Assembly: GCF_900187135.1 (NCBI RefSeq)
Contig: NZ_LT906443.1
Span: forward strand, 1,116,001 to 1,180,000
Reading direction: 5' to 3'
DNA: 64,000 bases
Origin: Corynebacterium ulcerans
GTDB lineage: Bacteria; Actinomycetota; Actinomycetes; Mycobacteriales; Mycobacteriaceae
The notes beneath the pieces were generated by a model. The model ran no database searches. It saw only the letters and a list, made by a program, of their open reading frames with translations, and was not told the origin of the DNA. Below are positions 1 to 64,000 of this stretch, piece after piece; position 1 is the stretch's first letter; each line of letters opens with the position of its first letter. A program made the translations under genes and the position numbers.

Positions 1-1
1 T

Positions 2-304
2 GATGATGAAGGTTGTCTCTCTGTCCCTGGCGAGGGATTCCCGACAGGTCGCGCCACCTGGGCCAAAGTCACGGGGCTGGACGAGCACGGCAACCCTGTG
101 TCCTATGAGGGAACAGGCTTCCTTGCTCGATGCTTCCAGCACGAGGTAGGCCACCTAGATGGTTTCCTTTATACGGATACCCTGGTCGGACGCTATAAGC
201 GCCAGGCAAAAAAGGCCATTAAACGCAATGGTTGGACCGAAGCCGGTCTTACGTGGATGCCGGGTGAAGATGAAGATCCCTTCGGCTGGGACACCGAGGA
301 ATAA
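2..304 (+). CDS. def: Peptide deformylase, 3' part (5' end outside window)
   Basis: Removes the formyl group from the N-terminal methionine of new proteins in the cytoplasm. Only the C-terminal ~100 residues are present. They contain the two metal-site motifs of the family: EGCLSV (the Cys ligand) at the very start of the window and QHEVGHLDG (HExxH, with two His ligands and the catalytic Glu) about 40 residues later. The stop lies 6 bases before the next gene, so def, the acetyltransferase and xthA probably form one transcript. The same order is known in mycobacteria. The upstream part and the start codon cannot be seen. Confidence 0.93.
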
Positions 305-310
305 GCCGGA

Positions 311-1273
311 ATGTCACGGATTTTCCGTTCTGACGCAGTGGCCCCAGGTGATCGCATCGTGGTGCGTCGTAAAGCTAACGACATTATTGGTCACGTGCTC
401 AGCATCGACGAGGAAACCCTCGTGGTGCGGCCACAAAAAGTAGGCGGTTTTCCGTCTGAGGTTCCGGCGTTGTCCATCCCTCGCGTGGACATCATCATCA
501 TGAAAAAACTGAGCCCGCGCACCGTCCGCAACTCGGATATTCGTGCAATCGAAACCGCCACGGCCAAAGCCTTCCCCGGTATCGAGCACACCTGGTGCGG
601 TCAATGGCTCATGCGCTCTGGCGACGGCATCACCGAGCGCTCTAACAGCGCTGCGCCACTGGGGCACACAGCTATGTTCACTCCCATCCCGCTGGAAGAA
701 ATCCATGCGTTTTATAGGCGGCATAATCTGCCCACGCGCGTTCTTATCCCTGAGCGTATCGGCGCAATGGCGGAAAAACTTGTGGCGCAGCCTGGGTGGA
801 CTTTAGGCCCCGAGATCATCGTGATGACGCGCGATCTGGATGATCTTCCGGCTACCACATCCGACTGGGAGTTTCGCATCGACGATCAACCGGACCACGA
901 TTGGTTGTCGCTCTATAACTTCCGTGGCGAGCCGCTCCCCGAGCATGCGCTCGATCTGCTCCGCGGGGAAATCGACGGGACAATGGGTTTTGGCCGGCTT
1001 CTTACCCCCGAAGGAGAAACCGTCGCTATCACCCGTGGCACCATCACCGATGATTATCTCGGATATTCAGCCGTTGAGGTGGCACAAGCTTATCGACGTC
1101 GCGGCCTAGGCACCGAGCTGGGCAAGCATATGCTGCACTGGGGCGCACGGGAAGGCGCTACACGGGCCTATCTTCAAGTGATCGCCGCCAACGCTGCTGG
1201 CATTGGGCTCTACGAAAAACTTGGTTTTGTTGAGCATCACCGGCATCGATACGCGGAAGCGGCTAATCTTTAA
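311..1273 (+). CDS. GNAT-family N-acetyltransferase (Rv0428c-like)
   Basis: A 320-residue protein with an N-terminal small beta-rich segment (about residues 1-65, possibly SH3-like), a middle region, and a C-terminal GNAT domain. The acetyl-CoA loop RRRGLGTEL is at about residue 264, followed by the family's typical end, YEKLGF. Its substrate is unknown. It sits between def and xthA with gaps of 6 and 3 bases, the arrangement of mycobacterial Rv0429c-Rv0428c-Rv0427c (from memory), which supports orthology. Translational coupling with its neighbours is likely. Confidence 0.85.
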   Translation: MSRIFRSDAVAPGDRIVVRRKANDIIGHVLSIDEETLVVRPQKVGGFPSEVPALSIPRVDIIIMKKLSPRTVRNSDIRAIETATAKAFPGIEHTWCGQWLMRSGDGITERSNSAAPLGHTAMFTPIPLEEIHAFYRRHNLPTRVLIPERIGAMAEKLVAQPGWTLGPEIIVMTRDLDDLPATTSDWEFRIDDQPDHDWLSLYNFRGEPLPEHALDLLRGEIDGTMGFGRLLTPEGETVAITRGTITDDYLGYSAVEVAQAYRRRGLGTELGKHMLHWGAREGATRAYLQVIAANAAGIGLYEKLGFVEHHRHRYAEAANL

Positions 1274-1276
1274 TCC

Positions 1277-2044
1277 ATGCGCATTGTCAACTGGAACGTG
1301 AATTCCGCTCGCACCCGTGTAGACCGGATGGTCGATTTTTTGCAGCGCCATAACGTGGATGTCCTCGCGGTTCAGGAGACCAAGTGCAAGGATGCACAAT
1401 TCCCCTACGAGCGCTTCCATGACATTGGCTACCAAGTAGCTCACTTTGGGCTCAACCAGTGGAATGGTGTTGCCATTATTTCCCGAGTGGGTCTTGAGGA
1501 TGTTCAGACCCACTTCCCGGGTCAGCCGGGCTTTCATAAAGACCCACAGAAAGACCAGGCGCTGGAGGCCCGCGCGATCGGCGCCCTCTGCGGGGGTGTC
1601 CGCGTGTGGAGCCTCTACGTTCCTAACGGCCGCGAGATTGCAGACCCGCATTATGACTACAAATTACGGTGGCTTTTTGCGTTACAGCTGCATGCGCAGG
1701 ATGTCGCAGAACCCACGGTATTTCTAGGCGACTTCAATATTGCACCTCGCGACCAAGATGTCTGGGACATGTCCTTCTTTGAGGGAAAAACCCATGTCAC
1801 TGAACCTGAGCGCCAAGCCTTTGAGGCTTTAACCGCTTCTGGCCTGCAGATCGCTTCCCCCCTCGAAGGCTTTAGCTATTGGGATTATCAGGCGGGAAGA
1901 TTCCTCAAGAACCAGGGAATGCTTATCGACTTCCAGCTCGCTACGACGGATCTGAAAGTAGAGAAAAGCTTTATCGACGTCGACGAGCGTTCGGGGAAAG
2001 GGGCCTCCGATCACGCTCCGGTTATCGTGGATTATGTAGTATGA
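1277..2044 (+). CDS. xthA: Exodeoxyribonuclease III
   Basis: AP endonuclease / 3'-5' exonuclease of base-excision repair, 255 residues (usual family length 250-270). Visible motifs of the exonuclease-endonuclease-phosphatase fold are NWNVNSARTR at the N-terminus, QETKCKD (metal-binding Glu), GDFNIAP (catalytic Asp and Asn) near residue 150, and SDHAPV (catalytic Asp-His) near the C-terminus. The start ATG is 3 bases after the preceding stop. Its own stop overlaps the ATG of the cardiolipin synthase (ATGA). Confidence 0.95.
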   Translation: MRIVNWNVNSARTRVDRMVDFLQRHNVDVLAVQETKCKDAQFPYERFHDIGYQVAHFGLNQWNGVAIISRVGLEDVQTHFPGQPGFHKDPQKDQALEARAIGALCGGVRVWSLYVPNGREIADPHYDYKLRWLFALQLHAQDVAEPTVFLGDFNIAPRDQDVWDMSFFEGKTHVTEPERQAFEALTASGLQIASPLEGFSYWDYQAGRFLKNQGMLIDFQLATTDLKVEKSFIDVDERSGKGASDHAPVIVDYVV

Positions 2045-3534
2045 GCTGGCAAATCGACCTGAGCACATGGCAGACAGTAGGTCTGATTATTGATTACTCC
2101 ATCAAGCTCATTGCCATTGGTTTTGTGCCAGAAGGTCGCCGCCCGAGCTCCTCTACCGCATGGCTCCTCGCCATTTTGTTGATTCCTTTCCTAGGTCTTC
2201 CTCTGTTCCTGACCATGGGCAGCCCCTACATCAACAAAAGGCGGCACGATCTGCAACGCAAGGCCAACAAGGACATTGAAAATGTTCAGGCAAAAGTCCC
2301 CGATTATCCAGAAGGTTCAGTAATCGGTGACGAGCTCGTCTCCATGATTAAGATGAACAGACGGCTTACATCGCTGCCCGCCACCACGGGGTATAACCTC
2401 GGCGTGCATTCCGATTATGAGGCATCTATTCAGGCCATGTCTGATGCTGTAGACCAAGCACAAAAATACGTTCACGTGCAGATCTATATCATGGCGTGGG
2501 ACGACACCACCGATGTTTTCTTCCAGTCGCTTGCGCGTGCTGTACAACGCGGGGTGAAAGTGCGTCTCCTCTTTGACCAGGTAGGAAGCTGGAAGTACCC
2601 AGGGTATTTGAAGCTAGGAAAGCGTCTCTCAGAGATAGGCGTGCAATGGCGAATCATGCTGCCGCTACAGCCTTTCCGCTGGCGCTTCCGCCGACCGGAC
2701 CTGCGCAATCACCGCAAGATGCTTATTATCGACGGCGAACATGGCTTTATCGGCTCACAAAACATGATCGAAGCGGGTTATCTTAACAAGAAAAACCTCT
2801 CCAGCGGGCGGCGCTGGGTGGACGTTATGGTCGAGCTTTCGGGCCCCGTCGTCGCGTCTATGAACATGGTTTTTGCTGTGGACTGGTTCCAAGAAGCCGA
2901 CGATCTCCCTCCCATCGACGACCACATGGTGAACCCAGAAATCCCTGACCAAGATGAAACCGACGTTAACCTTCTGCAGTTAGTACCCTCTGGCCCCGGA
3001 TACAGTACTGAGCCCAATCTGCGCCTGTTCAACCAGATCATTCATCATTCCAAGCATCGCCTGGTCATGTGCAGCCCCTACTTCATTCCCGATGAGTCCA
3101 TGCTTGAGGCGGTGACGTCGGCATGCTATCGCGGAGTCAGAGTCGAACTGCTCGTTAGCGAGCAAGCTGACCAGTTTATGGTCGACCATGCGCAATCCAG
3201 TTACTATCAAGCGCTCTTGGAAGCCGGAGTGCATATCTATCGTTACCGCAAGCCGGCAGTACTGCATTCCAAGTTTTTGATTGCGGACCCCCAGCTCGAT
3301 GACACCCTCTCTGTGGGCGTTATTGGCTCCTCCAACATGGATATGCGCAGCTTTGGTTTAAATTACGAAGTCTCTCTGATGATGGCTCGTGGAAACATGA
3401 TTCGCCAGCTAGATCAGCTGGCGAATGACTATAAGAAAAATTCCGTAGAGCTCACACTTGAGGAATGGAACAAGCGCGGGTTAATCCGCAGATACATAGA
3501 TAACATCATGCGTTTAACCTCAGCGCTGCAGTAA
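2041..3534 (+). CDS. cls: Cardiolipin synthase (phospholipase D family)
   Basis: Joins two phosphatidylglycerols into cardiolipin at the membrane. 497 residues from the ATG that overlaps the xthA stop by four bases. The frame stays open further upstream, but that part lies within xthA and is not needed. Two N-terminal membrane helices (about residues 8-30 and 40-60) precede two HKD motifs: HRKMLIIDG...GSQN near residue 225 and HSKFLIAD...GSSNMDMRS near residue 410. The two-HKD layout and the length fit bacterial Cls. It is the last gene of the + block; a leftward ABC transporter gene follows at once. Confidence 0.92.
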   Translation: MSWQIDLSTWQTVGLIIDYSIKLIAIGFVPEGRRPSSSTAWLLAILLIPFLGLPLFLTMGSPYINKRRHDLQRKANKDIENVQAKVPDYPEGSVIGDELVSMIKMNRRLTSLPATTGYNLGVHSDYEASIQAMSDAVDQAQKYVHVQIYIMAWDDTTDVFFQSLARAVQRGVKVRLLFDQVGSWKYPGYLKLGKRLSEIGVQWRIMLPLQPFRWRFRRPDLRNHRKMLIIDGEHGFIGSQNMIEAGYLNKKNLSSGRRWVDVMVELSGPVVASMNMVFAVDWFQEADDLPPIDDHMVNPEIPDQDETDVNLLQLVPSGPGYSTEPNLRLFNQIIHHSKHRLVMCSPYFIPDESMLEAVTSACYRGVRVELLVSEQADQFMVDHAQSSYYQALLEAGVHIYRYRKPAVLHSKFLIADPQLDDTLSVGVIGSSNMDMRSFGLNYEVSLMMARGNMIRQLDQLANDYKKNSVELTLEEWNKRGLIRRYIDNIMRLTSALQ

Positions 3535-3541
3535 TTACGTA

Positions 3542-4303
3542 TTAGGCGTCACGCTTGTTCAGCACGATAATGCCCAATGCCAGGATCACAAAGGCCCACG
3601 CGGCAAAGTATGCGCCGCTTCCCTCATAGCCCCATGGAACATCTTTGATCGCTGTTTTCCCTAGGAAAGCGTTCATGTTGTTCATCGGGCCATACTTAAC
3701 AATCCAGGTTCCAATCTTGGGAAGAAAACCAAGGAGCGTCTCAAGCGCGAGCACCCAGATCAGCATCAACGTGGTAGCACCAGCAGTCTGCCTAAGCAGA
3801 TAAGCCACACCATGGGAGAACGTTACCAATAGCGCAGAAACGAGGGGGAAAACCCACATGATACGCAGAGCGTTCTCGTTCTCCCACACGTTGAACGTCT
3901 TGCTGGCCTCAGAGCCCGCGACCAATTTAGACGTGTAGAAGCACAATATGACCACTGCAAAGGTAAGAGCAGCGGCAACCACGGCATAGAGCAACCACTT
4001 GCTCATCGCGACTAGCGTGCGGTTCGGGGTAGCAAGGAACGTAACAGACTGATAATTGTGGCGGTATTCTGCGGTGACCACCATGATCGCCTGAATTGTC
4101 ACGATAAGGAAACCTAGAGCTTGGACCGCAAGCACAGTGCTAGCAGGGCTAATAATAGGAATCCCCAGAGGGCCCGGTGCTATCTCACGGGAGTTAAGCG
4201 CCGCAAAGCCAACGCCAAAGAAAACAAACAGGGCTGTGGTCCACCAGAATGCCTTAGTCGTGCGCAGTTTGGTCCACTCAGCGCGGATTGAGTTGAGGAA
4301 CAT
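3542..4303 (-). CDS. ABC-2 type transporter permease
   Basis: A 253-residue integral membrane protein with about six hydrophobic segments, preceded by a short cytoplasmic stretch (residues 1-18) typical of ABC-2 permeases. It starts at the base next to the stop of the ATPase upstream, so the two are surely co-expressed and form one exporter. The substrate cannot be read from the sequence. Related two-gene exporters in Gram-positive bacteria often deal with peptides or antibiotics; that is only inference. Confidence 0.82.
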   Translation of the reverse strand: MFLNSIRAEWTKLRTTKAFWWTTALFVFFGVGFAALNSREIAPGPLGIPIISPASTVLAVQALGFLIVTIQAIMVVTAEYRHNYQSVTFLATPNRTLVAMSKWLLYAVVAAALTFAVVILCFYTSKLVAGSEASKTFNVWENENALRIMWVFPLVSALLVTFSHGVAYLLRQTAGATTLMLIWVLALETLLGFLPKIGTWIVKYGPMNNMNAFLGKTAIKDVPWGYEGSGAYFAAWAFVILALGIIVLNKRDA

Positions 4304-5233
4304 TTAGTGATTCTCCTTTATCTGCGCGTGGTACTGAACGGCATCGTTAGTCATTTCCATAAAGGCATCTTCCAGCGATGCGCGTTTGAGGGAAAGCTGC
4401 GACAACGGAACGCCACCAGAGTGGGCCATTGCTCCGATCTCATCGGTGCTGCGCCCAGCGATGCTGAGGTATTCACGGTCTTCTTCATCAGTGCCCCACT
4501 CAGGGACAATCTCGTATTCCCCAAGCAGCTCGGCTAGCTCTTTGAGATACGGCGACCGCACTATGACGCTGGACGCGGAGTTATCACGAATAAATTCGTA
4601 GGTGGACGTATCAGCCACGAGCTTTCCCTTGCCAATAACAACAAGGTGATCAGCGGTCTGAGACATCTCGGACAGCAGATGCGAGCTCACCAAGACAGTG
4701 CGGCCTTGGCTAGCCAACGAGCGCAAAAACTCACGAACCCATCGGATGCCCTCAGGATCGAGGCCGTTGACTGGCTCATCGAGGATAAGAATCTCGGGGT
4801 CGCCCAGCAAAGCACCGGCAAGGCCCAGACGCTGGCTCATACCTAGGGAGAAACCTCCGGCTTTTTTCGATGCCACGTTGCTGAGCCCAACGAGCCCCAG
4901 GACTTCGTCGACACGCTTAGTAGAGATGCCATTGGATTGAGCTACCCACTTGAGGTGATTTGCGGCAGACCTGTTGGGGTGTATGGCTTTAGCGTCAAGG
5001 AGCGCGCCTACTTTAGTCAGAGGTTTTTTTAGCTTGGTATAGGCCATACCATCGATGGTCGCGGTCCCCGAGGTAGGAGAATCAAGGCCGAGAATCATAC
5101 GCATCGTCGTGGATTTACCGGCACCATTGGGGCCAAGGAATCCAGTAATGATGCCGGGCTTGACGGTGAAGGTCAGGTCATCGACCGCCCGCACCTGCCC
5201 GTATTGCTTAGTTAAGCCACGCACTTCAATCAT
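4304..5233 (-). CDS. ABC transporter ATP-binding protein
   Basis: A 309-residue nucleotide-binding subunit paired with the following permease. Walker A GPNGAGKST is near residue 35, signature SLGMSQRLGLA near residue 128 (a degenerate LSGGQ), Walker B LILDEPVNGLDP near residue 150, and the switch His (SSHLLSEM) follows. The ~90-residue C-terminal extension is like that of DrrA/CcmA-type exporters. The ATG has AGAGCGC-like sequence before it but no strong Shine-Dalgarno. Confidence 0.9.
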   Translation of the reverse strand: MIEVRGLTKQYGQVRAVDDLTFTVKPGIITGFLGPNGAGKSTTMRMILGLDSPTSGTATIDGMAYTKLKKPLTKVGALLDAKAIHPNRSAANHLKWVAQSNGISTKRVDEVLGLVGLSNVASKKAGGFSLGMSQRLGLAGALLGDPEILILDEPVNGLDPEGIRWVREFLRSLASQGRTVLVSSHLLSEMSQTADHLVVIGKGKLVADTSTYEFIRDNSASSVIVRSPYLKELAELLGEYEIVPEWGTDEEDREYLSIAGRSTDEIGAMAHSGGVPLSQLSLKRASLEDAFMEMTNDAVQYHAQIKENH

Positions 5234-5246
5234 GCGCTCTAGTCTG

Positions 5247-5726
5247 TCACATTTCTCTTAGCATCTTCTCAACACGAGGTTTGAGAGTCACCCACGCAGC
5301 GGCAAAAGCAGGTAATAAATCAAGCTCATCTACCTCAGATATGGGAACCCATCGCAGCTCTTCCGATTCTGCATTAGCCACCGTCTCCAGTTCTTCTTGC
5401 ACCAAAGCCAGCACCGTCGTGTAGGTCCATCCCGAGTGATACGGGCCGGCAGTCACCATCGATTGAACAAAAACATAGTGGTCAAAAGCGATTCCAGTTT
5501 CCTCATATGCCTCGCGTGCAGCGGCTTCTTCCGCTGTTTCGATGAGATCACGCGCCCCGCCTGGTAAAGCCCACGTGCCACCATGATTAGTCCAAGGCGC
5601 TCTGTGCTGCATCAATACTGATTCAGTGCGTGCAGCAGTAAGAAGAAGTCCTGCGGCGCCGTATTTTCCCCACAGCTGCGTACCATTGGGTCCCTCGACC
5701 CAACCATCTCCGGATGTTGTAGGCAT
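5247..5726 (-). CDS. Nudix hydrolase
   Basis: A 159-residue Nudix protein that probably hydrolyses a nucleoside-diphosphate derivative. The Nudix box is complete: GGARDLIETAEEAAAREAYEE, then TG, fitting GX5EX7REUXEEXGU, at about residues 62-84. The frame stays open upstream, but the residues there (low complexity and opposite to glnX) look non-coding. The ATG at 5726 gives the expected N-terminus MPTTSGDGW. It diverges from glnX across about 80 bases, which must hold both promoters. Confidence 0.85.
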   Translation of the reverse strand: MPTTSGDGWVEGPNGTQLWGKYGAAGLLLTAARTESVLMQHRAPWTNHGGTWALPGGARDLIETAEEAAAREAYEETGIAFDHYVFVQSMVTAGPYHSGWTYTTVLALVQEELETVANAESEELRWVPISEVDELDLLPAFAAAWVTLKPRVEKMLREM

Positions 5727-5802
5727 GTGCTCTACTCTAGCTGTCGGTATACTTCTAGGGTAGATTACAACTTCTGCAACATCTGTATCGTCTGTAACGG
5801 AG

Positions 5803-7230
5803 ATGAGGTTTACCGTGGAGGACATCGCGCATACCTCACTGTCACCCGACGTGGAAGATTCCTGGCTCGACCGGATCAGCGAACGTCGCGAACGACAGCG
5901 CTCCCGTTTCCACGCCTTCTGGCACGAGTCAGTTACATACCCCGTCCTGTGGACCAAGAAACTACTGCAATTTCTCTCCACTACACCGGGACGCATGACC
6001 ACGCTCGTGATCGTCCTCAGCGTTACCCTCTTATCCGCAGGCGTCTCCATGTCCCAGACAGCTGCTGACAGACGCGCCGATCTCAAAACGTTGATAGACA
6101 ATACCGAACCTGTCTCCTACCTCGCACAGAATCTTTATTCTTCGCTGTCACTGGCCAACACCACGGCGTCGGTAAGCTTTGTGCGTGCCGGGGTGGATAC
6201 CAGCGAAAACCGGCAGCGATATGAGCAAGCGATCCAGGATGCATCGCGGGCCGCTGCGCAGACAGCCGGAGGACTCGGCGATAATTCTGGGCGCCATCTA
6301 GAACTGCTCACGCATATTTCTCAGCAGATTCCCGTCTACACCGGCCTCGTAGAAACCGCGTGGGCTAACAATAGACAAGGCAATCCCGTGGGCGTGGCTT
6401 ATATGTCTCAAGCCTCTACCCTCATGCGCGAAGAGATTCTGCCCGCCGCCGCAGAGCTTTATACGCTCACCAGTAATAACGTGAGCAGCGAGCAACAACA
6501 GCTCGCCCGCCCGCTCTGGGTTCCCCTCGGAGGCCTCTTCGTCGCCCTTATTATGTTGGTGCTCGGGCAGATCTGGCTCGCGCACGTTACTCGCCGCCGG
6601 CTCAATGGGTGGTTTGTGCTGGCCACGTTCTTAATGGTCATCGCCACGTCCTGGGTGTCTACCGCCAATTTCCTCACGTGGAGTGCCAGCTCTACTGCGT
6701 ATCAAACAGCCTCAGCTCCGCTACAGTCGCTCACAGACGCTCGCATCCGTGCTCAACAAGCCCGAACCAGCGAGACGCTCGCCCTAGTGTGGCGTCAATC
6801 CCTGGAAAATTCCAACACCAACTTCAGCGCCACCATGAGTACCGTGGACAAGGCACTAGAGAACTATGAAAACTCTCGGCTGGTGGATAATTCCAACAAC
6901 CGAGACCACCTTGACCAGGCCGTCAAAGCAGCAAAAGCGTGGAGAAGTTCCCACGAAAAACTCGCAAAAGCGCTCAACTCTGGCGACTATGAAGAAGCCC
7001 TAGCGCTAACGCTCTACAATGACGCGTCCGCCGCAACGCCTTCCGCTTTTAACGGTTTGGATTCTTCCTTAGCCAAGCTTATCGACGACGCCCGCCAAAC
7101 CGCACGCGGCTATATCGCTCGCGGGGCTAACGCATCGGACCTGGTGAGCACCGTGATTCTCGCTCTCACTCTTGTATCCGTGCTCTCCCTGTGGCTAGGC
7201 ATCCGCCCTCGACTCCAGGAGTACCTCTGA
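5803..7230 (+). CDS. glnX: Membrane sensor protein GlnX
   Basis: A 475-residue protein with one helix near residue 70, a long extracytoplasmic helical domain (residues 85-235), two helices (about 240-300), a second external helical region, and a last helix before the C-terminus. In mycobacteria and C. glutamicum, GlnX with the binding protein GlnH relays external amino acids (aspartate/glutamate) to the kinase PknG; gene order here is identical. Two starts are possible: ATG 5803, or GTG 5815 with the better-spaced GATGAGG. The stop overlaps the glnH ATG by one base. Confidence 0.85.
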   Translation: MRFTVEDIAHTSLSPDVEDSWLDRISERRERQRSRFHAFWHESVTYPVLWTKKLLQFLSTTPGRMTTLVIVLSVTLLSAGVSMSQTAADRRADLKTLIDNTEPVSYLAQNLYSSLSLANTTASVSFVRAGVDTSENRQRYEQAIQDASRAAAQTAGGLGDNSGRHLELLTHISQQIPVYTGLVETAWANNRQGNPVGVAYMSQASTLMREEILPAAAELYTLTSNNVSSEQQQLARPLWVPLGGLFVALIMLVLGQIWLAHVTRRRLNGWFVLATFLMVIATSWVSTANFLTWSASSTAYQTASAPLQSLTDARIRAQQARTSETLALVWRQSLENSNTNFSATMSTVDKALENYENSRLVDNSNNRDHLDQAVKAAKAWRSSHEKLAKALNSGDYEEALALTLYNDASAATPSAFNGLDSSLAKLIDDARQTARGYIARGANASDLVSTVILALTLVSVLSLWLGIRPRLQEYL

Positions 7231-8186
7231 TGTCGCGCCGCTTTCTTGCTTTACTCACTACTCTTTTGTTCTTCACCGCAGCATGTGCAAAACCCGAGGC
7301 TCCAGTCATTGCGCCTCCCAGCCGCACCCCGTCCTCGACGCCAAAGCCCCTCGTTGATTCCGCGTTACCCGATGTAGACACCAGCAATCTGTTGGGTTCG
7401 CTCCGCCCCAACAACAATCCCGAGGGCGTCCGAAGAATTCGCGAGCGTGGTCGCCTGGTCGTGGGCATCGATCAATCGCAAAACCTCCTTAGTTTCCGCA
7501 ACACCGCTACCGGCGAGTTGCAGGGCTTTGAGGTTGACCTGGCTAAGGAAATATCTCGCGACATTTTCGGTGACCCTACCAAGATCGACTTCCGTTACGT
7601 CGATGCCGGCACATGGATCAAGGCGTTAGAAAACAACGATGTTGACCTAGCTATCCGGTCAATCTCGATTACCCGAGGTCGTCAAGATCAGGTCTTCTTT
7701 TCCACTCCCTATTTCTCTGGCAAGACAAAGCTTCTCACTCAAAAAAACTCCGGCATTAACTCCGTGGATGATCTCCCCGGAAAGACTGTGTGCGCCACCG
7801 CGGAATCTACCGGTGCTCAGAGAACTAGGTATGTCGCACCTCGCGCCGAACTGCTTGTAGTGAGTAGCTCTGCCGACTGTCTGCTTGCTCTGCAGCAGGG
7901 GGATACCGACGCCGTGATCTCGGACGATACGATTCTCTCTGGCATGCTCGCGCAGGATCCTTTCACGGAAATCGTGGGTAATGCGCTGGCTGAAGAAGAC
8001 TATGGCATCGCTTTTGCCAAACCCGGCCCTCGACACGACTCTGAAGGGATCATCCGGCAGGTTAACGCTACTATCGAGCGTATTTTTAGAGACGGAACCT
8101 GGCAAAGGTCCTATGCCAAGTGGTTCGGTGCGTATCTTCCGCCTCAGAATCCCCCTGCGCTGAATTATCGTGAGGAGAAACCATGA
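7230..8186 (+). CDS. glnH: Amino-acid-binding lipoprotein GlnH
   Basis: A 318-residue periplasmic-type solute-binding protein of the family 3 type. The start chosen is the ATG overlapping the glnX stop, giving MSRRFLALL, a hydrophobic stretch and the lipobox-like TAAC, so it is probably acylated at that Cys (about residue 19). The binding fold starts around residue 75 (GRLVVGIDQSQNLLSF) and includes GFEVDLAKEIS, the typical ligand-lobe signature. No transport permease is adjacent. With glnX and pknG next to it, its role is signalling, not uptake (known for the family). Its stop overlaps pknG (ATGA). Confidence 0.88.
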   Translation: MSRRFLALLTTLLFFTAACAKPEAPVIAPPSRTPSSTPKPLVDSALPDVDTSNLLGSLRPNNNPEGVRRIRERGRLVVGIDQSQNLLSFRNTATGELQGFEVDLAKEISRDIFGDPTKIDFRYVDAGTWIKALENNDVDLAIRSISITRGRQDQVFFSTPYFSGKTKLLTQKNSGINSVDDLPGKTVCATAESTGAQRTRYVAPRAELLVVSSSADCLLALQQGDTDAVISDDTILSGMLAQDPFTEIVGNALAEEDYGIAFAKPGPRHDSEGIIRQVNATIERIFRDGTWQRSYAKWFGAYLPPQNPPALNYREEKP

Positions 8187-10429
8187 ATGACCCGCTGAGT
8201 CGTGGCACCGAGGCTGTCCCCTTTGATCCCTTCGCGGACGATGACGACGATGAGGATCTCACGGGACTTCTTAACGACCTGAACACTATCCAGCAAGACA
8301 CAGATGCTGGTACGCGTTCCCGGGAGAAAGCAATTTCCACGTTTCGCTCCCGGCGTGGCACTAACCGCGATGACCGCACCGTAGCCAATGGCATGGTCGC
8401 ATTGCCTTTCATCCGGGTCTCCACTGTGGAAGAAGTGCTCAAAGATGATGCGTACATTGAAAAGAAAGGGCTGGAAAAGCCGCTTCTCCAGCGCGGCGAT
8501 ATCCTGGCTAATCAATACGAGGTCCAGGGCGTAATCGCTCATGGTGGTATGGGCTGGATCTACTTGGCTAGTGACCGGAACGTTTCTGGGCGCGTCGTCG
8601 TACTCAAGGGCATGCGGGACAAGGCTAATCCGCATGACTACGGCGCCGCAGTGGCGGAACGCGAGTTCCTCGCTGACATTACGCATCCGGGGATCGTGAA
8701 GTCGTATAACTTCATTGACGACCCCCGCGTTGAGGGCGGTTTCATTGTCATGGAATACGTCCCAGGGCCGTCGTTAGCTGATCGACGTAAAGAGCAGCCC
8801 GGAGGGTTGTTCTCCATAGATATAGCCATCGCCTACATTCTGGAGATTCTTCCTGCGCTCGATTATCTGCACTCACGCGGTGTGGTCTACAACGACCTCA
8901 AACCCGATAACATCATTGTCGCCGAAGACCAGGTCAAGTTGATCGATCTGGGCGCGGTGTCCGGCATCGGGGCCTTTGGATATATCTACGGCACAAAGGG
9001 CTTCCAGGCACCTGAGGTAGCCACCGATGGCCCCTCGATAGCAAGCGACATTTACACAATTGGCCGGACCCTTGCCGCATTGACGGTGAATCTTCCCTCC
9101 GCTGATGGAGTCTATCTGCCCGGCATCCCCTCCCCTGACGAGGAAAATCTCTTTGCCCAGAATCTTTCCTTTTATCGCCTGCTGCGCCGTTGTATCAGTA
9201 GCGATCCGGCTAAGCGCTTTGCCTCTATACGCGAGCTAGAGACCCAGCTGTTTGGAATTCTGCGCGAGTACCTTGCGCTCACTGAAGGGCGCCAGTTTCC
9301 AGCTCAGCATTCGCTCTACTCGCCTCAGCGTTCCACTTTTGGCACTAAGCACATGGTGTTTCGCACGGATCAGCTTATCGACGGCATCGAGCGCAACGTG
9401 CGCATCACGTCCGAGGAAGTCAACGCTGCGCTGCCTGTCCCTCTTTTAGACCGCACCGATCCCGGATCTATTCTGATTTCTGGGGCCTCCTACGCCGAGC
9501 CTTCACAAACGCTGCAGACGCTACGCGACGCAATGGCTCAGAAGGAATTCGCCGATTCCAAGGAGATTCCCCTCGGAGTAGTGCGTACGCTCCTTGATCT
9601 AGGCTTTACCGATGAGGCTCGCTCATGGCTGGATACGTTGGATACCAAGCTAGGCGACGATTGGCGCCACCAGTGGTATTCCGGAGTGACTTCACTGTTC
9701 CTGGACGATTACGTGACTGCTCAGCGCCACTTCAACGAGGTCTACAGCATTCTTCCCGGTGAAGCTGCGCCAAAACTGGCGCGTGCTGCCGTCTGTGAAA
9801 TGTTGCTCCAGGACATGGGAATGGATTCGGTGCAGCTCTTGACTCCTGATACCGCTGTCTCTGCTGCGGAACTCAAGGGCAACACCATTGGTATGTGGAG
9901 TGAATTGACTAAGGACCCTGAAACTCTACGCTTCAAGGCCCTGTATCTCTACGCTTTGGTATGGCAGACAAATCCCACCACAGTGTCCTCAGCGTTTGGG
10001 TTAGCTCGGCAATTGGTGGCCGAGAATCAGGTCGATCTAGCGGTCTCCACGTTGGATCAGGTCCCGCAGAATTCTACGCACAGGCGTATGGCTGAACTTA
10101 CCGCCATTTTGCATCTGATCAATGGCGACCTTAGCGAGTCGCGCATCAGACGTGCCGCTCGCAGGCTCGAAGGCATACCTACTAATGAGCCGCGCTTCTT
10201 GCAGATCAAGATCGCAATCATGAACGCTGCTTTAACGTGGCTACGTCAAGCTAATCTAGAGGCGGCCGCAGCGGACAACGATCTCTTTGACTATCACTTC
10301 ACGCAAGAGGGGCTGCGCACCGGCCTTTATGATTCTCTCCGGCTCTTAGCGCGCAGCGCCCCCAACGCCCACCACCGATATACGCTGGTGGACATGGCCA
10401 ATCAGGTCCGACCTATGACCTGGTTCTAG
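8183..10429 (+). CDS. pknG: Serine/threonine protein kinase PknG
   Basis: Cytoplasmic kinase (748 residues) that in C. glutamicum phosphorylates OdhI and so controls 2-oxoglutarate dehydrogenase flux. The kinase domain spans about residues 110-380: glycine-rich loop AHGGMGWIY, Lys in [14 protein letters not shown] as catalytic loop, DLGAV in place of DFG. A TPR-like helical domain follows (about 480-748). The acidic N-terminus has no Cys pairs, so the rubredoxin-like domain of the mycobacterial enzyme is absent. Its stop codon overlaps the ackA stop on the opposite strand within a CTAG. Confidence 0.96.
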
Positions 10430-11628
10430 ATGGATTCCGCAATGGTCTTTGCGTAGCGAGCGATAGCTAGCTCCTCGTTGGTAGGAACCACGAAGACCTT
10501 CACTGTGGAATCAGGGGTGGAGATTTCGCGAGCGCCGTCGGCACGCACGGCGTTGATCTCCCGATCAATCTTGATGCCAAAGTTCTCAAGGTCTGCGAGA
10601 GCGTCGGCACGCACGGCGTCATCGTTTTCGCCTACGCCTGCAGTGAAGGTGATGGCGTCGATGTGTCCCAGAGCCACCATGTAGGAGCCGATGAAGCGGC
10701 GCAGCTGGTGGATGTAGACGTTGTAGGCAAGACGAGCGTCTTCATTGCCCTCGGCGATCAGCTGGTGCAGCTCGCGGAAGTCATTAACACCCGAGATGCC
10801 CTTCACACCGGAACGCTTATTGAGCAGATCATCGATCTCGTCGATGCTCATGCCTGCGGTGCGATGCAGGTGGAAGATGATACCTGGGTCGATATCGCCA
10901 GAGCGGGTACCCATTGCCAAACCAGCCAGCGGAGTCATGCCCATAGAGGTGTCAATCGGCTTACCGTGGCGGATTGCTGCGGCAGAAGCTCCGTTGCCCA
11001 GGTGCAGCGTGATCTGGTTAACGCTCTCAGGATCCTTGCCCAGGAGAGCAGGAACCTGCTGTGAGATGTACTCGTGGCTGGTGCCGTGGAAGCCGTACCG
11101 ACGCACACCGTGTTTCGCAGCGGTCTCGCTTTCGATTGCGTACAGCGCCGCAGCCGGGGGCATTGCATGGAAGAAGCCGGTGTCAAACACAGCAACGTGT
11201 GGGATCTCAGGCAGCAGCTCGCGAGCGACCTCAATGCCGGAGATATTCGCTGGGTTGTGCAGAGGCGCCAGCGGAATGAGTCCGCGGATCCACTCCACGA
11301 CCTCATCGGTGATCAGCTCAGGCTGGGAGAAGACCTGGCCGCCGTGTACGACGCGGTGGCCAACAGCTTCGAGTTCAACGTCCTTAGGGCCGCAGCCGTG
11401 CTCGCCCATGAGTTTGAAGGCCAGGTCGAGGCCTGCGGTGTGGTCGGCAATTGGGGCCTCCACGACGTACTTCTCGCCGCCGTGCTTCAGCGTGATTTTG
11501 CCGCTTGGCTCACCGATTTGCTCGACGAGACCAGAGGCAAAGGGTGCGTCAGTTGCGTGCTGAGTGGGATCGACAAGTTGGAACTTGATCGATGAAGAGC
11601 CCGAATTGAGAACTAGGACCAGCGCCAT
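10426..11628 (-). CDS. ackA: Acetate kinase
   Basis: Interconverts acetyl phosphate + ADP and acetate + ATP. 400 residues, the normal length. The N-terminus [15 protein letters not shown], the middle HRVVHGG and HLGNGAS, and GVGEND near residue 325 are signature segments of the family. It is 3 bases downstream of pta, so the two form the acetate activation/overflow operon. It converges on pknG, the stops sharing two bases. Confidence 0.97.
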
Positions 11629-11631
11629 GTG

Positions 11632-13020
11632 CTATTTTCCTCCTGCTTGGATAGCGGTGATGGCAACGGTGTTCACAATATCGGCAACCGTCGCACCGCG
11701 AGACAAATCATTAACCGGCTTATTCAGGCCCTGTAGGATCGGGCCCACGGCCAGCGCGTGGCCGGTGCGCTGTGCAGTCTTGTATCCGATGTTTCCGGCC
11801 TCAAGGTCCGGGAAGATAAAGACATTTGCGTGGCCTGCGACCTCGGAGTTGGGCATCTTCTTAGCCGCAACGCCTGGGTCACAAGCAGCGTCGAACTGCA
11901 ATGGGCCGTCGAGCTTGAGCTCGGGGTCGAGCTCATGAGCCTTGGCTACTGCTGCAACAGAACGGTCCACATCGGGGCCCGCTCCGGAGCTACCGGTGGA
12001 GTAAGACAACAGGGCGACGCGTGGATCAATACCAAACTGAGCTGCGGTACGAGCAGAAACCACTGCGATTTCTGCCAGCTGCTCAGCGGTGGGGTTGGGG
12101 TTCACGGCGCAGTCGCCGAATGCCCAGAGGCGGCCTCGCATCACCATCAGGAAGATCGACGAGACAACCGAGGTGCCCGGCGCGGTCTTGATGATCTGGA
12201 AGCTTGGCTTGATGGTGTGCGCGGTGGTGTGTGCAGCACCGGATACCATGCCGTCGGCAAGCCCCTCATGAATCATCATGGTGGCGTAGTAGGAGATATC
12301 CTTCATGGTCTCCCGTGCCTCTTCGATGGTCACGCCCTTCTTTTTGCGCAACTCAGCAAAGTCAGCAGCGAACTTCTCCGCGTTAGGGTCGGTGGCCGGA
12401 TCCTGGAGGTGAGCCTTGGAGAGATCAAAACCCAGCTCCGCCGCACGAGCGGTGATGGTCTCCGGGTTACCCAGAATGGTCAGCTCACAGATGTCTTGAG
12501 CGAGCAGCTGGTGTGCTGCCTCTAGAATACGGTCATCGTCGCCTTCAGGCAGAACGATGTGGGATTGCTGTGCTTTAGCCTGATCGAGCAGCCATGATTC
12601 AAAGACAGGAGCGCTCATAACAACGGGCGCCTCAACATTCAGGCCCGCGCGAATCTTCTCTATGCCAGCTTCCGTCTCCGCTTCCTCAGCGGTGAATGTA
12701 GCAGCCACAACGGCACCCAGCTCGCCGCATTCCTCTGTAGCGAGGTCGATGTGCACGCCGGGGGCGTCGATAAGCAGAAGGAGGGGAATGCCCAAAGCGG
12801 AGGCTGCTCGGGCATCAAAGTTGACGTTTCCAGAGCCGACGAACAATCCGGGGCGGTTTTCTAGCGGTTTAGACGCCAGAATTGCCGCAAGGTCAGCGTG
12901 CTGTTCGACGAGCTGCTGAACCGGAAGTCCGAGGCGATCTGCAAAAGCGTCGACGGCAAACCCGTCAAAGTTTCGTCCTGCGCGGGTGAGCAGGACTGAT
13001 GCGTGCTGAATTTCAGTCAC
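11632..13020 (-). CDS. pta: Phosphate acetyltransferase
   Basis: Converts acetyl-CoA + phosphate to acetyl phosphate + CoA. 462 residues: a short N-terminal regulatory part (about 1-130, shortened DRTGG/P-loop-like region) and a C-terminal catalytic PTA domain starting near residue 145, with LPEGDDDRIL, GAAHTTAHT, and the YSTGSSGAGP region near residue 365. The start is GTG, with AAAGGA eight bases upstream. First gene of the pta-ackA operon. Confidence 0.95.
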   Translation of the reverse strand: MTEIQHASVLLTRAGRNFDGFAVDAFADRLGLPVQQLVEQHADLAAILASKPLENRPGLFVGSGNVNFDARAASALGIPLLLLIDAPGVHIDLATEECGELGAVVAATFTAEEAETEAGIEKIRAGLNVEAPVVMSAPVFESWLLDQAKAQQSHIVLPEGDDDRILEAAHQLLAQDICELTILGNPETITARAAELGFDLSKAHLQDPATDPNAEKFAADFAELRKKKGVTIEEARETMKDISYYATMMIHEGLADGMVSGAAHTTAHTIKPSFQIIKTAPGTSVVSSIFLMVMRGRLWAFGDCAVNPNPTAEQLAEIAVVSARTAAQFGIDPRVALLSYSTGSSGAGPDVDRSVAAVAKAHELDPELKLDGPLQFDAACDPGVAAKKMPNSEVAGHANVFIFPDLEAGNIGYKTAQRTGHALAVGPILQGLNKPVNDLSRGATVADIVNTVAITAIQAGGK

Positions 13021-13260
13021 TTACGCGATCCTTTCATGGCCAAAAGTAATGCGTTGACACCATGATTGAAGGGCTCAACGCATACTCGGTATGATTCGCA
13101 AGCGAGTTTACCGTGAAACTGCTCTCGTTTTATACAAACCTGAAGGTTGCTTACACTGCCAGCCCGCAGCGTAAACTAGAACAATCACCCCTAAATAGGC
13201 CCCCTAACCGGCTTGTTTTAAAATTTTTAACATTCAAAACTCTCGCTCAGTATAGGAATT
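13021..13260. other. Divergent promoter region pta / fprA
   Basis: 240 bases without a gene. They must carry the leftward pta-ackA promoter and the rightward fprA promoter. I see no clear inverted repeat. There is a pair of C-runs described separately as a possible RamA-type site. The right half is AT-rich (TTTTAAAATTTTTAA). Confidence 0.5.
13187..13205. promoter_or_regulatory. Possible RamA-type site
   Basis: ACCCCT followed seven bases later by CCCCCT. In C. glutamicum, RamA (regulator of acetate metabolism, which activates pta-ackA) binds runs of 4-6 C flanked by A/C and T, often in pairs. The match and the position between pta and fprA are suggestive, but such runs also arise by chance. 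Confidence 0.3.
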
Positions 13261-14622
13261 GTGACATTAATGACTGAACCAATGCGTGTAGCCATCATAG
13301 GCGCGGGCCCAGCTGGGATTTACGCTTCAGACCTACTAGTAAAATCAGAGGTAGACGTAAAGATCGATCTCTTTGAGCGTATGCCCGCACCTTTCGGATT
13401 GATCCGTTACGGAGTAGCACCGGACCATCCGCGCATCAAGGGCATCATCAAATCCCTTCACAATGTCCTAGATAAACCTGAGATTCGTCTACTGGGCAAC
13501 ATTGACGTAGGCAAAGACATCACCATCGATGAGCTACGCCAGTATTACGACGCCATCATTTTCTCCACTGGCGCCGTAGCCGACCGCTACCTCGAGATCC
13601 CCGGCTCTGACCTCAAAGGTTCCTATGGCGCAGGTGAGTTCGTTGGTTTCTACGACGGCAACCCCGACTTTGAGCGCAGCTGGGATCTCTCCGCCAAGCA
13701 GGTCGCAGTTATCGGCGTGGGCAACGTGGGCCTCGACGTCTCACGCATCCTAGCCAAGACCGGCGACGAGCTCCTGGTCACTGAGATCCCCGACAATGTC
13801 TACGAAGCCCTAAAGAATAACCAGGCCGAGGAAGTCCACGTCTTTGGCCGCCGGGGCCCTGCACAGGTCAAGTTCTCCCCGATGGAACTGAAAGAGCTCG
13901 ACCACTCCCCAACCATCGAGGTTGTGGTCAATCCCGAGGACATCGACTACGACGAGACTTCCATCGAGGCTCGCCACGCTTCCAAGTCCCAAGACCTGGT
14001 CTGCCAGACCCTGGAAAACTACGCGATGCGCGACCCCAAGGGAGCACCTCACAAGCTCTTCATCCACCTCTTTGAGTCCCCCGTCGAGATCCTCGGCGAG
14101 GACGGACAAGTAGTGGGATTGCGCACCGAGCGCACCGAATATGACGGCCAGGGCGGGGTTCGCAACACCGGCAAGTTCACCGATTGGCCGATTCAGGCCG
14201 TCTACCGCGCCGTGGGCTACCGTTCAGAAGCCATCAATGATGTTCCTTTCGACCCCACCAACCACGTCATCCCCAATGACGGCGGACACGTCCTCCACGA
14301 GGGCGCCATCGTCCCAGGCCTCTACACCACCGGCTGGATCAAGCGCGGCCCCGTGGGACTCATCGGCAACACCAAGTCCGACGCCAAAGAGACCACAGAA
14401 ATGCTGGTCGCAGACTGGCAGGACGGAAAACTCACCGCAGCCGTAGAGCGTGACGACGCCGCCATCGTTGACTTCCTCAAGACCCGAGGAATCGCCGTAA
14501 CCACGTGGGACGGCTGGCATATTCTCGACGCAGCAGAGCGCGCACTCGGCGAGGCCGAGGGCCGTGAACGCAAGAAGATCGTGGAATGGGATGAGATGGT
14601 CTCTCATGCAGCGCCCGAATGA
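13261..14622 (+). CDS. fprA: Ferredoxin/adrenodoxin-type NADP+ reductase FprA
   Basis: FAD enzyme moving electrons between NADPH and ferredoxin-type carriers. 453 residues from GTG 13261, or 450 from ATG 13270. AGGA at 13254-13257 is close to the GTG and rather far from the ATG, so the start is uncertain. FAD-binding VAIIGAGPAGIYAS at the N-terminus, PFGLIRYGVAPDH (adrenodoxin-reductase signature), NADP-binding VIGVGNVGLDVSRIL near residue 155, and GWIKRGPVGLIGNTK near residue 360. Confidence 0.93.
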   Translation: MTLMTEPMRVAIIGAGPAGIYASDLLVKSEVDVKIDLFERMPAPFGLIRYGVAPDHPRIKGIIKSLHNVLDKPEIRLLGNIDVGKDITIDELRQYYDAIIFSTGAVADRYLEIPGSDLKGSYGAGEFVGFYDGNPDFERSWDLSAKQVAVIGVGNVGLDVSRILAKTGDELLVTEIPDNVYEALKNNQAEEVHVFGRRGPAQVKFSPMELKELDHSPTIEVVVNPEDIDYDETSIEARHASKSQDLVCQTLENYAMRDPKGAPHKLFIHLFESPVEILGEDGQVVGLRTERTEYDGQGGVRNTGKFTDWPIQAVYRAVGYRSEAINDVPFDPTNHVIPNDGGHVLHEGAIVPGLYTTGWIKRGPVGLIGNTKSDAKETTEMLVADWQDGKLTAAVERDDAAIVDFLKTRGIAVTTWDGWHILDAAERALGEAEGRERKKIVEWDEMVSHAAPE

Positions 14623-14623
14623 G

Positions 14624-15094
14624 ATGAACACGATCTTTGCGGTGTCCGCTCTGAAAGATCTTTCACCGCTTGAGGTTCACAAGATCTACAAGCTCCGAGT
14701 GGACGTCTTTGTCCATGAGCAGCGGGCACCCTACAAAGAGATCGACGAGATCGACGCCCAAGACACCACGTTGCACGTCCAAGCCTGGTCGCCGCAGCGA
14801 GAGATCCTGGGCGTAGCTCGAATTTTCCCCGAGGACCCCGTCGTTCGCTTGGGCAGGTTTGTGGTGGCAAAAGAACAGCGTGGGACCGGACTAGGACGCG
14901 AACTACTGTTCCAAACGCTACGACTCATCCATGAGCAGTACCCCGGACGAGATACCTTCATCCACGCACAATCAGCCTTGGAGGGCTACTACGCAGCCTA
15001 CGGGTTCGTCCGTTCAGGCTCGCCGTTTGAGGAAGACGGAATACCTCACCTTCCCATGACCCTCAGCGCAGAAAAACTCGCCCGCTTATTCTAG
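14624..15094 (+). CDS. ElaA-like GNAT acetyltransferase
   Basis: A 156-residue single-domain GNAT protein with the ElaA pattern: KIYKLRVDVFVHEQ near the N-terminus (ElaA proteins carry LRxxVFVVEQ), FVVAKEQRGTGLGREL as acetyl-CoA loop, and GYYAAYGFVRSG at the end. ATG 14624 follows the fprA stop by one base; an earlier in-frame ATG at 14606 would overlap fprA by 17 bases. The substrate is unknown. A rho-independent terminator follows. Confidence 0.85.
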   Translation: MNTIFAVSALKDLSPLEVHKIYKLRVDVFVHEQRAPYKEIDEIDAQDTTLHVQAWSPQREILGVARIFPEDPVVRLGRFVVAKEQRGTGLGRELLFQTLRLIHEQYPGRDTFIHAQSALEGYYAAYGFVRSGSPFEEDGIPHLPMTLSAEKLARLF

Positions 15095-15102
15095 ATAAAA
15101 CA

Positions 15103-15137
15103 GAAACCCGTAGCCCATAAGCTGCGGGTTTCTTTTT
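15103..15137 (+). terminator. Rho-independent terminator after fprA-acetyltransferase
   Basis: GAAACCCGTAGC, loop CCATAA, then GCTGCGGGTTTC and TTTTT: a 12-bp stem with one G-T pair and a T run. It lies 8 bases after the stop codon. Confidence 0.88.
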
Positions 15138-15214
15138 GCACTCTTTACGGATTAGAACGTTTGTGCTAGGATTGGTTTTACTATCAGGACTGCGGGGACC
15201 TTATAGGGGGAATC

Positions 15215-16375
15215 ATGAAAGCTTGGGGAACGTATCGCGGATGCGACATGGGAGACCCTCTCTGCGTAAGCGAGAGGCTTGCGCTGCAATTTGAATACCA
15301 CAGGTGGGCACAGCTCATCCCGAGTAAAGACACCGATATAGAGGAATACTGCGTTTCCATCGGGGAAAGAATCAACAAGGGAGCACGCTATGTGGAACTC
15401 CGCATTGATGCCATACAGACCCTCAAGGCCTTACCACTATTGCACCAGCTCGAGCTCAGCCTGTGGCATCTAGATTTCTCGCGGCTCATCGCTATTGCCC
15501 AATCTTTATATGGAGTCGAGCCCGACCTCTTTGACGTTATCGATCAGGCCCTAGCCCGTCACCTACATCCCAAACGCCCGAATCAGAAGGTGCCAGGAGC
15601 CCAGGCTATCCGGCGTTTCCTACACAAACTCTTGGAGTCTCTTCATGAGGTCATCGAAGAGCCCGAGCAGAAACTCGAACCCTGCGTTAGCTTCTTTGAA
15701 ACCTCCCGAGGAAAAACGGTGATCGAGGCTGTGGTGGACAATGGCACAGCGCATGTATTGAAAGAACGCCTAGCTCAGCTTGCGCGGGAACATGAGTGCA
15801 CCGATGTGGAGGCTCTTTTCTTCCTAGCCGCAGGACAAGCGCCGACAGTGCATCTTTATTCAGTAAAAGGAAGCGACGTAATCGAGACCATCGACGGCTC
15901 GTCTTTCGACGCATCCACCAGCGAGGCAATCGCGGCTGTTGCAACATGGCGAGACATTGACCCCTATAAAGACACCACACTCGCCCAATACAAATTTACT
16001 GGTGACCTACGCCGCTGGATCCAAGCTCGCGATGGAACCTGCCGGTTCCCTGGCTGCAATGTTGCCGCCTGGCACTGCGATATTGACCATATTCAGGAGT
16101 ATGACCTCAACGGTGCAACCAAGGCAGACAATGCCCAATGTCTATGCCGCAAGCACCACAATCTCAAAACTGCTAAAGCCGTGGATTGCATTGCCGGAGA
16201 AGGCGGCGAGGTGACCTGGCTGCTAGATAATGATCTCCGCGTCACCACAGTGCCCGAAGGAATTATCAGCGGGCAGCGCATGTTTGGGCAGTCTTTTATC
16301 CAGCGGGCGGCCAAGCGGATTAAGAAGCGTCGTCAAAAGACTCGGGAGTATGTGGTTGATGCCCCGCCATTCTAG
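15215..16375 (+). CDS. DUF222 / HNH endonuclease-domain protein
   Basis: A 386-residue protein of the large actinobacterial family (13E12-like in mycobacteria) with an N-terminal helical DUF222 region and a C-terminal HNH nuclease motif. The HNH part is intact: CRFPGC near residue 278, CDIDHIQEYDLNGAT (Asp-His) near 290, then NAQCLCRKHHNLKT. The paired CxxC and HxxN suggest a zinc-supported HNH fold. GGGGGAATC precedes the ATG. The biological role of the family is not established. Its last 56 bases overlap the 3' end of the convergent PurT-like gene. Confidence 0.82.
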   Translation: MKAWGTYRGCDMGDPLCVSERLALQFEYHRWAQLIPSKDTDIEEYCVSIGERINKGARYVELRIDAIQTLKALPLLHQLELSLWHLDFSRLIAIAQSLYGVEPDLFDVIDQALARHLHPKRPNQKVPGAQAIRRFLHKLLESLHEVIEEPEQKLEPCVSFFETSRGKTVIEAVVDNGTAHVLKERLAQLAREHECTDVEALFFLAAGQAPTVHLYSVKGSDVIETIDGSSFDASTSEAIAAVATWRDIDPYKDTTLAQYKFTGDLRRWIQARDGTCRFPGCNVAAWHCDIDHIQEYDLNGATKADNAQCLCRKHHNLKTAKAVDCIAGEGGEVTWLLDNDLRVTTVPEGIISGQRMFGQSFIQRAAKRIKKRRQKTREYVVDAPPF

Positions 16376-17375
16376 AGATGGCCAGCATTGCTCGGTCAAC
16401 TGCTTCGACCGTGGTATCTGCCGTAGATAGTGCCACGGCCCCCCGCTGCGTAACTGCCACATGGATTTCCGGCATGTTCAGAGCTTGGACAACGGATGCT
16501 CGCGTAATCGGCCGGATGTCATTAGAAAAGGCGATTGCTCCTGGGGTGACCAGGGTTGCGTCGATGGGCAGACCCAGCACGGCGCGCGCATGGAGTGTGA
16601 ATTGGTCAAAACGTTGTGTTGCGCACGTGACGGCACCGCTTCGGAAGGGATAGGGCGACAGCTCGGAGAAATAGACGTCCTCGCCGATCACAAAGAGCTT
16701 CACTCCGAAAATCCCGCGACCTCCTACGGCATTAGTGATGCGCGCTGCCACGCTGCGAGCGTTATCCAAGGCGATAGAGTTCAACTCGACTGGCTGCGCT
16801 GCGCCGATAAGAATCCCGTCTTGGCGTATGTGAACGATTGGCTCGCAGAACCACGTGGCTAGTTTCTCCGTCTCCGGATCGACTGAGCGCACAGCCAGCA
16901 GGGTGATTTCATAGTCGAATTCGATGTACCGCTCCACCACCATGCGGCTACCGTCCCACGCTGCCGCGCAATCCTCAGCGGAGGCCAGAAGGTGAATCGA
17001 GTTAGCCGATTTAGCTACACAGGGGTATCCGAGTTCATTGGCGGCGTCGAGAAGCTCATGTGCAGACGAAGCAAACCGAAATTTACTCATGGGCAAACCA
17101 AGCTGTTCGGTGGCGATCCGGCGGATTCCCTCGCGGTCATAAGCGCATGGCGAAGGCACGAGGCGGTCTCCGATACCGGCAGGAATGTTTTTGGTCACAG
17201 GGACCACATAGTCCGGCTGATGTTGTTCGATATCCTCGAGTGTCGCATCGGCTAGCACCGTGACCTCGGCTCCAAGGTCTGCAAAAGCCAAGGCGAGTCT
17301 CTTCCCCAGGTCGGTGTCGCCAAGAACCAGAACTCGGGTTGGGTCAGGTGAAACAATGTACTCGGGGATAAACAT
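16320..17375 (-). CDS. purT: PurT-like ATP-grasp protein, probably degenerate
   Basis: 351 residues, aligning along its length with formate-dependent GAR transformylase (E. coli PurT, 392). Shared: RVLVLGDTDLGKRLAL, DREGIRRIATEQLGLP, ELGYPCVAK, FDYEITLLAV and a FSELSP segment. Lost: the glycine-rich ATP loop after the KP(V) position (SSSGKGQ in E. coli) is replaced by a shorter SANSIHLL; the metal Glu in GVELFV is Lys here (GVKLFV); the SPRPHDTG segment reads SPYPFRSG. It may be a pseudoenzyme or act on another substrate. E. coli residues are recalled, not aligned by program. Confidence 0.7.
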   Translation of the reverse strand: MFIPEYIVSPDPTRVLVLGDTDLGKRLALAFADLGAEVTVLADATLEDIEQHQPDYVVPVTKNIPAGIGDRLVPSPCAYDREGIRRIATEQLGLPMSKFRFASSAHELLDAANELGYPCVAKSANSIHLLASAEDCAAAWDGSRMVVERYIEFDYEITLLAVRSVDPETEKLATWFCEPIVHIRQDGILIGAAQPVELNSIALDNARSVAARITNAVGGRGIFGVKLFVIGEDVYFSELSPYPFRSGAVTCATQRFDQFTLHARAVLGLPIDATLVTPGAIAFSNDIRPITRASVVQALNMPEIHVAVTQRGAVALSTADTTVEAVDRAMLAISRMAGHQPHTPESFDDAS

Positions 17376-17433
17376 GTCATTTATGCTACAAGGCGGCTAC
17401 CACGAAGAGCGCCTAACGCGCTAAAGTTCGCTT

Positions 17434-17937
17434 ATGGCATACCACGCAGACTCAGCAGATCTTGAGAATAAAGAAGTCCTGACTTGGGATGGGTTCGGCA
17501 ACGCGAATCGCGAACTCGCCCAGCAGATCGTCGATGACGGCTACGACCCAGAAATCATTGTGGCCGTCGCTCGCGGTGGGCTCGTCCCCGCCGGTGCACT
17601 GTCTTACTCCATGGGAGTAAAGCTTTCCGACGCCATCAACGTCGAGTTTTACACCGACGTCAACGAGACCCTGCCGGATCCCGTGTTGCTTGAGCCTCTC
17701 CTGGACACCAACTCGATCAAAGGCCGTAGGGTCCTCGTGGTGGATGATGTCGCCGATTCTGGACGCACTCTCCAGCTCGTACTCAAGCTCCTTGAGTCGC
17801 ACGGCGCAGAAGTTCGCTCCGCAGTGATCTACGCTAAGAGCCGCTCGGTCGTCTCCCCCACATATGTATGGAAGCACACCGACGAGTGGATCGTCTTCCC
17901 TTGGTCAGCTGAGCCACCGGTAACCAAGCAGGCATAA
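17434..17937 (+). CDS. Phosphoribosyltransferase (xanthine/hypoxanthine type)
   Basis: A 167-residue type I phosphoribosyltransferase. The PRPP loop VLVVDDVADSGRTL is at about residues 100-113; IIVAVARGGLVPAG near residue 45 forms the PPi loop. The length and short hood fit small xanthine/guanine salvage enzymes (Gpt-like) common in actinobacteria, but the base used cannot be told. It diverges from the PurT-like gene and is followed directly by a terminator. Confidence 0.8.
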   Translation: MAYHADSADLENKEVLTWDGFGNANRELAQQIVDDGYDPEIIVAVARGGLVPAGALSYSMGVKLSDAINVEFYTDVNETLPDPVLLEPLLDTNSIKGRRVLVVDDVADSGRTLQLVLKLLESHGAEVRSAVIYAKSRSVVSPTYVWKHTDEWIVFPWSAEPPVTKQA

Positions 17938-17940
17938 GAA

Positions 17941-17966
17941 AAAGCGCCCCGAGGGGCGCTTTTTTC
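17941..17966. terminator. Bidirectional rho-independent terminator
   Basis: AAAGCGCCCC, two-base loop, GGGGCGCTTT and further T. It has A runs on the left and T runs on the right, so it can end both the rightward phosphoribosyltransferase transcript and the leftward DsbB-like gene (stop at 17975). Confidence 0.9.
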
Positions 17967-17974
17967 ATGGGTCT

Positions 17975-19465
17975 TTAGGAAAGCTTGAGCTCGTGCACTA
18001 CGTCACGGTCACCGTCGTGGGCGAGCACAAAGGCGCTCTTTCCTGCAACGGCGACGTCGCGGACGTCGTTAAGCTCTGGGAGGTTGCGAGTCTCCTTGAC
18101 GCTGAAGTCTTTCATGTCGATGGTCAGCAAGCTGTTGTGTTCCTTGGAAAGGACATACAGGGTGCCATCGTGCAGGTCTGCGCCGACTGGGTAAACGCCC
18201 TCAGCGTCGAGCACGCCCTCGCGAACCAGCTTGTTGTCTTCCTTGGAGAACTCGGAAATGACAACCTGCTTGGAGCGCTTGTGAGGAACGCTGAGGGTAA
18301 CAAAGGTATCGGACTTGCTTTCCGACGCCACGGTCAACGTGTAAGCCATGCGAGCGCGAATAGTACGCAGCTCAGGGCGTCCCTTGGAATCAAAGATCGG
18401 CATGATGTTGCCGGAGGTTTCGGTGAAATCCTTCCACGCAATCTTCTCATCGACCTCGTCCTGGATCACAGCACCATAGACGGTCTTGTTCTGAGCAATA
18501 GCTACCAGGCCGCCAGGCTTGAAGAAGGCCGCATCCACGGTGTTGTGGATATCGGAGCCGTTGGGGACGTCGACACGCGCGAAGGAGGAGTGCTCCTTGA
18601 AGTTCTTGTCGGTGTAGTAGAAACCGCCCTTAGTAGAAACCAGACCGAACTTCTGGTTCTCAGAATCGTAGGCGATGCCTGCAGCGCGGCCTTTTCCGCG
18701 GAAGCCCGTGACGTCAAAACCGATCTCATGGGTACCAGCAAGCTCAAGAGTCTTCTTGCCAGCTACCGGAGTGGTGTCAAACTCCACACCCTTGTAAGGG
18801 TCGGGAGCGTTGAACTTGTGCAGACGAATGTCGCTGAGGGACTCGTACTGGTGCTCTTTGTCCCAGTACTTTGCAGTCTGGGCGATGTTGAAGGTGAAGC
18901 GAGCTGGGTCGCCGGCACCTGCGTAAGGAGGGATGCCGTTACCGATAAGGAACTGGACGCAGTTAGCGCAGGTGATAACGATGGCAACGATCGCAACAAA
19001 CTTGGTAGCAGGTGAGAATTTCTTCACTTCTAGCTCGGAAGAAATGAACTCCTGCTGGAGCATTTTGTCCTTGCCGATGAAGATCAAACCAACAGCGAGG
19101 ACGCCAATAACAACCCAGTACACCAGGATGCCCCAGGTGTATGTGTGTACGCCGAGCACGGCGTCGCCAAAGCCCTGTCCTAGGTCAGCATTCGCGCGTC
19201 CACCCCAGTGGCGCACCGTTGTGTACAGGTAGTAAAAAGCGACCAAAAGGAGCATAACTATATAGCGCATGCGAGCGCCATAGCGCAGGATAAAGACACC
19301 CAAAGCGCCGATCAAAACCATGCCAAAACGCTCGTTACCACAGAGAATGCACGGAGATTCACCGTTGATAAAACCGAGGTAGATGTTGGCCACGCCCACG
19401 GGGAACGCCATGATGACAAAAACCGCTGCGGCCAGGATGAAACGGAAAACTTTTGCGTTAAACAT
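17975..19465 (-). CDS. DsbB-like membrane protein fused to a beta-propeller-like domain
   Basis: 496 residues. The N-terminal ~180 form about five membrane helices. After the first lies SPCILCGNERFG, matching the redox CxxC segment of DsbB-type oxidoreductases (PCxLCxxER), and a second CxxC (CANC) is near residue 165 at the start of the last helix. The remaining ~300 residues have no helices but carry repeated beta-rich segments (e.g. DGTLYVLSKEHNSLLTIDM, DVAVAGKSAFVLAHDGD), resembling a six- to seven-bladed propeller outside the membrane. Probably accepts or donates thiol electrons; the partner is unknown. Its ATG abuts the stop of a tiny upstream gene. Confidence 0.72.
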   Translation of the reverse strand: MFNAKVFRFILAAAVFVIMAFPVGVANIYLGFINGESPCILCGNERFGMVLIGALGVFILRYGARMRYIVMLLLVAFYYLYTTVRHWGGRANADLGQGFGDAVLGVHTYTWGILVYWVVIGVLAVGLIFIGKDKMLQQEFISSELEVKKFSPATKFVAIVAIVITCANCVQFLIGNGIPPYAGAGDPARFTFNIAQTAKYWDKEHQYESLSDIRLHKFNAPDPYKGVEFDTTPVAGKKTLELAGTHEIGFDVTGFRGKGRAAGIAYDSENQKFGLVSTKGGFYYTDKNFKEHSSFARVDVPNGSDIHNTVDAAFFKPGGLVAIAQNKTVYGAVIQDEVDEKIAWKDFTETSGNIMPIFDSKGRPELRTIRARMAYTLTVASESKSDTFVTLSVPHKRSKQVVISEFSKEDNKLVREGVLDAEGVYPVGADLHDGTLYVLSKEHNSLLTIDMKDFSVKETRNLPELNDVRDVAVAGKSAFVLAHDGDRDVVHELKLS

Positions 19466-19633
19466 TTAGAGGTTCACCGCCGGAACAATCGAAGTGGCGG
19501 AAGCCATGAAGAACATCAGCACAGAGAATGCGAATGATCCGACCAACAATCCAAACGCCAGCTTTTCTTTTTCTGGTTTGAGGAAGACCAGAATGAGTGC
19601 TGCTGCACACAAGCTGTAGAAAACAAACTCCAC
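19466..19633 (-). CDS. 55-residue membrane protein upstream of DsbB-like gene
   Basis: Starts at GTG 19633 with GGAAAGG seven bases upstream, and reads MEFVFYSLCAAALILVFLK, a charged turn PEKEKL, then a second hydrophobic stretch ending in NL. Its TAA abuts the ATG of the DsbB-like gene with no gap. The strong ribosome site, two membrane helices (about residues 3-18 and 25-47) and exact abutment argue for a real gene coupled to its neighbour. One Cys (residue 9) lies in the first helix. The function is unknown; a subunit of the DsbB-like protein is my inference. Confidence 0.65.
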   Translation of the reverse strand: MEFVFYSLCAAALILVFLKPEKEKLAFGLLVGSFAFSVLMFFMASATSIVPAVNL

Positions 19634-19688
19634 GAGAGAGCCTTTCCTAGTTGAGGGAAAACTATGACGTACAAATGATAAAACTAAA

Positions 19689-19737
19689 TGTGTGGTGTAC
19701 CGAATTCAGGCAATAGTTTGTTATAAACACCACATTT
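19689..19737 (-). terminator. Possible terminator of the PrsW-like operon
   Basis: Read leftward: ATGTGGTGT ... ACACCACACAT with a two-base bulge, a ~28-base loop and then TTTAGTTTTA. It lies just after the stop of the PrsW-like gene (19751). The loop is large, so confidence is moderate. The promoter of the small membrane gene must overlap it. Confidence 0.4.
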
Positions 19738-19750
19738 TTACATCACTTCC

Positions 19751-20641
19751 TCAGGCCGTAGATACCGCAGCCTTCTCATTCCGGCAGAGCCATCTAGCCA
19801 CCACAATGAAGATAATTATGGAAATCACCAGTTTCACCAGCACAGCGACGGTCGCATCCAGGCCAAAGGTAAGAGGGGAATTCCATAAGCCATGCAGGCC
19901 TAACGACAACACAAGGAAACCTGCCGCGCGAAAAAATCGACCCCTCCCGGTTTCCCCTTGAGAAAAGCCAATCCCCAGTAAATAACAAAGCCCAATGGCC
20001 GCCACCCCGGTGTACGTCCAATGCGATACCACGCCAAGCAATACACGGAAGGTGGCTAACGTAACCCCTCCCGATAGATCACTGTTTATATCCTCAAAAG
20101 CAGCGCCTACGGCAAACCAAAAATCTTCAGTCAATTGGAACCCTAGGCCAACAAAAGCACCAACAAAAAAGCCATGCGTCGGCCGCACAATCCACTTTCG
20201 ATAAAGCAGAATGATCGCCAGAACAATAACCAGCTTGATCCACTCCTCCGATAGTGGACCAAACACCGCCACGCCCCATTCTCTATAAAACTCCCGGCCA
20301 AAAATCAGCGGGAAAAATCTATCGATCTCACCATTTGTCTTCACCGCGACCACAGGCCCTATCAACCCGCCGAAGACAAAGGCACTGCCCCACATAATCC
20401 TGTTGTACTTCTCTTTTCGCAGGCGCGACCTGTCAACAAGAACAAGGACGCCAACAACAAGGATTCCCCCGGCTATGCAGATAAGAAAGATATATAAGGA
20501 GGGCAGCGGCATAGCCCTTAGTTCCCGTCCTAATGTTTTCAAAAGATACGCCAAGGACAGGGGGCTCGCGACGACCAAAAGCCACCACAAAGCAGACGTT
20601 CGCCTACGGCTCTTCATCTCTAACACTTCACGGTCATTCAC
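19751..20641 (-). CDS. PrsW-family intramembrane protease-like protein
   Basis: 296 residues with about eight membrane helices. It carries the conserved PrsW motifs: GPLSEEWIK (the paired Glu) near residue 128, GFQLTEDFWFA near 165, SHWTYTG near 205 and HGLWN near 250. PrsW proteins are membrane-embedded metalloproteases; the founding member cleaves the anti-sigma factor RsiW in Bacillus. The substrate here is unknown. Its ATG overlaps the stop of the upstream secreted-protein gene (ATGA), making that product a candidate substrate or partner. There is no sigma/anti-sigma pair nearby. Confidence 0.8.
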   Translation of the reverse strand: MNDREVLEMKSRRRTSALWWLLVVASPLSLAYLLKTLGRELRAMPLPSLYIFLICIAGGILVVGVLVLVDRSRLRKEKYNRIMWGSAFVFGGLIGPVVAVKTNGEIDRFFPLIFGREFYREWGVAVFGPLSEEWIKLVIVLAIILLYRKWIVRPTHGFFVGAFVGLGFQLTEDFWFAVGAAFEDINSDLSGGVTLATFRVLLGVVSHWTYTGVAAIGLCYLLGIGFSQGETGRGRFFRAAGFLVLSLGLHGLWNSPLTFGLDATVAVLVKLVISIIIFIVVARWLCRNEKAAVSTA

Positions 20642-21219
20642 TTCTGCTGCGCCCCATTATCTACATCAAATGCTCCGTCCTTAGCCATGCCTCCACGTAC
20701 GGACTGCACTACATCGGCAGGATCAATTTCATTACCCGAGGAAACAACCGTAAGAACAAGCTTTCCCGCGCCGACAATGACGCATTTCTTCGGAATAGCT
20801 TGCTCAATCTCACAACTTCGCCCCACCAAGTCGTGCTTGCTTCCAGACTCTTCAATTGCTTGCGGAACTCGAACTTCATCACCCCGCCACTTTGCAGGTC
20901 CTTGCTTCCTGTTCAAAACCAACAAGGCGCGTTCAAGCGATTTTTCCTGATTCTCCGCACCAGTAGCCAGGTGAAAAGAAATACGCGCATCCCCTTTAAC
21001 CAAGGACGCTCTAGCTTTTTGTGGAGAAATAACCTCACTAAAACCAGCCGGGGCTGCAACCTCCACCTGGGATTCCCCCGCCTCTAACGTAATTTTCCCT
21101 CCCTGAACTTGCCTCGTCGTTTGCTGCGATGCAATTTTCCCCACAGCAACAGGCACTGTCCACGCCACAGCAAGCAACACGATGATCGCAACAGACTGAC
21201 GCAGGTCTCTAATTTTCAC
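20638..21219 (-). CDS. Hypothetical membrane-anchored/secreted protein
   Basis: 193 residues, starting at GTG with AGGGGTGGG upstream. An N-terminal hydrophobic helix (about 9-27) ending in VAVGKIA would anchor it or act as an uncleaved signal. The rest is predicted extracytoplasmic: beta-rich at 40-85, and two Cys (near 134 and 144) that could form a disulfide. I recognise no domain. It overlaps the PrsW-like gene by four bases, so the two are probably made together. Confidence 0.65.
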   Translation of the reverse strand: MKIRDLRQSVAIIVLLAVAWTVPVAVGKIASQQTTRQVQGGKITLEAGESQVEVAAPAGFSEVISPQKARASLVKGDARISFHLATGAENQEKSLERALLVLNRKQGPAKWRGDEVRVPQAIEESGSKHDLVGRSCEIEQAIPKKCVIVGAGKLVLTVVSSGNEIDPADVVQSVRGGMAKDGAFDVDNGAQQK

Positions 21220-21490
21220 CGAAACCCACCCCTAAATCACACAACATTTCAGCCATTCCTCCGAATAGTAATTTCTTTAAAAATTCTAGACTGAGAATAA
21301 ATTTTTCCCGTGTTATGCCTGGCTCAACTTCAGAAAAACGCCCTTAATGCTAAGAAAATGGGTTTTTGAGAATAAAAATGACCAAATATGTATCATTTTC
21401 GACCCAAAATCATATTAGTGAGATAGGGTGTTCACGCATCTCTGGAACATCTGTAGGAATTTGCACAGAAAGAGCAGGAAGGTCCCCCTC
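21220..21490. other. Divergent intergenic region, AT-rich
   Basis: 271 bases between the leftward secreted-protein gene and the rightward small-protein cluster. AT-rich, with several TTTTT/AAAA tracts. It must hold both promoters. I see no convincing -35/-10 pair or inverted repeat. GAAAGAGCAGGAAGG just before 21491 is the ribosome site of the first small protein. Confidence 0.5.
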
Positions 21491-21784
21491 TTGGGTTCTA
21501 TCGAATATTTATTGCAGCAAGCTGGCTGGTTTGAGCAAAACATTAAGCAACCTCTTGATTGGTTTAACCTTTTTGGGAAAAACTCCTTGGTTGATATCTT
21601 CACCGGCAAGACCGGCGGAGTCATTGGCACAGGTCGCGACCTCGCTATCGGTACCCATATCCCGAAGTTCTTCCAAGCGCTACTCAACCTCGATGGAGCT
21701 TCCGCTGAGGGACTCGGATCTTCTACCCCTGATTGGTCCTCATCCGGATCATCTGCCAGCACCCCAGCCAAGGAGGCAAACTAA
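21491..21784 (+). CDS. Small signal-less envelope-type protein 1
   Basis: 97 residues from TTG 21491, preceded by AGGAAGG at seven bases. This start gives MGSIEYLLQQAG, paralogous to MGSVESFLTNVG of the next gene, which is strong support for it over the upstream ATG. The N-terminal third is amphipathic; the shared core FFQALLNLDGASAEGLGSS is followed by a Ser/Pro/Ala-rich tail. No signal peptide. This shape (short, acidic, no signal, Ser-rich, tandem) resembles corynebacterial PorA/PorH/ProtX-type outer-envelope proteins, but I cannot show homology. The stop overlaps the next ATG by one base. Confidence 0.65.
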   Translation: MGSIEYLLQQAGWFEQNIKQPLDWFNLFGKNSLVDIFTGKTGGVIGTGRDLAIGTHIPKFFQALLNLDGASAEGLGSSTPDWSSSGSSASTPAKEAN

Positions 21785-22038
21785 TGGGTTCTGTTGAAAG
21801 CTTTTTGACCAACGTTGGGGTCAGCCAGGCTGTTGTTGATTACTTCCATGGCCGTGAAGGTGGTCTCATGGGTGGCTTCTTGAAACTCATCACGCCTTCC
21901 TTCGGTGAGGGTTTTGAGTCTGTTAAGAAGTTCTTCGGGGCAATTCTCAACCTCGACTCCGCCTCCACCGAGGGCTTGGGATCTAGCGGAATTAACCTCT
22001 CCTCCGATAAAAGCCAAACCCCTCCAGCAAAAAACTAG
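21784..22038 (+). CDS. Small signal-less envelope-type protein 2
   Basis: 84 residues, ATG overlapping the preceding stop. It reads MGSVESFLTNVGVSQAV, then KKFFGAILNLDSASTEGLGSS and a polar tail, paralogous to protein 1 over the N-terminus and the (F)F.A.LNLD.AS.EGLGSS block. Helical and amphipathic, no signal peptide, no Cys. Tight coupling with its neighbours suggests a multi-subunit assembly, as for PorA-PorH (inference). A decayed copy lies at 27987-28232. Confidence 0.68.
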   Translation: MGSVESFLTNVGVSQAVVDYFHGREGGLMGGFLKLITPSFGEGFESVKKFFGAILNLDSASTEGLGSSGINLSSDKSQTPPAKN

Positions 22039-22063
22039 TCTCTCAATAAGGAAGTAATTAATC

Positions 22064-22315
22064 ATGCACGAGACCCTTCTCGCCGCCGCAGACGCTGCCA
22101 CCCAGGACAAGGGCTTCTACAAGTTCTTCGAGATCATTTTCAAGAACGTCGCAACCATCAACGACTTCATTGCCCGCGGCATGGGCTCCTCCATGCCCGG
22201 CGACAAAGGTGTAGAAGAGGGCAAGGGCTTCAAGTCCATCTTCCACCTTTTCCATGAGTGGCTAACCACAGGCTCTTCCGCTCCTGCTGCTCCTGCAGAC
22301 CCCAAGGCTGCTTAA
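22064..22315 (+). CDS. Small signal-less envelope-type protein 3
   Basis: 83 residues; AAGGAAG precedes the ATG at about nine bases. The N-terminus MHETLLAAADAATQ is helical. The core GFYKFFEIIFKNVATINDF is aromatic-rich and amphipathic, followed by a Gly/Ser turn, a second helix FKSIFHLFHEWL and an Ala/Pro-rich tail. It is not obviously paralogous to proteins 1 and 2. It ends the operon, with a terminator 17 bases on. A decayed copy lies at 28240-28454. Confidence 0.68.
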   Translation: MHETLLAAADAATQDKGFYKFFEIIFKNVATINDFIARGMGSSMPGDKGVEEGKGFKSIFHLFHEWLTTGSSAPAAPADPKAA

Positions 22316-22331
22316 TCTTTAAGCGTCCACT

Positions 22332-22360
22332 AAAAAAGCACCTTGTCAGGGTGCTTTTTT
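22332..22360. terminator. Bidirectional terminator, small-protein operon / resA-like
   Basis: AAAAAAGCACC, loop TTGTCAG, GGTGCTTTTTT. It serves the rightward cluster and overlaps the stop of the leftward resA-like gene. Confidence 0.88.
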
Positions 22361-22880
22361 AGTTCTCCAACGCTTTCTTTATGTCTTGACGACTAATCGT
22401 CCCCGCCTTGATCCACTTAACTTTGAATTGATCATCAATTACAACATGTGAGGGAACTGCGGAAACCCCATATGATGCAGAAATTGTCCCACGTGCGTCC
22501 GGTATTTGGCTGTACGTAAGACCAAGTTTTTCTGCATACTGGCGCACATGCGCGGAATCCTCGTTGAGGTAAATAGAAACCACCGCAATGGTGTCTTCTT
22601 TTGCCAGTTCTTGAATTTCCGGAATCTCTGCACGACAGTTTGAGCACCATGTGGCGTTAAAAACTAGCCATACGGGTTTTCCTTTAAGTGAGGAAAGTTC
22701 AAATGGATGCCCCTTAATATCTAGTGCTTTAAAATTAGGGGCTTCTTCTCCCAACCGGATTGTTTTTCCATCGGTTTTGTCTACTGTTACCGTATCTTCT
22801 TGCGGCTTCTGCACCACATAGACAGCCCCTAAAACTACGACAATGACTGCAAGCAGAATAATCACGCGTTTGTTAATCAC
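22359..22880 (-). CDS. resA: ResA/TlpA-like membrane-anchored thioredoxin
   Basis: 173 residues from GTG with AGGAGA seven bases upstream. N-terminal anchor helix (about 5-24), then a thioredoxin fold with FNATWCSNCRAEIPEI (CxxC) near residue 78 and cis-Pro in VSAVPSHVVID near 143. ResA keeps apocytochrome c CxxCH cysteines reduced so haem can be attached outside the membrane. It is the last gene of the nrf/ccs operon, 12 bases after ccsA, fitting that role. Confidence 0.86.
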   Translation of the reverse strand: MINKRVIILLAVIVVVLGAVYVVQKPQEDTVTVDKTDGKTIRLGEEAPNFKALDIKGHPFELSSLKGKPVWLVFNATWCSNCRAEIPEIQELAKEDTIAVVSIYLNEDSAHVRQYAEKLGLTYSQIPDARGTISASYGVSAVPSHVVIDDQFKVKWIKAGTISRQDIKKALEN

Positions 22881-22892
22881 CGTGTATGTCTC

Positions 22893-23702
22893 CTAAGCGT
22901 ATGAGTGGAGGCCGCCAAAAAAGTGATTGCCAAAGTATGCGAACAGTACAGCAATGAAGCCGATTATGAGTAGCCAGGCAGACTTAGTTCCTCGCCAATT
23001 ACGCACTACTCGAGCATGCAGGAAAGCTCCGTAGAAGAGCCACGTAACAAATGCGGCTGTTTCTTTAGGATCCCAACCCCAATAGCGTCCCCATGCAACA
23101 TTTGCCCACACCGATCCTAGAATAATCATGATGGTGAGCAGCGGAAAGGTAAGAGCTGCAGCACGGTAGCCCACTTCGTCGCATAGCTCTGCGCTGGGGA
23201 AATATTTGCTCCGAATGTACGGGGATAGTAAATACAGCACGGCAGCGCCAAAAGACACGCACGCTGCACCATAAGCGACCACAGCAAATCCCACGTGGAA
23301 CGTCAGCAATACGCTGTTCTGCAGTGCAGGAACCAATGGCTTGAGTTCGGTATCCAATTGGGTCGCGTAAATTAACATGACTGTGACCACGGGGAGAACG
23401 ACCACAGATAAAATGTGGAATTTATAGCGCCAGGCAAAGAAGACTAAGGCCGTAAGAATGCCCGCACTAAAGGCCACAGAAAACTCATGCTGGTTGGCAA
23501 AAGGCCCGTGCCCGGTGTGAATCATGCGGACTACCAGGTAGAACAGTGTCAACACTAAAGTCACGAGGGTAAAGGCCGTCGTGTACCACGAATTTTCGCT
23601 CTGCTTGTTCCGTCTTCCTGTAATAAATAGGATTTCTGCGAGCAAGCCCAGAATTGCAAATGCTATAGCTCCATTAAGAGCGTATTGGGATATCTCAAGC
23701 AT
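22893..23702 (-). CDS. ccsA: Cytochrome c biogenesis protein CcsA (system II)
   Basis: 269 residues, about eight membrane helices, of the CcmC/CcsA haem-handling family. The tryptophan-rich haem motif reads WGRYWGWDPKE near residue 205. Conserved His lie in RMIHTGHGP, ANQHEFS and LTFHVG and near the C-terminus (GNHFFGG), the usual haem ligands. With ResB it forms the system II cytochrome c synthase. It overlaps the end of resB by eight bases. Some annotations call this protein CcsB. Confidence 0.9.
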   Translation of the reverse strand: MLEISQYALNGAIAFAILGLLAEILFITGRRNKQSENSWYTTAFTLVTLVLTLFYLVVRMIHTGHGPFANQHEFSVAFSAGILTALVFFAWRYKFHILSVVVLPVVTVMLIYATQLDTELKPLVPALQNSVLLTFHVGFAVVAYGAACVSFGAAVLYLLSPYIRSKYFPSAELCDEVGYRAAALTFPLLTIMIILGSVWANVAWGRYWGWDPKETAAFVTWLFYGAFLHARVVRNWRGTKSAWLLIIGFIAVLFAYFGNHFFGGLHSYA

Positions 23703-25095
23703 GAGTGCCTTCCTTATTTACGCTGGAGCTCTGGCTAATGTCCTGGACGAGCTGGCGAAATTCTCGGTCTAACAGTGTGTCTTGTTGTTCTACGGACGCA
23801 ACATAAATAGTGTCATTGGTGACCCGCACCCATATGCGGCGATGTCTAAAACCAAAGGTCATCACCATTCCAATGATGAGCAGCACTGAGCCAACCCACA
23901 TCCATAAAGTTCCAGGATCATTGCGCACCGTGATAGCAGTGAAACGTTGTTCCCTTTCAAAGGTGACTTTTACGGGCCCCACCTGTGCTTGAGTGCCCTG
24001 GTCAACGGTTGCAGCGCCTATTTTCTTGTCACTGCTCACCTGATAAACCTCAATGGTCGCAGTACCCACGTTGGCGGTTCGTTGTCCGGATGCAGGCGTT
24101 GCGACGATAATCTCTAACCCGCGATCCGGCAGATCTAACCTGCCCACGACGTTCATTCCATCACCAGACGTCCACTTTAACGGCACAGCTTTCTTTACGA
24201 TTTCAGCACCTTTGTCATCGGTTACTGTGATCGCTGCTGCAACACCAAAAGAGGCTTGATGAAATCTAACCCCATCCACAACAATCGGAGTGTTGACTCG
24301 TACATCCTGTTCAGCGACTTTTTCTGAACCTTTTCGTACAATCAGGTGCGAAACATAATCGGTGGGGCGTCCTTGAGGGTCATATACGTCATCAAAAGAA
24401 ACTGCTTCTACTGAAAGCTCTGTCCCATTGCCCACTTCGGCTTTCTCACCTATAGCAATATCAAGATTCGTTTCAAATCCGGTAAAAGCTGAAACCCCAA
24501 AGGCCGCAAGGATAACCACAAATGCTGCATGCGCAATAACCGTGCCAAACGGGCCATAACGGAACCTATCGGCATAAAGTCGCGAAGGATCTTGGTCGTC
24601 CACAACCAGGCGGAAACGTCGAGAGCATAGTGCATCCCGAACTAATTTCAAGGATTCTTCCGTTGCACGCTCAGTAGGAATAGCAGCACGGTACTGAGCA
24701 TTGCTAAAAAACCTATCGGAAACGTGAATACGAGGATGTAGTGTCTTTTTGATCAGCTCCGGAAGCCGGTGCGTCGTGCACGCAATGATAGAAAGCGCGA
24801 GCAGTACCGTTACCCCTAGGAATAGCGGGGACGACCACATATTAAAAAATCCCAAGTAGTCAAAAATGGTCGCCCAACCACCCAGTTTTTCCTGTGCGTT
24901 GGGGAGCCAACGAGCATAACCTTCAGGGTCGGTTCGGTGAGACACAGGTGCCTGCATCACCAGTGTGCCAATGAGAGATAGCACTGCCATCGCCAGAATG
25001 ATAAGAACACCCACCAGCTTGGAGTGCAGGATTCGGTAGACTCTTCTCAAAATTGCGCCTACCGTAACCTGGCCATATTGATTCTTTTCAGTCAT
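23695..25095 (-). CDS. resB: Cytochrome c biogenesis protein ResB
   Basis: 466 residues. Helices near 28-50, 75-100 and 180-205, a large extracytoplasmic beta-rich domain (about 210-395), and a last helix near 400-425 (LWMWVGSVLLIIGMVMTFGFRHRR) give the ResB/Ccs1 layout. It delivers haem to apocytochromes together with CcsA. The ATG has AAGGAGC in front. It follows the TPR gene by nine bases. Confidence 0.9.
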   Translation of the reverse strand: MTEKNQYGQVTVGAILRRVYRILHSKLVGVLIILAMAVLSLIGTLVMQAPVSHRTDPEGYARWLPNAQEKLGGWATIFDYLGFFNMWSSPLFLGVTVLLALSIIACTTHRLPELIKKTLHPRIHVSDRFFSNAQYRAAIPTERATEESLKLVRDALCSRRFRLVVDDQDPSRLYADRFRYGPFGTVIAHAAFVVILAAFGVSAFTGFETNLDIAIGEKAEVGNGTELSVEAVSFDDVYDPQGRPTDYVSHLIVRKGSEKVAEQDVRVNTPIVVDGVRFHQASFGVAAAITVTDDKGAEIVKKAVPLKWTSGDGMNVVGRLDLPDRGLEIIVATPASGQRTANVGTATIEVYQVSSDKKIGAATVDQGTQAQVGPVKVTFEREQRFTAITVRNDPGTLWMWVGSVLLIIGMVMTFGFRHRRIWVRVTNDTIYVASVEQQDTLLDREFRQLVQDISQSSSVNKEGTHA

Positions 25096-25104
25096 GGAAG
25101 CTCC

Positions 25105-25833
25105 TTATTTCTGCTTCGGCGGAGCTTCAGTCGTAGGCTTCACAGCTCCCATGTGATTTTGAGCTGTCTTAGCTAACGGTGAACCAGGGTCGATCTCTAT
25201 TACTTTGCTCCAGGCTCGGTGTGCCTTAGCCTCATCAATCGGCTCTTTAGCCACCGCGCAGAAACCAATGTTGTACCAAGCCTGCACATTATTCGGGTCT
25301 AGCTCAATGACCTTGTTCCACTGGGTTTCTGCGGCCTCAAAGTCACCAAAGTTAAAGAGCAACAATCCATATTCAAGATGCGCATCAATGTTCTTAGGCT
25401 CTTTCTCCGTTACTTCCTGAAGCTCGCGCATACGAGCTTGGATCGCAACAGGATCTTCCCCTCCCATGGACATGCCACCATGCGGATCGCTAGCGGGTTC
25501 AGGCTTACCCCAGGTATAGATACCCACTCCTGCCGCGGCTATGAGAACGGTAACTAAAACCAGTAACAATGTTTTAGAAACATGTTTCGTTTTCGATTCT
25601 TGCCGTTGTACGCGGTTTAGCGGAGTTGAGATGAAAAGATCAGAATTTTCACCCAACTCTGCGGTAGCTAACTCGGGATCTGGTTGATCACTTTTTATTT
25701 CCACCAAACCCACATAACGGTCTCTTCCATCACGGATAGCCTCTGCACGGGCCTCAGCCCATGCAGATACCTCCGCAGGAGCAGTCTCCAAGAAATCAAG
25801 GATCAGCTCCTCGCGTTTTACATCAGTGTCCAC
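25105..25833 (-). CDS. TPR protein of the nrf/ccs operon (NrfG/CcmH-like role)
   Basis: 242 residues, GTG start overlapping the nrfA stop by 11 bases. A charged cytoplasmic N-terminus (1-85), one membrane helix (about 87-107), then an external region with a Met/His/Gly patch (DPHGGMSMGG) and two to three TPR units (AHLEYGLLLFNFGDFEAAETQ and AWYNIGFCAVAKEPIDEA). In proteobacteria TPR proteins such as NrfG hold apo-NrfA for haem attachment; position and topology make this a likely counterpart, but that is inference. Confidence 0.75.
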   Translation of the reverse strand: MDTDVKREELILDFLETAPAEVSAWAEARAEAIRDGRDRYVGLVEIKSDQPDPELATAELGENSDLFISTPLNRVQRQESKTKHVSKTLLLVLVTVLIAAAGVGIYTWGKPEPASDPHGGMSMGGEDPVAIQARMRELQEVTEKEPKNIDAHLEYGLLLFNFGDFEAAETQWNKVIELDPNNVQAWYNIGFCAVAKEPIDEAKAHRAWSKVIEIDPGSPLAKTAQNHMGAVKPTTEAPPKQK

Positions 25834-27274
25834 GAGATTGTGCAGCTTCCTTGTTCTTCTGGGTTACGCTCGAAGGCTCTAGCGTTTTCAGATCAACACC
25901 TTGGAGAACTAGCTGACCTTTCCTGGAGGCATCCAAGGAGTCGCTAATAATCCGCTGGATGTAGTCAGGCGCATGGAAACCATTGGAGTTCTCGGAATAC
26001 ACATAATCCAGATAGAAGCTAGCTTTATTCTGATATTCGCGCGCCAGTTTAAGCCGATCTTCGGGAGTCGCAGGATCATCCTTTGCTTTTTCCAAATCCT
26101 TAATCAGCGCTGTAAGCGAATCAAATGCCTGATCACGCGAATGAATAAAGCGGTCTTGGATTTGGACTACCCGCTGTTCCATCTCTTTATCCGAAGAATT
26201 ATGGCAGGTCATACAGGAATTATTTATGTTAAGCAGCGGGCTTTGGAGATGGTGAGAGGAAACTTTCTTAGCCCCATGCCGTTCATAAGGCATATGACAA
26301 TCAGAACAAGAGACGCCATTTTGGGCATGGATCGAGTTACTCCATACGTCAAACTCCGGATGCTGTGCTTTCACAATATCCGCGCCAGTTTTTGTGTTTA
26401 CAAAGTCGACGTGCCCGTCTTCCTTGTAGTAATCCCAGATCTGGTCGATCTCAATGCCTTTAGCCCATGGGAAAGTAAGGGTCTTATCTTCACCTTTGAA
26501 GTAGTACTCCACGTGGCATTGTCCACAGACATAAGAACGCATTTCCTCGTGTGTTGCGTCTCGGTTTACGTCAAAATCTTTCACGCCTTGCGACGCCTTC
26601 AGGTCCCTAATTCCGTTAGCAAAAGCTGGTCGAGTGATTCGTAACTGCATAGTCTTAGGGTCGTGGCAATCAATGCACGCTACCGGATGTTCAACAAGTT
26701 GAGTGACTTCCTTATAACTCATCTTGTTCATCTTTTTAAAGCCTTCGTTCGCGTCCCCATCGCCCAGATCATTCATCAGCTTCACTGTAGAAGCATGACA
26801 ATTTAAACAAGTACCTGGCTGTTTAAACTCAGTGACTCGCTTGGTCTTACGCTGATCATCCAGCATGTATTGATGTCCACGGGCTTCCCGATAGTCCACA
26901 GCAAACGCGTACCCTGACCACATTTCTTTCAGCCGTGGGTCTTCTTCAATCCGACTCTTGGCGACTTCGGTTCGCGGGTCTTTGCCATCCGGCTGGCGGC
27001 TCTCCTTCACCGATCCGCCATGAGTAGTTGCGCCCATCTCTGAAGTCTTCAGATAAGACTCGTACTGAAGGGGAAAGTTCTTTCCCCATTCCGCAGGGTC
27101 CACAACGTTCTCATCTATGCTGACCACGTTGGCAAAGTGATCTGTGACCTCTGATTTACGCTCCATAATATTGATGAGGAGCGCCGTAATGCTCATCGTT
27201 ATCAGTGCGGTAACAATAATCGCACCGGTGAGGATGAGATATCGCCGTCTAGTTTTAGACGCGTGCGTGCTCAT
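25823..27274 (-). CDS. nrfA: Ammonia-forming cytochrome c nitrite reductase NrfA
   Basis: Six-electron reduction of nitrite to ammonium outside the membrane. 483 residues from ATG 27274 (GAGGT eight bases upstream); ATG 27289, overlapping the nrfH stop, is the alternative. N-terminal signal/anchor helix (about 10-32). Five haem motifs: CLNCH, CIDCH, CGQCH, CSDCH, CMTCH. The catalytic haem of E. coli-type NrfA uses CxxCK; here all five are CxxCH, as in a known NrfA subgroup. GQCHVEYYF next to the third motif is a family signature that includes the calcium-site Glu and the active-site Tyr. Confidence 0.93.
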   Translation of the reverse strand: MSTHASKTRRRYLILTGAIIVTALITMSITALLINIMERKSEVTDHFANVVSIDENVVDPAEWGKNFPLQYESYLKTSEMGATTHGGSVKESRQPDGKDPRTEVAKSRIEEDPRLKEMWSGYAFAVDYREARGHQYMLDDQRKTKRVTEFKQPGTCLNCHASTVKLMNDLGDGDANEGFKKMNKMSYKEVTQLVEHPVACIDCHDPKTMQLRITRPAFANGIRDLKASQGVKDFDVNRDATHEEMRSYVCGQCHVEYYFKGEDKTLTFPWAKGIEIDQIWDYYKEDGHVDFVNTKTGADIVKAQHPEFDVWSNSIHAQNGVSCSDCHMPYERHGAKKVSSHHLQSPLLNINNSCMTCHNSSDKEMEQRVVQIQDRFIHSRDQAFDSLTALIKDLEKAKDDPATPEDRLKLAREYQNKASFYLDYVYSENSNGFHAPDYIQRIISDSLDASRKGQLVLQGVDLKTLEPSSVTQKNKEAAQSRGH

Positions 27275-27285
27275 AATAAGTGACC

Positions 27286-27771
27286 TCATCTAGTCTTGTG
27301 TCCAACAGTTGCATGGCAATGTGTGCATTGGATTTGGGTTTCGCCATAGGTGCCGTGAATATCTGAAGTGAAGTCGCCGTGGCAGGTCAAACAAGCATCG
27401 TTGGTTACTTTTCGGCTCGCATCACGGATTTGGATGTTGTCTGGAAACCATCCTGTGGTGAATTTAAAACCATGGTTTACTCCGTGCTCAGCTTTGACTA
27501 AATACTTGTGCACAATATTGTCGTGAGGGACGTGGCAGTCATTACATGTCGCTACTGCCGAGTGGGATCCCGCTAGCCACGCGTTGTATTGCGGTTCCAT
27601 AACGTGACAGTTCACGCACGCTTTTGGGTCGTTTCCTAAATAGGAATAGCCCTTGGCATAAATGAATGTGTACAAGCCCACCCCCACAAATGAACCAATC
27701 ACAAAAATCGCAAGAATCTGCACGACAAGTGCCGAAGTGAGAACACGATGCTTCCGCATACCTGAACCCAT
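27286..27771 (-). CDS. nrfH: Membrane quinol dehydrogenase NrfH (tetrahaem)
   Basis: 161 residues from ATG 27771, which has AAGGGG at six bases; the frame is open to 27813 without a better start. One membrane helix (about 12-36) and four haem motifs CVNCH, CNDCH, CLTCH, CTHCH define a NapC/NirT-family NrfH. It takes electrons from menaquinol and passes them to NrfA. First gene of a six-gene leftward operon (nrfH-nrfA-TPR-resB-ccsA-resA). Confidence 0.92.
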   Translation of the reverse strand: MGSGMRKHRVLTSALVVQILAIFVIGSFVGVGLYTFIYAKGYSYLGNDPKACVNCHVMEPQYNAWLAGSHSAVATCNDCHVPHDNIVHKYLVKAEHGVNHGFKFTTGWFPDNIQIRDASRKVTNDACLTCHGDFTSDIHGTYGETQIQCTHCHATVGHKTR

Positions 27772-27829
27772 AGCTACCCCTTCACATTCCAGATCACCGC
27801 GAATAAATGTCACATGGCGCTCATGAAAG

Positions 27830-27835
27830 ATAATA
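27830..27835 (-). promoter_or_regulatory. Possible -10 box of the nrf operon
   Basis: Read leftward TATTAT, about 60 bases upstream of the nrfH ATG. There is no clear -35 (only a T-rich stretch at the right distance), as expected for a promoter that needs an activator. Confidence 0.35.
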
Positions 27836-27866
27836 CGGACACAGTTAGAAAAAAATGTGATAAGAG

Positions 27867-27882
27867 ATATAGGTAACTATAT
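27867..27882. promoter_or_regulatory. Palindrome upstream of nrfH
   Basis: ATATAG GTAA CTATAT, a perfect 6-bp inverted repeat centred about 52 bases upstream of the start predicted from the candidate -10. That position suits an activator responding to low oxygen or nitrite. It does not match a regulator consensus I know well. Confidence 0.3.
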
Positions 27883-27986
27883 TTAAAGAACTTTCCACAC
27901 CCACGCCACCCCACTGTAAAAAATCAATAGCTATCCCCTGATTGGGAATCAAGCAACTCGTCGGCCCTAACGGTAAAGGAATAGCT

Positions 27987-28232
27987 GTGGGGTCCCTTTG
28001 AAACTTTCTTGCTCAATGTTGGAGCAGACCGAGATCTCATCGATTTCTTCCAGGGCAAAGGTACTGGATTGCGCAGCCGCGCGATCAATCTGATAGCAAG
28101 TTTTTCGGCAAAGGAGTCACCTGTACCAGAGCATTCTTCCAAGCCTTATTCAGCTTAGATTCCGCGTCTACAGAGAGGCTCGGTTCAGGGCTCCACAGCC
28201 TTTCCACCAAGCAAACAGATACGAAACAATAA
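27987..28232 (+). pseudogene. Decayed copy of small envelope-type protein 1/2
   Basis: GTG 27987 with AAAGGA at six bases. After removing one T at about 27996-28000 it reads GSLETFLLNVGADRDLIDFF, clearly like protein 2 (GSVESFLTNVG). A second shift at the T5 run 28101-28105 moves to FFGKG...AFFQALFSLDSASTERLGSG, matching the FFQALLNLDGASAEGLGSS block of protein 1, and ends at TAA 28232. Two frameshifts make it non-functional unless read through. It lies on the same strand as the intact copy, across the nrf operon. Confidence 0.75.
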
Positions 28233-28239
28233 AGGGATT

Positions 28240-28454
28240 CTTTTTATAAGCAGCACGGCAACAGAAGCACAACAGGGGTTTTATAAGTTCTTTGAGATTG
28301 TCTTTTTTAAAAAACCTCGCGGTGGTTAATGAATTCATTGCTCATGGTTTGGAGTCTTCCAGTGCAAATGAAAAGAATTCTAAGGGCTTTTCCGAGCTTC
28401 CCACACCTGGCCACCACTGGTTCTTCTGCCCCAGAATCCAAGCCAAAGCCTTAA
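28240..28454 (+). pseudogene. Decayed copy of small envelope-type protein 3
   Basis: Reads ATEAQQGFYKFFEIVFF (compare TQDKGFYKFFEIIF), shifts frame in the T6A6 run near 28302-28313 to NLAVVNEFIAHGLESS (compare NVATINDFIARGMGSS), then shifts again near 28395 to HLATTGSSAPESKPKP, matching the WLTTGSSAPAAPADPKAA tail. No usable start codon remains where ATG is expected. The order pseudo-2 then pseudo-3 equals that of the intact cluster. Confidence 0.75.
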
Positions 28455-28456
28455 AA

Positions 28457-28495
28457 ATGGGATGGGCTTCCACCGGAAACCCATCCCATATTTTT
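28457..28495. terminator. Bidirectional terminator, decayed cluster / purA
   Basis: ATGGGATGGG, 13-base loop, CCCATCCCAT, ATTTTT; A4 on the left side. A perfect 10-bp stem that also overlaps the purA stop, so it ends the leftward purA transcript too. Confidence 0.88.
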
Positions 28496-29780
28496 ATGCC
28501 ATTACGTCGTGGCAAATAATCGTCTGATCGCGCCCTGGCCCGACTCCGATGTAAGAGATACGGCAGCCAGATAGCTCTTCTAGTCGGCGCACATAGGCCT
28601 GTGCCTTTTCCGGTAGCTCCTCGAACGTGGTGCAGCCGGTAATGTCTTCATCCCACGCTGGCATGGTCTCATAGATGGGCACTGCGTGGTGGAACTTGGA
28701 TTGAGTCATCGGCATTTCATCATGACGCTCCCCGTCCACGTCATAAGCAACGCAGATGGGAATCTCTCCAATGCCGGTCAGCACATCCAGCTTGGTCAAG
28801 AAGAGATCGGTGAAGCCATTTACACGAGACGCATAACGAGCAATCACGGAGTCGTACCAGCCACAACGACGCTTCCGACCGGTGTTCACTCCAACTTCGC
28901 CACCTGTGGTCTGCAGGAACTCGCCCCACTTATCAAACAGCTCTGTAGGGAATGGTCCGGCGCCCACACGCGTGGTGTACGCCTTGATGATGCCCAGGGA
29001 GCTGGTGATCTTGGTCGGACCGATGCCTGCGCCTACGCATGCGCCACCGGCGGTGGGGTTGGAGGAAGTAACAAACGGATACGTGCCGTGGTCCACGTCG
29101 AGCATGGTGGCCTGGCCGCCCTCCATGAGGACGTTCTTGCCGGCATCGAGAGCCTCGTTGAGCACGAGCTCAGACTCAATGACCATGGGGCGCAGTCTTT
29201 CCGCGTAACCCAGGAAGTACTGGACTATTTCTTCTGCGACGATGGCCTTGCGGTTGTACATCTTGACCAAGGTCTGGTTCTTTACATCGAGCGCAGACTC
29301 GATCTTCTGGCGCAGGATGGACTCATCAAAGACATCTTGCACGCGGATGCCTATGCGCGAGACTTTATCTGCATAGGCTGGCCCGATACCGCGACCAGTT
29401 GTGCCAATGGCACGCTTACCCAGGAATCGCTCCTGAACCCGGTCAAGAATCTGGTGGTAAGGGGCCACAAGGTGAGCATTGGCGGACACTTTGAGTCGCG
29501 ATGCGTTGGCACCACGAGCCTCAAGCCCGTCGATTTCGTCGAAAAGCGCTTCAAGATTGATCACTACGCCGTTTCCCAAAATGGGGGTGGCGTTTTCCGA
29601 GAGAACACCAGCGGGCAGGAGCTTAAGCTCGTACTTTTCTCCACCGACTACCACTGTGTGACCTGCGTTGTTGCCGCCGTTGGGCTTGACCACGTAGTCA
29701 ACCTGGCCGCCCAGGATGTCGGTTGCTTTGCCTTTGCCTTCGTCGCCCCATTGGGCACCGACGATCACGATTGCTGCCAT
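28494..29780 (-). CDS. purA: Adenylosuccinate synthetase
   Basis: GTP-dependent first step from IMP to AMP. 428 residues, the standard length. N-terminal [16 protein letters not shown] (GTP loop) and [11 protein letters not shown] are signature segments; [20 protein letters not shown] near residue 220 and the [10 protein letters not shown] end are also typical. Stand-alone leftward gene opposite a conserved hypothetical. Confidence 0.97.
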
Positions 29781-29860
29781 GATTTACACGTCCTTGACTT
29801 TAGAATGCTCACAGACGTTTCATCATTGTACATACAAGCTCGTTTTCTTCCCTCCTCACC

Positions 29861-30715
29861 ATGACAGATCACACACTTCCCAGAATTATTATCGCCTGCT
29901 GCGGTGCTCCGCCCCCGCTTGTTTCTGCCGACCGCATAGAACAGCTTTCTGCTATTCCTACCCGCAAAGATCTGCGCTTTCTTGATCAAGAAGCCGCCGC
30001 GATCCTGCCTGAAGACCCCACGCCCTCCCTCGCCGAGATCGCAGCTATGCCCGATGTCCCGCATTTGGGGTCCCCACAGTATGCACCGCAGCAGGTAGAC
30101 CGACCGCTACGCGTGGTGGTGATCGGTTCCGATGCAGCCCTCTCCGCAGTCATCACCCGCCTGATGCGCGCCGACATCCTGTGGGTAGAGGTCGCCTTTG
30201 TACCCATCGAACACAACTCGCGCGTCGCGCATCTCTGGCAGCTCCCCTCCGATTCCCTAGCCTTCGCGCTCTCGGGCTCGGTTCGCCCCAAACCGCTCTT
30301 GCGTGACGACGCCGGTATCGCCGTCGCCGGTATCGCCACGGTCACCGCCTGGGACGCGGGAGAAATCACAGGCGAGGTGATCGTGGATGATCACGTGTTG
30401 ATTCACCATCAAGGCAAGAGAAGAGCACCCCGTCGTGGCGTCTTTGGCGCACAGCTCACTTCCACGCTGGATGCCCCTGGCGTGCAAGGAAATGTGATTG
30501 TGACTCCGCTACGCGAGCCGGAGGTTAGTGGTTTCGTCGCAAAGCTAGGAAAGCGCGAGTTTGGGCTTATCAACCAGGATGCATGGCTGGGACGAGCATT
30601 GCAGGGAGGCGGCATTGATTTCCGGGTTGAAGTCGATGGGGTTTCGCGGAAGCGCCCGGTAGATCGGGTGACGTTTTATCGGCATCTGCGAGACCTGCAG
30701 TCGGTGCGCCCCTGA
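29861..30715 (+). CDS. Conserved actinobacterial hypothetical protein (Rv0358-like)
   Basis: 284 residues, no membrane helix or signal. N-terminal half contains RPLRVVVIGSDAALSAVITRLMRAD, a Rossmann-like beta-alpha unit; the C-terminal half is beta-rich with paired Arg/Lys. It is divergent from purA, the position of Rv0358 in mycobacteria (from memory), so orthology is likely. No function is assigned. There is no clear Shine-Dalgarno before ATG 29861, so it may be leaderless. Confidence 0.72.
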   Translation: MTDHTLPRIIIACCGAPPPLVSADRIEQLSAIPTRKDLRFLDQEAAAILPEDPTPSLAEIAAMPDVPHLGSPQYAPQQVDRPLRVVVIGSDAALSAVITRLMRADILWVEVAFVPIEHNSRVAHLWQLPSDSLAFALSGSVRPKPLLRDDAGIAVAGIATVTAWDAGEITGEVIVDDHVLIHHQGKRRAPRRGVFGAQLTSTLDAPGVQGNVIVTPLREPEVSGFVAKLGKREFGLINQDAWLGRALQGGGIDFRVEVDGVSRKRPVDRVTFYRHLRDLQSVRP

Positions 30716-31846
30716 TCATTCTTCCCACAGCTCGGGCGGATACGCCGGCGTGGTTGACGTTGGGGCGAGGATGGCAACCGCAGATTCGCGAGACAACCCA
30801 CACACCTGCAGCAAATCCACAATGATAGAGCGCGATTGGGCAAGAATCACCTGGGCGGAAAGCACCCCGGAGTCGGCTATGTCGGGAGTACAACGGCCGC
30901 CGAGGTAGCGTAAACGTCGGACGAGTTCGGGAATCTCAGCCGGGTTGTCGTTGGAGCTAGCAATGCCCTCCACAATGTCCGCCAGTTCTTCGATAATCGC
31001 AAGCTGTTCTGCGGTTACGGTGTCGTGGTCTTCTACCAGGACCTGAGCACGGCGCGCGAGCACACGCGTATTACGGACGGCATTATCCACAGGTGCAAGG
31101 ATGCGGACAAAAGACCTGACCCGATGGCGCGAGGCCCACAGCAGCGGAGACACTGTGCTCTCTTCTTGACCTGACTTGGCCGCTTCGAGCATGGCGTTGA
31201 TGGAGGCTTGTGAACCTCTAGCACGTTCCAGCTCTTCCTGGATGATGTCAGGGTCAGCTGTCTTAAGTCCTACCGATACATGTTTGAGGACCGTACTGGC
31301 CAAGCGGAGCACCGCAGAGACTTCACGACGCCCCTCCGCGAGCGGAGAGTGCGGCAGCAACGCCATAACAACGATGCCCGTGATGCAGCCGAGGAAAGCA
31401 TCAATCATGCGATCCGGACCCGCGGAGGTGCCTGGGGGCATGATCGTAGCGATCAAAATTGAGCCAATAGCCACCTGATTAATAAGGAGCTGGCTCTTGG
31501 AAAGGAAGGTTGCAACAAGCAGTGAGATAAAGATGGCAAGCGGCATCTGCCAATGTCCCACGCCTATTCCCATAATCAGGAGATCCCCAAGCCCCACCCC
31601 GATAGAGCAACCTATGGATAATTCTATCGCCTTTTTGATGCGATTTCCGCTGGTCAAGCCAAGGATAATGATAGCGGCCATTGGCGCAAAGAAGGGCTTG
31701 TCATGCCCAATCAGATTACGAGCAATCCAAAAAGCGATGCCGGCTGCAAGTGACATCTGAACAATAGATAGGAAGCTTCGCCTTAGCCTTAACCCTCGTT
31801 CCTTGATATCCAGCATGTTTGCCAGCCTAGTTGATTTCCCTTGCAT
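30716..31846 (-). CDS. FUSC-family membrane protein 1
   Basis: 376 residues. Six N-terminal membrane helices (about 25-170), including GHDKPFFAPMAAIIIL and IMPPGTSAGPDRMIDAFLGC, followed by a cytoplasmic helical half. This is the FUSC/aromatic-acid-exporter layout; substrates are usually unknown. A paralogue lies at 33054-34208. Shared blocks are (H)(D/E)(K/Q)PFFAPM, PPGTS.G.DRM.DA and NTRVLARRA near residue 260. Confidence 0.78.
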   Translation of the reverse strand: MQGKSTRLANMLDIKERGLRLRRSFLSIVQMSLAAGIAFWIARNLIGHDKPFFAPMAAIIILGLTSGNRIKKAIELSIGCSIGVGLGDLLIMGIGVGHWQMPLAIFISLLVATFLSKSQLLINQVAIGSILIATIMPPGTSAGPDRMIDAFLGCITGIVVMALLPHSPLAEGRREVSAVLRLASTVLKHVSVGLKTADPDIIQEELERARGSQASINAMLEAAKSGQEESTVSPLLWASRHRVRSFVRILAPVDNAVRNTRVLARRAQVLVEDHDTVTAEQLAIIEELADIVEGIASSNDNPAEIPELVRRLRYLGGRCTPDIADSGVLSAQVILAQSRSIIVDLLQVCGLSRESAVAILAPTSTTPAYPPELWEE

Positions 31847-31948
31847 AAGTATTTATTATTTTTCGCCCCCACCTGAGGGAAAAAACACAGCTACCTTCCA
31901 CCCCGAAATAAATTCATAATGCATTTGCAATCAACCGGAAGGAAAACA

Positions 31949-33040
31949 ATGCACCTCAAACGCAAATTAGCGGCGGTGCTTGCAGTCGCAGCCCTCTTGC
32001 CATTGCCGCTGGCAAGCGCCCAAGACGCTCCCTCAGTTCCCGCAGCTGTTGATCAAGGAGACCGGCTACTGATTCAAAGGACCGCCAACACACTTGGCGT
32101 GTGCACCGTGGGCTATGTAGACACCGAAAATAATCGTGTGTGGACTGACGCTCACTGCGGTGACAATGGTGCTGAGGTCTACGACGAATACCACCAGAGC
32201 ATCGGCACCCTACGCCACGTCTACCCTCAGGAGTGGGCATCACTCAGCGACACGACAGAGATGCAGTGGAGTGTCAACAGCCGAGCATCCGACCTGGCTT
32301 ACGTGGAGATTTCTGACTCTAATCTCCTCGGACAGAACTACTTCTCTCAGGATTCCGTAGCTGAGCCAGAGGTCGGCGATGTCCTCTGTGCATACGGCAG
32401 CCGTACTCAGCGCATTGCGTGCTCCCCCATCACCAATGTCAGTGGCCCGGTGGTACTCACTGGTGACATTGGATCCGACCACGGCGATTCCGGCGGACCT
32501 GCCTGGGTTGAAGGCAAGGGGTACATTGGTCAGCTTCTCGGAGCAGATCGCGTCTGGCGCTCGGATAAGGGTGAAGTATCCACCACCGTTTTCCGCAAAA
32601 TTGGCACCGATGACTTGCGCAATCCCCTCAATCTGCGCGAGCCGCTGCCTTACCACGATCTCGACTTTGATCGCCTGCGCCACCCAGAGGTGACCACCAC
32701 CAGCAATGGTGAGCAGATCCTCCGCGAGAAGGCAGAGCGTGACCGTGCCGAGCGTGAACGCGTCACACGTGCAATGGAAGGCGATCTGGATGCTCAGCTA
32801 GGCCGTGCTCGTGAAGACGAGCGTGCCCTTGAGCGCCGCGCTAACGAGCTAGAGAACGAAGTAAACGGCGAGTCTGACCGTGAGCGCCGCGAGGATCTGG
32901 AGCGCGATCTGGAGAACGCTAAGGCTACTCGTGACGTGGTGAAGGAGCAGAAGGAGACGCTAGAGCGTGCCGAGCAGCACCGCACCACCACTTCTCAGGG
33001 CTCTTCCGGTGGATTCCTCAAGTTCCTCTTCCGTCGCTAG
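31949..33040 (+). CDS. Secreted trypsin-like serine protease with coiled-coil tail
   Basis: 363 residues from ATG 31949 (GGAAGGAAAAC upstream; an earlier ATG at 31919 lacks a site). Signal peptide with LPLPLASA/Q cleavage near residue 25. Protease domain about 35-225: His in WTDAHCGD, Asp in ASDLAYVEI, Ser in HGDSGGPAW, a full triad, plus Cys pairs VCTV/AHCG and LCAYG/IACS. Then a highly charged coiled coil (about 250-345, ERDRAERERV, RREDLERDLE) and a basic tail GGFLKFLFRR. The tail might bind it to the cell surface (inference). Confidence 0.85.
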   Translation: MHLKRKLAAVLAVAALLPLPLASAQDAPSVPAAVDQGDRLLIQRTANTLGVCTVGYVDTENNRVWTDAHCGDNGAEVYDEYHQSIGTLRHVYPQEWASLSDTTEMQWSVNSRASDLAYVEISDSNLLGQNYFSQDSVAEPEVGDVLCAYGSRTQRIACSPITNVSGPVVLTGDIGSDHGDSGGPAWVEGKGYIGQLLGADRVWRSDKGEVSTTVFRKIGTDDLRNPLNLREPLPYHDLDFDRLRHPEVTTTSNGEQILREKAERDRAERERVTRAMEGDLDAQLGRAREDERALERRANELENEVNGESDRERREDLERDLENAKATRDVVKEQKETLERAEQHRTTTSQGSSGGFLKFLFRR

Positions 33041-33053
33041 AAGTACTGAATAA

Positions 33054-34208
33054 TCATTCACCGTCGTTCCAAATTTTTCTTACAGTCGCTGGATGTTCCG
33101 AGGTAGGGGCGAGAACCTCTACCGCGGAGCGCCTAGACTGACCACATATTTGGAGTAGGTCCACGATCAATGATCGGGTCTGCGCCAACACGGCCTGAGC
33201 GGAGAGTACTCTCCCCTCGGCCACATCTAAGCCCGAGCGTGCGCCGGCATCCCTGAGGATGCCGACCAGCTTGGGCACTTCTGCGTTTTCAGAGACTTCC
33301 GTGTTGCCAAAGTACAGGTTTGAAAGCCGCTCAGACACACAGGCCAAGGTCTCTATCAGCTCAATCTGCTGCGCGGACACCTCGTCTTGGTCCTCACAAA
33401 TCACCAATGCCCGGCGCGCGAGCACACGTGTATTACGCATTGCGTTGTCCACGGGGTTAAGAATCCGCATCATCGAACGAATCCGTCGGCGTTGTGCCCA
33501 GAGCAGTGGCGACGCCTGAATCGTCTCCTTACCCATATTGGCAGCAGCAATCATCTGATTGATGTGCCCTTGGGTACCTCGCGCCAGGACAAGGGCATCT
33601 GCAATGGCGTCAGCGTCGCCCGTGCGCAGCGCGTTGGCAACCTTGCGTTGGACAACAACCATCACGCCCAGAATATTTGCGATTTCCCGCCTTCCCGAGC
33701 GTAAAGGCGAGTCAGGAATGAGCGCTATGACCGCGATTCCCACGAGGCCGCCAACCAGAGCATCCAGCATGCGGTCAGTGCCTCCCGAGGTACCCGGCGG
33801 AAGAATCGTTGCAATCAGGACTGCCGCAAACGACGCCTGATTAGCCACAAGGACGCCTTTATCCGCCACAGTGCCCAGCACAATGGACAGGGCCACGACG
33901 ACTGAGATCTGCCAGACCCCGGACCCCACAAGGGCGATGAGGACGTCGCCAAGCCCTACACCGATGCTCACACCCAGGACGAGCTCAAAGGAACGGCGGA
34001 ATCGCTCGCCGCCTGTTGTGCTCAGCACAATCACCGTGGACATAGGGGCAAAAAAGGGCTGCTCATGGCCAAAAAGATGCAAACCTACCCAGTAGGATAG
34101 CCCCGCCGCAAGCCCCGCTTGGATCACATAAATCCAATTAGAGCGCAGACGCATCCACCCCTGTTGGAATCTGTTCATCCGTTGTGTCTCTGACCACGTA
34201 GGTGCCAT
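33054..34208 (-). CDS. FUSC-family membrane protein 2
   Basis: 384 residues, paralogous to the protein at 30716-31846 in the same orientation: GHEQPFFAPMSTVIVL, LPPGTSGGTDRMLDALVGG and MRNTRVLARRA. Six membrane helices (about 25-175) and a helical cytoplasmic half. ATG 34208 has GAGGAGC close upstream; ATG 34178 (MNRFQQGW) is an alternative. The protease gene lies between the two copies, suggesting a duplication later split or an insertion. Confidence 0.78.
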   Translation of the reverse strand: MAPTWSETQRMNRFQQGWMRLRSNWIYVIQAGLAAGLSYWVGLHLFGHEQPFFAPMSTVIVLSTTGGERFRRSFELVLGVSIGVGLGDVLIALVGSGVWQISVVVALSIVLGTVADKGVLVANQASFAAVLIATILPPGTSGGTDRMLDALVGGLVGIAVIALIPDSPLRSGRREIANILGVMVVVQRKVANALRTGDADAIADALVLARGTQGHINQMIAAANMGKETIQASPLLWAQRRRIRSMMRILNPVDNAMRNTRVLARRALVICEDQDEVSAQQIELIETLACVSERLSNLYFGNTEVSENAEVPKLVGILRDAGARSGLDVAEGRVLSAQAVLAQTRSLIVDLLQICGQSRRSAVEVLAPTSEHPATVRKIWNDGE

Positions 34209-34243
34209 AAGCTCCTCAATCTACTCTGTTACCTGAGTAAATC

Positions 34244-34912
34244 TTAGTCGCCTCGGATTTCTCTGCGGTCGTACAGCCGCATCGCTGCATAAAGAACCAC
34301 ACATGCAAGGGGGACGCTGGCCCATGCTGGCGGTGCAGACTCCCAGATTGCACCAAGCTGCATCAAGAGAAAAACTGCACATCCCACGCCTGCCGCAGCA
34401 ACCATCCGCTGCCAGATCACAGCGGCGCCGGTAATCACTGCAAGCACAAACGTCATCTGCATAAACCATTCGCAGCTTCTCCGTACTAGCAATGCAGCTT
34501 CTCCAAAAACCACGTTGGTTGCGCCCCACACTATCAGCGTTCCTAGCGTTACGACGCCCACCGACAGCGCATAATAGCTGAATACTTTGGAGCTGATGTA
34601 TGCACGACGCGACACATTTCTGCTCAGCACTAGGACGGCTTCCCCACCGCTAAGGCCTCCGCTTATTCCGTGAGCAGACACGATGATAATAGCGATGCTT
34701 ATAACTTGGTGTAAGTTCTTCTCCCATTGCCCATATGAGTCTCGCCACGTGGGTTCAGGCATTGGCAAATTCTGAATTATATCGGGCATAAACCATGCGG
34801 TGAGTGGGGAGGCTACGGCAAGGAAGAGTCCTAGTCCCAGCACAATGTGGCTGCTAGGAGTTGACGCTATTCTTCGGAGTTCGTAGAACCACAGGACTTT
34901 ATTGCTGTTCAT
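34244..34912 (-). CDS. ABC-2 type transporter permease of the PadR operon
   Basis: About 222 residues with six membrane helices; N-terminal MNSNKVLWFYELRRI is a typical short cytoplasmic start. Starts at 34912, 34927 or 34933 are all possible and all overlap the ATPase gene's end, so the two are translationally coupled. Last gene of the padR operon. SRNVSRRAYISSKV near residue 95 fits the coupling helix region of exporters of the NosY/ABC-2 kind. Confidence 0.75.
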   Translation of the reverse strand: MNSNKVLWFYELRRIASTPSSHIVLGLGLFLAVASPLTAWFMPDIIQNLPMPEPTWRDSYGQWEKNLHQVISIAIIIVSAHGISGGLSGGEAVLVLSRNVSRRAYISSKVFSYYALSVGVVTLGTLIVWGATNVVFGEAALLVRRSCEWFMQMTFVLAVITGAAVIWQRMVAAAGVGCAVFLLMQLGAIWESAPPAWASVPLACVVLYAAMRLYDRREIRGD

Positions 34913-35714
34913 GGCACACCGACTCATAGACATCTTGCAAAGTAGATGTTTCGATTGTCACGGGCACTCCCAATTGAGATTGCAAGGCAGCACGCAGGGC
35001 CTCGTCTCCGGGTAGGCGGAGGTATGTGTTGGCAGATCGGTGTGTTGCCAACACATCCTGTATCTCTCCCTCAAGCACAAGTTTTCCTTTATGCAGTAGG
35101 CCTACGTGGTCGCATACGCTTTGGACGTCGGCAAGCAAGTGCGAGGTAAAAAGGACTGTGGTCTGCCCGCGCAGTTGCTTGATGATCGCTAAAACATCAG
35201 CGCGCCCTAACGGGTCGAGAGCGCTCGTAGGCTCATCCAACACGAGCAATCGCGGTGCACCTATCAGGCTGGCTGCGATGCCCAGACGTTGCACCATTCC
35301 TCGTGAAAAGCCTCCCACGGTGCTTCTGGCCCCCGCCAGACCAACGAGGTCTAACAGGTCGTGTGCTCGATCAACCACCTGGTCTGAGTCCACTCCGGAT
35401 ACTCTGCCTAAATATATGAGCGCATCTATGGGTTTCATCCATGCAGCAAAACGGGGAACATCTGGCAAGTAGGCTATTTGGTTACTAGGCTCTGGCGGCA
35501 ACGTCCCCCGAGGCAGCCCGAGCACCGTTGCACTCCCTGACGTAGCCGCAGCAAAACCCAGCAGAATCCTGATAGTTGTGGTCTTTCCCGCACCATTCGA
35601 GCCAATGAACCCGTATATAGAGCCTTCAGGAACGCTCATGGAAAGATTATCCACAACAACGACGTCGCCATAACACTTGCTTAGGTCCTGCGTTTGCACA
35701 GCAAGTACAGTCAT
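34899..35714 (-). CDS. ABC transporter ATP-binding protein of the PadR operon
   Basis: 271 residues: Walker A GSNGAGKTTT near residue 39, signature FSRGMVQRLGIA near 132, Walker B LLVLDEPTSALDP near 153 and the switch His in FTSHLLADV. Partner of the following permease. The ATG overlaps the stop of the preceding small membrane protein gene (ATGA). Confidence 0.9.
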   Translation of the reverse strand: MTVLAVQTQDLSKCYGDVVVVDNLSMSVPEGSIYGFIGSNGAGKTTTIRILLGFAAATSGSATVLGLPRGTLPPEPSNQIAYLPDVPRFAAWMKPIDALIYLGRVSGVDSDQVVDRAHDLLDLVGLAGARSTVGGFSRGMVQRLGIAASLIGAPRLLVLDEPTSALDPLGRADVLAIIKQLRGQTTVLFTSHLLADVQSVCDHVGLLHKGKLVLEGEIQDVLATHRSANTYLRLPGDEALRAALQSQLGVPVTIETSTLQDVYESVCHEQQ

Positions 35715-35983
35715 AAAGCATCCCCATAAAGCTGTTCAATCGTTTTTGCCCCTTTGGTGGGCTGGGTTCGTTCCGGTTGATCGCGATGTTTCCGATCCCG
35801 GAAATACACGACCAAAAACACAATGCTGCCCACCGTTTGTCCCACCAAGATCGCTACGATCCATACCCATCGGGACTGTTCAGCTAATCGACGATCCCCG
35901 AGCTGTGCAGCATAAAAGAGCGCTGTGACTGTCAATACTCCTTGCAGTGTGATTAACCACCACAAAGGTGCAAGCTCACTCAT
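35711..35983 (-). CDS. Small two-helix membrane protein (PLDc_N-like)
   Basis: 90 residues with two membrane helices (about 6-26 and 38-60) and a charged tail FRDRKHRDQPERTQ. The VWIVAILVGQTVGSIVFLVVYF stretch is reminiscent of the two-helix domain found at the start of phospholipase D-type proteins (PLDc_N), often next to ABC exporters. It overlaps both neighbours (8 and 4 bases), so it belongs to the padR operon. Role unknown; perhaps immunity or an accessory transporter subunit. Confidence 0.7.
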   Translation of the reverse strand: MSELAPLWWLITLQGVLTVTALFYAAQLGDRRLAEQSRWVWIVAILVGQTVGSIVFLVVYFRDRKHRDQPERTQPTKGAKTIEQLYGDAL

Positions 35984-36542
35984 TGCCCTTTGCCTTCAAC
36001 GTTGCATCCAAGTTGAGCAGCGCAGATTTGACGGTACCCACTACCACGGCGGTGGTGACCACCGGAAAACTCAGAACCGCGATCGTGGACAGCGGACGAG
36101 AATCAGCCTTGACCGCGCATATGTCCAGGAACGCCATCGTTTGCACCCCAAGAGTTTGCGCTTTTACAGTCACGTCTTTATCGGCGCTCCACAAAGCCAT
36201 TGCCCCACTAAGCGCGGTATAAGGCACAAGTTTCTGTTTACTGGCGATGCAAGCAGCCAGCGCTACCACACCGGTGCCAATAAAGGGCATGTACTTCAGG
36301 GCTTTAAGCGTTTGCGACGGCACGTACTCCTGCAAATCCGGTAGCGAGTCATCGGGGCGCACCAACCCTAGCTTTACGGCAAGCGCTCCCACATTAAGAT
36401 CCCATCCGATACCCAACGATCGCGGAACAAAAAGAGCAGGGTTCTCAGGCTCGAAGATTTTAAATTGCGTCTGCGGAGAATGCACTGCGACGCCAAAAAT
36501 CTTTATGGTTCCGTCTTGTTCTCGTTCATAAAAGCTGGTCAT
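35976..36542 (-). CDS. Membrane protein of the PadR operon, DUF-like
   Basis: 188 residues from ATG 36542, which overlaps the padR stop (ATGA). The N-terminal third is soluble (MTSFYEREQDG, KIFGVAVHSPQTQFKIF), followed by a domain with three to four weak membrane segments (about 90-170) and Lys-rich end. I do not recognise a family with certainty. Its place as second gene suggests that it acts with the exporter or senses its substrate. Confidence 0.65.
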   Translation of the reverse strand: MTSFYEREQDGTIKIFGVAVHSPQTQFKIFEPENPALFVPRSLGIGWDLNVGALAVKLGLVRPDDSLPDLQEYVPSQTLKALKYMPFIGTGVVALAACIASKQKLVPYTALSGAMALWSADKDVTVKAQTLGVQTMAFLDICAVKADSRPLSTIAVLSFPVVTTAVVVGTVKSALLNLDATLKAKGNE

Positions 36543-36853
36543 TTTCCAATCCCTTCCACATGTTCGTTGACAACTACAGACAGTGCGCGCCATTCCTGCA
36601 CCAGCTCCGCTATGCGTTCGCTCCCCTTTTCTGTGACCGAGTAGATCTTGCGAGGAGGTCCCGAAGGCGACTCCTCCCAATGGCTACCGATCCACGCGTG
36701 CTTTTTCATTCGGGTCAGGAGTGGATAAAGAGTTCCCGGAGAAACCTCCATCCCCAGACGCTCAATGAGCGCACCACCGTAGGTGGGCTCCTTTTCCAAA
36801 GCCGCCAAAACGATCAGTTCTAGTACGCCTTTTCTTAATTGTGATTCCGCCAT
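36539..36853 (-). CDS. PadR-family transcriptional regulator
   Basis: 104 residues from ATG 36853. A winged helix with the PadR pattern: KGVLELIVLAALEKEPTYGGALIERL, then SPGTLYPLLTRMKKHAWI and the wing PRKIYSVTEKGSERI. A C-terminal helix serves for dimerisation. PadR proteins typically repress their own operon and respond to small molecules; the four genes that follow are all overlapped, and a perfect palindrome lies 23 bases upstream of the ATG. Confidence 0.88.
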   Translation of the reverse strand: MAESQLRKGVLELIVLAALEKEPTYGGALIERLGMEVSPGTLYPLLTRMKKHAWIGSHWEESPSGPPRKIYSVTEKGSERIAELVQEWRALSVVVNEHVEGIGK

Positions 36854-36875
36854 CTCACCTTCTATGTGTAGCCAA

Positions 36876-36896
36876 CTACTATGCATTACATAGTAG
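36876..36896. promoter_or_regulatory. Operator palindrome, likely PadR-binding
   Basis: CTACTATG CATTA CATAGTAG: perfect 8-bp arms around a 5-base spacer, 23 bases upstream of the padR ATG. Size, spacing and place fit a PadR-dimer operator for autoregulation of the exporter operon. Confidence 0.7.
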
Positions 36897-36917
36897 GCAG
36901 ATTGTGTAGACATGCAC

Positions 36918-36954
36918 AAGGGCGGCACACCTCGCAATGAGATGTACCGCCCTT
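36918..36954 (-). terminator. Hairpin after the large surface-protein gene
   Basis: AAGGGCGG at 36918 pairs with CCGCCCTT at 36947-36954, extended inward with two mismatches (CACACCTC / GAGATGTA). It lies just beyond the stop of the leftward surface protein. No T run follows in that direction, so it may be a weak terminator or a 3' stabilising stem. Confidence 0.45.
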
Positions 36955-36968
36955 AGCCTTATGGATTA

Positions 36969-39900
36969 TTACTTATTCTTACGACGTGCAACGAGCGCAA
37001 CGCCTGCAAGGACAAGCACTAGTGCCGCTACGAGCAGCCCCACAACACTTGCACCGGTGGTAGCCAGCATCGGAGACTTCTTGGCTTCTGCCTTTGGCGT
37101 CACCTTTGTCGGTTCGACCTTCGGCTCCGTCTTCGGCTCAGCTGGTTTAGGCGCGGGGGTAGGAGCAGGCGCAGGAGAGTTGCTGCTGCCATTACTACTA
37201 CCTTCGCTGCTTCCGCCTATCAAAGCAGCTATCAAACCAATACCGCCGATGATGCTACCTGCGATGATCAGGTTACGAATCAAATCGCTGTTACCTTCAG
37301 GAACCGGATACACGATGGTGACAGTTCCATCATTTGTTCCGGAGTTTCCGTACTCATCTTCGCCGTTGTACTTCACCGTATCCGGGCTTCCACCAAAGTC
37401 TGCCTCAGGCGTGAATGTGAAGTTGCCGTTCTCGTCGATAGTCCAGACACCCTGGCCAGGAACAGTCATCTTCTTACCGTCTTCCGAGATCTCAGCCCCC
37501 TTAGGCTGCCCCTCTTCAACAAACTTCACGGTTTCTGGCAACAGATCTGCAGGATAATCAGGGTGGTTGCCCTTACCTGGGGTAACGGTAACCGGCTCGC
37601 CGGTCTCTCCCTTATCCACAAAGTGCGGCAACGGGAACTCGCCATCGCCATCTTTTGGAATAACAATCGGCGTGTATTGAGAAACATGAGTCACTTCACC
37701 CTGGGTAGCCGTAACCATCACGGTATTTGCTACACCAACAAAATCAGGGTGAGGCTCAAAGGTAACCACACCATCGCTATCAATGGTGTATGTACCCCGA
37801 CCTGGCACCTCTACCTTGTCGGTGGGGTTGCCGGAGGCGTCGACAAGCTTGTATTCAACCGGAAGGGTCGGATCGATCCCTGGGAACATTTCTGCAGGAG
37901 TGATGCCCGCGTCCGTGATGTTTCCAATCTTTTCCGAGTCATTGTCGGTTGACTTCTGGGGCTCGCCTTGGCGGGCCACGGTCACCGAGCTCCGGGTCTC
38001 TGGCTCAGAGATGTAGCCAGCGTCCAAGTTCGGGGTGTTCTCCCCTGCCTTGACCTCAGCGGTAGCAGTCTCACCCGTGGTCAGGTCAGCGTTGGAATCT
38101 TTTTCCTTGGTAACGTCTGTATCCGACGACTTCTTGGTCAGGTTCTCTGTGTCACCAAAGCGCACGGAATAACCGGTACCAGGAACAAGATTCTCAAACT
38201 TGTACGTGCCATCTTCACCGGTTTCCACGGGGTCAACGCCCTCGACAGGCTTGCCATCCTTAAGCAAGGTAACGGTCACACCAGCGCGAGGCTTCTCATT
38301 CTCGTCGCGGATACCATCCCTATCAGCATCAAACCAGGTCATACCGGACAGAGAACCCAGCTTGATAAAGCCAAAGTCCAAAGTCAGATCCTGAGCGCCG
38401 TCCTTGGCCAACACACCCGGGGCAGTCTGGGCGCTCTTGGTAGAAGAATCTTTGTCCTCATCGGTTGCGCCGGACTTAGCAGGAACAAAGCCCTCTGGGT
38501 TCTTGACAACCTCAACGGTGTAGGTTTGGCCGTCTTTCAGAACCGGAAGGTTCTCAAAGAGATACTTGCCGTTGTTATCGGTGACAACATTGGCGACCAG
38601 CTTGCCGTCAATGTCCTTAGCCGGGTTGCCTTCCGGATCGAGAATCTTCAGCTCAACACCGGGGATGCCGCTGTCATCTCCATCGTTTTGGATGCCGTCA
38701 TTGTTCTTGTCATGCCAAACAAGATCGCCAACGGAAACTGCAGGAGTGATGTAGCCAGCATCAAGGTTCGGGGTATTCTCCCCGGCCTTAACCTCGGCGG
38801 CGGCAGTCTCACCGGTGGTCAGGTCAGCGTTGGAGTCCTTGTCTTTAGTGACATCGCCTTCCGTCTTCTTGGTCAGGTTCTCTGTATCACCGAAGCGAAC
38901 AGAATAACCAGCGCCAGGAACAAGATTCTCAAACTTGTATGTACCGTCTTCTCCGGTTTTCACTGGGTCAACACCGTCAACAGGCTTGCCGTCCTTAAGC
39001 AACGTAACGGTCACGCCAGAACGAGGCTTCTCGTTATCGTCGCGGATGCCATCCTTGTTGGAATCGAACCAGGTCATACCCGACAGCGAACCCAGCTTGA
39101 CAAAGCCAAAGTCCAAGCTCAGGTCCTTGGCCTTGTCTTCCTTCAAAGCGCCTGGTTTGGTTTTCGCACTGTTAGTGGAGGAATCCTTCTCCGAGTCATC
39201 GGTAGCACCGGACTTAGCAGGAACAAAGCCCTCTGGGTTCTTGACAACCTCAACCGTGTAGCTCTGACCGTCTTCCAACGCTGGAAGGTGATCAAAGAGG
39301 TAGTTGCCCTTCTCATCCGTGAAGGTATTAGGGACTTCCTGGCCTTTAATATCCTTAGCCGGCTTGCCTTCCGGATCAAGAATCCTTAGCTCAACACCCT
39401 TGATGCCACTGTCATCGCCATCGTTCTGGATGCCGTCGTTGTTCTTGTCATGCCAAACAAAATCACCAACGGAAACGCCCAGTTCAAAGGGAACAACAAC
39501 TAGACCTGCGTCTACATCGCGACGATCCGACTGCAGATCAATGACGTCAGTGAGACCAACGCTGTTGATCTTGGAATCTAGGACGTCAGAATCTTTTTCA
39601 GTATTACCGTTTGGAGTGGCGCCAGGAACTGTAAACGCCGTGAACATTTTGCCCTCTGGAGTACGAGCAGCAGAGTAGTCGAACTGCACCTTGTACTTGC
39701 CCTTGGGCAGGTTTTCAAAGAGGTACTCACCGTTATCGCCGGTGGTTACTACATAAGGATTCTCTGTACCGGGTTGTTTAACAGGATTACCCTGCTCATC
39801 CAGTAACGAGACCTTGACGTCTTTAACGCCTGGCTCGCCATCTGTTTGTAGGCCATCGGAGTCCTTGTCAAACCAGACCTTGTCTCCCAAGGAGACCAGA

Positions 39901-41558
39901 GGTTCAGGCTTCTTTTCAACCGTGAACTTGAGGTCTTCCACCTCACCGCCCTGCACAACGCCGGTGGGCTGCTTCATATCATCGGCCTTGACACCCTCGC
40001 CGCCTACGCGGATGCGTGCGTAGTAGTCCTTACCGGGCTCAGGTTTCTTGTCAGCATTGCTCCAGTCGAAGGTAACGTTGCCGCCCTCAACTACGCCAAC
40101 ACGACGCTCAGACTCGTCGAATTTACCGTTGTTGTCCAGGTCCACCCATGCCACAACGTCGCTGTTTGTAGCGGTTACGGGGAAAGTGACCTTGCCGTTG
40201 TTCTGTTCAAAGCCATCTTTGAATACGCTGGGCTGGACGTCTTCTTCGGAGTCCTTCTTAGCGTCATCGCTCCAGTTCTGACCGCCATCACGGGTCGGCA
40301 TCTCATTGCCGACCCGGTTCTTGGCTTCAAATGCAACGTCCGGGTTCTGCTTCGGCTGCCCCGTCACATTCCAGTTATCCAGGATGTGGCTGGCTTCCCC
40401 ATAAGACTCCGGTGCGTCGCCCTGATCCGTAGGAATAAAGATACCTGCGACAACACCCTGGCGGGAACCAGTCTTGCCGCGTGGGTTGTTGTCTAGAGTG
40501 ACGGAAACTTTCTCAGCTCCACGGCTGACGAGTAGGGGCTGGGACTGCGGGATATTTGCCCATGGACCGCCTGCTTCATTCAGCTCTGTGTCCACCCAGC
40601 CATAGGTCTTGTCGCCATTCTTTAACGACCACTCATCGCCAGGCTTTACATCAATTTGAGGGTAAGGGGCCTTACCTTCCGGCACTTGCGTGGGCACTTT
40701 AGGAGTGTTGTCTACGTAGTAGTAGCGCCCCTCTTTGCTAACGAGGTCCTGGATAACCTCCCAGCCACCATCAGCGTTAGTTGCTAAACCAAGGTTTTCC
40801 GGAACTCCACCCTTGGCCAGATTGCTGCCATAGGGGTTGTTGTGGTCCTCCACTTTAATACCGGTGGACTCACCATCAGATGCGATCACATCGAGAGAGA
40901 TCGGCTTGCCGTTCAGGGTGCCTTTAATATCAAGGTCAAAAGTGTAGCCCTGGTTACCTACGTTATCTGCATTATTACCAAAGAGGGTTGGATCCAAGTA
41001 CTGGCTGATCTGCCACTTTGCGCCGGGATCGCTAGGATATAGAACATCCCTATCAAACCACTTATCACGGTCCGAGTTACGGTCTGCAAGCGCATCAAAG
41101 TTGATTGGACGGAAGAAGTCATTCCACGTCACGTTACGCGCCCAGATACCACCGTTGTCCACAGTAAGAGGAGTTCCATCAGTACTCGTAGCATCGGAAT
41201 ACATAGCCTTGATGCTCTTGATGGTTACTGTGACTTCCATCCCCTTAGGCAGACCATCAGTGTCTTTATAGGTATAGCTGTCACCTTCTTTGATGCGCTT
41301 GCCACCAAAGCCGCCTTCATTATTTTCAGGATTCTTCGAATCCCACTTATTTTCAAGCTGCTCACCGCTGGCTACTTTGGAGAAATCAAAGAAGAAAATC
41401 TCATTAGCAAATTTCGCATCCGGATTGCTGGTGAATGCATTCGTTGTTCCGTCATCGACGGCCGCAAAGGCTGAGGGTGCCGCTACGGTTAAGCCTGAGA
41501 TGGCAAGGGTTGCAGCTGTAGTGATTGCCACAATCCGAGGACCAGGTCTATTACCCAC
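36969..41558 (-). CDS. Giant SdrD-B-repeat surface protein with sorting signal
   Basis: 1529 residues. Start set at GTG 41558, which has AGGAG five bases upstream and places the signal peptide (to AFA, about residue 32) properly; ATG 41594 has no ribosome site. Domains: N-terminal region (35-~350), GEVED-like domain (~365-545, WVDLDNNGKFDESERR), five SdrD-B/Cna-B units beginning near 554, 695, 822, 940 and 1065 (each with W.D...DG), two CshA-type repeats (~1200-1420), a hydrophobic stretch (~1427-1449), Pro-rich linker and LATTG sorting motif near 1497 with helix and RRKNK tail. A cell-wall adhesin or scaffold. Confidence 0.87.
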   Translation of the reverse strand: MGNRPGPRIVAITTAATLAISGLTVAAPSAFAAVDDGTTNAFTSNPDAKFANEIFFFDFSKVASGEQLENKWDSKNPENNEGGFGGKRIKEGDSYTYKDTDGLPKGMEVTVTIKSIKAMYSDATSTDGTPLTVDNGGIWARNVTWNDFFRPINFDALADRNSDRDKWFDRDVLYPSDPGAKWQISQYLDPTLFGNNADNVGNQGYTFDLDIKGTLNGKPISLDVIASDGESTGIKVEDHNNPYGSNLAKGGVPENLGLATNADGGWEVIQDLVSKEGRYYYVDNTPKVPTQVPEGKAPYPQIDVKPGDEWSLKNGDKTYGWVDTELNEAGGPWANIPQSQPLLVSRGAEKVSVTLDNNPRGKTGSRQGVVAGIFIPTDQGDAPESYGEASHILDNWNVTGQPKQNPDVAFEAKNRVGNEMPTRDGGQNWSDDAKKDSEEDVQPSVFKDGFEQNNGKVTFPVTATNSDVVAWVDLDNNGKFDESERRVGVVEGGNVTFDWSNADKKPEPGKDYYARIRVGGEGVKADDMKQPTGVVQGGEVEDLKFTVEKKPEPLVSLGDKVWFDKDSDGLQTDGEPGVKDVKVSLLDEQGNPVKQPGTENPYVVTTGDNGEYLFENLPKGKYKVQFDYSAARTPEGKMFTAFTVPGATPNGNTEKDSDVLDSKINSVGLTDVIDLQSDRRDVDAGLVVVPFELGVSVGDFVWHDKNNDGIQNDGDDSGIKGVELRILDPEGKPAKDIKGQEVPNTFTDEKGNYLFDHLPALEDGQSYTVEVVKNPEGFVPAKSGATDDSEKDSSTNSAKTKPGALKEDKAKDLSLDFGFVKLGSLSGMTWFDSNKDGIRDDNEKPRSGVTVTLLKDGKPVDGVDPVKTGEDGTYKFENLVPGAGYSVRFGDTENLTKKTEGDVTKDKDSNADLTTGETAAAEVKAGENTPNLDAGYITPAVSVGDLVWHDKNNDGIQNDGDDSGIPGVELKILDPEGNPAKDIDGKLVANVVTDNNGKYLFENLPVLKDGQTYTVEVVKNPEGFVPAKSGATDEDKDSSTKSAQTAPGVLAKDGAQDLTLDFGFIKLGSLSGMTWFDADRDGIRDENEKPRAGVTVTLLKDGKPVEGVDPVETGEDGTYKFENLVPGTGYSVRFGDTENLTKKSSDTDVTKEKDSNADLTTGETATAEVKAGENTPNLDAGYISEPETRSSVTVARQGEPQKSTDNDSEKIGNITDAGITPAEMFPGIDPTLPVEYKLVDASGNPTDKVEVPGRGTYTIDSDGVVTFEPHPDFVGVANTVMVTATQGEVTHVSQYTPIVIPKDGDGEFPLPHFVDKGETGEPVTVTPGKGNHPDYPADLLPETVKFVEEGQPKGAEISEDGKKMTVPGQGVWTIDENGNFTFTPEADFGGSPDTVKYNGEDEYGNSGTNDGTVTIVYPVPEGNSDLIRNLIIAGSIIGGIGLIAALIGGSSEGSSNGSSNSPAPAPTPAPKPAEPKTEPKVEPTKVTPKAEAKKSPMLATTGASVVGLLVAALVLVLAGVALVARRKNK
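38003..39475 (-). repeat. Tandem ~735-bp two-domain repeat in the surface protein
   Basis: Two copies (about 38738-39475 and 38003-38737) of a unit of two SdrD-B domains. Each starts with VSVGD(F/L)VWHDKNNDG and continues through LGSLSGMTWFD to ENTPNLDAGYI. The protein identity is visibly very high, e.g. NPEGFVPAKSGATD and LVPG.GYSVRFGDTENLTKK in both. Such repeats can expand or contract by recombination. Confidence 0.82.
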
Positions 41559-41674
41559 TGGGTCTCCTAGAGAAGGAATGATTAAGTTAACCATTCAAGC
41601 TAAGCAGCACATTTACAGCAGGTCAAAGAACTAAACGGTAATATATTTTGATTAAAAGTGAACCCGAAGTTTTT

Positions 41675-41713
41675 CATAAAAAACACCCAGCCAACGCTAA
41701 TTGACTAGGTGTT
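41675..41713 (-). terminator. Terminator of fba
   Basis: Read leftward: AACACCTAG, 14-base loop, CTGGGTGTT, TTTT; a 9-bp stem with one G-T-type mismatch. It lies 22 bases after the fba stop and just upstream of the surface-protein promoter region (41559-41674), where I see no clear promoter. Confidence 0.78.
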
Positions 41714-41734
41714 GAAATATATACTGCTTTAAGT

Positions 41735-42769
41735 TTACTTGGTTACCGAGGTTCCCACCGAATGCAGATCATGGCAAGCCTCGATGATGCGCTCGGACAT
41801 GCTCTGCTCAGCCTTCTTCATGTAAGAACGTGGATCGTAGACCTTCTTGTTTCCAACTTCGCCGTCAACCTTGAGTACGCCGTCGTAGTTAGAGAACATG
41901 TGAGCAGCAATCGGGCGAGAGAATGCGTACTGGGTGTCAGTGTCCACATTCATCTTGATTACGCCGTAGGTCAGTGCCTCCTCGATCTTCTCCTTCTCGG
42001 AGCCGGAGCCGCCATGGAAGACGAAGTCGAACGGCAAAGCGGAGTCGTCTAGACCGAGCAGCTTACGAGCAACCTTCTGGCCTTCAAGAAGAACCTCGGG
42101 GCGCAGCTTAACATTGCCTGGCTTGTACACGCCGTGGACGTTTCCGAAGGTTGCGGCCAGCAGGTAGCGGCCATTCTCGCCGGTACCGAGGGCGTTGATG
42201 GTCTTTTCAAAATCCTCTGGAGTGGTGTAGAGGTTAGCGCCGGCCTTAGCTTCTACGCCGTCTTCTTCGCCACCAACAACGCCAATCTCAGCCTCAAGGA
42301 TAATGTGGGCGTTTCGCGCCTTCTGCAGGAGCTCTTGAGCAATCGCAAGGTTCTCATCAATCGGAACCGCAGACCCATCCCACATGTGCGACTGGAATAG
42401 CGGAAGCTCGCCGCGGTCTACTCGCTCCTGGGAAATAGCGATGAGGGGACGAACATACTCATCCAAAACTTCCTTCTGGCAGTGATCGGTATGCAGAGCA
42501 ACGTTGATACCGTAGCTCTTTGCTGCCTCATGAGCGAATGCAGCGAGAGCCACAGCACCCTTGACCTTGTTCTTTACCGCAAGGCCGGAACCGAACTCCG
42601 CACCACCGGTAGAGAACTGAATAATGCCGTCGGACTCAGCTTCAGCGAAACCCTTCAGAGCTGCGTTGATGGTTTCAGAAGAGGTGCAGTTGATGGCTGG
42701 GAAGGCGAATCCGCCTGCCTTAGCCCGATCCAGCATCTCGTTATAGACCTCGGGAGTTGCGATAGGCAT
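41735..42769 (-). CDS. fba: Fructose-bisphosphate aldolase, class II
   Basis: Glycolytic/gluconeogenic cleavage of fructose 1,6-bisphosphate. 344 residues, zinc-dependent class IIA type: ALHTDHCQK (catalytic Asp, zinc His) near residue 108, GGEEDGVEAKAG near 168, TFGNVHGVYKPG near 208 and VFHGGSGSEKEKI near 248. GGAGG precedes the ATG at seven bases. A terminator follows. Confidence 0.97.
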   Translation of the reverse strand: MPIATPEVYNEMLDRAKAGGFAFPAINCTSSETINAALKGFAEAESDGIIQFSTGGAEFGSGLAVKNKVKGAVALAAFAHEAAKSYGINVALHTDHCQKEVLDEYVRPLIAISQERVDRGELPLFQSHMWDGSAVPIDENLAIAQELLQKARNAHIILEAEIGVVGGEEDGVEAKAGANLYTTPEDFEKTINALGTGENGRYLLAATFGNVHGVYKPGNVKLRPEVLLEGQKVARKLLGLDDSALPFDFVFHGGSGSEKEKIEEALTYGVIKMNVDTDTQYAFSRPIAAHMFSNYDGVLKVDGEVGNKKVYDPRSYMKKAEQSMSERIIEACHDLHSVGTSVTK

Positions 42770-42922
42770 GAAAAATCCTCCAGTTGGATTAGCTTATTCG
42801 TTTCATCTGTGAGCACGATTGCTCGTAGCCTGTATCCCAGTATGCCAGCAACCCCAGCAGAATGCTCCCCTTCAATCCGAAAAATTAGGAGAGAAATCAC
42901 ACAGATTCGGACATAACCGAAA

Positions 42923-44065
42923 CTATTCAGACTCGACTATATGTGCAGCGGCCTCCAGCAGCATCCATCCCGAAAGCTGCACGGACAAATCGCGTTCGTC
43001 GATACGCACTACATTCACGATGTCACTCAACGCCGAACCTCCCACGCCAAAGTTGTGAGGAAGCTTCGCATCATCTGTCCAGTCAGTGGCAAATACCGGA
43101 AGGCCATCGACCTCTAGGCGATGATTCCACACGCTTTCCGCAGAGGCCATAACCAGGCGCTTAGCAATATTGCGCGCAGAGCGATTAGCCTCGCCGTCTC
43201 CCGGAAGTCGCACCGCGGCATCAGCAAGGTAACGCGCCAAAATTCCTTTGAAGAGACCTCCGTCGCCGTCGCCTGTTACCCAGTCGATCACGCCCGATGA
43301 CGTTGACATTTCCTTAGCCACCGCATGAATCACAGCACGCGCGTGAGCCAGATAAGTAATAGAGTCTTCATAGGTCGCTTCGTCGGCGCGCAACGCCTCG
43401 GCAATCTCCACGCACGCTCCGATGACCACGCCTTGGCAATAAGGATGCGTGTATTTAACCAGCTCGGGGCCCCGCATACTCATGCGCAGGCCATCCATCA
43501 CCAGGCCTTTTTCATCAATAAGATTGTCAAAAATCCAGTCGATAATCTCGCGCGCTTTGGCAATGTCGCCATTGCGCGCAAGCATAATAGCTGCGGGTCC
43601 GTTGGTAGGAACGTTAAAAAAGTGCTCGCCTACACGCCACGGCAAAACGCCAACTACGGAATCCGCACCACCAACAATATTGACCTCCAAAGCCCGCAAA
43701 TGTTTTCGTTTACCTCGACCCCGCATACGACGTTCCCGGTCCAAGGCAAGCGCCAGCCAAGACTTATCGTCGTAATAGTTATTTCGAGTTAGCTTGCCCA
43801 GGTTGCGGATCTGGATACCAGCGATGGTTTCCCGGATCCGCTGCTTGCGAGCCTTACTTGGGCGGCGAATGGCGGCGTCGACAAGGCAGTCCAAGTAGTG
43901 TGCCTGCCACCAGTAATGCCACCGATAAAAAAGCTTTTCTTTAATATTCGGTGGCCACGCTACGACGGCTAAATTTGTACGAGGTAAGCCCCACAACGAA
44001 GACGCATGCCTCTCGTTAATCGCAGACTCAGCGAGATCGGCACGATGCAGCCATATTTCGTTCAA
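42923..44065 (-). CDS. Glycoside hydrolase family 76-like protein
   Basis: 380 residues from TTG 44065 (GTAGG seven bases upstream); the frame is open to ATG 44134, giving 403, but those extra residues look unconserved. Helical toroid-type protein: RADLAESAINERHAS at the start, RWHYWWQAHYLDCLVDA, YYDDKSWLALALDR (an Asp-rich segment like the DD pair of GH76 alpha-1,6-mannanases) and YTHPYCQGVVIGAC. No signal peptide, so probably intracellular. Position beside fba matches Rv0365c in mycobacteria (from memory). Its substrate is perhaps a mannan-type intermediate. Confidence 0.75.
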   Translation of the reverse strand: MNEIWLHRADLAESAINERHASSLWGLPRTNLAVVAWPPNIKEKLFYRWHYWWQAHYLDCLVDAAIRRPSKARKQRIRETIAGIQIRNLGKLTRNNYYDDKSWLALALDRERRMRGRGKRKHLRALEVNIVGGADSVVGVLPWRVGEHFFNVPTNGPAAIMLARNGDIAKAREIIDWIFDNLIDEKGLVMDGLRMSMRGPELVKYTHPYCQGVVIGACVEIAEALRADEATYEDSITYLAHARAVIHAVAKEMSTSSGVIDWVTGDGDGGLFKGILARYLADAAVRLPGDGEANRSARNIAKRLVMASAESVWNHRLEVDGLPVFATDWTDDAKLPHNFGVGGSALSDIVNVVRIDERDLSVQLSGWMLLEAAAHIVESE

Positions 44066-44157
44066 CGTGATACCTACTCTTCTCGTAGAAAAGCCCGCCA
44101 CCAGCTGGTGCGGCCGAACGGAACATTTCCCCAATACTAGACAAAAGTTTTAGCCAG

Positions 44158-44829
44158 CTACCACGCTTTCCCCAGATCGGCGTGTTGCCTTATCCAAGCA
44201 TGCATGGCTATACCAGCAGCAACGCCGGCGTTGATCGAACGTGTTGAGCCAAACTGCGCAATAGAACACGTCATCAATGCCCCTTCTTGCGCCGCTTGGG
44301 TCACCCCCGGCCCTTCCTGTCCAAAGAGCAGGAGACACTTTTCTGGCAGCTCGGCGGTCTCTAACGGAACGCACCCCGGCGTGTTGTCTATGGCCACGAT
44401 TGTGAGGCCTTCCGCCAGCGCCCAGTCAACCAGGGTCTGGGTGTCTGGGTGATGCATAAGGTGCTGGTAGCGATCAGTAACCATTGCGCCACGACGGTTC
44501 CATCTACGCCGCCCCACAATGTGCACCGTGTCTACGGCAAACGCATTAGCGGTGCGTACGACGGTGCCAATGTTCGCGTCGTTTTCAAAGTTCTCAATCG
44601 CGATGTGCAGGGCGTGGCGCCGGGTGTCAATGTCCTTGATAATGGCAGGTCTTGACCAATAGCGGTAGGCGTCGACAACGTTGCGGCGATCCCCCGACTC
44701 CAGCAGCTCAGGATCGTAGTGGGGCTCGGCGGGCAGGGGTACGCCGGGGTGTTCTTCTGCCCACGGCCCAACCCCGTGGAGGCCCTCTCCCCACTCGGTA
44801 GGGCCCGGCGCGGAGGTGATGTTAGACAA
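44158..44829 (-). CDS. SpoU-family RNA 2'-O-methyltransferase
   Basis: 223 residues, starting at TTG 44829 which overlaps the pyrE stop by eight bases (AGG at six bases). SPOUT knot motifs: IENFENDANIGTVVRTANAF near residue 80 (motif 1), LLLFGQEGPGV near 168 (motif 2) and SIAQFGSTRSINAGVAAGIAMH near 190 (motif 3, SAM-binding). Methylates a tRNA or rRNA ribose; the exact target cannot be read. Coupled with pyrE. Confidence 0.88.
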   Translation of the reverse strand: MSNITSAPGPTEWGEGLHGVGPWAEEHPGVPLPAEPHYDPELLESGDRRNVVDAYRYWSRPAIIKDIDTRRHALHIAIENFENDANIGTVVRTANAFAVDTVHIVGRRRWNRRGAMVTDRYQHLMHHPDTQTLVDWALAEGLTIVAIDNTPGCVPLETAELPEKCLLLFGQEGPGVTQAAQEGALMTCSIAQFGSTRSINAGVAAGIAMHAWIRQHADLGKAW

Positions 44830-45367
44830 GACCTAGATCCTCAAGCCCGATGAGGTAGCGGTATTCCAGGCCCTCGGCAGCAATAACGTCAGCTGCACCA
44901 GTGGCGCGATCGACGACCGTAGCCACGCCCACGACCTCGGCCCCCATTTCCCTCAGGGCGGCGACCGCAGTAAGCGGCGAGTTTCCGGTGGTTGTTGTGT
45001 CTTCCACCACCAGAACTTTCTTACCCACAACATCGGGTCCTTCAACACGACGCTGCATACCGTGCTTCTTAGCTTCCTTGCGCACAACAAAGGCATCGAT
45101 TGCGCGCCCCTCAGCATGCATAACGGAGGTTGCCACAGGATCAGCGCCCAGGGTAAGCCCACCAACGGACACATAATCCCAATCGGCAGTAAGCTCACGC
45201 AGCAGTTCTCCGATCAGGCGTGAGGCGCGGTGGTGCAACGTGGCCCGACGCAGATCAACGTAATAGTCAGCCTCTTTGCCCGAAGATAGCGTGACTTTCC
45301 CATGAACAACGGCAAGTTCTTTGATCAGTTCCGCTAGTTCTTTTTTCTTTACTGCATTGATAGTCAT
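44822..45367 (-). CDS. pyrE: Orotate phosphoribosyltransferase
   Basis: Pyrimidine synthesis: orotate + PRPP to OMP. 181 residues, the short form. PRPP loop KVLVVEDTTTTGNSPLTAV near residue 118, dimer-contact loop VVRKEAKKHGMQRRVEG near 92 and SSGKEADYYVDLR at the N-terminus. GGAGAG is upstream of the ATG. It begins the pyrE-SpoU pair. Confidence 0.95.
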   Translation of the reverse strand: MTINAVKKKELAELIKELAVVHGKVTLSSGKEADYYVDLRRATLHHRASRLIGELLRELTADWDYVSVGGLTLGADPVATSVMHAEGRAIDAFVVRKEAKKHGMQRRVEGPDVVGKKVLVVEDTTTTGNSPLTAVAALREMGAEVVGVATVVDRATGAADVIAAEGLEYRYLIGLEDLGLV

Positions 45368-45415
45368 AGGTGCGGGAGCTCTCCTTATTTTTCACTGCCG
45401 TCAGGCTTTAGCTAC

Positions 45416-46414
45416 TTAGTTTAGAGGGTCTGTTCCGAGTTCTTCTGTGAGGTCCTCAAAAATCGTGGAGCCTTGGCTCAAGTCACGCAGAACACGAGTT
45501 CCGTTATAGCGTTGCGTCTTTGGCTTATCGCCCTTAGCTATGGCAGCGACCTCGTCGCCGCCAACAGGCCGAGGCTCAACGACTCCGCGTGCCTGCGCTG
45601 TGGCGCGAGTTGGTAGTTGGACGGGGTCTTCTTTGCGTGCCACCACTGGTAAAACCGGAACCGGATCTTCGGAGTCGTCCTCCTCTATCTCCGGGGCGTC
45701 CGGCATGGGCCTGGTGGGATCGCAGTCTGTAAAGTCCACGGGCTGGGTGGCGCCGCTTCGTGGTGGCAATACCCGCGCTGCATCAGCAAAGAGCGCGAGT
45801 GGCTGGATAAGGGCATCCCAGTCTTCGTGCGTGGAGCCGCGTTCAAGCTGGGCGAGCACCCAATCGGATTCTTCCCACACCACCGACACTGCGCTGGGCA
45901 TACTGGCAAATGCTTTATCCACCCGCTCGTCCAGCATTCTTTCGATCGCGCCTTGGTCGTTCCCATACAGAATGAATCCCTCGATGCGGCTGACCTGCAT
46001 TAAGTCTTCTGCATCTTCTTGCGCTTCTCGACGCGCCACTACAACCACGTCCGAGGTAGCAGCACGACGCAACGCCATCACGCTCACCCCGCCTAGTTCC
46101 ACAAGGTGCATTTCATATCCACCAGCGATGCCACTTACGACGTCGCGGGCGACTGCTCCTTCTGCGGCTACTCCCCTGCTCCATTCGTCGGCAAGAAAAG
46201 CGTCTTCTTTGGTGTAATCAAATCCTTTAGATTCAGCCCACGCCTTCTTTTCCTTCCGGCTCCCCCGCGGTATGGCCGCGAGTTTCTTTGATGGACCGCC
46301 CTTCTCCTCCACGTCTGTGTTCTGCTTCGCTGTGGTTGCTCGATTACGTGAAAGGTCAAACAACCACAGCCCAGCCCCAAGGAGCCCCACAATTCCGGCG
46401 AAAAGAAATAGCAT
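45416..46414 (-). CDS. Membrane-anchored hypothetical protein (Rv0383c-like)
   Basis: 332 residues: one N-terminal membrane helix (about 2-20), a basic stretch (KKLAAIPRGSRKEKKAWAE), a soluble domain (~50-230), then an acidic Pro/Asp-rich linker EIEEDDSEDPVPVLP and a conserved C-terminal patch RYNGTRVLRDLSQGSTIFEDL. Mycobacteria have a similar secreted/membrane gene next to pyrE and clpB (from memory). Function unknown. Confidence 0.7.
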   Translation of the reverse strand: MLFLFAGIVGLLGAGLWLFDLSRNRATTAKQNTDVEEKGGPSKKLAAIPRGSRKEKKAWAESKGFDYTKEDAFLADEWSRGVAAEGAVARDVVSGIAGGYEMHLVELGGVSVMALRRAATSDVVVVARREAQEDAEDLMQVSRIEGFILYGNDQGAIERMLDERVDKAFASMPSAVSVVWEESDWVLAQLERGSTHEDWDALIQPLALFADAARVLPPRSGATQPVDFTDCDPTRPMPDAPEIEEDDSEDPVPVLPVVARKEDPVQLPTRATAQARGVVEPRPVGGDEVAAIAKGDKPKTQRYNGTRVLRDLSQGSTIFEDLTEELGTDPLN

Positions 46415-46424
46415 GGCTTAAAGC

Positions 46425-47261
46425 CTAGCGCGCATCTCCATGTTCAACAGGGTTCTTAGGATCTGCCGCCCATTGCGACCATCCGCCCACGTAATGCCGA
46501 GGCGTTCCTAGACCAGCAATATTCATAGCAATGATTGCTTGCGCCGAGTGGTTACCCGAACCCGAGTATGCAATCACATCATCTGCACTAGTGATTCCTA
46601 CTGCAGCAAATGCCGCGCGGATTTCCTCGGGTGTTTTAAACAGACCCTCCTGGGTAAGCAAGTCTCGAGAAGGAACGTTAACTGCTCCGGGGATGTGTCC
46701 GGCTTTAAGATCTAGCCGCTCCTTGCGCCCAGCAAAGCGATTAGCCTCACGAGCATCCAGTAGGATCCCCGTGTGGTTTTTCACATCTTCAATCGTTGCA
46801 GTAGGCATGCTGCCCAGTTCCGGCTCAATGGTGGAATAGGTCCGTGGATTACCTGGACCGCCTAGAGTCTCATAGCCTGCGGCTTCCCAAGCCTTCTGTC
46901 CGCCATCCAAGATGACAACATCTGGGACTCCCGCCCACTTGAGCACCCACCAGGCGCGAGCAGCAAAAAGACCACGGTAATCGTCATACACCACAACTTG
47001 ACGATCATCCGTCAGGCCCCAGCGGATAAACCAACGGGCTAGAGTGTCCTTGGTGGGAAGCGGATTACGCCCCAGCTTGGAACTTGGGGCAGAAGCCAAC
47101 GCAAAAGCCGTGTCGCAGTAACGCGCGGTGGAAATGTGCTCCGAATTGAAGTGCGCATAGCCTCCACCTTCATGCGGCGACCATAGGCTGGCGAGAATGA
47201 TGTTGTTACTGCCGGTGTTGATTCGCTGCGCAAGCTCCTCAACGCTAATTGTGATACCCAT
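46425..47261 (-). CDS. Two-domain rhodanese (sulfurtransferase) lacking active Cys
   Basis: 278 residues with two rhodanese domains. Domain 1 (~5-130) includes VVVYDDYRGLFAARAWWVLKWAG; domain 2 (~145-278) has LLDAREANRFAG, LKAGHIPGAVNVP and then VIAYSGSGNHSAQA where active enzymes have Y-C-G-S-G. The codon is TCG (Ser), so the sulfur-carrying Cys is absent and thiosulfate sulfurtransferase activity is not expected. It may be regulatory, bind another ligand, or be decaying. Downstream gene starts 11 bases on. Confidence 0.82.
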   Translation of the reverse strand: MGITISVEELAQRINTGSNNIILASLWSPHEGGGYAHFNSEHISTARYCDTAFALASAPSSKLGRNPLPTKDTLARWFIRWGLTDDRQVVVYDDYRGLFAARAWWVLKWAGVPDVVILDGGQKAWEAAGYETLGGPGNPRTYSTIEPELGSMPTATIEDVKNHTGILLDAREANRFAGRKERLDLKAGHIPGAVNVPSRDLLTQEGLFKTPEEIRAAFAAVGITSADDVIAYSGSGNHSAQAIIAMNIAGLGTPRHYVGGWSQWAADPKNPVEHGDAR

Positions 47262-47570
47262 ACCAAAAGTCTAAGGTCCATCGCAGTTTTTCGCTTGTTG
47301 GATACCCCAAAAGCGTTTCTGCAATCACCTATAACTCGCTCAAAAATACTTTCCTTATACCTATTTACACTTTTAGTATCTTTAGCTTAGTATTTACTTA
47401 GGGTTTGTAAGTGACCTCCGACACTTACAAACCGTCATACTTTCACCAGGACCCCCCTGCCCCAAGTACCCAGAAAAAGAAAAAGACCTGGCACTATGAA
47501 ACAAGTTCCATAGTGCCAGGTACTGGGATAGTAGCCCACAGCAAGGACTACTATACCCTACTTCCGCAAT
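47262..47570. other. Intergenic region between glpD and the rhodanese gene
   Basis: 309 bases; AT-rich 47320-47400 probably contains the leftward rhodanese promoter. The only strong element is the glpD terminator at 47486-47521. A short open frame on + (47411-47626) has no ribosome site and runs into glpD, so I do not call it. Confidence 0.5.
47486..47521 (-). terminator. Terminator of glpD
   Basis: ACCTGGCACTATG, 10-base loop, CATAGTGCCAGGT: a perfect 13-bp stem, with CTTTTTCTTTTTCTGGG following in the leftward direction. It lies 50 bases after the glpD stop. Confidence 0.88.
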
Positions 47571-49292
47571 TTAGCCCTCAATATCCAGATTTACGTTGGG
47601 TCGAGTTTGCGTCGCAGTGGTCATAATTGTGTTCGCTTCAACATCCGTTAATGCTTTTTCTGCAGCTAGTTCTGCGTTTACACGATTAACAAATCCCGAA
47701 ATCTCTTCTTCCACGCGTGCATCATCCCACCCTAAATATGGGGCAATACGTCGCGCTACACCATCCACAGCACCCACACCTCGGTCTGCGTATTCCATTC
47801 CCACACGCAAACGACGCAACAATACGTCCTCCACATGCAAGGCCCCTTCATGGGTGACTGCATACAGAACCTCTGCCCAGCAATAGCCTTCAGCGCCCTC
47901 CACAGGAGTCAGCAGCTGCCGATCTTCCAGGCCCGGAGCCAATACCTGCTCACATAGCGAGCCATACCGCCCCAGCAGATGGGTTATTAACTGCTCATCT
48001 ACCCCGTACTTAGTGGCCAACATCGACACCTGGTTAACTAACGCATGGTATCCATCAGCGCCCACAATAGGCGTACGCTCAGTCACCGATTCTGGAGCAG
48101 TAATCTTAGATTCCTTGAGAGCCACATCAACTGCGTCTTTGCCGATTACTCGATACGTGGTGTACTTTCCGCCAGCCACGGAAACCAGCCCTGGAGTCAC
48201 CACAGCTACAGCATGGTTACGCGACAAATTCGTCGTAGCATCAGACTTACCGCTGAGCAATGGACGCAACCCAGAGAAGACCCCTACGATGTCTTCATAC
48301 CCCAATTGCCTGCTCACACGCTGATTAACCTGCGATAACACATAATCGATATCGGCACGTGTGGGAGCAGGATCAGGCTTGGATAAATGCTTGTCCCAAT
48401 CGGTGTCCGTGGTGCCAATAATCCAATAATTACCCCACGGAATCACAAACAACACCGACTTCTCCGTGACAAAGCACAGTGCTGCGTCAGCGTCGAGCTT
48501 ATCCTTCTCCACCACGATGTGAATGCCCTTGGAGGCATGCACAGAGAACTTGCCTTGAGCGCCGGCAAGTTTTTCTACCTCGTCGTTCCACACACCCGTG
48601 GCGTTGATAAACACCTTGCCGCGGATCGTTGTCACAGCGCCGGTATCAGTATCGCGCACCTGCGCCGCCACTATCCGACCGGAAGCATCCTTATCAAAGC
48701 CCACTACCTGAGTTGATGGACGTACTACCGCACCGTAATGAGCTGCAGTACGCAGCACCATCATGGTATGGCGAGCATCATCAACAAGGGTGTCGTAGTA
48801 ACGAACACCGCCCACAATGGCGTCGTTGCGCAAGCCCGGAGCAACTTTTAACACACCCCCACGAGTGAGGTGCTTTTGCATGGGCACGCTTTTCGCCCCA
48901 CCCATGAGGTCATAAAGCGTGAATCCGCCGAACATCATCACGCGTTCCCAGAGACGATGAGTCAGCGGGAAAATGAATTTTAAGGGTTTGACCAAGTGCG
49001 GCGCCAAGACCGACATATTGAGTTCACGCTCATGGAGAGACTCTGCGACAAGTTTGAAATCCAACATTGCAAGGTAGCGCAAACCGCCGTGGAACATTTT
49101 CGACGATCGCGAGGAGGTTCCAGCAGCAAAGTCACGAGTCTCTACCACGGCGGTACGGAGTCCTCGCGTGGCCGCATCGAGCGCCGCGCCAGCACCCACA
49201 GAGCCGCCGCCGATAATGACAACGTCGAAGTCTTCTGATCCGAAACGATCCCAGGCCTGCTCAAAACCCTGAGGATTAAATGACATACTCAT
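47571..49292 (-). CDS. glpD: Aerobic glycerol-3-phosphate dehydrogenase
   Basis: Membrane-associated FAD enzyme oxidising glycerol 3-phosphate to dihydroxyacetone phosphate and feeding quinone. 573 residues from ATG 49292 (GAAGGAGC upstream; 49331 is also open). FAD motif VVIIGGGSVGAGAALDAATRG near residue 24, GTSSRSSKMFHGGLRYL (signature) near 56, IPWGNYWIIGTTDTDWD near 300, VFSGLRPLL near 345, and a C-terminal GlpD cap domain. Confidence 0.95.
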   Translation of the reverse strand: MSMSFNPQGFEQAWDRFGSEDFDVVIIGGGSVGAGAALDAATRGLRTAVVETRDFAAGTSSRSSKMFHGGLRYLAMLDFKLVAESLHERELNMSVLAPHLVKPLKFIFPLTHRLWERVMMFGGFTLYDLMGGAKSVPMQKHLTRGGVLKVAPGLRNDAIVGGVRYYDTLVDDARHTMMVLRTAAHYGAVVRPSTQVVGFDKDASGRIVAAQVRDTDTGAVTTIRGKVFINATGVWNDEVEKLAGAQGKFSVHASKGIHIVVEKDKLDADAALCFVTEKSVLFVIPWGNYWIIGTTDTDWDKHLSKPDPAPTRADIDYVLSQVNQRVSRQLGYEDIVGVFSGLRPLLSGKSDATTNLSRNHAVAVVTPGLVSVAGGKYTTYRVIGKDAVDVALKESKITAPESVTERTPIVGADGYHALVNQVSMLATKYGVDEQLITHLLGRYGSLCEQVLAPGLEDRQLLTPVEGAEGYCWAEVLYAVTHEGALHVEDVLLRRLRVGMEYADRGVGAVDGVARRIAPYLGWDDARVEEEISGFVNRVNAELAAEKALTDVEANTIMTTATQTRPNVNLDIEG

Positions 49293-49606
49293 ACCGATCA
49301 ATGCTCCTTCTCTGGCTTGCTTTGAGAACAAACCACTAACGCACCACGATGGAAAGTAGCCCTTAACACACGCCGCGTTCCCCCGCTGGTGCTTGTAGTT
49401 AATGCCTTATGGTCCCCATACTAGGTCTGTCTTTTCCTCATGGTTCTGAAAATAACGTGATTGCGGCCACCAATTTTTTTCATAACGCCCCTACCAGCAT
49501 TTATGCGGAAAATAAAATATACGCTAGCGTAGGTTTTTTGTTTCACATCACGCCCAATAGGGAAAAGCATGCCCGATTTCACCCACAGAAGGCCGAAAAT
49601 AAAAAA
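49293..49606. other. Upstream region of glpD
   Basis: 314 bases. It contains a perfect 12-bp palindrome TACGCTAGCGTA at 49520-49531 next to an AT-rich stretch (AAAATATACG), a possible operator for glpD; I know no match. Short open frames on both strands lack ribosome sites. Confidence 0.4.
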
Positions 49607-49833
49607 ATAGAAGGTAGTCAAATTGACTACCTTCTATCCCCTGCAGAGCAGATATGTACCAGTTGTTCCTACTACTTATGTGACCGCCAAGGCGCCCCTC
49701 GCGCCGACCCCTCTACTAGGTCTGACTTACCCTTACGAGTGCACATAGGAAACACTCATAAAGTAAGAGCAAGCCAAACCATAGGTCAGGCAGGTCACAT
49801 AGGCCGTTAGGCTAGCACTATATATTCTGCCCA
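49606..49833 (-). ncRNA. Candidate small RNA upstream of glpD
   Basis: A leftward promoter-like pair (TTGTGT, 17 bases, TATAGT) ends near 49840, and a strong terminator lies at 49607-49637, with no convincing gene between. The ~228-base product would be structured: GGTCACAT at 49793-49800 pairs with ATGTGACC at 49678-49685 as a closing stem, and GC-rich inner hairpins (GGCGCC...) follow. No open frame has a good ribosome site. I recognise no Rfam family. Confidence 0.45.
49607..49637 (-). terminator. Orphan rho-independent terminator
   Basis: ATAGAAGGTAGTCAA, one base, TTGACTACCTTCTAT: a perfect 15-bp inverted repeat. Leftward it is followed by TTTTTTTATTTT; rightward there is no T run. No protein gene ends here, so it is the main evidence for a separate leftward transcript. 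Confidence 0.82.
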
Positions 49834-49839
49834 AAAAGA

Positions 49840-49868
49840 ACTATAGCTACAGGGCGGGCCATACACAA
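49840..49868 (-). promoter_or_regulatory. Promoter of the candidate small RNA
   Basis: Leftward -35 TTGTGT (49863-49868), spacer of exactly 17 bases, -10 TATAGT (49840-49845); expected start near 49833. Confidence 0.5.
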
Positions 49869-49995
49869 GGTTCTTCCCAAAGTTTTATTAAAACTTTTCA
49901 CCCATTGGTGAAATTATCCCCCTGAGCAGCCATTTTTGCACTACACCCACTCAGACCACTCACCCCCACATGGCCTTATCACCCACCCCCAGCGG

Positions 49996-51021
49996 TCAAG
50001 ACAGAGCCAATGCGCCGAGCAGTAACATCCCCACAGAGAATAATCCGAGCAGTGCCGCGTGGATTTTCCAGTTAAACACCATAAAGGCCACAAATTCACG
50101 CAAAAAGGCCGTAGGAACATAGTACAGGGCCGTAGGCGCACCATAAGAGCTCCATGCCACACCCAAACGTTGAGCAAGAGCACCTGCCCGCATAGCGTGA
50201 TAATTACTCGTCACTATCGCCACCTCTGCCGCCGCGCCAAGCTCACTGTCCACAACCGCTTTACTAAAACGAATATTTTCTTCTGTCGTCGTAGAGCGAT
50301 CTTCTACATAAACCACAAATTCTCCAGAGGTCCGTTCTTCGACATAACGACGCATGGCTTCAGCCTCTGGAATTGGTTCATCCTCCCCCTGCCCGCCAGA
50401 ACACACAAAAGCTTTCGCCCCTACATCACGCGCCAAACGGATCCCCCGGTCCAGCCGCGATGCCAACAGCGGCGTGACCTCCTCACCCCTAATCCCACTT
50501 CCCAACACAACCACTGCGTCATAGTGAGGAGCACGAGGCCATCTCCCGTAGATCAGTGCCTGAAGCGTATACGCCGTGAGATTAAAGCCCACATACCCCA
50601 CAACACCGATGTACCACGCCGCCAACCAGAAGAACATCGACAGCGCAGATCCACTGCCAAACACTGGATTACCAGCAAAAACAAAGAAATACGCAAGTAA
50701 AGTTCCCAATCCCGCGATCAGCGGCAGGGAATGCGCTAATGAAATCCCCTCACGCTTCATCAAAAAGTAGCTATTTACCAACAGTGCAAGTGCTATGCCG
50801 AACACAAATCCGATGATCACCACAAGCACACCAAAGCCCGCTACGATCCCCCAGCCCGGATCCAGCTCAAAAATAAAGTTGGCCACAGCGATCCACGACA
50901 AAAAGATACTGACCAAAAGGATCAGTCCAGTGTGCTGTCGTCTCCGATCCTCCACCAACCGATATATCGCCCACCCAAGTAGCAATGCCCCCACGACAAG
51001 GTACGCGATATCTAAAACCAT
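49996..51021 (-). CDS. DUF218 (YdcF/SanA/ElyC-like) membrane protein
   Basis: 341 residues from ATG 51021 (GGAAAGG five bases upstream; the frame stays open to 51126). Five membrane helices in the first ~150 residues, a DUF218 domain (~165-310: DAVVVLGSGIRGEEVTPLLASRLDRG, AFVCSGGQGEDEPIPEAEAM, EDRSTTTEENIRFS and VTSNYHAMRA), and a last helix. DUF218 proteins act in envelope maintenance in E. coli; the reaction is not settled. It is monocistronic, and 450 bases separate it from the pilus cluster. Confidence 0.82.
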   Translation of the reverse strand: MVLDIAYLVVGALLLGWAIYRLVEDRRRQHTGLILLVSIFLSWIAVANFIFELDPGWGIVAGFGVLVVIIGFVFGIALALLVNSYFLMKREGISLAHSLPLIAGLGTLLAYFFVFAGNPVFGSGSALSMFFWLAAWYIGVVGYVGFNLTAYTLQALIYGRWPRAPHYDAVVVLGSGIRGEEVTPLLASRLDRGIRLARDVGAKAFVCSGGQGEDEPIPEAEAMRRYVEERTSGEFVVYVEDRSTTTEENIRFSKAVVDSELGAAAEVAIVTSNYHAMRAGALAQRLGVAWSSYGAPTALYYVPTAFLREFVAFMVFNWKIHAALLGLFSVGMLLLGALALS

Positions 51022-51134
51022 GATGCCTTTCCGCAAAGCTTCTCGACGCCATCTCAAACCCGTGCAGCAAAAACAACAGGATTTTGCCACTTTTACATAG
51101 CTGTTCCCAGAGTTTCCTACTAGCACAAAAGAAA

Positions 51135-51166
51135 AGTGCTGGTCAGTTTAAAAACTGACCAGCACT
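51135..51166 (-). terminator. Strong terminator hairpin between pilus cluster and DUF218 gene
   Basis: AGTGCTGGTCAGTTT, AA, AAACTGACCAGCACT: perfect 15-bp arms, followed leftward by TTTTCTTTTG. Ends the leftward pilus transcript or acts in the DUF218 leader. Confidence 0.82.
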
Positions 51167-51404
51167 CTCCCAGCTAGCATATTGAGGGGGATGCTAGCTT
51201 CGTATCATTTGGATGCGATACCCCTGAAGCATAACTCACAATCCGACGGGACGCTACCCGGATCAAACCAGCTCCACACAAATAGGGTAATACTTACGCT
51301 AATTCAAAAATACTTATAACAAGTTTTCCATATTTTCCTCACACCCCAGCAGCGTAAATTTCCCCTCGACACCAGGTCAATCGCATTTCAGATGAAAAGC
51401 ATAT

Positions 51405-51438
51405 GGCTCGGCGGGACAAGAATTCATCACGCCGAGCC
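51405..51438. terminator. Hairpin after spaF
   Basis: GGCTCGGCG, 16-base loop, CGCCGAGCC: perfect 9-bp GC-rich stem 38 bases beyond the spaF stop. No T run; probably a 3' stem or a weak terminator. Confidence 0.45.
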
Positions 51439-51475
51439 AAGCACTGCTAAGCAGCAGCAACTAACAATTTTCGGA

Positions 51476-54400
51476 CTAGTATCGTCTTATTCTTCCGATT
51501 CCTAGGCCAACACCGACTATTGCCACACCCAGAAGAGCGACCATGCCAACTCCTATGCCACCGGTCTTAGGCAAAGTACCACTTTCTTTTACATCAGCGA
51601 TTGGGATAGTGATAAGTCCTTTATCAACTTTGATGTTGCTCGTTAGTACAGGGAAAGCATTTACCTGCCTGGGGAACTTAACCACAGGATTACCAGCTGT
51701 ATCCTTTTCAATCCTCATAAGCATGGGTTCCGGTAGAAGGCTATACCCCGACGGAGACCTAGTCTCAACCAAGAAATAGTACTTATCGGTCTTCACGTCG
51801 GCAGTACCTGAGGTGCCATCAGCATTGACCACAATCTCTGTTCCGGTTTGTGCAGGCACGTAATTGTCTACGCTGTCACCGACCGGATCTCGAAGTTCAA
51901 ATTTAGCGTCGAGCGTCTTGGTGTGATTATCCGCATCGACTTTTTGAATCTGAATCTTCAAAGGAGTATCCGTACATTCCTCAGCGGTCGTCGTATTGTT
52001 CCCGGACATTGGATCCGTCTCATTACCGATGATGATCGCAGTATTCCGAGCACAACCATCAACCATCGTCTCTGGCTGCTTAGCAGATATTTCTACGCTC
52101 ACGGAAGAGCTGGGAGGAACAGGGCCAAAAATAATTTGGATTGAATTACCACTAGTATGAACACTCGTCTGGGTAGCAGTGGTGCTCTCCATCTTAATGT
52201 CTGAATATCCCTGCTCAAACGTATCGTTAAGAACAAAGCCAGAGCTTCCGTTAAGCAGGCTCTTGTTGGCGACTTCAATCCTCCAATAAATCCGACCGTT
52301 CTCCTCTTTTATAAAGGTCTTAGTAGCTTCCAGATCCACCTCAGCGGGGACAAGACCGTTACTTGTACCGTCTGAGTTATAAGAGCGTGGTGCGGTGTCA
52401 TCTATGGATACCAACTCAAAAGTAGGGTTTGCGGAGTCTGGGTTGGTCACTTTCAATTGCACAACGTCACTGGTTGCACCAGCACTGGCCGTACCAAATC
52501 CTAGATTTCCATTACCGTAGCTCCACGCTTTACCCCATTGGTGTCCCGTTGGGATTGCCTGACCGGCAAGAGTACGCAGATCCGTTATATCCCAAGTGGT
52601 AAGGGAACCATCGTTCATGTTCATACGCTCAAGCACGATGCGATTGTTCGCAGCCCAACCGTTTTTAATGCCCCACGCATAGTTACCTTTAGTCCCAGGA
52701 AGAGCAGTCCAGTCTTCGGCTCGGGAGCAGTAGTTTGCTTCATCATTGCCGCACCTAGCAGAAGCTGAACCAGTAGGAGTTGCAGTACGGTTGCTCAGAT
52801 CGATTTTGTAGAAGTGTCCACTTCCAGACAAAGAAGAGTTGGTCACCCAATAGTTTCCGTTTAGGTCAACAAAGCCCGAGTTGACTCCACCCCACAGGTC
52901 GTTCGGCCACGGCTGATTGTACGAACCGCCGATACCATAGTTTTTCTGTGTAGCAGCATCAGTAATTCGTCCCAAGTTATACACTTTTCCGGTAACCGGA
53001 TCGATTTGCAGTAAGTGCCCAGCGGGGAAACAGGGGTCTTCTAAAGGCACATACTGATAGCTTCTACCATCACTACTTTTAACAGTATGTCTGCCAACTC
53101 GTCCTTGAGATACCGCATACAGCCAATTGTCTGCGGGGTTATAGGCAAGGGCATTGACGACCCACCCCGTTTGATCACCTATTTTCTGGAATTGGGTGCC
53201 TGCCTGTGTCTGCAGATAAAGCTGAGACATATTTCTAGCCTGGCTATTGGGCGTACTTGCAGTGACATACACGGAAGTACCACGAGCTTTTTCTGCTGCG
53301 GTCAAGGTACGAGCTGGTTGGCGGGATGAAACTCTCCGTTCGTCTCCGCTCCACGGCATGGGCATGCCGGTGTCATCCACAGGACGGTCCGTAGGGCTAC
53401 AGACAGTGGGCATTGGAGACGCGGTTCCTTCTCCCAACAATTGAATATTACAAGGGGTGTAAGCGCCGGACCTAAGCTTAGATGGAATATACAGAGCAAA
53501 AGGCTTACTTCTACCTACAGGTATCCCTGGATTAAACGTAGCACTCAAATATCTGCCATTAATCGTTATTGTAAAATCTGTAACGTTGGCGTACTTTTTC
53601 CCACCAGCCACCGCATAAATTTTGGAATCTGCTAAATCAGCTGGTATTTCGAGACCACTCGGGAGATACACGGACATCACATATACGCTAGCGACTTCCG
53701 TCACAGTTGTAGAAAATAAGAATTTACTTCCATCCGCACGACAGTTTTTAATGGGTGACGTCTTCAAATTGACGTAATTGTTTGACGGCGGTGCAGGAAG
53801 TTCTCCCCACAGCGTCATTGTCCCGGTTGTCCAGGTCGTACCAGTCCACGGACCAGTTGCCTCAAATGTGGTTTCCTCAGGGTAATCTTGAGGCTCCTTA
53901 AACGTGAAATACACGTCATCGCCATCCACACGAAGTTCATATTTACCAGGATCGACAACTGTATTCCCGACCTTAAGCGACCATCCTGCAGAACTTATAA
54001 AACCAGCTACCTCAGTATGGATATTTAGCTCTTTTACCTTTCCTGGACCTTGTTTCTGGGTACTGATAGTAAGGATCCCATTCTGCAGATTCGCAGCTGA
54101 ATTACCGGATCCGAGTCGTTCTAAATCCGGAGTGCCAGCAACCGTGGGAACTGCAGCTCTTAATGCTTGTGGGCTAGGAGTTCCATACACCTGCAAACCA
54201 ACTGGATTTCCTTTTTCACCAGTGGGGACGACATCGTTAAAGTTAGAACCACCGCTTATGGTCATCACGATCTTTTGCCCAGCGCTGATTTTATACGGTT
54301 GCCCAAAAGTAAGCTTCGCGTTCTCGGCGCCCGCTTGAAGGCCTTCGAATTGTTCTATCAATTTACGCGTTCCATCAGCGTCTTCTGCAAAAACTTCAAT

Positions 54401-55129
54401 TTTATTGGCTGCTTCTTTAAGAGCTTCACCAAAAGACAGGCCAACGCCTGCAATAGAAGAGTTTTGTTTAACTACCGAGGAAAATTCGGCAGTAGCCCCA
54501 CTACCAGTTTTCGCGTTTGGTGAGGAATCAACTGTAGATGGAGACACTGATTCCACAGCGGAACGAGGATCTAGTGGCTGCGGCGCAGCAGAAGTTGCTG
54601 AGGTTTCGGTTGAGGCGCCAGTTATTGTGCCGAAAACCCTCATTTTCCCCTCAGACCACTGAGCACTAACAGGTGTGTTTAGTGATACTTCGTCACCAGG
54701 AGAAGCTACAACTGGAGGAAAAGAAGCAACCCACACGCCACTTGCTAGATCCCACGTGATGCTGTTAAAAGGAACTTCGGTGTGACCAATTGTGACACCC
54801 CACGTGTCGTCAAATATAGGTGTATTCAAACCCTGCAGTGCATCATTTTCCAGACTAATGCGGTCAACGGTAGCAGCTGTATCAAGTGGAACACTGAACG
54901 TTTGCTTTTGTATTCCTGCTACAGCAGTGACTTGTTCCACAGCAATTTCTTGAGTTTGCGCGTTTGCGCGTGGCGCTGAGCCAACCGTTGCAATACTTAT
55001 TGCAAGTGCGAGAATTCCGCTAAAGGCAACAAAAAAGTTGATAAATGCCTGCGCCCGAAATGCTACGCGCACAGAAGAGCGCGCCGAGATATTTCCTGGC
55101 TGAGATTCGTTGATCATATTCATGCTCAC
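51476..55129 (-). CDS. spaF: Pilus tip-type surface protein (SpaF position)
   Basis: 1217 residues, GTG start overlapping the spaE stop (GTGA); ATG 55123 is possible. Long signal peptide with a helix near 30-50 and ANAQ cleavage. N-terminal ~600 residues beta-rich; ~625-930 looks like a propeller (GWVVNALAYNPADNWLYAVSQGR, GFVDLNGNYWVTNSS); ~940-1065 a DUF11-like domain (LEATKTFIKEENGRIYWRIEVAN); then a SpaA/Cna-B domain with E-box YYFLVETRSPSGY; LPKTGG sorting motif, helix and RIRRY tail. Last and largest gene of the cluster, where SpaF (tip adhesin) lies in C. diphtheriae. No DxSxS (vWA) motif is seen. Confidence 0.8.
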   Translation of the reverse strand: MSMNMINESQPGNISARSSVRVAFRAQAFINFFVAFSGILALAISIATVGSAPRANAQTQEIAVEQVTAVAGIQKQTFSVPLDTAATVDRISLENDALQGLNTPIFDDTWGVTIGHTEVPFNSITWDLASGVWVASFPPVVASPGDEVSLNTPVSAQWSEGKMRVFGTITGASTETSATSAAPQPLDPRSAVESVSPSTVDSSPNAKTGSGATAEFSSVVKQNSSIAGVGLSFGEALKEAANKIEVFAEDADGTRKLIEQFEGLQAGAENAKLTFGQPYKISAGQKIVMTISGGSNFNDVVPTGEKGNPVGLQVYGTPSPQALRAAVPTVAGTPDLERLGSGNSAANLQNGILTISTQKQGPGKVKELNIHTEVAGFISSAGWSLKVGNTVVDPGKYELRVDGDDVYFTFKEPQDYPEETTFEATGPWTGTTWTTGTMTLWGELPAPPSNNYVNLKTSPIKNCRADGSKFLFSTTVTEVASVYVMSVYLPSGLEIPADLADSKIYAVAGGKKYANVTDFTITINGRYLSATFNPGIPVGRSKPFALYIPSKLRSGAYTPCNIQLLGEGTASPMPTVCSPTDRPVDDTGMPMPWSGDERRVSSRQPARTLTAAEKARGTSVYVTASTPNSQARNMSQLYLQTQAGTQFQKIGDQTGWVVNALAYNPADNWLYAVSQGRVGRHTVKSSDGRSYQYVPLEDPCFPAGHLLQIDPVTGKVYNLGRITDAATQKNYGIGGSYNQPWPNDLWGGVNSGFVDLNGNYWVTNSSLSGSGHFYKIDLSNRTATPTGSASARCGNDEANYCSRAEDWTALPGTKGNYAWGIKNGWAANNRIVLERMNMNDGSLTTWDITDLRTLAGQAIPTGHQWGKAWSYGNGNLGFGTASAGATSDVVQLKVTNPDSANPTFELVSIDDTAPRSYNSDGTSNGLVPAEVDLEATKTFIKEENGRIYWRIEVANKSLLNGSSGFVLNDTFEQGYSDIKMESTTATQTSVHTSGNSIQIIFGPVPPSSSVSVEISAKQPETMVDGCARNTAIIIGNETDPMSGNNTTTAEECTDTPLKIQIQKVDADNHTKTLDAKFELRDPVGDSVDNYVPAQTGTEIVVNADGTSGTADVKTDKYYFLVETRSPSGYSLLPEPMLMRIEKDTAGNPVVKFPRQVNAFPVLTSNIKVDKGLITIPIADVKESGTLPKTGGIGVGMVALLGVAIVGVGLGIGRIRRY

Positions 55130-55944
55130 TTTTTGCTTTGTTCTCTGCGGCGGTTAACAGCTAGGAACACAAAACCTAGACTGATGAGGAAGGCTGCGCT
55201 GACAACCAGCCAAATAACAGCTGCTCCTGTCAAAGGAAGCCGCTCTACACGACGTTCAGGTGTTGAGGATGGCGGTACCGGAACCGTCGTACTGGGGGTG
55301 ACGTTAGGTTTCGGCGGTGACGGTATCTGCGTTGAAGGAGGGACCCAAGGTGGCGGTGTTGGTTCAGGCTTAGGATCATTTTTGAACTTCATTACGACTG
55401 TAAAGCTGTAATCCCATTCGCCGTTTTCGCCTACGATCGGAACAATAAGAACTTCTTCTTGAGGCTCCCGATCTCCCGGTTTAGATGATTTCGCAGTAAT
55501 AAGGTATGCACCCGGTATAAGCTCCGGAAAATTTGCTTCACCTTTAGCATTAGTCACCGCAGCATATCGCTCGAGGACATTAAGGGTTTTTGCTTGATTG
55601 ACAGTAAGCTTCGCAGCTTTAGTGTATCCCTCTGAAGTATTGATCGGATCAGTTTCAAGCAAGGTAACTGTCACTTCATATCCAGGTAGACCAGCATCTG
55701 TACCACTTGAGCTATCTGGAATTTTGATAGTGATATTAGCTTTGCGATCTAGATCGATAGTCTCGAATGGAGGCGCTGGCTTAGGAAAACCAGTGACAGC
55801 AGCCAACGCAGATGGAAACGCTATGTTGCTCGTAGACGACCCTAGCAGTCCGCCTCCGATTATCAGTCCAGCTGTCAAAGCGATGGAGATGGCGAGTATT
55901 AGGTTACGTCGAACCCCGTTATATACGATTCTTTGCTTCTGCAT
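55126..55944 (-). CDS. spaE: Minor (base/ancillary) pilin, SpaE-like
   Basis: 272 residues from the ATG overlapping the srtC stop (TGATG); GTG 55947 is one codon earlier. Signal helix (~13-45), one Cna-B/SpaA-like beta domain (~60-190, with EGYTKAAKLTVNQAKTLNVLERY), WDYSFTVVMKF resembling a pilin motif, a Pro-rich spacer (EPTPPPWVPPSTQIP) and LPLTG near 237, followed by helix and RRREQSKK. Size, Pro-rich spacer and place fit the minor pilin that joins the fibre to the wall. Confidence 0.82.
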   Translation of the reverse strand: MQKQRIVYNGVRRNLILAISIALTAGLIIGGGLLGSSTSNIAFPSALAAVTGFPKPAPPFETIDLDRKANITIKIPDSSSGTDAGLPGYEVTVTLLETDPINTSEGYTKAAKLTVNQAKTLNVLERYAAVTNAKGEANFPELIPGAYLITAKSSKPGDREPQEEVLIVPIVGENGEWDYSFTVVMKFKNDPKPEPTPPPWVPPSTQIPSPPKPNVTPSTTVPVPPSSTPERRVERLPLTGAAVIWLVVSAAFLISLGFVFLAVNRRREQSKK

Positions 55945-56903
55945 CACAGTTCAGTTTTATTCTCGGTAGATTCGGAGTCAGGGACGATCAGGGAGTTCTC
56001 ATGCCGTTTAGCGGCCCTACGTGATTGCTGTATTAACCACGCAATAAGGCAGACAAGCCCTGCAATAAATATTGCGGTGAGTACATACATCCACCATTGC
56101 CAAGAGATACCTTGTGCCTCGTCGAGCATGTTTTTCTCTTCTTCGGCTATCGGAACTTGATGTCCACGAACTAATAAACGATGTGTGTTAATCCCGTAGG
56201 GAGTACAGGTAACTAATGTGATTAAGTCTTTGCCAGCCTCAACTTTTAGATCTTCAGTCTCATTGGGAAGAACTACCTTGATCTGATCGACCTCATATTT
56301 AATTTTGTGTCCAGCGATATGTATAAAGAACGCATCGCCCTCTTTAACGCGATTTAAATTGTCAAAAAGTGTCGCTGTCGGTATTCCCGTGTGCCCTGTC
56401 AAAACCGAGTGGCTACTAGGTCCACCCACTGGAAAATCAGATCCAAAAAGATGACCAATTCCCTTTTGTAGTACGTCCTCACTCGAACCGTGATAGATAG
56501 GTAAATCCGCTTTTATGGACGGAACAATGATCCGCCCCATCGCATCCTGTCCATTCAAGATGCTTAGGTACTCTTGATACGCATAGTTATCCGGGACAAA
56601 GTGATTAACCCACGGATCGAAGATCGGACCTTGCGCGCGTTCCTCGTTATATTTGTGGGCCGCGTCCCACGCTTCTTCATGCACTATCTGTGGTGTTGAG
56701 TTATCGATTTTTGCGTACTCCACCGCTGCACGTTGTTGTTTCCAGTTGTTCCATTGCGTAGCTACCACTGGATAAACCATGACAATTAGCCCAATAATCA
56801 CTACTAATGCAGCTAGCACATGGTTATTTTTCTTCTTTACATGTTTTAGCTTCAAACGATGAACGGGTCCACGCCGTTCAGTCTTTGCTACAGAGTCTGG
56901 CAT
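55944..56903 (-). CDS. srtC: Class C (pilus-polymerising) sortase
   Basis: 319 residues. N-terminal helix (~30-52), catalytic domain with lid motif DPW (IFDPWVNHF) near 98, His in LTGHTGIPTATLF near 170, Cys in TLVTCTPYG near 230, Arg in NTHRLLVRGH, and a C-terminal helix (~262-290). The lid plus second helix mark class C, which links pilin subunits by isopeptide bonds. GGGAG lies close before the ATG. It has a close paralogue at 59467-60354 (HRLLV(R/Q)GHQVP and QWN(N)). Confidence 0.92.
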   Translation of the reverse strand: MPDSVAKTERRGPVHRLKLKHVKKKNNHVLAALVVIIGLIVMVYPVVATQWNNWKQQRAAVEYAKIDNSTPQIVHEEAWDAAHKYNEERAQGPIFDPWVNHFVPDNYAYQEYLSILNGQDAMGRIIVPSIKADLPIYHGSSEDVLQKGIGHLFGSDFPVGGPSSHSVLTGHTGIPTATLFDNLNRVKEGDAFFIHIAGHKIKYEVDQIKVVLPNETEDLKVEAGKDLITLVTCTPYGINTHRLLVRGHQVPIAEEEKNMLDEAQGISWQWWMYVLTAIFIAGLVCLIAWLIQQSRRAAKRHENSLIVPDSESTENKTEL

Positions 56904-57019
56904 TCATTGCTCCCGAAGAATCCTCAGAAGCACACCTTTTATGACAGACCACAATGTGCCAAGAGGAAATAAATAATCAAACGATGGATTAGCTCAGTTC
57001 GCTTTAGGACTAAGCCAAG

Positions 57020-57053
57020 GGTGGGAAGATGCGGTTTTCCGCTTCTTCCCACC
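57020..57053. terminator. Hairpin between spaD and srtC
   Basis: GGTGGGAAGATGCGG, TTTT, CCGCTTCTTCCCACC: 15-bp stem with one mismatch. It lies ~84 bases after the full-length spaD stop and ~115 before srtC. No T run on the leftward side, so partial termination or processing is more likely than full stop; either would keep the major pilin in excess. Confidence 0.6.
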
Positions 57054-57136
57054 TCATAATCATTAGTGACCAGCAGATATTGTTGGTTTGAGTCCAAATT
57101 CAACGCTGGGAACTAGTCACACCTGAAAATGTCGTA

Positions 57137-57266
57137 CTAGTTTTTAGCGGAGTTACGACGTGCCAACCATGCGCCAGCACCGATGATTAAGGCACCAAGT
57201 GCTGCGAGAATGCCGATACCTGCGCCACCCGTCATCGGAAGATTCGGAGTTGTGTCTTTAAGGTTT
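57137..57266 (-). pseudogene. spaD: Out-of-frame sorting signal of the major pilin
   Basis: Continuing from the A7 tract (57291-57297) in the shifted frame, the sequence reads IENLKDTTPNLPMTGGAGIG, a hydrophobic helix AALGALIIGAGAW and LARRNSAKN, stop at 57137-57139. This is a complete LPxTG signal that the current frame does not reach. Confidence 0.88.
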
Positions 57267-58775
57267 TCAATCTTTCCATTTGTGCCGATCTTTTTTTATT
57301 AAAGATCCTTGTGCGTCAACGACTTCTTGCTTTTTAAGGTCAAATTTAATCGGCTCAGGCAAAAGCTCATAACCTTTAGGAGCTTCTGTCTCGACTAGGC
57401 AATAACTGGAGTATTTGTTAGTGACAAAAGACTCAACAGCATCGTCATCGGTCCCGTATTTTCCATCCGGTCCTGCTGAGTATTTCTCATTAGCAATATC
57501 ATTGACGTGAAGACCCGTAATCGTTACCTGACCACTACCACCAGCAGATATCCATTCTTCTTTCCCTCCGGAACGAAGTTTCTGTGCGGGAGCTTTGACA
57601 GCATCCACGCATTCTTGGTCGCCTATTGCACCGTAAAGCGCAAACTTTGCTCCAGCAAGTTTTTCGTTGGTAGCACCGTCGATTTTGTCGAAAGTGACAT
57701 CACCGAAATAAGTTTTGACTCGAGGAGTTTCGCTAGGCGTGCCCGTCTTATCTTGATCATCATTGGGATTGTTCTCAAACACTTGTGCTTGGTTTGGCAA
57801 GATACCCGTAGACGAGTCTTTGACGGTGGCAGGAATCTCCACGCTAACTTTCATAGCACTCGTAAGCTTAGCGAGTCCCTCATCTTTAAAGGTAACTGTA
57901 ACAGTCTGGCCTGCCACAGTTACTTCATAGTCAACATCTTCAGTAAAGACTTTGTCTCCAGCATCCTCAATCGAAACCTTGACGGAATCCTTTTCAGGAG
58001 CAGCTAATTTTTCATCCAACGTATCTTGTATCTTAAAAACGGTGCGTTTTTGATCTACACCAATTCCTTGTGGGACAGCACTGACAGTATACGTGACCGT
58101 ATCACCGCCATTCTTACCACTGTCTTCGACAATTTTATCGGTAACACCTTTTTTAAAGTTCTTGGGGTACGCATGAACATTGTAGTTCCACTCCACGCCG
58201 CCCTTTTCACCATCTTGACCGTTATTTTTTGTCATTGGAATAAACGCAATAAACGGAGAAGCAGGTGTATAACCTGGCTTGGGTCCTGTCTCTACGACTA
58301 GGTACGCACCTAATTCACCTTTTGCAAAGGAAAACTCAATCATCCCGTGTTCATCCGTGACGCCTTGTTTAACCTCGGTAACCTTTGTAAGGTCTGCTTG
58401 CCCGCCCGCTGTCAAGTACTGATTTGCAGGTTTTGGCTGATTCATTTTTTCAGCAGCGTTCTTAACGCCTGCATTGCTGTAAAGGTCTATATCGCGAATC
58501 TTGTAAAGGGTAAAACCAACACCTGGGAGATCTGTACCAGTGACTTGTGGATCAATTTCCCCCGTCGGCACATTTGAAGAAGATGGATCAGCCTTTTTAT
58601 GCAGGATCAACTTTCCGGTTGCTTCTTTATCAATAAGGGATGCCGGAAGAGATGCAAGCTGCTCCTCAGCCACCGCAATCGGGGCTGATTGAATGCCAAC
58701 AGCACCAGTCGTCAAAGCTAGACCGCACATTGCAGCGAAGGTCACAGAGCGCGTCGTACGCGAGAACTTATTCAC
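57267..58775 (-). CDS. spaD: Major pilin SpaD-like, frameshifted before its sorting signal
   Basis: 502 residues as read, from GTG 58775 (AAAAGGA upstream); the frame is open to 58844. Signal peptide ends near VAVAEEQ. Three beta domains; pilin motif WNYNVHAYPKN (its Lys is the cross-linking residue) near 185 and E-box YCLVETEAPKGYELLPEP near 473. Seven A at 57291-57297 put the reading frame into KKDRHKWKD-stop; with six A it would run on to LPMTGG (to 57137). As written it cannot be anchored or polymerised by sortase. Slippage, mutation or sequencing error are all possible. Confidence 0.85.
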   Translation of the reverse strand: MNKFSRTTRSVTFAAMCGLALTTGAVGIQSAPIAVAEEQLASLPASLIDKEATGKLILHKKADPSSSNVPTGEIDPQVTGTDLPGVGFTLYKIRDIDLYSNAGVKNAAEKMNQPKPANQYLTAGGQADLTKVTEVKQGVTDEHGMIEFSFAKGELGAYLVVETGPKPGYTPASPFIAFIPMTKNNGQDGEKGGVEWNYNVHAYPKNFKKGVTDKIVEDSGKNGGDTVTYTVSAVPQGIGVDQKRTVFKIQDTLDEKLAAPEKDSVKVSIEDAGDKVFTEDVDYEVTVAGQTVTVTFKDEGLAKLTSAMKVSVEIPATVKDSSTGILPNQAQVFENNPNDDQDKTGTPSETPRVKTYFGDVTFDKIDGATNEKLAGAKFALYGAIGDQECVDAVKAPAQKLRSGGKEEWISAGGSGQVTITGLHVNDIANEKYSAGPDGKYGTDDDAVESFVTNKYSSYCLVETEAPKGYELLPEPIKFDLKKQEVVDAQGSLIKKDRHKWKD

Positions 58776-59466
58776 GAATTTTTCCTTTTCAAAATACGAT
58801 TGCGAGTTTTTTACTCGCGCCGAACTGCGATTACGTTCGTGCAAGGCCTACCGTCATATCCGTCAGCGCATTACAAAAAAACGCATTATGGGACATGAAA
58901 TCCACATGCGTTAAACAGATAAATGTTAAAAGGGGAATGCGATCATTACCTCTGTATTGTCCACAAGACAGAGGATTTGATACCCACGAATCAAATCGCT
59001 GGGCTTGACTTTAACCCAGTCAACAATGAAAGCCCTATCGCGAAATTTCATAGAAAATAGGTCTCTAATATCAACTCGCCATAAATAGAAAAAATAAGTA
59101 CTAAATTATAAAAAGAATGCAGGTAGGACAAGAAATTTACATTAATAAATTGTCCCTACTCTAAGCTTTTGTTGATATAACAACTACCTTTTTCGGGGGA
59201 GTCTTGAATCTTTACAATCAGACTTCCTCGGTATGAAAAACTGCAAACCTTGACCATATTGCAAAAAATCCCCCAATTCTAAAAAATACCTCAAGTAGAT
59301 TGCACACAATTTAAATAAAAAATAAGAAAATTCAAGTTTTTAGATATTTCTTTCGCATACGGCCTTTAATTATATGTTGCTAATTTTTAGATTTTGCTCA
59401 CAGTGCCTAGATTTGTTGCCTAGATGCTGAGCCTTAGCCAGCACATGGCGAACTTGAGGTAAATGT
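58776..59466. other. Long divergent region between spaD and the second sortase
   Basis: 691 AT-rich bases with no gene. Hairpins cluster 174-260 bases upstream of spaD: CCTCTGT/ACAGAGG (58949-58974), GATTTGAT/ATCAAATC (58974-58997), TTGACT/AGTCAA (59005-59023) and GGGCTT/AAGCCC (59001-59035), the last two mutually exclusive. Further right, GTAGGACAA/TTGTCCCTAC (59123-59159). Probably the regulatory region for both pilus transcripts; no promoter stands out. Confidence 0.5.
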
Positions 59467-60354
59467 ATGGTCAAGCACGCAGATGCTAAAGAAGAACTGG
59501 CCCACAAAAAGAAAAAGCAGAGCAAAGGCAACGCTTTCGTCGCACTTTTGATCATCCTTCTTGGTCTGTGCGTTTTGCTTTATCCCGTCATATCCACGCA
59601 GTGGAATAACTATGCCCAATTGAAAGCTGCCGATGAGTACTCCAAATTGGAAAAATCAACGCCTCCAGAAGTACTAGACACTGCATGGAATGAGGCACAG
59701 GCTTATAATGCAGAACGGCTGGTGAGCGACCGCGTTCTTGATGCATGGAACGACACTACTGATGAAAATTCCCCTGCCTATCAACGCTATCGCAGTTATC
59801 TCTCCCAACTCGCTGAAACCGATGCTATGGGACGCATTATCATCCCTTCCATTAAGTCGGATTTACCTATTTACCACGGAACTTCAGAGGACTCTTTGCA
59901 GCGTGGCGTCGGCCATCTGTACGGAACCGACTTACCAGTGGGAGGCGTCGATCGGCACTCTGTGCTTTCTGCGCATACCGGACTACAGAACGCTACGTTG
60001 TGGGACAACCTGAACAAGGTCAAAGAAGGCGATGCCTTCTATATTGCCGCGGCCGGACACAAACTTAAGTATCAAGTTGATCGCATAAGTGTGGTCCTGC
60101 CTGAGGAGACAGATGCGCTCCAAAGGGTTGAAGGGCAAGACCTCATCACTTTGGTCACGTGTACACCATACGGAATCAACACACATCGTCTTCTCGTGCA
60201 AGGCCATCAAGTCCCCATGGATCCGCAGGAAGAAAAAGTGTTTGAAGAAGGCTCGGGAATGAACATGCAGTGGTGGATGTGGGCAATTCTTGCGGCTGCC
60301 GTTCTCACTATTGTTTTGCTCATCGTTTGGTGGCGCAAAAACTTTAGTAAGTAA
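59467..60354 (+). CDS. srtB: Second class C sortase of the pilus cluster
   Basis: 295 residues; GAGGT six bases before the ATG. N-terminal helix (~23-45) with YPVISTQWNNY, lid-like DAW (VLDAWND) near 94, His in LSAHTGLQNATLW near 167, Cys in TLVTCTPYG near 227, Arg in NTHRLLVQGH, and C-terminal helix (~270-290). Paralogous to srtC. In the SpaD cluster of C. diphtheriae two sortases (SrtB, SrtC) accompany the pilins; I assign srtB by position. It is transcribed away from the pilins and ends with a terminator. Confidence 0.88.
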   Translation: MVKHADAKEELAHKKKKQSKGNAFVALLIILLGLCVLLYPVISTQWNNYAQLKAADEYSKLEKSTPPEVLDTAWNEAQAYNAERLVSDRVLDAWNDTTDENSPAYQRYRSYLSQLAETDAMGRIIIPSIKSDLPIYHGTSEDSLQRGVGHLYGTDLPVGGVDRHSVLSAHTGLQNATLWDNLNKVKEGDAFYIAAAGHKLKYQVDRISVVLPEETDALQRVEGQDLITLVTCTPYGINTHRLLVQGHQVPMDPQEEKVFEEGSGMNMQWWMWAILAAAVLTIVLLIVWWRKNFSK

Positions 60355-60359
60355 AGAGA

Positions 60360-60425
60360 AAGCATCGCCGAGGAAGTCTTCCTTGTCCTGGAACAACAAG
60401 AAATGACTTATCCTCGGCGATGCTT
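60360..60425. terminator. Long bidirectional hairpin between srtB and clpB
   Basis: AAGCATCGCCGAGGA and TCCTCGGCGATGCTT, a perfect 15-bp stem closed by a ~36-base part that itself pairs imperfectly (AGTC/GACT, CTTGT/ACAAG). It lies between two converging genes and likely ends both. Confidence 0.7.
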
Positions 60426-60478
60426 AAACTAGGCGCCTGCAATAGATCTGAGGCACACCTTAGGCCTCAGGCTAGATT

Positions 60479-63028
60479 TTAGCCCTTCGCCAGTTCCAAG
60501 GCCCCGCCACCATCGGCCACATCCACGTGCACGGTATCGCCGTCGCGGATCTCACCCGCCAGCAGCTTCTTAGCTAGCTGGTCGCCAATCGCCTGCTGGA
60601 TCAGGCGGCGTAATGGTCGTGCACCATAAGCCGGCTCGTAACCGCGTTCAGCCAGCCATAGCTTGGCAGCATCCGAGACATTCAGAGTCAGGCGGCGCGC
60701 CGAAAGACGGTCTGCCAGCTGAGCGATCTGGATGTCCACGATGTGGGTCAGTTGCTCTTCTGAGAGTGGATCAAAAATCACTACGTCATCCAAGCGGTTA
60801 ACAAATTCTGGTTTAAAGGCCCGCTTGACGGCATCCATCATCTGCTCGCGGGTGCCACCGGCTCCCAGGTTAGAGGTGAGGATGAGGACGGTGTTTCGGA
60901 AGTCGACGGTACGGCCTTGGCCGTCGGTAAGCCGGCCCTCGTCGAGCACCTGCAGCAGGATGTCAAAGACGTCGGAGTGAGCTTTCTCCACTTCGTCGAA
61001 AAGCACTACTGTGTAAGGACGCCGACGCACGGCCTCGGTGAGCTGGCCGCCCTGATCGTAACCAACATATCCGGGAGGGGCACCAACCAGCCGAGCCACG
61101 GAGTGCTTCTCCCCGTACTCAGACATATCAATGCGTACCATCGCACGTTCATCATCAAACATGAACTCAGCCAAGGCTTTGGCCAGCTCAGTCTTACCCA
61201 CACCTGTAGGACCGAGGAAGAGGAACGAACCAGTCGGACGATTCGGATCAGCCACACCAGCGCGCGCACGACGCACCGCGTCAGATACCGCCTCCACGGC
61301 TTCTAGCTGGCCCACTACTCGGTTACCCAGCTCGGATTCCATGTGTAGAAGCTTCTCAGTCTCGCCCTGAAGCATCTTGCCTGCGGGAATACCAGTCCAT
61401 GCAGAGACGACGTCCGCGATGGTATCCGGGGTGACTTCCTCCGAAAGCATCGTGGTGTCAGTGGTATGAGACTCAGCCTCAGCCACCTGCTTTTCCAGCT
61501 CCGGGATTCGGCCATAGCGCAGCTCAGCTACCTTGCCGTAATCGCCTTCGCGCTCAGCGATCTCGGACTCAGAACGCAGGTGTTCCAATTCCTCCTTGGC
61601 CTCGCGCACCTTATCTATTGCAGATTTCTCATTGTTCCAGCGGGCTTTGAGCTCACCGAGCTTCTCGCGTTCGTCGGCAAGCTCCTGGCGCAACTTCTCC
61701 AAGCGCTGCTGAGACGCCGCATCCGTCTCTTTGCCCAGCGCGACCTCTTCAATCTCCAAACGCCGCACGATGCGCTCCAGCTCGTCGATCTCCTGCGGGG
61801 AAGAATCGATCTCCATGCGCAGCCGGCTAGCGGCCTCATCGACCAGGTCAATCGCCTTATCTGGTAAGAAACGCGACGTGATATAACGATCCGAGAGAGT
61901 AGCCGCAGCTACCAATGCAGAATCCTGAATACGCACGCCATGATGCACCTCATAGCGCTCTTTGAGTCCGCGCAGGATACCGATGGCGTCCTCCACAGAT
62001 GGCTCGCCGACAAAGACCTGCTGGAAACGGCGCTCCAAAGCAGCATCCTTCTCGATGTACTTGCGATACTCATCCAGGGTGGTGGCACCCACCAAGCGCA
62101 GCTCGCCACGAGCCAGCAGCGGCTTAATCATGTTGCCGGCATCCATAGCGGAATCCCCGGTAGCGCCCGCACCAACGATGGTGTGCAGCTCATCAATAAA
62201 GGTAATGACCTCACCTTCTGCTGCCTTGATCTCATCAAGCACAGCCTTGAGGCGCTCCTCAAACTCGCCACGGTACTTAGCACCAGCGACCATCGAGCCA
62301 AGGTCAAGGCTAATCAGGGTCTTCCCCTTCAGAGATTCCGGCACGTCGCCGGCGACGATCCGGCGAGCCAAACCTTCTACAATCGCGGTCTTACCCACAC
62401 CCGGCTCACCAATAAGAACCGGATTATTCTTGGTGCGGCGACTCAACACCTGAACCACACGGCGGATCTCCGAGTCACGCCCAATAACAGGGTCGATCTT
62501 CCCCTCGCGTGCACGAGCCGTAAGGTCAGTGGAGTATTTCTCCAAAGCCTGGAACTGCCCCTCGGGGTCTTGGCTAGTCACCTTCTTGCTTCCTCTCACA
62601 GAGGGGAACACACCTTTAATAACGTCATAGGTAGCGCCTCGCTTAGTCAGTAATTCCGCAGCATCGGACTTTCCCCGAGCAATCGCAGCGAGCAGCACCT
62701 CGGTGGACACATACTCATCGCCTAATTCGCCAGCCAGCTCCTGCGCAGCGGTCAGCGCGTTCAAAGCCTCGCGGTTAAAGTTGGGATTTGCCATCCCAGA
62801 ACCCTCAGCCTTGGGATACCCTGCCACAAGCGCGTTGGCCTCCTGCGCCACCACCTGCGGGTCCACGCCCGTAGCACGCAAGACCGGCACCGCAATGCCA
62901 TCTTCCTGACCTAAGATCGCTGCAAGTAAATGAGCTGGGCGAATATCCGGATTGCCCAGCGACGAGGCCTGCTGCAGCGCAACCTGCAAAGCCTCTTGCG
63001 TTTTAGTTGTTGGATTGAATGAATTCAT
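60479..63028 (-). CDS. clpB: ATP-dependent disaggregase ClpB
   Basis: Rescues aggregated proteins with DnaK. 849 residues from ATG 63028 (AAAGGA upstream). N-domain (1-150), NBD1 with [13 protein letters not shown] near 207 and Walker [10 protein letters not shown], a coiled-coil middle domain (~400-530, with the charged [20 protein letters not shown]), and NBD2 with [14 protein letters not shown] near 607 and [11 protein letters not shown]. Two HAIR sites upstream indicate HspR heat-shock control. Confidence 0.97.
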
Positions 63029-63136
63029 ATTTTTCCTTTCATGGACCTTCTGTTCTGTAACCACCGCCTCTTGCCTGTATCAGAGCTCTGTCGGTGGGTT
63101 GTGAATCTCTAGTCATTTACTCCAACGCACACAAAG

Positions 63137-63155
63137 TTGAGTTTGTTCCACTCAA
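63137..63155. promoter_or_regulatory. HAIR element 1 (HspR operator) of clpB
   Basis: TTGAGT-N7-ACTCAA (extended AGTTGAGT...ACTCAAGT), matching the HspR consensus CTTGAGT-N7-ACTCAAG except at the outer left base. About 110 bases upstream of the clpB ATG. Confidence 0.85.
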
Positions 63156-63166
63156 GTCAAAATTTT

Positions 63167-63185
63167 TTGAGTCGAGGCGACTCAA
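63167..63185. promoter_or_regulatory. HAIR element 2 (HspR operator) of clpB
   Basis: TTGAGT-N7-ACTCAA, perfect inverted repeat, centre 30 bases (about three helix turns) from element 1, so two HspR dimers could sit on one DNA face. Confidence 0.85.
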
Positions 63186-63374
63186 CTTTCTACGAATGAA
63201 GGAAAGCGCATCTTCGAGCCGTGTTGATCCTGACTTTTCGCTGGTCACCCCACTACCCCATTGACGTTGTTGTTGGAAAAGCGGGATTGAGCCGAATTAT
63301 CGCGTTTACACACGGGGAGAAGCATCCCCCCACCCCCACTCCTTCCCCACAAAACCTCAACTATCTTTGTCTTC

Positions 63375-64000
63375 ATGACCTCTCACACGCCTCATCTCCC
63401 TCCACTCAACGACAACCCCACGAGCCAAGCCTTTGCCGTGCGCGGAATGTTTAAGCAATTCGGCCCCAAAGTCGCAGTCGATAACCTCAGCCTGGACGTT
63501 CCCTACGGCAGCATCTTTGGCCTGGTCGGCCCCAACGGCGCCGGCAAAACAACACTAATCTCCCTCGCTACAGGTCTCCTGCGCCCCGACGCCGGCCAAG
63601 CGTGGATAGCCGGTAGCGATATGTGGACCGATGACGTCGCAGCTAAGCAAAAGATGGGATTGCTTGCCGACGGCATCCCCGTCTTCGATCGACTCAGTGG
63701 CCCGGAGTACCTCGAGTTCCTTGGCGGCCTGCGCAACATGGCCCCTGACGTCATCAAAACTCGATCCACGGAATTGCTCCACACCCTAGGCCTGAAAGAC
63801 GCCGGAAATACCCCCATCATGGATTATTCCGCCGGCATGACCAAGAAAATCCTGCTGGCAGGTGCACTACTCCACGCGCCAAAATTACTTATTTTGGACG
63901 AGCCGTTAGAAGCTGTAGACCCTGCTTCTGGACGCACAATCCAGCGAATCCTACGAAACTTTGCCGCCAACGGCGGAACCGTCATCTTGTCCTCACACGT
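63375..64000 (+). CDS. ABC transporter ATP-binding protein, 5' part (runs off window)
   Basis: At least 208 residues, cut by the window end. Walker A GPNGAGKTTL near residue 53, degenerate signature DYSAGMTKKILLAGALL near 153, Walker B LLILDEPLEAVDP near 173 and switch His SSHV at the very end. Start at ATG 63375 has no clear ribosome site; it may be leaderless, or translation may begin at ATG 63450. Likely an ABC-2 exporter subunit with its permease downstream, outside the window. Confidence 0.85.
   Translation, partial: MTSHTPHLPPLNDNPTSQAFAVRGMFKQFGPKVAVDNLSLDVPYGSIFGLVGPNGAGKTTLISLATGLLRPDAGQAWIAGSDMWTDDVAAKQKMGLLADGIPVFDRLSGPEYLEFLGGLRNMAPDVIKTRSTELLHTLGLKDAGNTPIMDYSAGMTKKILLAGALLHAPKLLILDEPLEAVDPASGRTIQRILRNFAANGGTVILSSH

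What the first reader, a model, noticed from the sequence alone, without database searches (positions are those of the whole stretch)
57137..58775. Major pilin frameshifted at an A7 tract, separating it from an intact LPMTGG signal
Read leftward, ATA-A7-G puts the frame into a stop at 57267, nine codons on. With one A fewer (or two more), it continues into a complete sorting signal (LPMTGG, helix, ARRN) ending at 57137. The rest of the pilin, including the pilin motif and E-box, is intact, and the signal shows no decay. That suggests either a recent mutation, on/off switching by slippage in the A tract, or a sequencing error. If real, the cell would secrete SpaD but make no SpaD fibre.
Basis: seen in the sequence. 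Interest (0 to 1): 0.8.

Follow-up and report, generated by a model that had tools for sequence, protein, structure and literature searches.

The report
Frameshifted pilus-shaft gene, likely pseudogene
In this Corynebacterium genome (C. ulcerans group) the gene for the pilus shaft protein changes frame at a run of seven A and so loses its cell-wall attachment signal; breaks in the same gene are already reported for sister strains and species, so it is most likely an ordinary, recent loss of function, with an assembly error not ruled out.

Summary
The spaD frame (58775 to 57267, minus strand) meets a stop just after A7 at 57291-57297, and a complete sorting signal lies in another frame, 57295-57137. 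Both pieces match one family, the SpaH/EbpB major pilins: profile positions 1-487 and 497-539 of 540. A public protein, P0001, holds both pieces unaltered in one chain, so this is a break, not a new architecture. srtB, srtC, spaE and spaF are open. SpaD is the only match over the family cut-off in this genome, so the strain would lack a pilus shaft. Slippage switching is not supported, though not excluded: 45 intact relative loci have no run longer than 5 before their signal (these are distant alleles), and 376 of 2000 synonymous shuffles of the gene contain a run of 7 or more. Broken spaD is already in print for C. ulcerans 4940, C. silvaticum, and some C. pseudotuberculosis and C. diphtheriae strains. 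Best reading: a strain-level pseudogene of a known kind (0.62). Assembly error (0.27) stays open because no reads are at hand.

The parts
57267..58775 (-). spaD, broken: N-terminal 502 codons of the major pilin, ending at a premature TGA
   Evidence: NF033902 positions 1-487 of 540, 334.9 bits; Pfam SpaA and GramPos_pilinD1; best solved structure 4hss_A, E 1.7e-36
57291..57297 (-). run of seven A at which the frame changes
   Evidence: one of 7 runs of seven in the window
57137..57295 (-). detached C-terminal piece with the cell-wall sorting signal (LPMTGG at 57241-57224) and TAG stop
   Evidence: NF033902 positions 497-539 of 540 and TIGR01167; 52 of 52 residues equal the end of P0001
58161..58190 (-). 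pilin motif (name recalled), intact
57363..57404 (-). E-box (name recalled), intact
55944..56903 (-). srtC, class C sortase, open, TLVTC present
   Evidence: 98% identical to a protein named for C. ulcerans
55126..55947 (-). spaE, minor pilin, open, LPLTG signal
51476..55129 (-). spaF, tip pilin, open, LPKTG signal
59467..60354 (+). srtB, class C sortase, open, TLVTC present

Best explanation
A recent single-site frameshift has turned spaD, the only shaft pilin gene found in this strain, into a pseudogene. The truncated SpaD should still pass through Sec and fold, since the pilin motif and E-box are intact. Without its sorting signal SrtB and SrtC cannot take it up, so no shaft forms and the protein is released. 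SpaE and SpaF, each with its own signal, could still be fixed to the wall singly or as small complexes. Shown: the two frames, the open neighbours, a public protein with both pieces in one chain, and no other gene over the shaft-pilin family cut-off. Inferred: secretion, absence of a fibre, the fate of SpaE and SpaF, and that the mutation is real and fixed in the isolate.
For: Both pieces lie unaltered in P0001, a public protein from a 55,864-base contig. 45 of 46 relative loci examined end in an in-frame signal. The neighbours are open. SpaD is 1 of 6 family matches in the genome and the only one over the cut-off. The assembly is not riddled with homopolymer breaks: 102 runs of 6 or more and 10 of 7 or more lie in frames that match G186 unbroken. 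Broken spaD is reported in C. ulcerans 4940, C. silvaticum, C. pseudotuberculosis P54B96 and PAT10 and C. diphtheriae 5015. A detached tail is also called as its own 32-aa protein on 5 contigs, one of this genome's length.
Against: No reads, no second isolate with the same break, no expression data. A single homopolymer indel is a common assembly error. One further one-base break was seen in the 384 kb compared, which fits real decay or residual errors equally. The origin of P0001 is not given, so it could even come from the same strain.
Confidence: 0.62

Rival explanations
1. Assembly or sequencing error at the homopolymer: the cell has a normal, wall-linked SpaD.
For: Single-base homopolymer miscounts are a known error type. 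A pld frameshift reported for C. pseudotuberculosis 31 was not seen after resequencing (PMC5406005, passage). P0001 is identical to the window over residues 36-495 and over the tail. A second one-base break lies about 158 kb away in a transporter-like gene.
Against: Few own-side breaks were found in 384 kb, and many runs of 6 or 7 lie in unbroken frames. Pilus genes of this group break often in published genomes. The detached 32-aa tail is called on 5 contigs, though these cannot be assigned to this allele.
Confidence: 0.27
2. Slippage switch: the A7 changes length at high rate and flips SpaD between a wall-linked and a released form.
For: The broken and the continuous form differ only in frame as far as the proteins show. 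The signal is undecayed. Pilus switching by repeat slippage exists in Streptococcus gallolyticus (PMC3894217, abstract).
Against: No run over 5 within 120 bases before the signal in 45 intact relative loci (distant alleles). A run of 7 is expected in 376 of 2000 synonymous shuffles. Seven is short for a contingency tract (recalled). No report on Corynebacterium pili in the listings; 0 occurrences of 'phase variation' in the adhesion review PMC6605028.
Confidence: 0.08
3. Recoding: slippage of RNA polymerase or ribosome on the A-run makes a minor share of full-length, anchored SpaD from the broken gene.
For: A-runs are known slippery sites (recalled). The sorting signal is undecayed.
Against: The run is not kept in 45 intact relative loci, unlike a programmed site. 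P0001 shows that the allele also exists in one frame. There are no functional data.
Confidence: 0.03

Closest known systems
Interrupted spaD of C. ulcerans strain 4940 (PMC6038270, passages)
   Same: spaD split into a part predicted to be secreted and a separate part with the wall anchor; other genes of the cluster present
   Different: There spaF is split too; here spaF is open. The site of the break in 4940 was not given in the passages read
C. silvaticum spaDEF pseudogenes (PMC7334274, PMC7751848, passages; G186 here)
   Same: spaD lacks the sorting signal
   Different: In C. silvaticum several genes of the cluster are broken; here only spaD
Frameshifted spaD of C. pseudotuberculosis P54B96 and PAT10 (PMC3544762, passages)
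   Same: Major pilin frameshifted, polymerisation said to be impaired
   Different: Another species and allele; site not given in the passages read
spaD pseudogene of C. diphtheriae 5015 (PMC6488682, passages)
   Same: Shaft pilin gene lost while spaE and spaF are kept; contact through SpaE/SpaF proposed
   Different: Another species; that strain also has a SpaH-type cluster
Pil1 phase variation of Streptococcus gallolyticus (PMC3894217, abstract)
   Same: Sortase-built pilus whose output changes with repeat length
   Different: Repeats lie in a leader peptide and act on transcription; no evidence of switching here

Membership tests
SpaH/EbpB-family LPXTG-anchored major pilin (NF033902) | profile match over the curated cut-off | tested here: met
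   334.9 bits against 95, N-terminal piece
SpaH/EbpB-family LPXTG-anchored major pilin (NF033902) | cell-wall sorting signal in the same frame | tested here: not met
   signal present but in another frame
SpaH/EbpB-family LPXTG-anchored major pilin (NF033902) | pilin motif and E-box | tested here: met
   found by string look-up; motif names recalled
SpaDEF pilus gene cluster | srtB, srtC, spaE and spaF beside spaD, open | tested here: met
strain-level spaD pseudogene | intact copy of the same allele elsewhere | tested here: met
   P0001 holds both pieces; its called start lies behind the signal peptide
strain-level spaD pseudogene | break confirmed in reads or further isolates | not testable with these tools
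   no reads and no same-allele DNA available
phase-variable contingency locus | repeat tract kept at the site in relatives | tested here: not met
   no run over 5 in the 120 bases before the signal in 45 intact loci; distant alleles
phase-variable contingency locus | tract longer than chance allows | tested here: not met
   376 of 2000 synonymous shuffles reach 7 or more
phase-variable contingency locus | mixed tract lengths within one clone | not testable with these tools
   needs deep reads of the isolate

The most novel reading that the evidence does not exclude
The A7 is a slippage switch that flips the strain's only shaft pilin between a wall-linked fibre and a released, unanchored form, so a population holds piliated cells and bald, SpaD-releasing cells. 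This would be a sortase-pilus switch placed in the pilin gene itself, just before the sorting signal.
Probability: 0.08. Interest if true: 0.55.

Novelty: new member of a known kind. Interest (0 to 1): 0.2.

Why it matters
It adds one clean case to the repeated loss of pilus shafts in the C. ulcerans, silvaticum and pseudotuberculosis group: only the shaft gene is hit, while both sortases and the base and tip pilins stay open, in a genome where no second shaft pilin was found over the family cut-off. If real, the isolate is a natural shaft-less strain for asking what base and tip pilins do alone. It also warns that a pilus inventory by gene presence can overstate piliation.

Tried and rejected
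Checked and dropped. (1) A C-terminus without signal shared by homologues: rejected, 45 of 46 loci carry one. (2) An assembly riddled with homopolymer errors: not seen, but one error is possible. (3) A conserved switch: no tract in the relatives examined. (4) Promoter and terminator scan around spaD: 1 promoter-like site against a shuffle mean of 4.8 and 3 terminator-like against 2.4, uninformative. (5) Naming the species by the search for related loci: SpaD gave 31 pattern matches and no confirmed relative; ClpB gave 80 loci kept from a capped list, none titled as a member of the C. diphtheriae complex. The species was inferred instead from SrtC at 98% to C. ulcerans, about 89.5% DNA identity to G186 over 330 kb, whose broken spaDEF pattern fits published C. 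silvaticum, and the LPxTG variants listed for C. ulcerans. C. ulcerans and C. ramonii were not told apart. (6) In paper searches 'spaD' also matches the assembler name SPAdes, so those counts are inflated (seen). Structure prediction was not run, as nothing hung on it. Of the 12 split pairs I looked at 7 protein sequences by eye and aligned one break; the 26 reverse pairs, in 18 frames, were not examined singly.

Full report
WHAT IS THERE. On the minus strand the frame that starts with GTG at 58775 runs 502 codons to TGA at 57269-57267. By eye it begins with a signal peptide; the pilin motif (58190-58161) and the E-box (57404-57363) are present (motif names recalled). It matches NF033902, the SpaH/EbpB-family LPXTG-anchored major pilins, at 334.9 bits (cut-off 95) over profile positions 1-487 of 540. 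Of 13 distinct sequences of solved structures that match, the best is 4hss_A, E 1.7e-36. Seven A lie at 57297-57291. In another frame, 57295 to 57137, stands an open stretch of 52 codons with LPMTGG (57241-57224), a hydrophobic stretch and an Arg-rich tail. It matches positions 497-539 of the same profile and the LPXTG anchor model.

SETTING. The neighbours are srtB (59467-60354, plus strand), srtC (56903-55944), spaE (55947-55126, LPLTG) and spaF (55129-51476, LPKTG). All are open, and both sortases have TLVTC. The window is 1116001-1180000 of a one-contig genome of 2,453,761 bases. SrtC is 98% identical to a protein named for C. ulcerans. The closest genome by a clpB stretch among 242 searched, G186, is 94% there and about 89.5% identical over 330 kb of aligned DNA. 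Its spaD and spaF frames are split and its srtC frame is cut short, which fits what is published for C. silvaticum (PMC7334274 and PMC7751848, passages). LPMTG, LPLTG and LPKTG are the signals listed for SpaD, SpaE and SpaF of C. ulcerans 809 and BR-AD22, whose SpaD proteins differ much from each other (PMC3164646, passages). I take the host to be C. ulcerans or its sister C. ramonii; this is inference.

IS IT A BREAK? Yes. The public protein P0001 (511 aa, one contig of 55,864 bases, cluster of 6 members, source not given) holds both window pieces unaltered: window residues 36-495 are its residues 2-461, and all 52 tail residues are its end. I examined the 46 relative loci handed out; alone found matches in 139 of 242 genomes, so this is the better-scoring part. 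Of the 46, 45 end in an in-frame LPxTG-type signal; the one without is G186. Of the 120 protein relatives listed (212 found), 118 have an LPxTG-like motif in the last 60 residues, P0045 has the variant LPMAG, and P0025 is a partial record. P0001's called start lies behind the signal peptide, so the 5' end of that allele is not known to be normal.

ERROR, MUTATION OR SWITCH? No reads are available. As an indirect test I compared 384 kb of this genome with the 397.5-kb contig of G186. Of 275 G186 frames with a close match, 12 gave split pairs. I looked at 7 of the 12 by eye. Two of them have a longer frame in this genome that is split in G186. One is a clear own-side break by a one-base gap, in what looks like a nucleoside transporter (recalled resemblance, no family search), about 158 kb from spaD and with no run of 5 or more near it. 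In the reverse direction 18 of 262 frames gave 26 split pairs, not examined singly; one of these is the transporter again. Runs of 6 or more number 102, and runs of 7 or more 10, inside the 243 stop-to-stop frames of this genome that match G186 in one piece over 85% or more. These frames are unbroken by construction, and a few runs lie in untranslated 5' parts, such as a C10 at 978078. The assembly is not homopolymer-ridden, but a single error at this A7 remains possible. A warning from the same group: a pld frameshift reported for C. pseudotuberculosis 31 was not seen after resequencing (PMC5406005, passage).

For switching, the site should be kept and long. In 45 intact relative loci the longest run in the 120 bases before the signal is 5. 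These alleles are distant, and no DNA of the same allele was available, so this is only moderate evidence. A run of 7 or more turns up in 376 of 2000 synonymous shuffles of this Lys-rich gene. A known sortase-pilus switch, Pil1 of Streptococcus gallolyticus, uses repeats in a leader peptide (PMC3894217, abstract). Two paper searches on switching listed 5 and 1 papers, none about Corynebacterium pili as far as titles and abstract starts show. The adhesion review PMC6605028 has no occurrence of 'phase variation'.

A search with the tail alone scored only 3 candidates and gave 2 hits. P0241 is a 77-aa detached tail of another allele. P0242 is a 32-aa piece identical to the tail's end, called on 5 contigs, the longest of 2,453,761 bases, the length of this genome. 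Detached tails thus occur more than once. The tail is shared by P0001, P0005, P0009 and P0012, so the other four contigs cannot be assigned to this allele.

CONSEQUENCE. The family search of the whole genome gave 6 matches, of which only SpaD is over the cut-off. By position the others are the SpaD tail, SpaE, the SpaF end and two genes at 1208-1215 kb. One of the 5 sortase matches lies beside the latter. They fit the spaBC cluster, which in C. ulcerans lacks a major pilin (PMC3164646). If the break is real, the strain has no pilus shaft that I could find. SpaD would be released. SpaE and SpaF keep their own signals; for a C. diphtheriae strain with a spaD pseudogene the authors propose contact through homo- or heterodimeric SpaE/SpaF (PMC6488682, passage). 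All this is inference. SpaD of C. ulcerans 809 and BR-AD22, whose listed signal is LPMTG, was itself detected in supernatants and not at the cell surface (PMC6027474, table passage), so release alone is not diagnostic.

KNOWN OR NEW. The kind is known. spaD is interrupted in C. ulcerans 4940, giving a potential secreted N-terminal part and a separate wall-anchored C-terminal part (PMC6038270, passage). It lacks the sorting signal in C. silvaticum (PMC7751848). It is frameshifted in C. pseudotuberculosis P54B96 and PAT10 (PMC3544762), and it is a pseudogene in C. diphtheriae 5015 (PMC6488682). This particular break was not seen in the passages read; none of these papers was read in full. Verdict: a real feature of the sequence, most likely an ordinary strain-level pseudogene of a known kind, possibly an assembly error, and of low general interest.

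Noticed in passing
G186:C7:209051-216354 (L127, L142): In the nearest genome searched the spaDEF cluster is broken in several genes: spaD in three pieces, spaF in three, srtC frame cut short, as published for C. silvaticum.
   Followed up: partly
G000:C1 near 1331134 (L162): A transporter-like gene (looks like a nucleoside transporter; no family search) is broken by a one-base gap against G186, with no long homopolymer near it.
   Followed up: partly
G000:C1:978078, 1064722 and 1014007: The longest homopolymers in the 384 kb read are a C10 (in the 5' part of a stop-to-stop frame, not a C10 in G186), a C9 and a T9 outside matched frames; by length better slippage candidates than the spaD A7.
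   Followed up: partly
G064:C1:452351-453775 (L123) and G080:C1:119439-120707: SpaD-like pilin genes of two other genomes are listed with one internal stop each, TAG and TAA.
   Followed up: no
P0001 against window 58775-58671: The otherwise identical public protein is called from a start behind the signal peptide; a caller's choice or a 5' difference, not known.
   Followed up: no
window 58875-58881: A second run of seven (T on the spaD strand) lies about 100 bases upstream of the spaD start, just after a weak promoter-like match.
   Followed up: no
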